From Datnioides undecimradiatus (Eukaryota > Chordata > Actinopteri > Lobotiformes > Datnioididae), in the NCBI GenBank assembly GCA_008933995.1, contig WARS01000036.1, positions 1,162,001-1,226,000 of the forward strand: 64,000 nucleotides of DNA, read 5' to 3'. Below are positions 1-64,000 of the stretch, piece by piece. Below the pieces are notes generated by a model that worked only from the letters and a program-made list of their open reading frames with translations, was not told the DNA's origin and did no database searches. How positions within the stretch are numbered: position 1 is the first letter of the stretch; each line of letters starts with the position of its first letter. The position numbers and the translations under genes are program-made.

Positions 1-3000
1 TGTGCACTGTAATGGGGCAGGTGGGGTCCCCTCTAATGAGCCAGACTCACCCCAGACAGAATGGAAAGGCTTGGTGGAGCACAAGAAAAACAAAACACTA
101 CACTGTTTCTTTAAATCATGTCTGTACCAACCAGCAGCCGTCCACGCCTGCTGGGATGGAAAGAAGCTGATAAAGGGTGTTAATGTTCTAAATATCTACT
201 GTTCCTTCCTTTCTGTATCTTCTGCCATTGTCCCCATCTGCCCCTTTACAATATATGAAAACAAAGCTGTACAATCTAGATCACCAAATGCATGCCACAT
301 CTTTCATCATTGTACAGTAAATATAAAAAGCTTGTTTGACAAGTGGCAGAGCGCTGTGCATGTTTTCTGCTGCCTGTCCAAAGCCAGACTTCGCTAAATC
401 AAAATGTCACTCAGCTCTGTAATACCACTCTGTCTCCTGCCCTAAAATGGGAGAACATCTCATTGACTTTTCTCTAGTGCTTTCCTCATCACAGTGGTGA
501 AAGTTCAACTAGCTGCATCGCTGTGGATCAGCAGGGACGAGGACGCTTGAGACTTGCCACACGGTACGCAAATTTCCCAGCTGCCCTATGCCATGAAAAA
601 AGTAAAAAAAAAAAAAATCCTAAATCAGTCACAGTGAATGTAAAACTGGTGAGCATTAACTGTTATCAGATCATATATTTCATGTTTAAAACATCCTCAC
701 CAGTGAGACAGTCAATGCAAAGAACAGAAATAAATACATTTTTATCAAACAATATGAAACAGCCATTGTGAATTTGTAGGATGTGGATTTATGTCTTAAT
801 GTCTGTAAGATATAATGGCTTTTCTCTGACTTAACATGGTAAATTGTTGTAATTTAGTAAGGGTAAAGTTTAAGATTAAGGGACATGCTGATCACAAAAC
901 AAGTCTATCAAAACTGAATCATTCCATGCCTTGTGATAACAATAAAATATCTGATAAAAATCTGCAAATGTCTTTTTAGAATTTGACAGAGATAATGTTA
1001 AAATTAAAAACCCTTAACCTTTGAAAGAGAAAATTAACATATATGTTTCATCACAATGGCAACACTACACTAGATGAATTCAACTCCATGAACATGTGTG
1101 AAAGATGCTGTATTTATTAATATCAATACATCATCAAAATATTTACAATTCTGCCATGCTTGGTGGTGCATCATGGTGCTTTTAAAAAATTACTGCAACT
1201 TACCACAACTGTTGCTGCATTTACTTTGCTTTACATACAGTATATTTTACAGCTTTGCTAACCGTTTTCCGTTTGCATCTGTGTAATTCGTTCCTATGTT
1301 TTATTACAAGTTCATTGCCTAACATATTCTACAGAAAAGCATAGACTGTAAAATCAACTCTTATGACAACATCATTTAGGCACTCCAAAAAAAAGTGTAA
1401 AGACATTTTCGCAGGGCCATATGTGACAAAGCTGAAACTGTCAGCGTCAGGATGGTACATCAAAGATTTGTATGAGGGAGAGAAAGGTAGAGGGCAGAGG
1501 TTCAGAAAAGTTTCCAGCACTCAGAGTGAGAGGTGTGTTCTCTGCCAGGACACAAGTAGAGAGTCCCTGCTGCAAAGGAAAAACAGAGGGGAATTCCCTG
1601 TCCAAGGTGAAGGGAAATCACACATCCACACATACACACACATACGTGTACATGCATGTGTACAACTGTTATTTTTACACATTTTTTCACATTCACATTA
1701 GTATTTTCCCATCACTGTCATAGCCATATGGCCTATAGTAAATGAATAAGTGTAAGATTGGTGGCTGTTACAGCAATCATATGGTGCATATAAGGTGATC
1801 GATTTTCTGCGTGTGTGTTCTGGGTGGGAGAAGACGGTTTGTGGTGAGTGTTTCCTGTCAGTGACAAGTTGAAGGGACCACCCTTCTCTCGGAAGAGGAG
1901 GAGATAACCCCCCCACCCCCCACCCCGCTTACCCCCGATCCATCCTCCATGTGAGTCTCCTGATACTAAACCAAACTTGCTGCTTCTACTTTGAAATCAT
2001 TGTCACCAGTCTCTCCAACAAGACTATTAAGAGGATTACATTTTATTTGTTTTTCTAGTGTCTTTCATTCAAGCGTATGTCATTTATTCTGTTAGGTTGC
2101 AGCTTGCTGACTGTATGCTGCATAACCAATTGTTTACTTAATTTAATACCAAATATATACACTTCTTTCTGTAATAATGCACATGTAGACTATTTAATGT
2201 AATGGAAAGCTGCAAAAATATGATTTCTTTTAATGTAAGCATCACGTCCCCACTGAAAATGTATGATTGTGAATCAATTAAAGGGAACAGCTTTGATGGA
2301 GGTTCAGTGACATCAAAATGATCACAATAAACCAGAGGAAATATCTGCTGAGAAACTTTCACACACTGTGTGTCATTTACTGTCACCATAACCATTCCAA
2401 ACTTTCCCATGGGCAATCCCTTCATCAAAGAGCTCAACTGTATAATGGCTCGGCTTTACCAAGCACAGCAAAAGTACCTTTCCTGGCAAAGCCCTACTTT
2501 TAGAACATGATGTGCACAAACAATATCTGATTTCTCAAAAAAAAAAAACACACACACATCGCTTTGTTTCCTCTCTTATTTGTGTGTCTTAAGTTTCAAA
2601 ATACAAAACACTTGAGGTCATTTTTTTGTTTCAATTGAAGTGAAGAGAAACTGCAAATCATCTTGAGCAATACAGATTTTAATCTTATTTACACGACTCT
2701 GGTTTCTTTATGCTTTTTGTGTGGTTTAGTTGCACATGAAACTCAACATACGTTACTTTGATAATAGAAAAGCGCAGCTTTCAGATTCAGCATAAAGAGG
2801 AAGAGGAAAAAAAGAAATCTGAATAACATGCCATTACAAATCATGAAATGTGACTGAGTGTCCCATAACAGATATTAACTCGACGTAATTATGACTTTTT
2901 CTATGGGCAGAGAGAGCCTTCTTTAGTATTCACTACTAATGATTCTGACCTGTTTTCCATTCATATATATTATACTGGTGAACAGTTTCACTTCAATTCA

Positions 3001-3430
3001 ACAATTTTTTCCCCTGCATAAAGCAGATACAATGAACTCAGAGTAACATTTCATGTGATTTTTAACTGATAACTGGTATAAGCTGGTGACACAACTGACA
3101 GAAAAACAACTGACTCTTTCACTGAACTTCATGTCATTTAACAGAACAAGTAAATTCAGCAGCTTGGCTGGACAATTGCCTTCCTTTCTGCACAGCCCAT
3201 TTTACTCTCCCACAGAGTGAATTCATTCTCCCATGTGTTTGGATGGCACTCAGGCTCAGCCACTGACACAGTGCTACTGCCAAGCATGACAAACATTCTA
3301 TGATGACCAAATGATTGTAAATATGTTATCAAAGAATATGCAGTTACATTTAAATCTGCTAACTTATACTGTGACTTTCCCTTGACTTCTGCAGGACCAG
3401 ACCATAACAAAAAATATTCAAATCAGAGAA
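1..3430. other. Non-coding stretch, no gene recognised
   Basis: AT-rich DNA with short homopurine and CA tracts. Open frames are all under about 130 codons, show no recognisable domain and have no convincing splice-site pairs. I see no RNA gene or clear transposon here. Confidence 0.5.
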
Positions 3431-3529
3431 TCGTCCGCTTCGTCAGCGTTTACTCCCTGGTGTTAGGTTTCATTCCAGTCGCCATATTTGGGGGTCTCAA
3501 ATCACATACCTGAATGGAATCAGAATTAA

Positions 3530-4440
3530 GCTGCAAGTTTAATAACTTGAGACTTGCTCGACTAACATCGTTAAAAAACTTGACTTCATTTGGTTATCGT
3601 GATTTGAGACATGACTTAAACTGGAGACAGATTACTGTTTAGCATTTGGCTTTTTATCAAGTTTCTGCATTTTCCTAGATTTTGACAAATTGAACAGCAG
3701 CAGCCAAACACAAGTCGCTATCATGAAGGAGAATATCCCAAAATAATGCATTTTGGATTCATGGACTATGTTCTCAACGATGGTAAAAAAAAAAAGGAAA
3801 ACATGGCATGCAAGGTTTGTGGCTCAAAAATCAGTGACAAGATCCAACTTCATCCCTAGAAAATCCACAACAGTATGTGAATCTGTCCTGTTAATGCGTT
3901 GACTAATCAAAGATTATCTTGAAAGCTAATATTAAGTCATATATGTTTCAGATTTCAAATCAAGATACATTTTATCGAAAAGACATTGTTAATGTGAAAA
4001 ACGATCATGCGATACGAGATGCACCGAAGACTGATGTATTAATAAGCCATAGAGAAATGGTGTGTTCCTCTCAAAGGGAAGTGAGGGCAGGAGGTTTAAC
4101 ACTGTGATAACAATTTCTGTGTCATACTTTTCATATATTTTTTATTTTAGAGGCTATATTGTGATATTATAATTTCAGAGCCCTGTGCTTCAATGTTGTA
4201 CATTTGAAAGAAAGTCTTGCTGATTGCCCCAAAAGTCACACAACAGGTTTGATATGTTTAAAGTGATACTTACCTTTTCCGTGACTTGTTTTGTCAGATT
4301 CATGTCAGATGACGTGAACAATGACTTGACTAATAGCAGGGTCTAGACTCCACTTGCCTCACCAAAAATGCGGGACTTATTTGAGACTTGAAGACTTGAG
4401 ACTTATCTCTGACTTGCAAATTTGTGACTAACTCCCACCC
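3530..4440 (+). mobile_element. Degraded hAT-type DNA transposon relic with BED zinc-finger remnant
   Basis: The flanks of this segment are rich in repeated gacttgagacttg-type words, and its right end runs into a CCCACCCCTGC-like terminus. Both are typical of a hAT-derived repeat that I know as common in teleosts. Inside, near 3803-3841, one frame reads ACKVCGSKISDK, the first half of a BED-type zinc finger (Cys-x2-Cys) as found at the N-terminus of hAT transposases. A stop codon follows shortly after, and no catalytic domain remains. I find no matching left terminal inverted repeat, so the element is probably truncated. The family assignment rests on the BED motif and the remembered repeat; a repeat library could correct it. 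Confidence 0.5.
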
Positions 4441-4449
4441 CTGCTGGTC

Positions 4450-7400
4450 AGCAGCAATCACAGCAACCTCTTGATGAGTAATGTAAGAAAAGAAGAGAAT
4501 GAGACAGGGAAGGAGAGAAAGACTCTAAAGAAATGCAAGAGTAGGGAAAAAATGAGTGAGGCAGACAGAGAAAGAGAGCAAGAGAGGTGTTAAGCCCTCA
4601 TCATCGTTCGCCCACACATATTCCATCCACTTCTACATCACTCCATTACCTCCATGTAAATGACAGCTCTCTGTGTCCCGCTGAGGGGAGAAAAAGGCCT
4701 ATTAACACCACAGCAGAGAAAGCCTGGGCACTGTTCAGCCCACGCAGAGTGGTCCTCCTTCACCCTCAAACTCCCACACACGCACATATATATACACACT
4801 GCATTCACATACACATACACAGCTGGCCAGAGGAAGAAGTGTGGATGCGAAGAGGACGTGGGCATGCAGGATGGTCATTCAATAGAAAGGCTGTTCCCGA
4901 AGAGTTTATAATCTGCAGCACAAAAGCAGATAGCAAGATGAAATCACTTATAATGCCTTGATTGTTGGCGGCTGTGGGCTCCACAGGCAGGATGCCTTGT
5001 GGGTAAATTAAGCATGAAGCATCAACCAAACTGCTCTTTTTCTCAGTTTCTAGCCTTCATGTTTTGCTGATGGAGAAAACATGTACTATGGTGGCAAACA
5101 GACCAATGTGGGTTATTATGTGACATTACAGAGCACACTGGTGGAAGTTCCCTCTGTTAAGCCGTCAGACTGGACTTTTCATTGATGTTAATGGTAAAAA
5201 TCAGGAAGAGCAACAAGGCATGTTTGACAAGACACACATTTTCAAATGTTTCTGCAAATTGTACTCATTTACGCTAGATTGGGACTACTGTCCCTTCACA
5301 TGCAAAAGCACCCAGATACCCCATCCACTTCCCTTCCATAATATTATGCAGCCGGTGGAAACATAGGATAATATTTGGAGGGGGAATGGAAAAGACAACG
5401 CCAGATTATGGACAACATTCATCCCTTCTCGCAGCCCCCTGAGCTGTGTTTGGGTTGCCGCTGCCCTACTAAACCACGTTTGGAATTTCTGATTGCAACG
5501 TCAACATACGCATGTGTTTTCTTGCTTTCTCTGCATCCAGCACAGGGAAACTTGTGGCTGCTGGTTTCCAGAGAAGAGTGTGTGACTATCACTCACACTG
5601 CCCACCATTTAGCGTTCAACAATAAGGCTTCCTTCAGTAGGTTGTTTTCAAGGCAACAGAGCCAGCCAGAGGTCATATGCTTGAAACAAAACTAACGTGG
5701 AAATGCTTTTGGACAGATTAATAAAGTGAAGCGAAAAGTGTATCTTGGACAGCACACACCAGTAATGGTGCATTCATAGAAACAGGTTAATATGGTCCTC
5801 TCACCTTTAGAACAGGTCAGATTGAATTTTGATCAATCATTATTATTGATTTGCAAAGCAACTACCTTGTTTTTAACTTGTAACTTACCATACATAAATC
5901 ATATTCATGTAACTTACTTTCTCTCAGTATTGTCCCCCTGGTCATCCACGCCCCTCCTGCCATGGCTGTATGACCCACAATGCTACAATGTGACCACTAT
6001 GCTGCTGATAACTGAGCAACAAGCAGCCTCTCAGAGCAGTGTGTAATTATGTTAATTGAAATAAGACACTGTGCAAATCCTACTTGATTGTTAAGGCACA
6101 ATTTAGGTGTGAGAGGAAGTTCAGACCAGATGAGCTATTATGTCAGGTACAATGGCACAAGACTAATATGATGTGATTAACTGGTGTTTTTCAGTCTGTT
6201 ACGTAAACACACAGGATACCACAACCCTGTTTTATGTTTATATACCATTAACTTGCAACAGCAAATATGCCTTGAGACAGAAATATGACACTACCCAGAT
6301 ATAATGCCTTACATGAGGAAATAAGAGGAGCATAGGGGCACTAGCACACAACAAGAACATCTTTAAGTTCATTTATTACTTACTGATATGTGTAATTATG
6401 AGTCTTTCTTTAGGCTCACCTGTTCACAACAGGTATATTTTTAAAATCCTGTGACTTGTGACAGCCAATAGAAAATGCATTGTTTGCTCAGCCACTTGTG
6501 ATTATGGATGACTGAATTGATAAATGAGGACAACCTTAACATTCTGTGCTTATGTTAGGACACAGTTCCTTCTTTTGCTCAGCCCCTAGGAAATGAAGGA
6601 GTTTATAGCTGTGCAGGGCCATCATCTGTTTATTCTTCTTATTCAGAATATTTTTAATGAATATATCGGCAAAGGTGCAAAAGTCTCATCTGGACTACAT
6701 CTGCAAAATGTTCAGGGACAACAAACAACAACTAACAAAAGCCACAGGTGGAAAATAAAACATGATTGACATTTCTGACTATGTTTTGGCAACTCAAAGG
6801 ATTTGGTTAGGGAAAGATTGTAGTCATCACATATTTAATTTTTTAGTACTGAACTTAAACCACCATCAAACTAACCATCCTCCTCAGTTCTATGTGCTGG
6901 AATGACATAGCACTTCCTGGGCTATTGGATTCTGCCAAGACATTTAGCAGAATATATAGGCTGGATATTAACAATAACAACGACATTTTCACTACTATAT
7001 GATACCTGCTGAACTTGATGCAAGGCAGTTTGCAAATCGTATGACCAATTTGCTGCCACCATCCTCCTGTCCTCCAATTGTTGGACTTTCATATTTTCCA
7101 TTTCTCTCACCCTGTCCCCTCAGTATAAGCCGCTGAAATTGTGCGGATGTTGTCTCTTGAGAGAAATGCACAGGGAAAATGAAATACAGTAGGGACTGGA
7201 TTTCATTTGTATTGTACAGTAAAGGAAAATATAAGAACTACACAAGTACTGTAAAATGAAAAAATGAATTTTGTGTGTGTATATGTGTATGCATGTATTA
7301 GAGAGCGAGTGAAAGAAAGTTAGAGAAAGGAAAGGTAGGATACTGAAGAAAGCAAGATAAATGTTTTAAGTGCGGAGGTGATAGACTGGCAAGGAAGAAA

Positions 7401-7490
7401 CACACACATATATACACGTACACATGCACACACACAGACCATGCGGTGTTGGGGGAGGAGAGAGACACTCTAGTTAAGACTGCCTTCATG
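4450..7490. other. Non-coding stretch, no gene recognised
   Basis: Mixed-composition DNA with a purine-rich tract at 4480-4590 and short CA tracts. The open frames are short, low in complexity or lacking splice support. I see nothing that I can name. Confidence 0.45.
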
Positions 7491-7499
7491 GATCACTCT

Positions 7500-7819
7500 C
7501 ACTTGAAAAAGACAACTTTATTGAGCATAGGAACCGGAGAAGACGAGCGAAGTGCAAAATAAGGGACAAGTTGGGGGTTTTTTTTCATAAAAAAGCTGAG
7601 AAGTTTGAAGAGAGCAACAGAGTGAGAGAAGGGGGCTTGTAGAGCACGAGAGGGGAGGAGAGAGAGAGAGAGAGAAAGGGAGAGGGTAAGGGGGAGAAAG
7701 ACAAGAAGAGAGACGCAGAGAGACAGACAGATAGAGGAGAAGCATGCAGCAGCAGAGAGGAGGAGAAACAAAGCGTGTTGACTGAGGAAGTGTGCATGCC
7801 ACACGGGCCATGTGCTCAG
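7500..7819 (+). other. Possible 5' untranslated exon (purine-rich, strong splice donor)
   Basis: A GA-rich block ends in CTCAG|GTAGGT, a good plus-strand splice donor with the exon ending at 7819. Long purine-rich leaders of this kind are common in first exons of fish transcripts. No credible coding frame is present. If transcribed, it could be a first exon of the microRNA host transcript some 22 kb downstream, but the sequence does not show that link. A chance donor next to a GA microsatellite is an equally good reading. Confidence 0.2.
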
Positions 7820-8214
7820 GTAGGTCCTATCTACATCAAATCTACACGTCTTCGTTTCTCACATTTACAGCCTCTTTCTTAGCGCGTCCGTCTCCCTGCA
7901 ACTCGATTCACAAACAAATCAGTAATAACATCAGGCAGGACTTTCTGTTGCTATTCAGGGACTTTGTGTTGAAAGGAGCTGCAGTTTTTGACTCTTTCAT
8001 TCTCCAGCTTATGTTCACTCAGCTTTTCCAGCTTTTCTATCCTATGCAGTGCTGTCTATATTGCTTGATGGTGATGATGATGATGATGATGATGCCATTG
8101 TCACTGGGGATTTTGGTTTTTGTGTTGCATGACATGATTTGCAAAGGAAATGTGTAACTTCATATTTAACGTGTGTTTAAAGTGTGTGGTGCTAATGAGG
8201 AGAATTTGTGTGTA

Positions 8215-8218
<4 letters not shown>

Positions 8219-8270
<52 letters not shown>

Positions 8271-9047
8271 CGTGTGTGTGTGTGTACTGAAATGTGATGG
8301 TCTAGTGTACTGGTTGGATATTGGCAGGACTGAGGAATGTGTGAGACTTCACCCCAGATCTCTTTGTTCCCTCTCTCCCTCATTTTCTTTCTTCTTTTTT
8401 CTCTCCGGGGTTGAACACACTTTACACACACACAAAGACAGATGCACACACACACAACCACACACACACACAGTCAAACCAAGTCTTGCAGAAAACCAGT
8501 TGAAACTTCCCACCGGCAGGAGAGAAATGTCTGGAATGTGATTATCACGTATTTGTGTTTATTTTATCACTGCGGGTCGCTCGCAAAGCAAAGAGGAAAC
8601 CAGATCAGGCGCATGCCCGTCATTTGATTTGGAGCCGTGTGTGTGTGTGTGTGTGTGTTGACATGTGTGTGCTCAGTGGTGGTGGGTGGGGAGGGGATGG
8701 GGTGGGAGGGTAAAGAGTGAGAGCTATTTGGCAGTGCACGTGAGTGTGTGGGTGGTTGTGTGGGTGTCAGGGTGAGTGGGTGCAGAGCTCTCTTTGAGTG
8801 AGAGCACATGTGACTCGAAGTGTGTGTGGGTGTTGAGTGTGTGTGTATAGAAAGGTGAAAAGTATGTGTGTGCAAAGGTAAGGTGATTGTGTGTTTCCGA
8901 GTCCAACTGAGCACCTTTGCATCGAAAGGAGGTGGAGAGAAAAAGAAAAAAAATCCACTCCTCTTTCCAAACCTCCCCGTCTTTCTTTCTGTTGTATGCT
9001 CATATACACGCATGTACATGCACACACACACACACACACACACACAT
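8219..9047. repeat. Cluster of (GT)n/(CA)n microsatellites
   Basis: A long (GT)n tract runs at about 8219-8285, a second at 8637-8658, and a (CA)n tract at 9021-9046, with many interrupted GTGTG and CACAC words between. The frames reading through the tracts give only Cys-Val or Thr-His repeats and are not coding. An ATG/GAT triplet run lies just upstream at about 8070-8093. Confidence 0.9.
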
Positions 9048-10248
9048 TTACACACACATTTGGGGCGCCTGTCAAACCCAGTGCATTCCTGAGCGCTCGA
9101 ACACACAGAGTCTGAATGGTGGGATGAATGCAGGGAAATTCAGCTGAAACGTGAGGACAAAAGCCAGGGGGACATTTAAGAGGGTTTAACTCTGCAGAAC
9201 CCTGGGAATCAGGGAGGAAACACACCAACATACACACGCGCGCTTACATTAACACATGCCTACACGTGCACCGAAATGCGAATAACTGAACTGTGTATAC
9301 ATCCCGACACACACGCACACACACATATGTACAGCTGCAGCTCTAACAGGCTGTTAGAGCCTGGAACAGGGGGGAATTCCCAGGGAGGAGACAGTGAAAA
9401 CACACACTACACCTCTGCCTTCATATACACAATGGGCCTGGGAGCCAACATATCAGCAGTGAAACACACTGGCGGAGGTAGTGTAGCCTTACCACTACTG
9501 TGGTACACCAGTGATTTCAATGGTAAACCATTCACTTCTACAGTGCGCCACTGACTAGAATTTTTGAAACCACCAGTAGCTCAAGGGGAGTTCTGCAAGT
9601 AACAAAAACTCAAAGAATGAAAGAGTGTCATGGTTTGCTTGTAGACTTCATGTGTAGAAGACCAACCAGGACTGAGTTATTGAATAAGCTTGAAAAACAG
9701 CAACTCTAAAACTCTGTGGAGGGGTGGTAAGATATCCACATTTCCAGCAGTTTTACCAAACTGAGTTTTTGGAACCTCCAGTAACAGATGTCATCTTTTC
9801 TGCTGCCGTCATGTAACAATGCCTTATCAAACGCTGAGCTGTGAAAGCTTGCCCATGCAAACGTCTTTATCTATGACTTCAAAGCGGGCCCGGTATCTCA
9901 GCGTTGCGATTTCATCAGGTGTTTGTCATCTTTGTTCAGGCAGACAGAAAAGAGACTGGAGTTCAGTGGACATTACAGGTCAACCTCTCCCGGTGCCTCT
10001 GATGTCCTGCTGCTGCATGTTCGCTGTGCGTATGATGTGTGACAAGGGGAGGGGCGGGGGGTTTGTGTTGACCTGGAATCAATATTGCTCAGTCTGAGTC
10101 AGATCAATACAGATACAGAATCAAAAACACAGCCCCTCTGCTGAGAGACACGAAGGGGAAAGTATGGGATTATCCCCAATCACCTTGGTCTTTGCATATC
10201 CCACAGTGGCAGATTGAGCTCGTTGTAAACCAGCGTGCTTGTGTTGTG

Positions 10249-10290
<42 letters not shown>

Positions 10291-12035
10291 AACAGTAAAT
10301 ATGAGGACCAAGTTTTGCATTTTAATGACCTGGCAAGCAGCATTGAGATAAATTTAATATAATTTGCCTTCTTGATTCAATAAATAGGTGAGATTAAACA
10401 CAAAGGCGCAACTCATGTAGTTAGTCAAACAAATAAACGTGGTCAGGTGAATTTAATCAAATGCAGCTCATTAAAAACATATTAATTAATATTTGCTCAT
10501 TCTTGAGGTGAAATCCTAAAAAAAGCCCATGATGTTGTTTTTATAGTTAATGACAAAGACAAACCCTGACATTTAAAATGTTAAATTAGTTTTGTCATAA
10601 GGCTTACAGAAAAACTGTTAATACAAAATATTTCTGGGAAGTTTACATTGAAGAAATACCCATCCCAAATACCAGAAACTGAGGTCATAACTGTACTCAT
10701 AACCAGATAAGAGAAAAAGAGTGGGCACAGTAATTTATTCAGGGAATTTCACAATATGAACCCGAGTCATCTTGCTGGTAATATTGTCGGTGTGGTTTAG
10801 AGACCTCATACCTCCTCAACCTGAGCCACAGGAGTGAGAAAACAAGCAGTGAAAACATTTGTTAATTTCCCAGATTGCTGTAGCAAATCACTCTCACTCT
10901 AAAACTGAGAGTGATGAGACAACCTGCAAGAGCAAGGGGGAAGGAGCTGGTGAGCAATGACAGATCATTTTGCACATTTCACAAGAAATTTACACAAATA
11001 CAGATGCATACATTTAACTGAGCAGGTAAAATCCTACTGCAGGTGTATTTCCCCAAAGGAAGAGTAAGCATGAGATAGAGACAGTGCTCAGTCAAGATAT
11101 GACAAAGGTTCATATTTAGTAATTGGAAAAATTGACTAAAAACATATATTCATTTATTCATATAGCTGAATCAAACTGTTGAAGAAGTGTGTAATCTGCC
11201 ATGTTCTTTAGATGTGCATAATTCTGTTAATTCAGTCTTACGTGTTTCCTGCTTTGGGCTTCATAGTTATTTGGTAAAGACAGATAAGTGCTGTTCCTTC
11301 CTTTTCAACCTGTTTTCTGCCAGAAATGATCATTTGAAAGTACCCGAAATAAAAGGCACCGGAGAATGTAGAAGCCGCAGGTTTTCTGATAATGCCAAAT
11401 TGTGACATTTCTTGCATTCTTTAAAGCTCTAGCGTGTTTATACAGAGCTGTTTGGACCTGGGGTGATGACAGAGGGGTTTCCAAATCTGTCCCTTTAATG
11501 AATCCCCAACTAAACACATGCAGATAATTCGAAAATCGCGTTTCCGTGGGGAGATTCTCCGCGCTCACCTGTTGCACTTTAATTCAGCTTGTACTCGGCT
11601 TCCTTGGCATCACCGGGACATTTTTTTTTTTTTTTTTTGAAAGATCCTGGAGGTTCCTGGACCCCACTTTCAAAACCATTTCTGCTTTGACAATAACCTT
11701 CCAGACAGAAAGCGAAAAAACAGTGCATCCAAGTCTGCCCAGAGCTCCAGATTAAAGTGAGTAGAACTAGAAGCGTGAGATTTGTTCAGAATGAAACGAA
11801 ACGGAACGAAAACGGAAGATTTATTTGCTTTGGGAGCTTGATAAATCACTTTGTCCCTTCTGGTATGTACTGTGCGTTTTAAGTATAATTATAATTTCGA
11901 ATATTACTTCATAGGATTGACGTTATTGTGGTGACTATGATCTCTTAAAAGTATTGGTAAAGTATCAAGAACACAGGTTTGGGGTTTTTTATTTGCTCTG
12001 ATTAATGATAAGCTACTCCCTTTGCTTGTTCTCAT
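9048..12035. other. Non-coding stretch with one (GT)n microsatellite
   Basis: I see no gene. A (GT)n tract lies at about 10252-10288 and an oligo-T run at about 11621-11638. CpG content rises from about 11520 towards the block that follows, and aacggaacgaaaacgg-like words occur near 11790-11815. Confidence 0.5.
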
Positions 12036-12652
12036 TCACTTCTCCTCTTTGCATGAAGCCTTGTGCGCTGTCACCGGCAGCGGCATCACTGTACAGATAT
12101 TAGTCTCCGCGGTCTCTTGGGGTGCACCGGGGACGGTCCCCGGAGCCTGAGGGGGCGGCGGGGGGATTTCTTGCGGACTTAGGTCGACTCTCGGCCGGCG
12201 CGGGGACGAAGCTACGGCAGGCTGATGTGAGTTTGAGTAGTCAGCCTCCACTCCGAGGTAGCAGAGCCAGTCAGTGGCATTTCCGAACGATCCACTGAAA
12301 AGCCCCACAGGCAATCAGACAGGCGGCAAATAGATAAACCAGAGAATGTGAGGGAGAAGGGACTCTCACACCAGCTGAGTGATAGAGTAGAATATTACTA
12401 CAGCAAATTGCAAGAGGCGTGATAAATCGATCCCTCCTTTCTCCCGCATATATCGGCGTCTGCCTTGCGCCTTTCATGAACACTTTTTGTTCAGCCTCCC
12501 GTGATGTTTTGCTCCGGTCTTTGCCTTTTGTGTGTTTTTGTGTTTACCGGACTGATCCAGGAGCGCTACGTTCGAGGAAGGTGTCTGCAAATCGGACTGT
12601 TTTTCTTCTGCAACTTGCGACACCAACTGCCGTGCAGGACCAAAGCATACAG
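12036..12652 (+). promoter_or_regulatory. CpG-rich block with splice donors: candidate promoter and first exon
   Basis: This is the most CpG-rich stretch in the first half of the window, densest at 12110-12215 and again at 12420-12600. Two plausible plus-strand donors follow: CTGAT|GTGAGT with the exon ending at 12226, and ACAG|GTACTA with the exon ending at 12652. The second segment has ATGs at 12476 and 12504 that open short hydrophobic frames without any recognised domain. It lies about 18 kb upstream of the microRNA cluster on the same strand, so it is a candidate promoter for that host transcript. A 92-codon minus-strand frame over 12036-12314 is Pro/Ala-rich because the DNA is GC-rich, and I do not call it coding. 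Confidence 0.35.
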
Positions 12653-14463
12653 GTACTACATTTCAGATTGTACTGTAACTTGCATTCAGAATGAAATATT
12701 TAGGTTTTATCATTACTCCCCAAAGCAGCGCGCAAATATGATTAACAGAATGGCAAGCGGTTAACTCGCGCAAATAAAATCATTAGGAGCGTTTTGTTGA
12801 ATTCGACTGTTATTGTGTAGTTCTATGAGCCTTGGCATTGTATGTGTGATCGTGCAGCAATGTGGGGAGACTGCTGTACATGGCATTGCAACAGTGTGTG
12901 GTCTTTCCTGGCTCTGGCAAGACCATTGTGCACTCACTCTCGCGTGCGTGTCAGCGTGTGTGAGCCCAAGTCGTGCGCACGTGTGTGTGTGTGTTGGGGG
13001 TGTGGGGGGTGGGAGGGGGGTATGGTATGTGAGTTGGGCTGGAGGAAATTCTTGTGTTTTGGAATTCATTTACCCCGGGGGAGACCCCGTGACTTGTGGA
13101 TAGACAGGGGGAGCAGAAAGAGAAAAGAGAGACATACAGACGTACAAAGAGAGAGAGAGAGAGAGGGTCGAGTACTCTGAGTAACTGACCTATTGTGATT
13201 GCAGCGGCTTTCTAAGAAATATTGTAGTTGAATCAGAAATGTAGTGCTGTCTAAAGCTAGTGCAGTGCTAATTTCAAATTCAGTGACAGTGACAATATCA
13301 TTACAAACTCTGAGGATGTTCACTGTTTGATTTTGTTATTGTTATTTGTCTCTCAGAAGACCATAATTAAAACCATGCACGCTCGGGTTCTATGTTGCTC
13401 TATCCAACAGGGGGCACTTGTGACACGTGTAGTTGGGACTCAGTGGTTATTAATGTGCCCTTAATGTCAGCCCCCAATTTGACATATTTAGAATTTAACA
13501 TCTTTTTTTTGTTTAGCTAATATTTCGTGTATTAAAGCACATAGAATTTGTACTCATTGTCCTCTGTGTTTACAAAAATGGAAATTAATTTTGCTTTCCT
13601 GGCTTTATTGATAACTGTTTATTACCATCAATCTGTCACACAATAAAATGACGGATTCCTATGATAAACATGTATCTCCAAAATGTCAACTTTTGGTGAC
13701 CTTTGCAACAATGCATTCTTCACCTAATCAATTTAAAAAGAAATTAATAGAGATTCCCCTCACCTATAAACAATACTCAATCTGAATGTTTATCTGAAAG
13801 CTCAAAATCTTAAAATTTGTAGAGATACATATTTCACATCTCATTTCGCTCCCTAACCTTCATGTGTGTTGCAGACTTAAAGCAGAGTAGTACAGTGCCC
13901 ATCTATTGTCCCATATGTGTGCAGTTCAAACAATGTGCTACATCCGTTCCACCTTTCTAGCTTTCAGGGAGAATATTCATCAATATTCATGTTGCGTGGT
14001 GTCAAATATTTGAATAAATTGAGCATTTATGGTTTGTTGGTGCAGCGCATTTCCAGTGTATAGTAGAAGGCTGACAGCTTATGCCACATACTGTAGGTTA
14101 GAATTTGGACAGAACTTTGTGCTTAGATTTACTTTTTTAAGCGGACAGACTGGGGTTAGCATCCCGGATGGTATTGGATGGAGAACAGTGTTTCTGGAAC
14201 AGCGCTGGGGACTAGAGGGAGAAAGACTGCTAAAAGCTCGCCCACACACAAATGTGAGATATTCTAATGAGCAATCTGGCCCTTCTGAATATTTTTCCTC
14301 TTCACAGTACAGGCATCCTACAATGTGTGATATTGTCCAAGTCTATCATTTTTTTTGTAAATGTTTTCTCGATTTCAGTTTGATGAAGGTGTCAGTGATG
14401 AGAATATTTGAAAATGCTCAGTATGATGTGAGTGACGTGCTCCTCTGCCACCTGTTTTTACAG

Positions 14464-14534
14464 CCTGAACTCCACCTGATGCACATCAGGGAAAAGGCGG
14501 CAAAGACCGGCAATCAAGGGCTCCTGTCCTGCTG
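14464..14534 (+). other. Candidate internal exon (71 nt), gene unknown
   Basis: A polypyrimidine run and CAG acceptor end at 14463, and GTAAGA starts at 14535. The segment is open in the frame P-E-L-H-L-M-H-I-R and leaves two bases over, which fits the candidate exon at 15331 in phase. I do not recognise the 23 residues. It may be a non-coding exon or a chance match. Confidence 0.25.
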
Positions 14535-15330
14535 GTAAGAACCACACATTATCACTAATTTAACTGATAGCATGAATAGCATGAATTCACTCATCAAAAG
14601 AGTCGCATTGAAATCTTTGTTGATCTGAGATATTTGTTCATGCATGTCTTGAATCAAGATTTTATCTGGGTCATTTCTCATAAAATACCACACTTCCCAA
14701 TGCATCTACAACATCTAGCATTCATCATGCTCATCAATGTCCTTTCATTAAATCATCAAAATCCTCTCCTATAGCTGCGAGTTTAAAATAATTACAAACT
14801 ACTGAGCTCAGCCCTGTCCAAAGCACCTAACATAACAGTAGCTAACAGTACATTGTACATAAAACATTTCAGTCTACTAAATGTAAACCAAAAAAAAAAA
14901 ACTGGCAGTATGAATCACAGAGAAACACACACATACAGCATGTACAGCCCACACACGCCCACGTGTTTCCTCTGCCTCTGCTCCCTTCAGATGTGAGGCA
15001 CATGACATCATTAAAGAGGTGCTCTAAAAATCAGTGTGGGTATTGCGTGTGGGTAGGCAGCGTGTGTGTGTGTTTTTGTTTCTGTGTGGGTGAGGGGAAT
15101 GAAAGCCAAAGCTCCAGAGCCGTGGGCCCGTGCTGGCTGCATGTGTGTGCCCAGCCGGAGGCTCTGGTCCTGGGCTGCGCTGCCTCCCACGCTGGGGTAC
15201 GGCTGGGGCTGAGTGGGAGGGAGGAGTGGGAGGGAAGAGTGGGAATGGGCTGTGAGTCAGCCTGTGCAGTGCCCCCAGACAAGAGACCGCTGAGGGAAGA
15301 AACACACTGATAGAGTCTTCTCTCTGCCAG

Positions 15331-15400
15331 CATTCGAAGAAACATTAAAGTTTATTATGAGGAGTGCAGTTGTCCTGGAGAATCAGTGAAAGACGGAAAA
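15331..15400 (+). other. Candidate internal exon (70 nt), gene unknown
   Basis: It is preceded by cttctctctgccag, a near-ideal acceptor, and followed directly by GTAAGT, a near-ideal donor. One frame is open throughout (starting I-R-R-N-I-K-V-Y-Y-E-E-C) and takes one base from the preceding candidate exon, so the pair is phase-compatible. The other two frames contain stops. The peptide matches no family I know. Confidence 0.3.
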
Positions 15401-16189
15401 GTAAGTGCTGAAATTGTAGATAGAAGAGACAGGGTGGAAACTTCTCACAAAGTGTCAAGCTTGTGGAGAGGAACACACTGGACATACACAATATGGTGGC
15501 AATGGAGACTGATGTAGTTACAAGTACAATAGATGACAGAGGACACCAGTAGTGTGCATCTTTTATTTTAGTGAAGCTAGTTCAGAATTATTTAAATGTC
15601 ATTGTTCAAGAAGCGACTCACTTTAGGCAGCTCTAATACTCCTGAGATCACGCCTGTATATTTTAGGTTTAAATCTTAAACTGTAAAGAGGCTCTGCAGA
15701 GCAGTTGCAGCCTGATTTCTCCTTTTCCTGAACTTTGGAGACAGATGGCTGTATCAGACGCAACCCCATCTGCTGGAACCACTTGCTCTTTCTCACTCAG
15801 TCTGCTCTCGGAAAGAAGGAGCTGAGAAAACACAACTCCATGCTGCATGTCCATTTAATCCTCTGTGAATGACATGCACACGTTCCACACTTGTGCATGC
15901 ACATACACATGCATAGCCAATTAATTGTAAGTGATAGGGAGCATTTGTCATCAGTGACTGTACTGGGTTAATTAACTTGTCCCAGAGTTTATAGAAATGC
16001 GGCATTCATCGCAGTCCGTGTTAATGGTAAAGTTAATTTAACTGCAGAATCATTTCTGTAATCCTCAGATATTGGTGAACTCACTTGATCTGGACACAGT
16101 CACAACACGTGACTGTTACTGTATGCACAAGGTAGTGAGATGCTTTCTCAGTCTGAACACATAGAGGTAACCCTTGAATCAACTTTTTA

Positions 16190-16400
16190 GACTATGGCTG
16201 CAACTATGATTGTTACAAGTCTAATTAATCCCATTTTTTTGGTATGATACATCAAAGTCAGCACAGTTTAAAAAAGGATAAAATCCTGGTTGGCATCTGC
16301 AGTTTGGCTATATTGTCTGAATAACAGTCTTAAACCCCATAATATTCAGTTCATATCAAATAAAACAAGAACAAATATGCTGCTTAAACGTGACTAAAAT
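16190..16400. repeat. MITE-like repeat (hAT-type, one diverged copy)
   Basis: The segment starts with ggctgcaacta and continues through attcagttcatatcaaataaaacaa. This resembles a very common teleost non-autonomous repeat whose end reads like ggctgcaactaacgatt. The copy at 31975-32196 appears to be the same family in the opposite orientation. Identification is from memory of the consensus. Confidence 0.4.
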
Positions 16401-17143
16401 GGTTTATCAGAAAACAAAATTTTAACAAAATGTATGATACTTCCTCCTTTGAGGTTATCAATATGTTGTGAAGTGCAATATCACATTTTTAATGTATAAA
16501 ATGTATTAAGCAGGTTTCAAGTGATTCAAGTCCAGCCACAGAGGTGGAGGTCAGGCTTGGGGTTACAATGACCCAGTGAACTCAGCAGCAGCAATGCTCA
16601 TGGGCTAGGCCAGTTGCTCTGATAATGGAAGGTGGTTCTCCAGGAAACCTAGAGGGAGTCCACCAGTCTGGGGCGTGGGGGCTGGAGCCAGGGGATTGGC
16701 CCAGGGGTGTGTATGGGGTGGTGGGAATAGCTAAAGGATAACATTGGCGTGTGGAGGCGAGGCAGAGGTGGGACAGGCAAAAAGGAAGGCAGGCGAGGAG
16801 CAGGGGGGACAGGGAAGTGAGAACAGGAAACACTGGTCAGAGCAGTGGGGGAGAGTGGAATATTTCACAAGAAGCCTTCTCCGCCCTGTAGCGTCAGGAT
16901 AAGGGCGTCTGCTGTTGGTGCCGCTGCTCAGACAGCCACCAGCCAGCGGGGGAGCTCACGTGTGACATAGTCATCCTCAGACACACACAAAACACACACT
17001 GCATCTTATTACACACAAACATTCTCCACAGTGTGACCCCTCACCGCCTTGGCAGGGCTTGCAGCTCTTATATCCTGTGAGTGGGCCAGCCAGCAGCAGA
17101 GTCACTGCCTTCACATAGCCCACGTTGTGTGGTTGTGGAAGAG

Positions 17144-17146
<3 letters not shown>

Positions 17147-17179
<33 letters not shown>
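17147..17179. repeat. (GA)n microsatellite
   Basis: About 16 GA units, followed downstream by a longer purine-rich region to about 17290. Confidence 0.9.
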
Positions 17180-17181
<2 letters not shown>

Positions 17182-18331
17182 TCATACTGTAGCTGTTTTT
17201 CCTCTGACACCTCTGAAGGAAAGAGGAAGAGGAAAGGGGGAGGACAGAGAGGAAAGGAGGAGTGGAGAGGAGAGGGACTCGCAGGGCAGGGATGATGGGG
17301 TGGAGCGCTACACCGGTGGGTTCCTTTAAAGGACTCACAATGCTGTCGTGCAATTTCTAACAGTACACACACGCACATATAGGCAATGTTTCTCTACACA
17401 GCATCGGTGACATTGTTGAGGAGACATTCATATTGTGTATTTTATTTTAGTGTCATGGGAGCATTATTGTGATTTTTTATTACTAAAAAGTGTTTTATTA
17501 AAATATTAAATTTAGGGATAACTGACTTATTAAAACTCTGGTCCTTTTTGTAGTTTAAGCCATTTTTCTTTTGGTAGCAATCAGCTGTGAACTCAGCAAA
17601 ATAACTAAGTAAGGTATGAAGTACCTGTTCTTTCCTTAAGAGGAGACTACTGTGCTTTTTACTCCAGTACATTGACATTTGGCTTCTGGTTACCAATTAC
17701 ATCCAAAAACCCACGATCATCTTATAGAATACACTACACTGTTATATTTTATATTAATGATTATAAGCAGCAGTTTAACTTTATGATAACACCTTCAGAT
17801 CAAATCAAATTGGGATTGCAACCTGTGATTGATTTTCCAGGATTGTGCTTGTCCGTCACCAGAGCTGCTGAGGTATGGCCGTCTGTCACTAGTCCAGGGT
17901 TATCACAGGGTAATAAGCAGACACATACACACACACATACGGAAACAGAAGGGTGCATGACGTGGAGTCATGTCTTCCCAGCGTGACCATGACATCACAG
18001 CTGTATCTGTGTGTTCACTGTCTCCCCGTGCTGGAAACAGACTGGCCTAATATAGTCAGTGTAGACCATGCCACACACACTTCCCCACAGGGCCAGGGGT
18101 AAAGGGTTCTGTCTGCCATATTTCCATCTCCTGTCCTTGGTTGGCCGGCATGTGTTTCTTCTGAGGTGTGTGTTTGTGTGTTTGTGTGTCTCTGTGTATC
18201 GGTGTGTGTGTGTGCGCCATTTTAGTAAATGAAATTACGTCACTGTTACGTCTGTTCTTGTCCATCACTGGCAGTGAGTTTCAGTCATTGTAGGGACAGA
18301 GACAGGTGCATGTATGACTGGCTGTGTGTGC

Positions 18332-18568
18332 ATGTGTGTGTGTGTGTGTGTGTGTGTTGTCATTGTGTGATACAGGATTTTCTTTGAGAATGTAAAAAAA
18401 TTGAAAGTATGTAAATTCTAAAAGCTAAAAAGAAATGGCAGCCATAAAGAACTTCAATGCTTTCCCTTCTTGCTTGATGTATTTATTTAAAAAAAAACAA
18501 TGAACATTGGTGCTTGCTAATTCAAATATATAATTCTAGATAGATAGATAGATAGACAGATAGACAGG
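18332..18568. repeat. (GT)n tract and (TAGA)n tetranucleotide microsatellite
   Basis: A (GT)n tract occupies about 18332-18357. A TAGA/CAGA tetranucleotide run lies at about 18537-18568, with AT-rich DNA between them. Confidence 0.85.
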
Positions 18569-21395
18569 TACCCAGTTGCAGCGCTGGAGTTGAGAGAGTT
18601 GAATATGAAAATATTAACTGTTTTTGGATGACTGCATAAGATTTGGCTGAGAGCGAAGAACATCAGCTTATTGTTGTGGAAAAAAACATTTTACTCTGTA
18701 TTTTCATCATTTAGCTATGGGAAAATCTGCAGTTCATGCATTTTACTGCCATGTGACATTTCTGAATAATTGCATGGGAAAATACTATAGCTACTGTGAC
18801 CATTTTGACTTAGGCAGAAAAAGGGTTCTTGGTTTCTTTATTATATTCGTGGGCATTTTGCTTAAAATTTTTACAAAGGTTGCAGCTTGCAGCCTATTTT
18901 ATTTATTTTTTTCAGAATTGTTGGAATTACTGTGTGAATACTCTTGATAACACATTTCATTTTATTCTTCTTTTTCCTGCTGTTTGATTTTATTGACTTT
19001 ATCTCTCCAACTCCTTTAAATTCTCTCTCTCTTTCACTAACAACTCTGGTCAGCCATTAAACTGCCTCTCAAGCCAAGCCAGCAGAATTCCCAGGCTGCT
19101 CGGCTGCCTGAGTTCACACCTTTTTGTCCACAGGAATCTCAGGAATCCCCAGCTTCCTTTCCACTGCAATCTCCATTGTGTGCGTGTGTGTGTGTGTGTG
19201 AGACTACATGAAGGAAAGGCCCCCGCCTGTGCTGTGCGTGTGTGTTGAAACACATCTCCGCCCTTGTATCCACCCAGAGAAAGCAAGCAGGCGGTGCTCA
19301 GTATGTGCCCACAATAGACTGACTCACATTCTAAAATGGCAAACCTCTCAGTTACTGTGAAACTTAACTCTTAAAAACAAATTTAAGTAAATTAAAGACT
19401 TAAATTTCAACACCAAAGACACCAGAAAATTACTGTCAATTACACCGAAATATGTTATTTATAATATTGAATTATATATTATATTTTATTTTTTAAAAAA
19501 TCACAATTGTGCTCTCAAAATAATTTAGATCATGTTATCTATTAGCAGGTTTTATAGCTAAGGAATCATTTTCGCAATTCTACAAAGGAAATAATGAATA
19601 ATATGTACAGTGTTAATCATATTTTCCCTATTGGTCTCATTTTTATATTTGAAATAATTTCCTGGTTAAAGGATTGTAGATTTTAGATGTTGTAGATTAT
19701 TATGGCCATACTGCAGAGCAATTATAACATCAAATTACATACCATCCCCACAAGAAAGAAAACTATAATTTCATAACTAATGGCTGGATTTCAGAGCGGC
19801 TGAATAACAAGATCGAGATGAATCTGTGAAATTGCTGCTTTTAGAAGGTAGCGGTAAATAAAAAACCACTGAACTGAAATAACTTCACATAATAATAGTG
19901 CCCAGTTAAGAAGAGGTCGGTGCCCTTGTATATACAGTTAATACTCTTGGTGACTCCTGTAGGTTAATGCTGCTGTTTGTCGGCAGGTCTGGAGTCATTT
20001 ACCCATTTCAACCCTGAGTCATTCCCCTGCATGAGCCCAGCCCATTGCCAGGACTCAGCAGTAGCATCAATTGATCACAATGAGAAACACACAGAGACAC
20101 ATACACTGGCCCAGCACACGACGGTCTGTGATTCACCCCAACCCACTCACTCTCTATCCACACACAGCCATGATGTCCATTTTGATGTCTTAAAAGCTCT
20201 CTGAAGCTGTTGAGGTGAACTAAGCCAGAGTTTTTCAACTATGGGTCAGGGTGTCTTGAGATCATTGTTGAGCTTGGAATCAACTAAATTCAGCTTTATC
20301 ATTCTTTTTTCTCTCTTCTCTTTTCTCCTGTGAACTACAAGACAGTTTTACAAGAGTCCTGCTGTGGATTTCTCACACACACTCAGAGACATACACAACC
20401 AGTGGCTCACAAGTGACATAATCTTAAGGGGCTAAAGGCTATAGAGGTTTGTGGCCTACAAGTTTGTTCTTGGGGGTGACAATGCAGATCAGAGCTGTGT
20501 ATATGGGTCAAATATTACTTAACCTAACTCGTTAGATGACTCATTGTGGTTATTTAAATAGTTATGAATGGAGCCTGACAAAGGCAGTTTTCCAGCTCTA
20601 CTAAAAAGTGTGTGTGTTTGTGCGTGTGCATGTTAGCGCACCACAATATGTGTAACGGGAGCGTAGCATGGGTGCAGCATGGCCTTTGATGAGTCACATG
20701 GCCTCCTGTGAGTAAGAAACCAACTATGCAGTTCCTGAAGTTTGAGAGTCCCATTCAAAACCCGAGCCCACCCTCGCCCTGAACACCAGAGGGGAGGTTA
20801 GACGGGGCGGGGTAGGGTGTGGTAGGAGAGGACTGTTGATAGGTGTGGCTGGCAGGGACGGCGTGGCAGAGAATAGAAGTGGGGTAAAATAGCAGGATGT
20901 AGGTGAGAGCCAGTATCAAAGAAGGGTGCTGGAGCATATGGCGGTGAACCAAGAATTAGGGCAGTTGCAGGTCAGGATGAGAGGTAAGGCGCTCCAAGTT
21001 AGGGGTCAACGGATGGTAATGGTTGCTGTCACTCTTCCTGTCCTTATCTACTGGTGTGTGTTTTTTCATCAGAATGCTCAGGTACAAGGTTCTTTTTTGT
21101 AGCTGTGGTCTCCACGGGGTTTCCTCATGTTTACTGACCTGTCCATTCTTGTAAACTCTGGTACTTTCTCTGTCACAATCAACCCGTGTGCCTTTTTCAT
21201 CGCAAAATTCCACCAGAGCATTTTTGTCACACATCTATACATGTAGAGCAGGGATCTGTGGAGCAGCTGAGTCAAGATGCACATATAGTGTTTGTTTGTG
21301 TCGGTGTATATGTGTATATGTGTATGGGTGGAGAGTGAGGTGCTGCCAGTGAAGCTGGAAGTCATAAAGACCCCTCAACTGTGGCGCTGTGTTTT

Positions 21396-21398
<3 letters not shown>

Positions 21399-21430
<32 letters not shown>

Positions 21431-21985
21431 CCGGGGGGGGGGGGTGTACTGCTTATGTCCCTGCCTCCTTTCCCTTATTTAGAGACAGGTCCCTTTTCTC
21501 CAGACGCCCCAGCTCTCTGGCAGGGGAGTTTCCTGCTTTTGAAGACCCTGGGCACACACACACACACACACTTACAGAGCAAGAGACGGAGAGACTGCCC
21601 TTGTGATTTTACTCCTCCCTCTCCCCCTCCTTCTTCCCTCCTCTCTTTTTTCTGAATGGATGTCCTCTCCCTAACCTCAATTGAGAGCTGTGTAACAGGA
21701 CACTGCTGCTCTGCTGAAATAGGCTCAGCCCCTCTGAGCAGCCACACTATAAGAGGGTGCAGCGTCTGTCCTGAGTGTGTGTGAGAGAGTATGTCTGATA
21801 GTGTCAGTCAGGGGCCAAGGCAGAGAAGGCAGGGTGAAGGGTGAGAGAAAAAGAGAGAGTAGAGAGGGAGACTGCTGTAAAACATGTGATAGCGCAACTT
21901 TGGCAAGGCTTATAGGGAGTTTAACGGCTGTAGTGACTCCAAAGCTCTGGGAAAGCACCTTTAGCCCAGAGGGAGCCTCACACAC

Positions 21986-22062
<77 letters not shown>
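21399..22062. repeat. (GT)n microsatellites and a G homopolymer
   Basis: (GT)n lies at about 21399-21427 and is followed almost at once by an oligo-G run near 21433-21443. A (CA)n tract lies near 21553-21570, and an interrupted (GT)n tract of about 75 bp at 21988-22062. An alternating purine-pyrimidine tract next to oligo-G is prone to non-B structure. Confidence 0.85.
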
Positions 22063-22063
<1 letters not shown>

Positions 22064-24291
22064 CGAGACAGGGAGAGCCTGCTATGTGGTGCTGCTGCTG
22101 TCACTTTAAGCCTGTTACTGATTACACTCAGAAGAATGCAACGGGAGGAGAAAAAAAGACAGGGAAAGAGATGGGGAGACATGTAAGGATGAAATTTTTT
22201 AGGAGTTTAGCTCCGGCAAGTTTTATGTGACTTGCCCTTACAGCCATGGACAGTGACGTGGGTGAGAAGTTGTTACCCAATAGCGTCTCTCCCTCCCTCT
22301 CTTTCACTCTGTGTTGGACCAGGCAAAGTTAAAGTGAGGGGGAACCCGGAATCCCTCTTTGACGCAAGGACAGACCAAAGGACACCCAGAAATGGAGGAG
22401 AAACTTAAAGAATAACACCAAAGAAAAAGAAATTGGGGGTGGGGGGTGGGGTTCCCTCATTCCAAACTCAGCGCCGGGAGGAAACACTACTCTCACCCAG
22501 ACGGGTAAGTGAAAAAAGAAAGAGAAAATACACCCAGAAAGTAGAGCTCTTGCTGTTGATGGATATCATATGTTACAAGTTAAGGTTGAGAAACTGCTCC
22601 CAGATCCTTAATAGGCGGAGCAGCACACAGAACTAAGAGGACGCACAGGAGGCTTTCAGTGCCTGTCTGTAGACTGTCAGTGATCTCTGCTAGAGACCAG
22701 AGTTTTTAAGAGTGTGAAAAATAAAGGAAATGTCTAATATTGAAGCTTGAAGTTGACCCGTCTTTGTTGGTTAAGCTAGTGAGTGATCGGACGATCAGAA
22801 TGAATGAAACTGTTTTGGGTTTGAATGGTCATTTGTGGCGGATGAAGCGTCACCTGACAATATAGTCACATTACAAAGGAGCTGATTCACTGTTACGAAG
22901 TCAACTTGTCTGCCTCACACACTGCTGCAAGGCAGTTACATACTTATTCTGGTCAGGACTAGATGGGAAATACAATGTACGATATGTGCTAACATCAGTA
23001 ATGATATACCTGACATAGTCTCATCTGACAGTGTCTTTATGGCAATGCTGATCTGATATGAGGTGTAGCCATGTGACTAAAATAGGTCTTTGTGGTTAAA
23101 AGACAATTTATTTAATACAGAGGCATCACTTCCTCTCTCTGCTTCTGTCACGCTGTTTCTCCCCCGTCATTTGTCACAGATAGCACAGTCCCCTCCTTCT
23201 GCTCCACAGACGAGGGCATGAATGAACTGAGCGTATGGGTGGTGGGTGGGGGAGGAGGGTGATGCAGTATCATACAGCATGGACAGGGCAGTGTAGCTTC
23301 TTTATGAATGGACATGGTAGCCGGCTGATGTGATTGGCTGTGGTGGGAGTGACGCCTGATGACTCCAGAGCTGGGACTTAATGTTTAGAATCATTCAACC
23401 CTTCGCTGTTGCTGCTGTCTCTCCTGGTTACCACATCTTTAAGCACTGTTGCATGTGTATACGTATTTGTGTGTGTGTTGGGGAAAATGTGCGTGGATTA
23501 CAAAGAGAGAGAGTGTTGGAGTAGTTTTGTGAATCAGTGCTAGTGGTTCTGTGTTACATGTGTTTGTCTAAGGGGGCTTAGTCACAAGCCGAACAGTGGG
23601 GTGTGTGTGTCTTAAAGCTGTGGACTTTAAAAATGTTGTGGCTCCCTGCCCAGCTGTTCTTCAAATGATCTCCCACTCTCTCTGACTAAGACCACGCTCT
23701 TTCCAACTATCATTATTCTTACTCACTTGTCATGTAATGAGAGGGCAGGTTTAATACGTAATAATGTCCTTTGTTGAGTCATTCGGATAAATTTGAGAAA
23801 CAGATTTCTCTGTGGTGCCCTTTAAATTTTGGACGTCTGTTAAACTTATTTGAATGGAATAATGAAAAGGTAGCATTTAAAGTAAAATACTGCCAATATG
23901 TGGATCTCATTAAGATGTCAAGATATTGTAATACCTCCTTCCTAAGAAACAAATAGGAGAGGTCGCCACAAAAATGATCTCTTAGGGCTACCTGTTGTGG
24001 ACGGAGAATACATACGTCAGGGCCCTGTTGACTTATTTTTGCATGCGTGTGATTGCAGAGAGCCCATACTCACCATCGCCATGTCACCGTTTGCCAGCAG
24101 GTCAGCCTTCGGCCATATTAGCATACACATCTTGCCCTGTCTCTTTGTTTTACTGCAGCACAATGACAGCTACTTCTTGAGCCCCACCAAAGTTTACTGC
24201 AGTTCCTGTACTTCCACAGAACACTATCTGCCCCAGTTTTGGCCACTCCAGCATGACTTTACTCTGTAGTTTATAGCACCAGGAGGTTTGT

Positions 24292-24293
<2 letters not shown>

Positions 24294-24349
<56 letters not shown>

Positions 24350-24350
24350 A
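24294..24350. repeat. (GT)n-(GA)n compound microsatellite
   Basis: About 16 GT units pass directly into about 12 GA units. The repeat is of low complexity and non-coding. Confidence 0.9.
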
Positions 24351-27300
24351 TGGGAGCTAGAGAGAGAGAGTGTGAGGAGTGGTGATAAGGAGCCAGCTGT
24401 AAACTGTCACGTTGGAGCGCAAGGATCTATCAGTACTTATCGGGTAGCATTTCCACCATGAGTGTGTGATAGCAGGGAGATTGGCGGTGAGATGCATCAC
24501 AGGTATCTTGATGAAGGAGATTAAATTCCCTGGTGCAGATTAGCATGGAATCTGCCCTCTGCCTTATCACACTGCCTACAGAATGAACCCTGTCCTGTCC
24601 CATTTGGCAGGAAGAGTGGTTGGCTAAGCAAGCCACTGTCCTGCCACTAAACACTTCTAGGGCAAAAAAAGCATTGTGAAAAGTTACGATTATTAATTCT
24701 CTATTCTTATGTCATTTTAATACTGGGTTCAGGTCACTCCTAATCAGATTTTGAAATAAAATAATTTGTCACATTCATTGTTCACTGTTAAAACAGGCAC
24801 TGTTGAAGTTGGATGACAAAACAAAAATACGAGGAATGTAATCCTTGCTCCTTGACTGAAGAAGTGATGATTGGTAGTCTTTCTCCACACTCAGTCATAG
24901 CAATGGATATAATGATACAAGGGTTATTTGATGATAATGATGCTTTTTATCATGATATATTGATTATAAGCATAGACTTCTCCGTTGGTTTAAGTTAAAG
25001 TTGTGTCATGCCATGGCTACGCTTTTGTGAAAATAGAGAGTGACCGGAGGTGGTGATGTGGTAACAGTGTCAAATGTACATGCTACCAATCATGTCTGAG
25101 TCATGAAATTGATGTCTACATAATGAAAGGTGGCAGAAGCAGATGATTCAGTGAGGTAGGACAGGCTGAAGTGAGTTTAATCATAAGTCACTGCTGGCTG
25201 GGTTCAGTTTAAACCACATTCTTTGCTGTAATAGAAGCACATGCACACATTCAGGCAGGTGTCAGGAGGTAAGACATTGTGACATACCATAGTTACAACA
25301 TCAACAGGTAGGTTACTAAAACTGTAACTATCTGAACCATCACTTACTCATTACTTCCTTTCTTTCCCCTACTTTCCTTTTCACATGACTTGTCTTTGTT
25401 TATATAGCAACACGTCTCTCACACAAGTCTGTCATTCAGAGGTAGATTGTACAGCTCAGAGCTTAGCAGCATAACTTTGACGTCACAGGGCTAAATGCAG
25501 TTTAAGTTTATGTGTGTATGCTCGACAGAACAAACCTGTTAAAGCGTTAGGTTTGTGCATACGTCTTGTGTATGTGTGTGCGTTTTTGTGTACTCAAGAA
25601 CACTCGTTCCAACGGTGTACTAACCACACACACCTGGCCTGTTTCCTCCTTTGCTCATATATGGGCAACGCTTCCCCTACCTGGGCCTCACTGAATTCCA
25701 ATAAGTGGCAGCGTGTTTGTGTGTTCGTGCGCGCATGTCTGTGTGAGGAAGAGGCTGTAGAGACGGATGCACGTCATGGAAAACCAGGATCAATGGGCAA
25801 GGCCCACAGAGCTGCGTTTTTAGGTGTTCCTTTTGTTTTCCAAAGGTAATCAGTTGACACAATGACTCAGCCTGGCTGATTATTCAAAGTGACAGAAGTA
25901 GAAGGACGTAAATAAGGCACTGTGGTCATGTAACTATTATACAACCTGAATACAGAATTGAAGTAATGGAATAAAATCTTTGGGATTCCTGTAGATCAGT
26001 TGGAGTATTAAATCATGAATGAAGCTCTTGATTAAAAGAAGACAGTGTAGGGGTCTAACAAGCAACATGTTGTCTTAGTCTGTCTTAGCCATTTATCAAT
26101 GTGTGTATTTAGGGTGGAGGCAGTCCAGGTATTAGTAGCCAGGTTTTAGCACTCTCAAACAGAGCTTGCACTGCAGCATTAAACTTTCTATGTTGCCTTG
26201 TGTTGAGACTATTGAAGCGAATTTATGAATGTGCTTGCCAGGGTGCAATGCAAGTCTTGATCAAACCCTGTGTGAAAAAGCCAAGATTGGAAGTGGACAC
26301 AGGAATGCCCTGACACTGACTTTGAAGGATGGAACACTTTTCATACTTCTATCCCACCTCTATATTTCTATTTTTCCTTCTTCTGCCGTCTCCTTTCTTT
26401 GCTCTCTGTACATTTGCCAGGCCTTCATAAAGCAGCTTGAGGAGGGAGTTAGCTTTCCTTGGTCATCTTGCCAGCTCTTTCCCATCAGTCCAGCCCCCTG
26501 GAAGAGCCTCCAGACACCCCTCTCTCTAGGCCTGGGGCTGAGCCTCGGGCTGGGGTACAGGCAGCGTGTTCGAGACTGGGGCTCCCCTTGGAGAAGCTTG
26601 CTGGAACTCTGCTCTATAGGCCTGGATTCAGTCTTTGCCTCAACCGACAGCCACCTAGCAGAACCCAAAGGAACCGTTTGGGATCACTTTTCATGTAAAG
26701 CCTGTTTCATCTCCTCAGTTTGTAATAAGGATAAAAAGTGGTTGAGGGAGAAAGAGAAAAAGACCAAGAGGAGGGGGTTTTCAGTCGTTTGTCTGGCAGT
26801 GGATGCTGGTTGGATAGGAGGAGAATGTTCTGGGACAGGGAATGACTTTGGATAGCGAACAGAGGTAGCAAGAACGACTGGTTCCATAACCCCCGTCTCC
26901 ACAGAATTAGAGCCATTGGCTTCTTCTTTTGGTTGGACACTTTCACTCACCCATCACAACCAATCAAGTTGGGATTCAATCTGATCGGATGCTGACCATG
27001 TGGAATGACTGCTTAGTTGGTGGTGCATTGTTTATAAGCACGGTACTGTTGGTTTGGCTCATTTTGCCAGCTAGGCACCTCTTTCAATAACTGATTATTG
27101 GAAACGAAAAGGAATGAAACTTCTTTCAATTGTGGATATATATCATTTTATTTTGAAAAAAAAGCAACATTGTACCAAAATTCAACAAAATTTTATAACC
27201 TTAAATCTTCATACTTAGTCGTGAGTATGGACAATACTTTAGACATATGTATCTGTTTTAAAATGACCACAGTGGGTTAAACTGATTTTCAAGCTGACTA

Positions 27301-29096
27301 TATCTAACAGTTGCTGCAGAGAGACACCAAACACCATTGTAATAGGTTACGACAAGCACAGCTGAGGCAGTCTTTCAGTTAGATGGAATGAAGAGAAAAT
27401 GCGTTTTTGCCTTGTGTTAAGCGTTTTAAAAATTTCCCAGTGATTGATTTTGGTGTCCAGTTTTTGTTATTCAAAATTAAGACTGATATATTTCCTTTTT
27501 TTTTTAATAACTGTCGATAATAAGGTACTGTGGGAACAGCAGAGGACTGCAGTGAGACAGGGAATACATCCACACCCAGCTCACACATCCTACACATCCA
27601 CCCACACACACACGCCCCCACATACTTGAGCAACAAACAGCACATGCACACAACCAATGAACCAATGACACTTACTGCAGAAGTGCAACTTATCTTTACA
27701 CATACACACACACTTTCTCTCTCTGTCTCTCTGTCTCATACATACACATACATACTTGTACAGTGGTCACCCCCTATTTTGAGGCTAAGGCAGGGTAATG
27801 ATTCAGTTCCTCTTTGCTTCCCTCAAAAAGTGTATGTGCTTGCACTTGAATGCAAGTGTTGTATATTTCTTTGTGCACGTGTACAACACATATATTTAAT
27901 GTATTTGTGTGCAGAGTTGTCAATTTGTCAATGAGTGAGTGGAACAGCTTTCATCTTCTTTTACTGTGCATGCGTGCTCGCATGCATGTGTGTGTGCATG
28001 CATGCGTGCGTGCAGTGTGGATGTGGTCAGACCCAGTCATCTTTCAGGCAGCTAAGAGGAAACCCACATCAACTGCCATATACCACATTCTAGGAATAGA
28101 CTTACCCAGTGGAGGCAGGAATGGAATGGCACGCCTGGCCTCACCCCTCCTCACAACGCCTCAACCATCCTCAGTCCTTCTAGCACTCTGCCCCCTCTTA
28201 GAACCACCTTCCTCAACTTCTAGTCTGCTGTATCCCTTACTTAAACTCCTTGTAGAATCCCATATAATTCATTAATTCAGTCTTTTTGATGTTATTTTCC
28301 ACTTTCTCCCAATTTGAAATGTCCAGTTTCTTATTCATGCTCCCTTGTTACTATTAACTCTACTGTTGACCTGGGAGGGGCTGTTTGTGACCTCTGTGGT
28401 GTTAAATTATGTTGAGGTCTACTGTACCAGCATAACATTTAAGATGCTGATGCAGACCCTCTCTACCAACTAGTATGGTTTCTAGTGTAATGACAAGAAC
28501 ATACAAACCTTACTGGCTTTTCACTGGTTGTAGTTATGGTACCACTCTGTAAGTGAGCCTCTTTGCTCCAACTTATTTAAATGTTGTTTTAAAAATCATT
28601 GTGCTATGAGACGCGTATTTAAAAATCTGTGCATTAGTATGGCTTCTTCAAAAACCTTGGATATGAGATTAAGTTTTGAGAGAATCTCATTTCCTCAGCT
28701 GTTTCTCTCTGCCTTGGCCTCTGACCTTGTCCTGCAAGCGCACTCTGTCTCACAAACCAAAGGCTTCACTGTCAGTGGAGGAAACATGATTGTTTTACAT
28801 ACTTTTGACCTCTTTGCCCAGCAGTGGTGGCATCATTACCAAAGCATGGAAAAAAGACTGAGATAACACAAGACCTTATCCCCTTATCTCTAGCCCTGTG
28901 AGCTTATTCAGGTCTGGACTTGTTAATATCACACTTGTACTTATAATGCACTGCTGACAGCTTTACCATACAGCCGTGCTTATTTCCTGCAATGTGCCAT
29001 CCTGTATAATTGCTTGTATTGCATGATACCTGTATACCTGCTCAACTTAGTGACTGGAATCTCTGACCTAAAGTATTTCTTTTTTATGTTTTTCAG

Positions 29097-29155
29097 GTTG
29101 GACAACACTGCATAGATTTTGCAGGACCATGAGTGAACAGCCATGCAAAAGAGTG
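29097..29155 (+). ncRNA. Candidate exon of the miR-222/221 host transcript (59 nt)
   Basis: A long T-rich tract and CAG acceptor end at 29096, and GTG|GTAGGA forms a usable donor after 29155. The next strong acceptor is 1 kb downstream at 30180, directly before the microRNA-bearing segment. An ATG in good context (gaccATGa) lies at 29129. Across the proposed splice it would give a 25-residue peptide, starting MSEQPCKRV and ending soon after the junction. The exon is inferred from splice signals alone. Confidence 0.35.
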
Positions 29156-30264
29156 GTAGGAGTCATTTATAAATTTTTTGCAGCTTGCGTTCACCTTTTT
29201 TCCCCATCACCCACCTTACCACCCTCTTTCTTGAAACTGTATTCCCTTCATCAACCAGTACCTGAGGCCAAAACACTTCACACCTCTTCAAAAAACCCTA
29301 TTATAAGCAGCATAAGCATACACAACAATAAATCTCTTAACATTGAGTTTACAGGTAGCATCAGTCACTGTCAAAGAACTTACTTTCAGTACTTTCAGAA
29401 AAAAAAATAATGCATCTAAAAATGTTTGGACAATTACAATTCCTCCCAATCATTTTCATCACTACGGCACAAAACTGCAGCGCATAAACCGAGAAAACTG
29501 AGACAGAAGATGAGGCAAAAACAGATAGAAAGAGGAGCAATGGTGACAGAGAGCGGGAATGTAAGGAGGGGGGAGGGTAGAGGAGGATATGGGAGGAAAG
29601 AGAGTAGCCAGCATATTTCCCTTAATAAAAAGAAATTGGAGTCAAGTGACCATCAGCTGCTCAAAGTATGTTTGATCAATATGGTCATGAGGTTTCAGGT
29701 ATGCAGAGCTAGATTTGTGACCACACAGGAAAAGAGGAGGGAGAGATCAGCTTTGTTAACATTATTCTTTACACCTTTCCTTTCTCCTCTTCTCTCCTGA
29801 AAGCACCTGTATCCAGGTCATAATTTATTAAGATTGGGTCATTGCTCCCATTATGCGTCAGACTAAGTGTTGGAGCCTACATGGCGGTGGCCGCTGCATG
29901 TCTCGCCTCTGGGCTAATGTGAAAGAATGACAGGAATCTGCTACTGATAATGCCATGCTTGGAGATGTTCGTCAGCAGATAATCTCCCATATCCTTCCCC
30001 TCCCTCAGGCTCCTCTTCTTCTGTTTGATCTCGTCACTTCAGTTTGCTACCACCACATCTTTTCTCTTCTATCCTTGCACACCCCATGGTCTACTTTCCT
30101 ATGCTTCGTCATTTTCTTTGGCCCTTGTCTCATTTATCATTTTATTTCATTCTCATTGTATTTGTTTGCTCTCTCCTCAGATGGGTTCAGCTGTGCCCCA
30201 AGAAGTGCGGAATCTTCCTAACCAGGCATGACCAAACCAACCGGTCCTCAAACTTCACAGCTTT

Positions 30265-30360
30265 GTGGCTGCTGTCCGTTGCTCAGTAGGCAGTGTAGAT
30301 CCTGTGTAGCAATCAGCAGCTACATCTGGCTACTGGGTCTCCGACAGCTCTGCCTACTTC
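30265..30360 (+). ncRNA. mir222: miR-222 precursor hairpin
   Basis: The 3' arm at 30318-30341 begins AGCTACATCTGGCTACTGGG, which is miR-222-3p. The 5' arm at 30282-30303 matches the known miR-222-5p except for one G where mammals have C (CTCAGTAGGCAG). Pairing is visible: CAGTAG (30284-30289) with CTACTG (30330-30335), TGTAG (30294-30298) with CTACA (30320-30324), and the basal stem gctgtc (30271-30276) with gacagc (30343-30348). The loop is about 14 nt. The seed GCUACAU is shared with miR-221. In mammals this family represses CDKN1B and KIT among other targets. It lies about 490 bp upstream of miR-221 on the same strand, the same order as in mammals. Confidence 0.95.
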
Positions 30361-30749
30361 CTGGTCGAGCATACCCTTCCACTCCCATTGGCTCGTGGCA
30401 CATTCCAATCCTGTGATTGGCTGCAGTGTCAGGGGGGCTTCATCCTGTGACCCCACAGACAGGATATTCTCTGTGTCACAACTCCACAAGGGGCCCTTGT
30501 CAAGGCTTTTTGTGTTTTTTTCTCTCCTTCCTCTTCCACCATTCTTCTTTTAAATCTCCCTGTTTCTGCTTCTCTTTCACCCTCCCTCCCTCATGCTCTG
30601 TGAGCTTCGCTTTGTATCAAATGTCCTTGATAAGAGCTATTAAGATTCAACTATAAATGTTCTATGACAGAAATCTCAAGGAGTGATTTTGCTAAAGGAA
30701 AAGCATTAATTGATGCATGTTTGAAAAGGCTGTGCAATGAAGAGACGAA

Positions 30750-30850
30750 CCTTTGCTTTGTCCTGAACCTGGCATACAATGTAGATTTCTGTGTGGTTCA
30801 ATTCTACAGCTACATTGTCTGCTGGGTTTCTGGCTAGCAATATACACAGC
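30750..30850 (+). ncRNA. mir221: miR-221 precursor hairpin
   Basis: The 3' arm at 30808-30830 begins AGCTACATTGTCTGCTGGGT, which is miR-221-3p in full. The 5' arm at 30767-30788 (ACCTGGCATACAATGTAG) equals the known miR-221-5p. The upper stem is visible as AATGTAG (30778-30784) paired with CTACATT (30810-30816). The loop begins with the tttctgtgt sequence also present in mammalian precursors. It shares its seed with miR-222 just upstream and is presumably processed from the same transcript. Confidence 0.96.
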
Positions 30851-30933
30851 TGTTATATAACCCTCCTGTGCTTAAAAAGGTAAGTATTCATCTATCTTGT
30901 CAATATGCCTTAAATGCCTGACCCCTACAATTC

Positions 30934-30939
30934 AATAAA
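30934..30939 (+). terminator. Candidate polyadenylation signal of the microRNA host
   Basis: A canonical AATAAA lies about 100 bp after the miR-221 hairpin on the same strand. It is the first such hexamer downstream of the cluster that I noted. No cleavage site can be confirmed from sequence. Confidence 0.35.
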
Positions 30940-30959
30940 AAGAAAATATTTCACATTAA

Positions 30960-32740
30960 AATTACTGAGTGACTCGTGCTGTCATTTGTCAGACTGGATA
31001 TCACATTTGAAGGGAAAAACATCTCTACAGAGTCTGGAATCTGCAAAATCTAAATTGATTCAGTGTTGCTGCTGCATCCCAGGAGTTAACCCCGAGCAAG
31101 AGATGCCAGGAATATTCTAGTAACTCAGCAAAAGCCGGGTCGTTGTCTGTCAGGAGATTGTCAGGCTGCTGTCAGACTGGCTCCTTATTAGTGGGACAGC
31201 ACTGTCTTCCCTGCAGCCAGCACACGCACAAACACACACACATACACACCTGGGATTATACACCGACTTCACACAAACCAACAATACCTTTTGGAAGACA
31301 TTCTGCATCCCTACCTTAGTTTGCAACTATGAAAGTACTCAAAGCCCATTTACATTTACAAGTTTTCACTCAGTTAAGCATTTGAGTAAACTTTGACTAA
31401 GATGCATACTTAGATAAACAATTAAACTTGATTTCTCTGATTATTTCTGATCACAAACACACATGCTCCGAGGAAACTAGACATATATGTGAATATGAAT
31501 GAGCAGATGAGCAGAGGCAGGCAGGTGAACTGGCTCTGTAAACATGCTGTATACAAAGGCACTGAGCCATTCAAGAAGCTGAAGAAAGGGACATGATTCT
31601 TCACCAGGTGACGAAGGAAATAACTTGCATCTTCAGCAGTGCTGTCCAGGTTTTATCACAGCCCTGCAATAGTATTCTGGCAATACTGGTGAAGTATCCA
31701 CAACCAAGAAGAGAAAAGAAACTTAGGTAAAGCTCGCACACTACAGCAGACCCTTTAAATAACTGAGTTTGGAGGGTTTTTTTGTCCTGGTCATCAAATC
31801 AAAGATATATATTTAAACAGTTCAGTCAGTGTCCTCTCCATGCGTGCTCAAACTGACATCCTGTAAGGAATAAGAGAAAAGTAAGTAATAAGAGAGAAAG
31901 GTAACAGCAACAATACATTTTAAAGTTCAGCTGAAGCTTAAGTTTAGTAAGTTAAGTTAGATTAATAAAAGTAACTTGATTGATTGATTAGTGCAATGAA
32001 AGATAATCCATTCTTATACAAAATGTGAATATTTGGGGTTTTTTTGTTTTGTATCAGTGCAGACTGAATATCCTCGGATTTTGGATTGCCAGCTGGACAA
32101 ATCACAATATCTGAAAGACTTTTCTGAAAGACTAATCAAATTGATTGATTATAAAATTATCAAAAATGAAAATAATCAGTAGTTGCAACCCTAAAACAGG
32201 GATTTAGCAGTCTGAGTTGGTACAACAGTCCCTTTTTGTGAGTCCCTTCCTAAGGGGTGCTGAGGAAATACGTTCATAAAATTGTCCCTTGAAAAATCAG
32301 AAAGAAGATTCTCAAGTCAAAAAAGTAGAATTTTGGAAGGTATCTACTTGGTTTCATTATATGAAGTGAAGGAATAATTCAAGCCATCAATAGTTACTTT
32401 TAATAGTTCTTTCCATGGGCGTGCAGATGGGTGCTGCATTAAGATAAACATGTAAATATAAATAACCAGTCCTTAAGGTAAAGTTGTTTCAATGGTAATG
32501 GTCATTAAAATAAAACAGGTTAAAACAGTTGTTGCACAACCATTGTCGCACAAAAGCGAGTGATGTGTCTTTTACATGTCAGCACATTCAAAGATTTGCA
32601 TGGAGATTGTGTATGTAAACAAACACTTGATGGACAATATTTCACCAATGAATAATGATTTTATCTGGTAAAGATGGCACATTTCAAATTTGATGCAATG
32701 TATATTATTGGATGAAATTGACATCAGCAGCTTTATTAAA
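30960..32740. other. Non-coding stretch downstream of the microRNA cluster
   Basis: AT-rich, without recognisable coding sequence. It contains one MITE-like repeat copy (31975-32196) and short CA tracts near 31220. Confidence 0.5.
31975..32196. repeat. MITE-like repeat (hAT-type, diverged copy)
   Basis: It contains ttgattgattgattag near the left end, gaatatcctcggattttgga in the middle, and ends ataatcagtagttgcaaccct. These are diverged forms of a widespread teleost non-autonomous repeat whose end reads tagttgcagccct. The copy at 16190-16400 is in the opposite orientation. Recognised from memory; boundaries are approximate. Confidence 0.45.
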
Positions 32741-32744
32741 AAGA

Positions 32745-32746
32745 TT

Positions 32747-32778
<32 letters not shown>

Positions 32779-32780
32779 NT
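32745..32780. repeat. (AT)n tract ending in an ambiguous base
   Basis: About 17 AT units are followed by the only n in the window (32779). The n lies exactly at the outer edge of the long inverted repeat that follows, which suggests a weak join in the assembly here. Confidence 0.9.
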
Positions 32781-33577
32781 GCATACAGTCCTTGCACCAC
32801 GCACGTCATCAACAGCTTATCAAAGCAACAATAAACTGCCCACGCACCCCTCCTATTACAGACCATTAGCAACCACTCGCATTGTTGGGATTCTCATAGT
32901 TGGTCCTGATGGATTTGTTCAGATCATTGAAGATTCTCACAAAAACGGCTTCAGCGGAGCTGAATTTGGGGGCTTAAGTGGTGAGAAACAGACAAGACCT
33001 GTACTGATGATGGAAATTAGTCCAATAACTGTGGGAAATAAAGGACAAATCCATTAAATGCAATTCCATTTAAATTATACCCAGTGTGTACCCATCTGCT
33101 GTTTTCATCCAGTGAAACCACATTTATGATATAATAACTGTTGTAATTGCTATCTTTTTGAGGACTATATATATATATATATATATATAGTCCTCAAAAA
33201 GATAGCAATTACAACAGTTATTATATCATAAATGTGGTTTCACTGGATGAAAACAGCAGATGGGTACACACTGGGTATAATTTAAATGGAATTGCATTTA
33301 ATGGATTTGTCCTTTATTTCCCACAGTTATTGGACTAATTTCCATCATCAGTACAGGTCTTGTCTGTTTCTCACCACTTAAGCCCCCAAATTCAGCTCCG
33401 CTGAAGCCGTTTTTGTGAGAATCTTCAATGATCTGAACAAATCCATCAGGACCAACTATGAGAATCCCAACAATGCGAGTGGTTGCTAATGGTCTGTAAT
33501 AGGAGGGGTGCGTGGGCAGTTTATTGTTGCTTTGATAAGCTGTTGATGACGTGCGTGGTGCAAGGACTGTATGCACA
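32780..33577. repeat. Almost exact inverted repeat, arms of about 400 bp, (TA)n centre
   Basis: The sequence from about 32780 to 33177 is repeated as its reverse complement from 33178 to about 33577. Every segment I compared pairs exactly: aggact at 33161-33166 with agtcct at 33189-33194, and gcatacagtc at 32781-32790 with gactgtatgc at 33565-33574. The centre lies at 33177/33178 inside a (TA)n tract, so there is essentially no spacer. Identity stops at the left (AT)n tract and its n. Such exact arms mean a very recent event, a gene-conversion palindrome or, most simply, an assembly error at an AT microsatellite. Confidence 0.9.
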
Positions 33578-33690
33578 GTCAGAATGCAAAACAACAGAAT
33601 GCTGAGAAAGAGTGATGACAAGTGGAAAAAACTGTGAAAAAAGAAAAAAATGAAAGAGAGATTCGGCCATCTGCCTTCCCTATCACACAC
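33298..33690 (-). CDS. Unidentified open frame overlapping the right palindrome arm
   Basis: The frame stays open for about 130 codons to a TAA at 33298-33300. A strongly hydrophobic stretch (many Phe, Leu and Ile) is followed by a mixed, protein-like region containing GILIVGPDGFVQIIED and a C-terminal half with ordinary composition. There is no ATG before about codon 115; the frame opens after a TGA near 33700. As a gene it would need an upstream exon on the minus strand. Good minus-strand acceptors exist: tttttcacag just before the hydrophobic stretch, ctttctcag within it and gtgcatacag near its end. The last 90 or so codons occur again on the plus strand in the left arm, ending with a TAA at 33055-33057. 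I do not recognise the protein. It could be a terminal exon or chance. Confidence 0.2.
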   Translation of the reverse strand: MCDREGRWPNLSFIFFFFHSFFHLSSLFLSILLFCILTVHTVLAPRTSSTAYQSNNKLPTHPSYYRPLATTRIVGILIVGPDGFVQIIEDSHKNGFSGAEFGGLSGEKQTRPVLMMEISPITVGNKGQIH

Positions 33691-34799
33691 TAAACGTGTT
33701 CAAGGAAGATAGGGTAGAAGGTGAAGGTGCTCTCATTTAAAGGTGCTGTCAGTGATGTCATCTGCTGCTGTCCTGTCTCACCCCACTGTACAAGCACAAA
33801 TCCCCTGTCTTGTCTGCGTCACTGGTGTAATAAGTTATCTGTCATGCAATGACCTCTCCAGCAGTGCCCCCCCCCCCACAGCAAGCAGCCATAAATGCAG
33901 CAAGCCCAGCAGGAGATTTAGCATCAAGTTTGTCTCTGTTGTTTACAGGGATTACAAGGAGAAGGTTAACACTTTAGAAATGAGTCACACTTAGAAATGA
34001 AAATTTATGAGTGTGTGGGTTATATAACTCTTAACCATATACGTTTTGTTATATTAGTCTAACACAACATTTATTCTAAAGTCTGACCTTGCAAATACCC
34101 CAAAAACAACATTCACTTACTTTCAACTTACGTTAGTTAAGACCTCTAGTGACCATAGGATTTATGATTTGTGTCTGTCGGAAGCAAGGAGACAGTAGAG
34201 TGATGTTGCATCCTTACAAAGTTCACAAGGGGTGAAGATCAGGATAGATGGATGGATAGGTCAACAAAATGCAGGAGAGACCTTTGCTCATGTTCCTGTT
34301 TTAACCAAGTTATATTTACAGTAACCATGACAACTATGGTCCACCAAAGGTTGCCCTAACCTTCCCTTAGTCTCAATTTGGTCCTCCATTATAAATATAG
34401 AGTTTTATCGGTCTTGTGTCGTCCACACTCTGTGGACCCAGCTAATTTATCTCAAGAAATGTCCTAGCTAGATAAAATAAGCTGTTACAACATCAACCGT
34501 TACTGATAATGTGTTTGAAATTTCAATCCTTAGTTGCTGGAAATGTTAGAGGATCACGTTGGATGACCATGATCCAAAATGCTGGATCATGATGTCAGGA
34601 TGAGGAGGAAAAGAACTGCAGAGCGAGCTGCTGTGTAGGTAGATCTTTCTGTGTTCCCAGTTTGGAGTTGGTAAAAGCTGACAGCAGGATTAGCTCCAGA
34701 TAAATTTCTCATTGTGCACTGATAATTTTGGGGATCAGTGTCTAATAAATGTCCACCTATTCCAGATAAGTGCGAGTCTCATTTATCTTCTGCAGCTTA

Positions 34800-35460
34800 T
34801 CTGGGTGCAGGTAGCAGGGGCAGCAGTCTTAGCAGGGATGCCCAGACACTCCTCTCCCCAGCCACTTTGCAGACTCCTTCGGGAGGACGTTTACCCAGCC
34901 AGCTGTAACCTCTCCTGTGTCCTGAGTCTGCCCAAGGGTCTTCTCCTGGATGGACATGCCCAGAACACCGCCACAGGGAGATGCCCAGAAGGAGTCCTGA
35001 AGATGCCTGAACAACCTAAACTCGCTCCTCTAAACATGGAGAACGGCAGCTCTACTGAGGATGTCTGAGCTTTATACCCTATCTCTAAGAGTGAGCCCAG
35101 CCTTCCAGTGGGCAAAACTCATTTCGGTCATATTAGCAATCTTTGTATTTTCAGTCACTACCCACAGATCATGACCATAGGTGAGGTTTGGAACATGGAC
35201 TAACCAGAAACTTCTCTTCACCACAACTGACCTGTATAGTGTGCGCATCACTGCCATATAGTTACTTAGACATGCTGATCCTCATCCCCACCACTTTACA
35301 GTCGGCTGCAAACTGTCCCAGTGAGAGCTGGAGGTCACTGTAAGATAGATGACAATAGGACTGCTTCATTTGAAAAAGTAGAGAATCCCAACCTGAGCCT
35401 TTTGCCCGTAGGTTGCCACTCACGCTACACTCACAAGATGAGCAGTTCTTTCTCAATGGA
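34800..35460 (-). mobile_element. LINE fragment: C-terminal part of a non-LTR reverse transcriptase ORF2, decayed
   Basis: Read on the minus strand, 35456-35262 gives LSYSDLQLSLGQFAADC and GMRIS. Then 35257-35072 gives VMRTLYRSVVVK, LTYGHDLWVVTE and MSFAHWKAGLTLRDRV. Then 35070-34829 gives frames with FRTPSGHLPVAVFWACP. These match, in order, the C-terminal reverse-transcriptase region of an abundant teleost LINE that I know as RTE/Rex3-like, though the clade is not certain. About 50 residues are missing between the first two blocks (junction near 35258-35262), and a smaller deletion lies after VVVK. The last part is frameshifted. The copy is non-functional and 5'-truncated, as usual for LINE insertions. 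Confidence 0.8.
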
Positions 35461-38400
35461 GAGAGAAACCAAAGAAGACAGTCTTATTTCTCCAGTTGTG
35501 TTCCTATCCGTTTAAGAGCCGAAAACGACCGCTCCACAGAGGATGTGGACCAAATGTTTTCAAGTGCACTACTGGCATCATATGGCGCTCGGAGCCTTGG
35601 TGTTTAAGAGCTGCCTTGGCAAATCTTTTCAGACTGCTAAAGCCAGAATCATTCCGTGTCCCTTTACTTGTATTAAAAAGGAAACAAAACAAGGCCAGCA
35701 AAATAGCTTGTTGTGCTCAGTGCTAGCTGTTAGCCACTCATAGCGCTCATAGTTGTAATCTTTGAAATGGTGCACAAAACCTTTGGTGGCCTTAGTTAGT
35801 GAATCGGGTTTGGGTGTAGGTCTTCATTTCTCGATTATTTCTCTTTTGTCTCCAAAGGGGTGCCTGGAAAAAGTCGTTTTCAGTAGACTGGCAACATGAT
35901 CTGGTTCAGCGGTGAAAGCGGCTACCATTTTCTTTTTGCTCAACTTCATGGTTATATACGTTGCTGGGCCCAGAGGGTGTGCTGTCACTGAACATCAAAA
36001 ACTGATTGGCTGATGATTTTGTCACTAATGCTTATAATAAATCAGATTTGTGGGGTTTCAACAAAAGGCTGCAGGATCTGTAGTGCTGGCCCCTGCCAGC
36101 TGATATCACTGTGAGGGGTTTAAGAGACTTACAAAAACATATCATTTTGTACTACACACTACTAGGTTACTTAGGTTACTTCTTTTACCATATGAATATT
36201 CTATATTTTTTTCATACTGCAATATGTCAACACTAAATAATTTATTAGCAAGCGAGCAACAGTTAGCAACTGCTTTCTTGCACTTTGTATCAGTCAGACA
36301 AATTCCTCCAAATGTCTTGTCTGCCTGTCCTGTTTTATTCAAAAATACATGGAATCTACATACTCCCAAAATGCCACTTCATTTGGAGTTTAATGGACCG
36401 TAGTTTTCTACAAGTATTACAACATTCACCCGCCTGGGAGTCATGCGCATGTTTGTGTGGATTTAGTGAGGACCAAGATTCAGGGGATTATCCACACCCA
36501 GAGTCTTTTTGAGTGTCACACAGTGACATCATCATGACTTCCACAAACAGAATAATTAAAAAAAGACAAAGAAACAAAAGCCATATAAATAAAATGTGGA
36601 ATCATAACAATGAGTGTGGACAAAATGCTGTGAGTTTTGAAAGTGTAACTGACTTGAGGCATTACTTATTCTGTCTCTGTATTTGCTCCAAACACCAACT
36701 ATGACGCAGCAGAAAAAGCCCTTGAGGTAAACAAACACGGCTGGCCACATCGACATTTTGATAACCATCTTACATGCACATAGCCAACTGCTACAAGGGC
36801 TGTGCATGAGTATACGTGATACTTGATGACACACACCTAATCATGACAGCTGTGTGACAGTTAACCTTAAGTCAAAATCGGTGACTAAACATCCATTGGA
36901 AGATGATATCCTGGATTGTGAACTGAGACCGATAATTACAACAGTGAAACATAGGCCTCACATACTGTGTTTGTCTCTACTTTGGTTTGACCACACTCCA
37001 CCAGAAATTCAAACTGTTGGTGAAAGAGGCAAATCACAGCATGTTCATCATTCCATTATTCCATACCAAACCTGTTGACTCACCAGGCAGAGGACGGTGT
37101 CCAAACAACCTGACCCAGTATGACTGGGAGGCATTGTGAACAATACCATTTTACTTCTGGTAGAACAAAAAGCTAGCTTGATAGCAGAGCGAACCTCACA
37201 AGGGGGCTGATGTACTCTGAAACAAGTTGACAGACACAGACCTGATGTAGCAATTATAAGAGCCAAGGTTAAAAAAAAATTCTAGGGTCTTTCCAGATAG
37301 AGAGAAAGCACAAAGATAGTTAGAAAACACTCACATTACAATGATATTTCATTTTATGTCAAACTAATAAGATAAACTAGTAAGATAAATTTATAGCAAT
37401 TTTTGTATCAGTGAAACCAATGTAGGCATGGATTTCATCCAGTTCACTGTAACACCTGTACCAGGGCAAGCATTATTCTTGGCCAGAATCACAACCTCCC
37501 ACCACATTTATAATAATTTCTCTACGCTTACCTCAGTCTTTGATGCCATGTTGAGATGGATGCAGATGTGATGTTGCATATCTATGTGGAACTGTAGCTG
37601 GTAGCTAAGTTACCTGCAGAGCGTTCCCACATTGTAAATAATAATTAGTACTGAGGACACAGGTGCTATGATCATAATTTCTATTTTTTCTTTCTTTATA
37701 TTTATTATAGATTTAACATAGGTTTTTCAAATTATTAGTAGACTTCTTGTCTACTTTGGATCTTCAGGGCACCAGTGGCTGGTTTTAGAACATAAGGCAT
37801 GTCTCCAGTTCCAACAGCCAATTGACTTGTGGCAAGGTCAGCTGCTCAAGAGAGTTACAAACTGTCAGCTGGTAGAAACAACGGAGCAGGAATAGACAGA
37901 AGAAATTTAAAAAAGGGGGTAGGATTTCCTGTCTCAAGTTTATAGCACAGCTTAGATTTTCACAGGTATTCTGTTGAAGCACCCATGGATGGCTCCAAAT
38001 TCCCCACCACCTCATTTACTTATGTTTTCCATGCTTTACCAGTACCAGAAAGGCAGCTGTAGGTAACGCCATATCACCATCTTCATTCATATTAAGACAC
38101 ATTTAAGACACTGCAAATTATTTCAAGCTACGAAAAATCCTCAAAAGCTGACAGTCAGAATGGAATTGCTATTGTAAAGATACACCATCTTATCTAGTCA
38201 CTGGTATCATTGGTGTAGATGCAGGTTTTCAGAATGCTGTAGACAGGCTTATTACAGTTAGTTGCACGTTTGAACTTGTCTCTCTGTGAATTTTTTGGTT
38301 TCAACTGGCTTATAGGGGACACAACCAAGTCTACATGACTTTTTTCATGTGTTTTGAATGTCTTTCAGTGGAGTGTTTCTCTCTAATAAACAACAGGTGG

Positions 38401-40420
38401 AAGTTCGACATATCTATGCCCAGGGGTCCACTGGCCATAGGGTGTGTCATATTTTTACTTTTATTGTACTTTTTATTTCATAGAGGGTTGTTCCAAAGTT
38501 AACATCCTGCAAATTTTGTACACTGCCCACATACACTATACACTGTATGTCCAACCCACCACTAGTGACACACGCAGTCCTTACAACCTCTACAACCTGA
38601 ATGGAATAAGTCAGTCATGCATGCTGATGACTGGGTCAACCTTGGTTCACTGATACCGCCCTAAAAATAGTATCTTCCCCATTGGCCGTCATCATGCAGG
38701 TGACACACAGGGAGACATACACTTGCAGCAGGTTATTCCAAAGTATTGCTACTGCCACAAGATAGAGGTGAAGTGTCAGCTCTCAGCACCCTGTGACAAG
38801 TTTTTGAATCTGCTCAGCCCCTAAGTTTAGCTCAACACGCACACAGTCAGAGAGGGTTGAGCCAAACACTGAGACAAGTATGAACCCGGCATTCTGGTTT
38901 CTGTGGGAAACCCTGACAATGCAAAAATGCAGCACGTACCATGCCATGTCAGACAGATGGACAGACAGGCAGCTGACCTCACTCCGAGGAAACATGTGAC
39001 ATGATGAGTTAGAGGATCTTCCTCTGTCAGGGTTGGACTCTGTCAAGGGGACAGCATTGTGCAATAAGGGTGAGATCTCCTTCTTTCTCCCCTTTGCTTC
39101 AGTGTTTCACACTGTGAGAGGCAGAGAGAGATGAGGCCACAGAGAGGAGGCTACTTCATATCTCTGAACGAAGTGAACCAGCACAGAATAGAAACGATGG
39201 CATGACAGAAATGAAGAGCACATGACTTCCCTTAGTCAGATTTATCCTGCTGGGCAAGACACCAGGGCTTGGGTGATCTTAGATCTTAGATCTGTTCTCA
39301 AGTTTCATTCATATGTGTACCATCTTATAGTATATGTCCATACTTCATGTAACCCTAAATACCAACATGTCTTTCTTGCACGTTGTTATTAATGTTCGTG
39401 GGCTATTTGAAACTGCTTATACCTAATGTATTGTATTACTATTTGTATACCAACTGTATGGATGGATTCTGATTCATTACAGGGTTGTCAGAAATACAGA
39501 TGGTGTAAACACATTATACTAAATCCAAAAGATAGCCAAGCATCATGCACTGTACAGTTTATAGCCAAATAGCTGCAAAACTATGAATGTTTTTAGATGT
39601 TATTATAAAACTGTTTCTTTAGTAGAAATTGTCGGATTAAATACAGGGCGTCATTCTTAGTTATATTTTCATTTAAGATTTAAAAGTACTTTATCTCTTC
39701 AGGGTCAGGTTGTTTACTCTTCTCTCTGGATGAAGAACTTGTTGTTTACAAGGATTTTTTTTGCCACTTTTTTAAAATTATAATTTCTCCTTCCCTACCA
39801 CTATATGTAAACCCTATATAAGCCCTATAGCTATACAACAGATCCAGATTTAATGCAATCCTTAAACTTTGAGTTGGAGAGCACAAAATAAGGCATTGCT
39901 TCCAAAATATAATAGATCACAATTAAATTTTCCTATATGATTTCTAAAAGTCTTTTTGGCCATAGCTGTCACTCTCACATTCCTCACTGAAATATTTGCA
40001 TTTCACTAAGGTGAAGAGAAGCAGTACACTGCCACTTTTCTTTGTGAATAGTTTGATGTTTGATTGTCATTTACTCATTCAGGCACAGAGTTATCATTGA
40101 ACCAAGAGACTGATGAGTCTGTGGACTTGTTCCTGCTGTGACCAAAAGCTTTTCTGCGTGGGAGAGTTGCTTTCTTGTCTCTAAGAACCCCTTTCCTCAC
40201 CCCTGTCCCTCCTCTCCCCTCTCCTTCACTCTCCCTTTTTTCTCCCGACGTACTGGCTTAGAAATGAGGACTAAGTCCCTCTGTTTCAAGAGGTTTGGAA
40301 TTAGTTTGTCTCCTAGCAACACCCCGTACAATACAACATGGTTTTGTGTGAGACAGAGACACAGTGTGAGAGTGATGTGTGTGTAAGAAGTGTGAGAGAC
40401 TTTTAGAACGGGTTGATCTG
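35461..40420. other. Non-coding stretch, no gene recognised
   Basis: I see only short open frames without domains or paired splice signals. A weak CT-rich tract lies at 40195-40245. There are no clear transposon ends. Confidence 0.45.
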
Positions 40421-40423
40421 TGG

Positions 40424-40477
<54 letters not shown>
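40424..40477. repeat. (GT)n microsatellite
   Basis: About 26 GT units. CA-rich tracts follow at 40600-40665, so overlapping Cys-Val and His-Thr frames on both strands are artefacts. Confidence 0.95.
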
Positions 40478-40479
<2 letters not shown>

Positions 40480-40633
40480 ATGCATTAATCAGCTGAGCAC
40501 ACTTTTTCCACTGTCGTGCATGTCTGGTGGGTTTACTCTCATGTGGAAACCTGTTCCACTCCATGCTTTGTCTCACTCTTCTTTCCTCTTCTTCTGTCCT
40601 CCACACACACACACACCACACCACACACCTACA

Positions 40634-40665
<32 letters not shown>

Positions 40666-41404
40666 TACATTCTTCATTCACTGCGGACAGCACTTCCTCT
40701 CTGGGTTGACATTACATAAGCACTAAGAAGCTGAATGGAAACTAGTGATAAGCTTGTGTTCTATCACGAGGACAGAGGCAGTGACCATGAGAGTCTGGGT
40801 GGGACACACTGTCCATGGGTGTATAAATGGGAGAGAATATCCTCTAAACAACCACCTCTACCCCTCTACCACCACCCACATGGCTACCATGATATCACTA
40901 ACTCTGGCTTATAGCTAAAAATGTAGGTCACAATCTGCAAAACCCCCAGTGACAGCAGAATTATCTTGACTAGGACAAATGTAGACTGATGTCCACAGAT
41001 GAACACAAGTCTTTCAACCTATTTTTGGGCAAAGCCTCACTGTAACCATTTCCTTCTTCCTGGAAGAGACTTGAAGCTGAAACTGAATGCTTGCTGGAAA
41101 GGAATGGGTTAAATTGCCATAGCTGGAACGGTGAAATCTGAGAAGTGACGGGAGAGGGAGAAGCAAGGGGAGATTTCTGGGGACCAAAGAAAAAGAGCAA
41201 GACCCAGAGTGCTAGCCTTTGCCCTCCGCCTCTCTGACAGCTCTTTGCCTCTCTCCCGGTAGCACAGGCTTTCTTCTCCTTTCTGTTTTCTCTGTCTTGA
41301 ATCTGTTTTTGAGTGTCAGCCACCTCTGGTGTTAGCAAACCTCCCCTGAGCTTGTAAGCAGCCTGTAAGTCAATTCATCTACGAGATAAAGCACGAAACT
41401 TTGA

Positions 41405-41407
<3 letters not shown>

Positions 41408-41466
<59 letters not shown>
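41408..41466. repeat. (GT)n microsatellite
   Basis: About 29 uninterrupted GT units, one of the longest tracts in the window, followed by an oligo-T run. Confidence 0.95.
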
Positions 41467-41467
<1 letters not shown>

Positions 41468-42373
41468 TGTTTTTTTTATTCTGGGGGACTCTTTTTACAG
41501 TCACACCACTCCAGACAAGGTTCTTTCCCTCCTGTGTTAAAGCTCAGTGGTAAGCATTTCCCACTTCCTGTGCAACGCTGAATCAGCCTCCAAGAATGTA
41601 CGAGCACTGACTCACACTTCCTCCTGGATATGACAGCGCTTCCTCTCCTCCACCAACTGATTTAGCCTTTCTCTTCTCCCTCCCTCCACCCATCTTCCTT
41701 TCACTCCCACTGTCACCCACCCCCACCACCAACCACCCAACCTCCTTCCTCTAACAGTTGAAGATTTGAGAGGCAACCTGTAGGCTAGTGAGCCCTAGCT
41801 TAGCGTGCATGCTTGTTTACTAAAAGGCAGAGCACTAAATAGCTGGAGATGGGCTCTGAAGACTGGTCTCAGTCATCAAGCATCTGAGTCTTTAATTTGT
41901 TCTGTGTATATTTAGATAAATCAGTCTGGCCCTATGATCATTCATAGGTGCTTTGCTCAGGCTAATACAGGTCCACCAATAAGGTCTGCTGGGCAGGAGA
42001 ACTAGTTCAATTATTATCAAAATAATGAATTGGGAGTGTGGTCAAGTAGGGCTGATTCTCATCAACAGGTTACAGTCATTTGGACATTTAAATAGGTATC
42101 AAATATACTAATATCAATGCATGCAGATCTTGTAATTATTTGTCCAAGTTTTGAAACTGCCTCAACGCCACTACAGTGAAGTTATCTGAAGAACTGACCT
42201 GTAAAAGACATTTACCAGCATGTTCATTTTGTGAGATCTGTGCAATCAGGATTTTGTTTTTGGAGGGACACTCATCTTTAAGAAGGATTTCTCAAAACCA
42301 AACTATCTGAATGGCAAGAAACTACAAGGGCCAAGTGAGAAAATGGGATGACGGATCATTTATTTATTTGTGC

Positions 42374-42445
42374 GTGAGTGTGTGTGTGTGCGTGTGTGTG
42401 TGTGTGTGTGTGTGCGTGTGTTTGTGTGAGTGAGAGAGAGAGAGA
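42374..42445. repeat. Interrupted (GT)n-(GA)n microsatellite
   Basis: GT units with GC interruptions up to about 42422, then a short GA run. Confidence 0.9.
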
Positions 42446-42944
42446 ACAGACACTTTCATTAAAAATGCTTTGTGTCATGTCATGTAGTAGTGTGTGCCCC
42501 TGTGTGTACCAGTGAAAATCAGTGAGGTCTAAAAATTCTATGTTAACACATTCAGAACTGAGCCAGTGAAGATTAGAAATCTGTAGAAAAACAAGCCCGG
42601 AGAGCAACACACTGGGAAACAGATTTGGTTCCTGCGAAAAACATCCTCACTCATAAAAATGAATACAGTTCTTCTATTTGAATTTTTATGCAATCATTTT
42701 TTATTATTCATACATTTTTGAAATATGTTTATGTGTGTATTAATCATCTTTTATTCTACTTAGTTAATCCTTCATTTCTATTGATCATTGCAATGTGAAG
42801 CAATGCAGAAATAACTAGTCCTCATATGGTAACAGAATAATGCACATTTGTAATAAAACTTTGAATTTCACACAGAGTGACATTGATGCATTTATTCATG
42901 ATTGCATGGATGTATATTAAAACATTTATTCACTTTTTTTCTGG

Positions 42945-43372
42945 GAGCTAGGTGAGATCAATTCTTCTCTCATGTCTTTTCATGAAAAGCTACAGCCGGC
43001 AGCATATTAGCTTAGCTTAGCAGAAATGCTGAAATCAATGAAACAGCTGGCCAGTCTCATGGTAACAAAATCTGCATACCAACACCCCCGGCACTGTCTG
43101 ACATGCTGACTACATCTAGTTGCCTTGATATGAACAAAAGAATTACTGCTGTGAAGTTACTGCTGCAGGCCAAAATATAGGCACACCACGCTACATGCTG
43201 TTTTTACTCTTTCTATAGATGAAACGGGATAGTGATCTTTATGGTTGCTCAGGAGCAGATTACCTTTGGACAGAGCTATAAGTGAACTATTTCCTCTGTT
43301 TCCAGTTTCTCTGCTAATACAAGTTCAGCTAAGCTATGCTAAGCAGCTGGCTGCACCTGTATTCACAATATG
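42945..43372. mobile_element. MITE-like element with diverged inverted halves
   Basis: The left half contains gctacagccggcagcatatt and ttagcttagcttagcag, then gaaacagctggccagtctcatggtaac. The right half contains, in reverse complement, cagccagctgcttagcat, ggaaacagaggaaatag and gctctgtccaaaggta. Together they form a diverged inverted pair. The words gcttagcttagcataaa, ggaaacagctagcctggctc and tgtccaaaggta are hallmarks of a very common teleost dispersed repeat. No coding potential remains. The superfamily is not determined. Confidence 0.55.
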
Positions 43373-43828
43373 ATCACAAGATTATATGATTTTCTCATTC
43401 AGTTTCCCAAAATTGTGCATTGTTCCCATACAGAAAAATCTAGTTGAGTAAAAACAGAATTCCTGTTACTGGGATCATTCTGGAAAAAAGTATATCCAGT
43501 TGAACCCAACTATAAAGAAAAGGTGAAGAATAGAATAGGGTACTGATAGGCTACCTTTCACCTGCCAGCAGTCTCATCATTAAGAGTAGGCCTTTACTTG
43601 AGCACTCAAAGTGTGACACAGAGGTCTTTTTCTCTGAGCACAGTGGAAAGTTTACCTTGTGACCAAGGTGTGCTGCTGTGCTGATTATGCAAACATCCCA
43701 CAGCCAGCAGGAGCCCGTACACACACCCACACGCATGCATGCATGCATTCACCTGACTCATATGTGACGTCATGTATGACAGGTGCCTCTGTGGATACAG
43801 CAGGACCTGAGGCACTGAAGGTGCGTTT

Positions 43829-43835
<7 letters not shown>

Positions 43836-43873
<38 letters not shown>
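43836..43873. repeat. (GT)n microsatellite
   Basis: About 18 GT units, preceded at 43725-43748 by a short catgcatgcatgcatg run. Confidence 0.95.
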
Positions 43874-43875
<2 letters not shown>

Positions 43876-43879
43876 AATG

Positions 43880-46800
43880 CGCTCTCTGAGTTGTTTGAGG
43901 TGTTTACACATAACAGTGTGATCGTTAAGAGAGTGTATCAGAGGAACTGGGAAACAGCAAGCACTAAGAGGAGCTAGTGATGTCACACAGTCATAACCAA
44001 GGAAAATGTTGTGCAATACCTGCGTCATTCTGCACCGGGACAACAGCAGGTTGGAGCTGGGAGCCGGCTGGTCAACCTCTAAACAACATCTGTCATATGG
44101 AGTCTGCAGGCAGCACAGAGGCAGTGGTGTAGTGCAGTTGGTTAGTCAAGGGCCAGTGACTTATCCTGCATCAGTAGGTGGAAAGCACCGTACTGTCCAG
44201 CAAAGCCAGATAATCTGATGACTGTTGGAGGCACTTCAGATGACCAAATATTGTGGTATGTTTGTAAAAGGAAGTAACACAACCCCAAATTCATCTGGCT
44301 TTCCTGTATCTGTGTGTAACACACACTTGTCCTACTTAGAAAAAAGACAATGATTGATCCTGTTCAGTCCAGTCAATGTGAGAATAATCTTTGTGTTCCA
44401 TTTTCTCCTCTTTGAATTTCCTCTTGGAGAAAGAGGCCAGATAAGTTATGAGTCACCCAGAAATGATGCCCTACGGCACAGGGAGAACGGGAGCACTCTG
44501 GACCAGTGTCTTGGTCAGGTGAAGGGCTGTGATGAGATTATATTATGTCAACAGAGACTATAAAAAGAGCTTCTTCATTCAAATCCGTTGGAGCAGTGGA
44601 GTTTCCCTCACTGCCCAGGTAGCACCTGTCAGGAAGAACGCTGCTTCAACTTAAACAAATAGAACATCAAGTGCACCTGCTTTTTCATGCAACCTATTAA
44701 AAAATTATTTTGGATTTGCAAATCTGCTCCTGAATCATTCCATCATCTCCATCAACTCATCTTTATCATTCATATTCAGAGCCTTGACCCTTCCCCACTT
44801 TACTTTGTGTGATGTTCCTTGTACGGCATCAAAACCTGACAGAACATGACTAAATGGCGCCACTGTGGGTTGATTTGACCACTGTTTCAAATTAGCAACG
44901 TCAACCATCAAATGGCTGCTGGATTGACCTCTCTGCTGACTCAAGTATGACATGGGAAAGAATTTAAAGATTCTGGACACTTGCCCAGAGTGCCAGTTGG
45001 AATGCCATCTGCATTTTGCCGGGGCCTCCTTTCAAATTTGGCATGTATGAGAATGATTCCACATCTTACAGAAGCATTTTAACGCAGGGCTCTTCACTTG
45101 GAAGAAGAGAATCCAACTTCAAGGAAACGGTTATTATTGTGTGGACACAGTGAAGTTGAGCTGACAGTATTTGTGGACACTGCCACCATGTGGCTCCCCT
45201 CCAACCTGAGAGCTTCAACAATGTTACAGCCATCAGTTAGCTGAGGTGAGTGGTCCTAACTTCCTCTTTAACTACTAACAAAGATGTTTGATTAGATTCT
45301 ACTGTATAAAATAAAACGTGAATATAAATCAATGGGAATTTTCCTCTGATACAATATCTGTGATACAGATAGAGCAATGATGCTGTTGGGATAGTGCAAA
45401 GAATATAGAAATACAGCAAATATTATCAGGTTAATAACAGGTTACCAAAACACATTAATTCAGAATATAACTCTCAGAGTTGGCACTGCAGAGCTGTAAT
45501 GCTAAACACTGACAGTAATTTGCATGTGGTTAATATGCCTTCAAGAGAATTTAACCATTATTTAAGCATTAGTTAATGGATTTATTGACAGAGTTTAGGA
45601 CCAACCAAAAACCCCGAGGCAAATGGTTTTTCACATCATTTTTGTTTGAAACTGGCTAAATTAATGAACAACAATATCAGACATAAATATTTATTTGCTT
45701 CCCATCGTTGTTCTAGACATTAGACCTGACCTAAACTCAGATCATTTCATGGTAACCCTATTAACATTAGGAAGTTCTTATGTATGTATGTCTAACTACA
45801 ACAGAATGAGCAGCTCAATCATCTATGTACATTTCTAAACTATGATTCAGTGCTGAGCTGAACACCCAGTAACTCACCCTCGTGTTCTAATGGTTGATCA
45901 GTTATAAAAGGAAAAAAAACATTTCAAACAATGTACTATCGCATATTTCAACCGGATAAGGGACAATGGTAATGTCATATCTGCCACATGCCAGAATGAC
46001 AAATCTCCTTCCACTGAAATAAATAAACGGTTTTATCTTTGTGGTTGTTAGTAATGATGAGCTTAACCCGTGGAAGTGAAAGGAAAGGATTGGGTTAATA
46101 CTGCAAAGATGTCAAAGCGATCTAACTGTCATATGCCTGTAGGCTTCATGAATTCTGACAATGCTGAAAGTAGAGGAGGGATTCATGTTTCAACTGGAAT
46201 TATTGGATAAAAAAGCGAGCTACTCTTTCAGCAGAAAATCTTCTAATCATATTGCTCCCATTCTAAAAGTGAACAGTCTCCTGAAGAATCTTTCACTCTT
46301 AATGGACAACACCAGTGTGATTTCAAGTTTTACTTCTTTTCTAAATGCTGAAATGCTGAATGGCTCATTTTTAAATCATTTTTCCCACTGTTCCAGGCAG
46401 CTGGTTGTTTACGTTACTGGATGGTAAAAAATAAATAAGCGGCTTCTTGAATCTTGCTTCCTAGCAGGTTCAATCAATGTTTTATTATATCCAGCAGGCA
46501 ATTTAAAATTTTTAAAGGGTGACCTGATATTTGTAACGCCCTCCAAAAACATTCAATGAAGTCTAGAGAAAATGTCCTTCAGCAAAGTTCCAGAACGTCG
46601 TAATGTCTAATGTGTCATGTTATGATCCAGTGCCATATTTTATTCTCTGTTCCCTCAGTTTGGATGTGAGTGGGTATCTTTGCTAAAAAGATGCTCTGAG
46701 ATTTGTCTAGAAGAGGCACTTCACATTGCAACTTTGAATAAATGCCACATTTTGAGTATAAGGTGTACTGATTTTGTCTTTCCCATTTGAAGAATGAGGT

Positions 46801-48730
46801 AAGAATATTAAATGCTCTGTTTCACCGCCTACTTTTCTTTTTCAGAGCACACAAAATCCATTTGTCCGACTCAATGATTTCACTAATCTAGTCTTTTTTT
46901 TTGTCTTTCCCGCGTGTGTGTGTGTGTATGTCGCTCGCTGGCTCACCTGACTATGTGTATCAGAATGCACAGATTCAATTGGCTCAGTAGCATCAGGTGA
47001 GATTTAAATTGCATGCAATTGTGCGTTGCCTGGGCTGCTGAACCTTTTATAAAACTGAGACAACATATTTCATCCACTAAATAATGTAAGAAGTCTTATA
47101 CTGTATGTATAGAAGCATATTTGACCATTTATAGATGATGATTTATGATCAGTTGAAACGCTTAAGACCTGGGACCTAGCTCAGTGCTGCTGGCTCTTGC
47201 TCTGTCCACACTGAACTACCCTCATTTAAGACTGAGACTGTGGGAAAAGATCGATCAGCTTTCAACCACCATTAGGTTAACCTACAGCTGTCAAATAAAA
47301 ACCAACAGAGCCATTATAACTGTTGAAGCTAATACAAATGAGCACACTACGATGCTAGCAGACCTGGAGCACAACAAGTTTAGTGCTGCTGCTATAATCA
47401 CAAAGCCGGAGTAGGAAATGTGCTGCTTTTCATAGAAATGTTCTTTTATCATAAGTCCAATCTCTTTCAATGCCTAAGAAGCGTTCGGCTCAGTGGAGTC
47501 TCCTGCTTATTTGCTGTTCTGGGAACAAGACAGAACTGTCCCTCCTCACATCTCACTGGCTGCACCATGAGTATGAGCAGTTTCATCCACATTGTATTAT
47601 ATATGTATAATATATAATTATACATATTATTATGGTCAGAATCTGGCAAGAACTAAGATGCATTTTGGAATTGGTTCACTCTTCCTTTTCACATTCCTGG
47701 GAACCCCTTCATTACCACCATCACTCTTTGATAGTGGATTGGTAGTGGACTTACACAAATGGGGTTGTCTACCTGATTGGAACCCTTGCCTTGTTTGCTT
47801 GGCTGAAAAAACATTTCAACTCCCTAGTAGAACTTTTTCTTTCAAATCAGAGAGTATGTTTGCATTTATTTAATCTCTCTTGAATGTTCTGGATAGGTAT
47901 CTTCTTCAAAACGAAATAACCGATGCAAAGGTGCTATATCTTTGAGGTTTATTACAATTTATCCCTGAAGAAACCCGAGAAACAGCCTTAACACGAATAA
48001 TGTTCAAAATCAAATGTTTTAAATGCACAATAGCTATGACACAGGCGACCCTTGTTCACAGTTTTGCTCTCTAAAACAAGATAGAGTGATATTGAACAAA
48101 AATGTTGAAAAAATTTATATTATATATATATTCATACACTGAAATTTAAAGGGTACACAGGACAAAACATATAGTCTTATAAAGTGATGAAAATCAAAAT
48201 AAAGCAGCCACCTTAAAAACATCAATGTTAAAGAGTTGTTAAAAAGGTGATGGCCCCAACACTGATCTAGTGTGGGCTGTAATTAGATGGATCAAGATAA
48301 TAATAAAAAATAATATCGATATGAAGAAGAATAAATTGTACAGGGAACTTTACATCTGCCTTTATAACAGGAGGTATTTAATTTAATCTGTGTTTACTGG
48401 ATGGACCTCAGAAAACTTTCTGGTTAATTCCCTTCATAATTAAAACAGACTGGCAGGGTAGAGCACATAACACAATGAATTTACAGCAGGCATAAAGGAG
48501 GGACAGTTCAGCTCTTGCTCAAACACGTTATTTTACATGTCTTGGAATGCCTGTTATAAGGGCATCGCTTCCAGTTCAAATTGTTAGAATAGTTATTTCA
48601 ATCCAATATGCATAGTGAAATACTGCAGTTTTGCCAAGTTGAGAACAAACACTCGGGTCGATGAATCTAGATCGAGATTACCCACGCAGGCGATCCTGCA
48701 TGATAGCTGTTAAAAACAACACCTCTGTGA
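43880..48730. other. Non-coding stretch, no gene recognised
   Basis: AT-rich DNA. Open frames stay below 95 codons and have no splice support or domain. Confidence 0.45.
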
Positions 48731-48738
48731 GTGTGTAA

Positions 48739-48770
<32 letters not shown>
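48739..48770. repeat. (GT)n microsatellite
   Basis: About 15 GT units. Confidence 0.95.
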
Positions 48771-48775
<5 letters not shown>

Positions 48776-49118
48776 CACATGATGCTCATCAAGTTAACCC
48801 GAAGCTTCCTGTGACTCAAGGCTCCAAAACCCTCAGACTCATAAGAGAGGAATCCAGGGGACTTTTACCACATGGAGGCTTTGTTGCTGACTTGGTACAG
48901 AGAAAACTGATGTTTTCTCCAAACATAATGGGGAGTTAGCTGAATGTTGGGCACACTTGGCAGGAGAGACAGGTGGGCTTCATCTTTCTCCTCCAGTGAC
49001 ATGGGAGGACTGTAATATGTGTCAAGCTTCCAGTTCACCTGTTTATTAAAAATGATGTCACAGCCTGCAGAGGAAGTGTGTCTCTTCCTTACTCTTTACT
49101 CTCCTTAATCTTTCTTTA

Positions 49119-49600
49119 AGTGGTAGAAAGTAACAAAGTACAGTTAGTCAAGCACTTTTTAGGTACTTTTACATTTTCTATTTTCTTATACTCAATAATA
49201 GTTCAGAGGAAAATATTTTCCACATGTATTTGTTTGATTGTCGTGATTACAGATTATGATACTGAAAACAAACTGGATCTGTTAGATTAACATAAAAAGT
49301 AGTTTAAATGCATGCAAATATTAATAATGAGAATAACATTATATATGTACAAGGGTATAACATTCAGGAGGAAATGCCTTTATGTATTAGGAGAACTTTA
49401 CCTTTTGATAATTAAAGTACATTTTGTTGTGTTACTCATTTACTTTCGGTTGAAAAAGAACATTTACGTGTAGAAGAGTATTTTAATCTGATTTTACGTA
49501 ATCTGAGAATCCTCCTTCTTAAACCACTGACTTTTACTTTTTACTCTACTTGATCTGAAAGCTAGAGTTACGGGTTACTCTACAAGATTTTATTCATGCC
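49119..49600. mobile_element. MITE-like repeat (hAT-type), degraded
   Basis: The left end agtggtagaaagtaacaaag is followed by words such as ggtacttttacattttctat, agaggaaaatattttccac, gtacattttgttgt and gacttttactttttactcta. This is the order expected of a very common teleost repeat whose end reads agtggtggaaagtaactaag. The right end has decayed. Recognised from memory of the consensus. Confidence 0.5.
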
Positions 49601-49769
49601 TTAGACAGGAAATTAGTCACTATTTCAGCTGCGAGTCATGTAGGGACTTTTTCACACTTTAATTTTTGTCATTGAGAAAAAAAAACATATATATGGAATA
49701 TTGACAAATTGTCGGTATTCCATATTTACATTTACATCAAAGTTTCCGTTCCCCTTGTCCCACAGAACC

Positions 49770-49990
49770 TCGTGGGTTCGCTGCGAGTTTAAACATTTGC
49801 GGCGCTTTCTTCATCCAACAATAAACTGTTCAGTTCTCTCGCGCCCCGCGAGACGCACGCGACCCACCGCAACAGCAGTGAGTCCTGGCTGAGTCACCGG
49901 ACCGCACCGCCTGCTGCCGCCGCCTATTTCTGGTCTGTATATAAGGAGCCGAACAGGGCTGATGATGATGTACACTGCCACACCGCAGAG
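49770..49990 (+). promoter_or_regulatory. GC-rich, TATA-containing promoter-like block
   Basis: A short CpG-rich segment (49775-49925) within AT-rich DNA contains an AP-1-like TGAGTCA (about 49891-49897). It is followed by TATATAAG at 49938-49945 in a GC-rich setting. A start site would be expected near 49968-49976. The DNA downstream offers only a 14-codon frame starting at the atgatgatg run. I see no gene that it obviously serves; a non-coding transcript or a distant exon is possible. Confidence 0.35.
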
Positions 49991-51271
49991 CGTCGGGGAC
50001 ATTTAACATCCATCCACTTACTAATATATGATCCATACAGGGAGTTATTATTTCAAAAGCATTTTGCATTATAAGTACATAAAGAGGCAAAGTCGAATTT
50101 TAGAGCTCAATATGAATGGTTTGTTTGAAATGTTATAATTATTGTGCATCAGAGTGAAAAAACTATTCAAATTCTGTCCTAGTACTATAGTACAGCGCAT
50201 GCAACGGTGTGCTAAAGTTAACTCTAAGAGTTCTCCTCATTTTATGAGCTCATGATGTATTATTATTGATTTTTTTGTATGAATTTCCTTGAAACTGCAC
50301 CTGTCAAATACAAATAGGTCAGTAAAAACTACAAGTTGAGCGCAGGTTACATAAGATGGAAATACTCGAGCTTGAAAATCATTATATTGTCATTAATCTG
50401 AAGTGCTCCTCCTCTAATATCCTTTTATACCTACTTTTCGTGTCGGCATTTATGAGAAATTTATTGACAACCTTTCCTGGAAGAGGTATGAAAGGTAGAA
50501 AAGGTTTAATGTTTTCCAATGTAGTATCAATTATATTCTGCTTTATTTTAAGTCTTAACACATGTTTTTTGTGGTGCTTATGCAACATTTCCCTGAGATT
50601 AATGAGTATTTAATTGGAATAGGTTTCCATTCTTTTTTAAACTGATTCAGCTTGTGACATGGCTTTGATTGACTCTACCCATAGCTGGAAACCATACATA
50701 TGATGTTATTTGAAATTAAATTGCTAGAAGCCAATATTCTGATAGAAATTCTGTGAAAAACTTTTGCTGGTGCAAAATAAAGTTGTTGAATGCAAATTGG
50801 AACTTTGTTGAGTTTATTAAAATAGATCAACAAGGATAAAGAAAATGAACAAAAACGAGTACAGACTGTTTTCCCAGTGAGAAAGTTACAGACTGCTGGT
50901 TGGCATTCATTTAGCTGCTCTGTCACTGCCTTGTCAGACTTCAGATATTTGGCTTTCCATATTAACGGTAGTCTGTGCTCCTTTTAGACACATTGCTCAC
51001 AAACCCAGCACTTCCACAAATTACTATGATTTCCTCTTGGCTGCTGAAAGCACTTGATCTACACCGTCCAAGAAATGTAATTTTTGCCCCTCTGTACATC
51101 TATTTCCTGTTCTAAAATACCTGCATATGTTTTCTCTGTCAACTAATGTGTGAGTCACTTGGTCTAAGAGTAAAAACAAATAAGAATGGAACAAATACAA
51201 GCTGACTCACGAGTGACTAACACATCTGGAATACACCTTCAGGATTTAGGAACAGCTTTGATCCTCTTTAA

Positions 51272-51326
<55 letters not shown>

Positions 51327-54300
51327 AGCCATAAGTTAGTATCCATGTCTTTCATAACTACAGTGACATCTGCTGGCTCCCTCCTGGTTACACTGGCTCT
51401 TGTTTCTGTTACTGTGAAAAGAGAAATACTTCCTATCTCTATGAAAAACAGATGAAGGTAGTATAGTGTACTATTATCATCGGACATTTCATATGAAATT
51501 ACTGCACCTGGCTCCAAGAGAGCCAAGACAGTCAGGTGGTACATAGTTTTTCATGAACTGAACAAGTATCGCTCATGACGCTTCATCGGTTCTGTTGGGA
51601 GGTTTTACCTAAACTCTGCCTCTTCTGATTTATATACAGACTACATACAAACATTATGTCCAAACTACACCATGCATGTGTCTCAGCAAGGGAAAGCTGA
51701 CTGCTTGTTAACCAACTTGGATGTTGGATCTTTCTTTGGATTTTTGTGTGCAGTAAAAATAATGTGGAAACATAAAAACCTGCAGCACACCAAAATGCAT
51801 TAAGAACACAATGAGAATGGATGTATTATAAGATGATAATTAGATAGTAATATCATCATATCTTATTGCTTGTGAACTGAAGTTTCAATTATTCATAATT
51901 GATCTACAATAAAAACGACAATGAACCTAGAGAAAGCTAACAGGAAATGAGGGGAAACAGTGATTAAAGCTAACGTGTTCCTCAGCCGGCTTAAACCCCA
52001 GAGAGCAAAAACATTCGGAGGAACTAAACCTCTGTTTTGACCGAAGGGACAAAGGACTAAACTGAGTACCTGTAAGACAGCTGTATTTGTTAATATAGCC
52101 CATATCCTGGAGTAATGCTACTATTACTGTCTTTCTTTAGAAAGAAGTAGCAGTGGAGTGTCAGGTGTGGACTGTCACTGATCAGATCATCCCAAATCCC
52201 CATCTAGAGCACTCCCTGTAAAGCCACGTAAGTTATACGTTTTAAAAAGCGAAACTCTCAAAAATAACAAACCCTTCAAGACATGAAGAATGTTGGCTGC
52301 CAGTCACATGATAACAATACACAGGCCAGTTCCCACAGAGACAGCTCACTGAAGAGTTGTCTCTATACGCTTCCAAATGTCTGTACCTGCTGATACTGAT
52401 ACGAAAATCATTTTTGGATTTAGTACACTAGAAATTCTAGATATGCAACATTAATCGTTAATGCATCCATATAGAAAAAGCGCAGGTCAAAATAGGTCCA
52501 AATGCGTCTTTCTTTTAGAAAATGTATACTGTGTCTCAAAAAAAAAAACTAGAAATGTATTCAAGGCCGTGCCACAGCTTCGATGATATTTTCTTAAATG
52601 TCAGCCTCCTCCTCCTCCTCATTTTTGACGGTAAGTGGAAATGGGGGGAAAAACAGCCTGCCACCACATTTTTTTTAGATCTGAAAATTCAAAAGGGATC
52701 ATGAATAAATTAAACATGTATTGGCTGAAGTGGTTGTCACTCCATCAGACCAATGGAGCCACCTGTGGTTGTGATAATGAAATAACTGTCAAGCACAATG
52801 CCTACAGGCCCTGGTGCAGATGAATGATCCCACACTTATGACTCATTTTGTTTCAGGAGCACAATGAATGTCATCTAGCGAGCACAATGAACATTCCCCA
52901 TCATATATTTTCTAAAGTTTGGAGAAAAGGTCCAGGCGAGGGTTATATTGTTAAATGATTCTGGCACCATAAAGGATCAAAAAGTCTCATTTTAATGTTA
53001 TTATTATAAGCTTATTATTCATGCATTTCACACCCGGTGACTAAGTGTTCATGTAAAAGGTTGTCGCACCAACTCAATCCACCCTTGCATTTGACAGGTT
53101 TATCTCAGTATCCTTTTGAATCCAAAACACAGAACAAAAAGGACACTGCTGGCTGTTCAGAGGCTTAATCCATCCAGAATTATGACAGCCTTACAACACG
53201 GTGTTAATGCACCTCGGACATGAAAAGTGACTCACATAAAAAACTTGTGTTTTTGTATGCCTTGCTCTGATTGGTGGAGATCTATAGGAGAAACTGTGAT
53301 ATCAGATAAGATGTTCTGTGGGGAATCTGACTTGATTTGCAGTGTTGGCATCCATGTTGTTGTTGTTCCCCTCTTGTCCATGTCTGCAAAACTGAGTCTC
53401 CTCATCTCTTTGTTCATAGGCAGGCAGAGCTGCTGGAACATTGACAGGCTGCCGAGACGATGTCTGGTTCCTGCATCCAGAGGTCCAAACACTTCGGATC
53501 AGAGAGAGCTTGTAATTTTTTACTTAACTATTGGTTTTTGACTACATGGGGAATTTTTCACCAACTGAATCACAGGCCTGTAAGTACACTATCACTTTGA
53601 CCTGACAGTCCTTGGAAAAAAAACCCAAATAACTGCATGAGACATCAGAAACAAGTGTTATTAGGAGGATATGGCTGACCATATTCTGAATTTTTACAAT
53701 TGCAAATTACAAATACAGATACCGTTTACCAAAATCAACATTGCGTTAGTACGTCTCTCAATATTTTTTCTAACTTTCCTACTACAGTATGTCTGCTCCA
53801 CAGTCCATTTATTCCTTTACTAAAGACTTTAAAGCTTTAACAGAACAAACAGATACCTTGATTCCACAATTAACTTCCTGCAGTTTCAGCAAACACACAT
53901 TTATTTATGGTAGCACAGCGGTTTATGTGGGACTGACTCAAAATAGATTACGTTCATCATATGGCACAGGGGAATAATCTCTACTCTCTTCCATTTTTGG
54001 TTTTGAATGAAACACGGTGGTAAAATATTAAAGTCATACAGATTAACTGACAACCAAAATACTCGTCAGTCTATAAAGTGCTTCAAGGGAGCAATACATT
54101 TTTTAAAAATCCTGCCATCAAGTGTTCAAGAGAGCGGAGCAGTGAGTCTGACATGGACCAGCAATTTAGGACTGAACACTTTCCTCCTGCTGAGCTGAGC
54201 GATGGGTGAGATGCATTAATAGCTTTAATGGTAAGCACCTGTTACAAATGTAGAGGTAAATAATAATCACGTAAATACATTTCTCTAAGCCTGGATTTTG

Positions 54301-57300
54301 AGTTACATAGAACTTTACATATAAAAAAACAAACTAACACAATAAAAAGGACTAAAACGAAATCCTGTAACAAATGATTGGTTTGGTAATCACTCAGAGT
54401 TAGATGACCCTATATCAGAATACCTATGTGATTGTCAACAAGGATGGAATCAGGTGGAATCATCTTCCAACATTAAAGTTTAATAAAGGAGGCAATGTTT
54501 ATCATTATTACTTTTACCGTAAATACTGTAATAGTACTTTCCCCCAAAGAGCAGAATCTAAAATGGAGCTAACTATATGACATCCACTCCTCCAGGAGAC
54601 CAGTAGAGGAAGTATGGATTAGGTGGTCACAGTGTATAAGTTAGACAAAACTGATTTTATATGTTATTTTATATAGAAGAAAGATAACTACTTCACATTC
54701 TAATCAATATGTGTCAGAATGGCTGTATTGTGCAGAGGAGGAAATTAAAACTAATGATACACAATCTATGCCAAATAATTTAAAAGTACCTGTTGCTGCC
54801 AGCTGCAACAAACAAGCAAAGGAGTTTTACTTACCTGTTACAGATGGTGCATCCATTCCTGATGACACGTCTGAGAGGTCCGCCTTTCTATATTTGAATG
54901 TAGTGTCATGTAAAACAGTTCATGTGTTTCTGAATTTATAAAATGCCAATACTGTGAGGACCGCTGACAAAACATCCCTGTAATAAAAATGTAAAACTCT
55001 AGTTGATTCATGATTGACTGTTAACTAATGGACTACATCAGGCCATCATTTAGCAGTATAAGCAGTAGGCTAATTAGAGACCAACAACATAATCATCATT
55101 ATTATGCCAGTGATTAGGCACATAATGACAGGTGGCATGTGAGAAACTGCAGCGTAGTGGTTTGTCTGTTTAACAAAGGTCTTTGCAATATAAGAACACG
55201 CAGTGTGTCTGTTCATGCTGTAAAGGTGCGCACCAAACATCCCTAAGAGTGCGATTCTGAAACCCAATAATGGCTAATGCATATCATATGTTTCATAAAT
55301 AAGAGCAAGAGATTAATACTTTCGTGTTTGTTTCCTGCAAAATGCCTTTTAATGACATGGAATACTGGCATCTGAGAGTTTACTTTAACGGTGTAGCAAC
55401 CTTCTCAATGCAAACCCTCTCTTTCCTCTGTTAATCTCTTTTTTGAAAGCACTTTTAATGAAACTAGATACAACCCATGCATCAGCATACAGTCATGGTT
55501 ACAGCTTTGTGAGGTTGCACGTAGGCACAGCAGTATTATGAGGGAAATGCTAAATGTTTACTATGTTTACCATGTGATTAAATACTAGCATGCTATCACT
55601 GAGTATTTCAAAATATCTCCAAGTCTTTAGGATTCATCCCCTGCGAACGATGAACATCTGTGCAAACATTAATAGCAATCCATTCAACAGCTGATGAGAT
55701 ATCTGAGTGTGGACCTAAGTGGTGGACTGACTGATTGGCTTTGCTATCTCAAGCAGCTGCATGGCTAAAAACCCTTTATTTATGATGCATAAGAACCTGA
55801 TGGTAGGATCTTATCATCCAGTGTCAAACAGAATCAAGAACAGCAATAAATAGGCCACAAAGCTGTTGCAATGTGCAAATACTTTGATCAAATAAAATCA
55901 GTAAAAAAAAAAAAAAACACATTGTTATTCATTAGGCTTTTTGCATCTTTTTCCAGAGAACACTTTCTGTTCCTCTTTTACAAACTGACAATTGTCAAAG
56001 TTCCTCTTTTCTGCTCCCTATTTTATTTGATGTTGTAAAATAATTGTGCAGCGGATCCAAAAACTGAGCTGCACAATGTTTAATTACCACACTGAGGGGA
56101 AAAAGATTGTATACACAAAACCTTGATTGATCACAGACATCAGAACAGCTTTTGATTTCTCACAGCTATACTTTGTTCTGATTCATTATTTTCTCCACGA
56201 GATTTTTCTATGCTCAGACTTCATTCAGATAAAACAGTTTCTGCCGCAGCTGGTCAACTGGATGCACCATGGGGACATTTAATGAGGCATCATGTCTTTG
56301 TTATGGCGATCTGACTGTGGCATGTTGGCAGTAGCCTGTATATGGTGCAAATTCAGGACACAGTTTGCAGGGATAACAGGCTTCCCAGAATGCTCAGAAC
56401 TGAAGCACTGAACGAGACTTGCTAAAAAAAAGTGTTTTGATGAAAAAGAGCAGAAATCTCATTGCTGCTTCCTCAATCGTGTAGCAACTGTCTGAATATG
56501 AAACTGTCCTATTTTTTTATAGCTTTAACAGTCATGGACCATCCAGTGCAACACATACTACACTGTGTAACAGCTATTATTAACTGCCTAATACACTAAC
56601 ATCAATACGGCAGTCTGCAACAATACACCATCTGTATTGTTATCACTTGCTCAGTAGCCCAGAATTGTTTCCTCTCTTGCTTTTGGTTGAAATCCAATGT
56701 TGCAGTGCTTTTTGTTAAGCTTCTAATTCTCTCTGAATTGTTAAGGTCCTTAAATAGGATATATCCCATCTTGAATATAGGGAGCATACATCAAATCATG
56801 CATCAGTAGTTAATTCCACCATTTGAAAGGATTAAGAACACTCAGAATTTTGATTGAGTTTTGATTTTCCTTTGTCTATTATGAAGCATTAAACTGTGCA
56901 GAAATACTGTCGAGGGCATGTTGTGTGTGGCAGTGTTTTGATGGAGAATCTCATATTGGACTACATTGTTAGTGTTTCTGTGAAAGTACATAACTGGCCC
57001 ACTGGACTGCATTTGAACTGTATGAGAGATTGCAGCAGCTATTACATTGTGCAACAAGTCACTGAAAACCTCTCTGCAGGACTGCTGCGCTAAAAACAGT
57101 GTGCAATCGTCAGGTCATTACTCTTTTTAGAGATTGGCACTATGATTCATTTATAGTGGATCTAAATTTCATCATTTTATTCTGCTAATATTCATATTGA
57201 ATCCTCACAGAATTTTATTGCACTTATATTTCCATCGTTGGACTTTAGCTATAGGTTACACATCATCTCACAGAGACCAGTGAATAAGATGAATAACAGC

Positions 57301-57438
57301 CCAATGTAAAACACAGGAGAAAGCTGCTCCACGTTCTACTAGCTCCAGGTATCCAGTTCACACTCACCCAGCTCAATCTTACTTTAATTCGCAATAAAAG
57401 TCCAACAAAGCTACGGATTTAAATAAAGACAGTTTTTG
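49991..57438. other. Non-coding stretch between the promoter-like block and kdm6a
   Basis: No recognisable exon. A (GT)n microsatellite of about 24 units lies at 51275-51323. In human, DIPK2B occupies the interval next to the KDM6A 3' end, but I see none of its characteristic sequence in this stretch. Confidence 0.45.
51275..51323. repeat. (GT)n microsatellite
   Basis: About 24 GT units. Confidence 0.95.
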
Positions 57439-58402
57439 TTTATTGACTCATAAAACATCCTTCAAACAATAAACCCATTTCAAGGTAAGGTCTCTGTACA
57501 TTGCTTACTAAGCAGTTTTATTTATATAGAAAACGTATGAGGGGCCGTGCTTAAAATCACAAGGCTCCTTCAAATTTAATGGCAGGTACTCTGGAAAAAA
57601 AAATTACAGCATTCCATGAACAAATATTTCCAAGCAATAAATATGCATTTATAAATAGTGTAAATTTACATCAAAATAAAAAAAAACACAAATTAAAGTT
57701 CACTCTTTTTATCTATGTGCAACCCTTTTTCTCTTTGACTTGGCTGTTTGTCTGCAGGTGATTTCCTCTTTCCCACCCCAAAGCCACGACAGACTCATCA
57801 TAGTTCCAGCAAAACAAAACAAAACATTTTTAGCAGATTTTTTGAAACAGGGGGAGGGGGTCTCAAAAAATGTGTCACTCAACTTTTCACATTACAAAAC
57901 AGTTTACCTTATTTTCCTGACCAAGGATGTGTCTTACATACAAAAGACCAGCTATGCTAATTACTCGTTTCATGGAGGGGAAGGAACAAAGCTCGTGTCA
58001 ACTCAAACAGAATACAAAAATGGAAAAAGAAAATGATCAAGTCAGTAGTCTTTGTGTGACGATGTTGCCAGTTGAAACAGAATATGTACAAAACTTTATT
58101 CATCATCTTTATGTGGGATTTTGTGTAGTCCTTAGTGAAGTTCAGCTGGGCCAGCAGTTTAACAGTCTGGTCATGATGACAGGAGGAGCTGCCACCCCAC
58201 TCCAGTCCACTGGGGGGAGGCACACCACTCTGGGCAGGTTGCATAGACACACAGCTTTCACGCAGCTGCCTTATGGGATAGCTACAGAGCGCCGTTAGAG
58301 GACTGCCGGCCTATTTCCTGAATATCAGGAAAAAAAAGTTTTCCGGAGTTTTGGATTAAGTCCATTGTGGTTCTAACTGTCCTCAGAACAGCAGTGTTAC
58401 CA
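57439..58402 (-). other. kdm6a: kdm6a 3' untranslated region (extent inferred)
   Basis: This region follows the stop codon at 58403-58405. Minus-strand AATAAA signals lie at 58095-58100, 57517-57522 and 57439-57444 (TTTATT on the plus strand). The most distal would give a 3' UTR of about 0.96 kb, a usual size for this gene; the proximal one would give about 0.3 kb. The region is AT-rich and has no open frame of note. Confidence 0.45.

Positions 58403-64000
<5,598 letters not shown>

Follow-up and report, generated by a model that had tools for sequence, protein, structure and literature searches.

A convergent miR-222/miR-221 cluster and kdm6a, found in two copies in the genome of Datnioides undecimradiatus

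The microRNAs of the miR-221/222 family are cut by Drosha and Dicer from one primary transcript. In human there is a single cluster, in the order miR-222 then miR-221, whose host gene MIR222HG converges with KDM6A at Xp11.3 over a distance of several hundred kb; DIPK2B lies between KDM6A and the microRNAs. On the pig X chromosome, passages of PMC4951017 place KDM6A in 44.1-45 Mb and miR-221/222 in 45-46 Mb, positions that agree with a mammalian linkage. For zebrafish, a passage of PMC4159003 cites Nicoli et al. (2012) for a role of miR-221 when endothelial tip cells proliferate and migrate. The passages of PMC4159003 and PMC10695376 that were consulted do not mention kdm6a, and no paper on a convergent kdm6a and miR-221/222 pair in fish was found among titles, the starts of abstracts and some passages, few of them from subscription papers. 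A further related system is that of lnc-pri-miRNA genes, for some of which passages of PMC11347158 and PMC6150625 describe termination mediated by the Microprocessor.

We analysed a stretch of 64,000 nucleotides (the window; contig WARS01000036.1, positions 1,162,001 to 1,226,000, here C468) from the 581 Mb genome assembly of D. undecimradiatus, which consists of 497 contigs. Features of the window and of a second copy of the locus on contig C486 are listed in Table 1.

Table 1. Positions of the microRNA hairpins, kdm6a and fundc1 (window coordinates unless a contig is named).
Feature	Position	Strand	Basis
mir-222 hairpin	30271..30352	+	Rfam RF00651, fold, arms
mir-222 arms	5p 30282-30303, 3p 30318-30341	+	borders after known mature arms
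mir-221 hairpin	30757..30841	+	Rfam RF00651, fold, arms
mir-221 arms	5p 30767-30789, 3p 30808-30830	+	borders after known mature arms
kdm6a 3' part, exons and 3'UTR (far end inferred)	57420..64000	-	Pfam, structure comparison, alignment
kdm6a 3'UTR, probable end	57433..57617	-	82.6% identity over 190 columns to C486:4232775-4232960
kdm6a stop codon	58405-58403	-	sequence
kdm6a last coding exon	58403..58429	-	border by eye, splice signals
fundc1	C468:1256.7-1257.0 kb	+	FUN14, PF04930
miR-222, second copy	C486:4233535-4233616	-	RF00651, 71.5 bits
miR-221, second copy	C486:4233103-4233186	-	RF00651, 68.8 bits
kdm6a, second copy	C486, stop codon ends 4231701	+	sequence
kdm6a AATAAA, conserved 3'UTR end, second copy	C486:4232949-4232954	+	sequence
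fundc1, second copy	C486:4204.9-4205.0 kb	-	FUN14, PF04930

The cluster and kdm6a in the window

Scanning the window against Rfam at gathering scores returned two matches, both to RF00651 (the mir-221 family) and both on the plus strand, and no other family. The miR-222 hairpin scored 74.6 bits and the miR-221 hairpin 75.1 bits (cut-off 46.6), and each covered the full length of the covariance model (1-84 of 84). The names were assigned from the 3p arms by comparison with the known mature sequences. When folded on the plus strand, miR-222 gave z = -2.83 (matched or bettered by 4 of 200 shuffles) and miR-221 z = -4.13 (by 0 of 200); on the minus strand the values were weaker (z = -1.99 and -1.88, with 4 and 7 shuffles as good). 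On the strand expected to be transcribed both form the stable hairpins of the miR-221/222 family. A reading of the sequence alone had proposed both microRNAs, in the order 222 then 221, on the plus strand and about 490 bp apart; the family matches and 3p arms bear this out, and the distance is 486 bp from start to start. The locus resembles the vertebrate cluster in its full-length match to the family model, and resembles the human MIR222HG cluster in having two hairpins with both arms readable in the order 222 then 221. Its differences from the vertebrate cluster are the 486 bp spacing and the two clusters found in this fish genome against the one in human.

By analogy with the family, a primary transcript would run along the plus strand with miR-222 towards its 5' end and miR-221 towards its 3' end, pointing at the 3' end of kdm6a. 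Drosha and Dicer would then cut the hairpins to yield miR-221 and miR-222, with 3p arms identical between the two genomic copies. An AATAAA on the pri-miRNA strand at window position 30934, 93 bp past the miR-221 hairpin, is a possible end of this primary transcript in the window copy.

No protein gene was recognised by eye in positions 1-57 kb, among the 320 open reading frames of the whole window. Four of these 320, all from the kdm6a part, were compared with Pfam: two matched JmjC (PF02373), one matched KDM6_GATAL (PF21326) and one matched nothing. The aligned kdm6a coding blocks continue beyond the end of the window, to C468:1254551. Against solved structures the joined JmjC exons scored 226.5 bits with KDM6A, 224 with UTY and at most 195.4 with KDM6B, and by this comparison the gene is KDM6A-type, the KDM6A score lying just above that of UTY and well above those of KDM6B. 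Five minus-strand AATAAA motifs lie between 56800 and 58410. The one at 57444-57439 was taken as the likely kdm6a poly(A) signal because it ends the block that is conserved in the second copy.

The miR-222/221 cluster on the plus strand and kdm6a on the minus strand converge, as had been claimed from the sequence with a distance of about 27 kb. By coordinate difference, 26,598 bp separate the end of the miR-221 hairpin from the likely AATAAA (slightly less if the later motif at 57214 is used), a 26.6-kb interval whose exact length is uncertain because a lone N and a palindrome, described below, lie inside it.

A second copy of the pair in a probable duplicated block

A genome-wide search with RF00651 gave at least four hits in two clusters, all above the cut-off; the count is a lower bound, as a first pass gave 86,662 candidates and 56 of them were scored. 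The second cluster lies on C486. Its miR-222 folded with z = -2.34 (matched or bettered by 4 of 200 shuffles) and its miR-221 with z = -1.34 (by 18 of 200), the weakest fold of the four, though its 3p arm is unchanged. Between the two copies the mature 5p arms differ at one position in miR-222 and at three in miR-221. A kdm6a homologue lies beside this cluster as well, convergent with it as in the window, and here its AATAAA is only 149 bp from the miR-221 hairpin.

The KDM6 genes of the genome were sorted with the joined JmjC exons, which gave at least eight matches in four genes. In the second JmjC exon identity was 92% for C486 and 75-76% for C478 and C10. The first exon gave close values (C486 79%, C10 80%, C478 83%) and alone therefore fails to sort C486 from the other two. 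Compared with solved structures, the second exon of C486 scored 134.4 with KDM6A and at most 116.1 with KDM6B; C478 (133.9 vs. 116.6) and C10 (131.7 vs. 117.1) were nearer KDM6B. On these scores the genes on C468 and C486 are KDM6A-type and those on C478 and C10 KDM6B-type. Clusters were found beside both KDM6A-type genes and beside neither of the two KDM6B-type genes, with these counts as lower bounds.

The likeness of the two contigs extends past the pair. Coding blocks of C468 and C486 align along kdm6a and into fundc1. On each contig fundc1 and kdm6a are divergent, and the three FUN14 matches (PF04930) of the genome occur only beside the two KDM6A-type genes. Several gene pairs thus keep one relative order in two blocks, with fundc1, kdm6a, mir-221 and mir-222 sharing both order and strand. 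At C486:4180 kb an open reading frame with a Pfam 7tm_1 match, which we take to be gpr34-like, has its best match elsewhere at C468:1406 kb, split into two pieces of 51 and 57%, other matches reaching at most 40% among the 90 of 447 candidates scored. One of the two pieces of the C468 match (1406175-1407250) carries two internal stops, which may reflect an intron, a change of frame or decay of this copy. Pfam comparison of six open reading frames from C486 also gave a TIR domain, a nuclear receptor ligand-binding domain, a kinase piece and CENP-L. From their sequence features the first three are presumably il1rapl, nr0b1 and cask, which we take to be a set like that of human Xp. Exons with DM10 domains (EFHC type) stand beside fundc1 on C468 and account for five of the nine genome matches; the other four are on C307 and none is on C486.

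Two further neighbours were sought and rejected. DIPK2B, expected between the two genes, had no PF12260 hit on C468 or C486 among eight in the genome. The candidate for rp2, sought beyond the cluster, was one of three TBCC domains in the genome, at C468:685.8 kb and 0.5 Mb past the microRNAs; it scored 34.1 bits with XRP2 and 22.6 with tubulin chaperone C and was not accepted. As at the mammalian KDM6A/UTX locus, fundc1 is divergent and miR-221/222 lies convergent beyond the 3' end of the gene. Unlike that locus, the fish contigs lack a DIPK2-family hit, and their gaps of 26.6 kb and 149 bp compare with several hundred kb in human.

Since local order and strand agree between the two blocks, they probably stem from the teleost duplication, and the simplest and most likely reading is that C468 and C486 carry ohnologous blocks. 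A rough estimate gives a randomly chosen position a probability of about 5e-5 of lying in the given half of the 26.6-kb neighbourhood of one gene, and of about 3e-7 for the 149-bp neighbourhood; since the two copies share one ancestor and are not independent, these figures show only that the neighbourhood is no accident. The claim of an old, conserved convergent linkage is supported by the pair on C486 and by the pig X positions given in passages of PMC4951017. We put a probability of about 0.93 on the reading that this is an ordinary vertebrate miR-222/221 cluster in an old neighbourhood that was duplicated, its linkage to kdm6a coming from the keeping of a whole block without a special tie between the two genes. 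Block retention needs no such tie, because fundc1 was kept in both copies and gpr34-like frames occur on both contigs.

Possible regulatory ties between the two genes

The tight layout on C486 is the surprising part of these results and the lead to follow. There a primary transcript would have about 150 bp in which to terminate; if it went further, it would run antisense to the kdm6a 3'UTR. It is conceivable, though we think it rather unlikely, that this convergence is functional, with pri-miR-221/222 either ended by Microprocessor cleavage before the kdm6a 3'UTR or entering it as antisense, so that each gene limits the other. Besides the short distance from AATAAA to hairpin, two further AATAAA motifs speak for such an arrangement: one lies 42 bp from the miR-221 hairpin on the strand of kdm6a, the other on the pri-miRNA strand at C486:4232917, within the kdm6a 3'UTR. 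Such hexamers are common in AT-rich 3'UTRs, however, and the gap of 26.6 kb in the window indicates that both genes can do without such an effect. The hairpin on C486 lies near where its transcript must end to clear kdm6a, as in the lnc-pri-miRNA genes with Microprocessor termination (PMC11347158, PMC6150625), but here the likeness is one of suggestive layout, and the main text of PMC11347158 makes no mention of miR-221 or miR-222. A more specific version, in which the two genes of C486 would form a natural antisense pair and cleavage at miR-221 would act as a terminator that spares the kdm6a 3'UTR, or that fails and lowers kdm6a, is a speculative suggestion from the layout and one that we hold to be doubtful.

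The sequence-only reading had further suggested that the pair was possibly kept by shared regulation, and this part found no support. We consider it improbable that the microRNAs target kdm6a, or that common enhancers serve both, in a way that holds the pair together. In favour of the idea, both partners were kept in both copies in the same orientation and the end of the kdm6a 3'UTR is well conserved, with an identity no different from those of the kdm6a exons, whose blastn matches span 71.2-90.1%. This segment may be a conserved post-transcriptional control element; it had no Rfam match at gathering scores, and neither did C486:4223-4233 kb on the kdm6a side. Direct targeting was rejected after a scan of the two 3'UTRs, in which one 6-mer seed site was found in 987 nt of the window copy and none in 1274 nt of the C486 copy (66 N included), with no 7-mer or 8-mer site in either. 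The 66 N, at C486:4232707-4232772, are a gap or a withheld stretch.

Shared enhancers fared no better. A blastn comparison of the whole window with 200 kb of C486 (E 1e-5) gave 13 matches, by position all hairpins, kdm6a exons or 3'UTR. A search with word size 7 (window 20000-58600 against C486:4229001-4273001) returned the hairpins, the 3'UTR and an exon, and among its best 40 rows added a TG-repeat match at E 1.9e-6 and hits with E values of 7e-4 and above. The 269 rows of a tblastx listing held kdm6a exons and many low-complexity or chance matches, which were set aside. Enhancers commonly cease to be detectable over such a span of time, and the scarcity of conserved non-coding DNA is therefore weak evidence against shared regulation. 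Retention of the block, in which fundc1 was kept too, suffices to explain the linkage.

Between the cluster and kdm6a the window holds a perfect palindrome at 32780-33575, with two arms of 398 bp and no spacer, adjoining the only N of the window at 32779. In a genome search the arm matched nothing but the two arms themselves. The palindrome is probably an assembly fault, produced by folding back or by gap filling, and less likely a fresh inverted duplication. These features would suit a linkage in the window produced by accident of assembly, which we regard as very improbable, as the pair recurs on C486 in this orientation, where no N separates the AATAAA from the hairpins, and the flanking fundc1 agrees in both copies.

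Under the preferred reading of a duplicated old neighbourhood, one genome alone suggests that the linkage of kdm6a and miR-221/222 predates the duplication of the blocks, which we take to be that of teleosts. The distances of 26.6 kb and 149 bp offer a paired comparison of whether convergent transcription of a microRNA host and a chromatin gene has a consequence. If the antisense pairing on C486 with a terminator at miR-221 were true, the tight and the loose fish copies would amount to a natural experiment on it.
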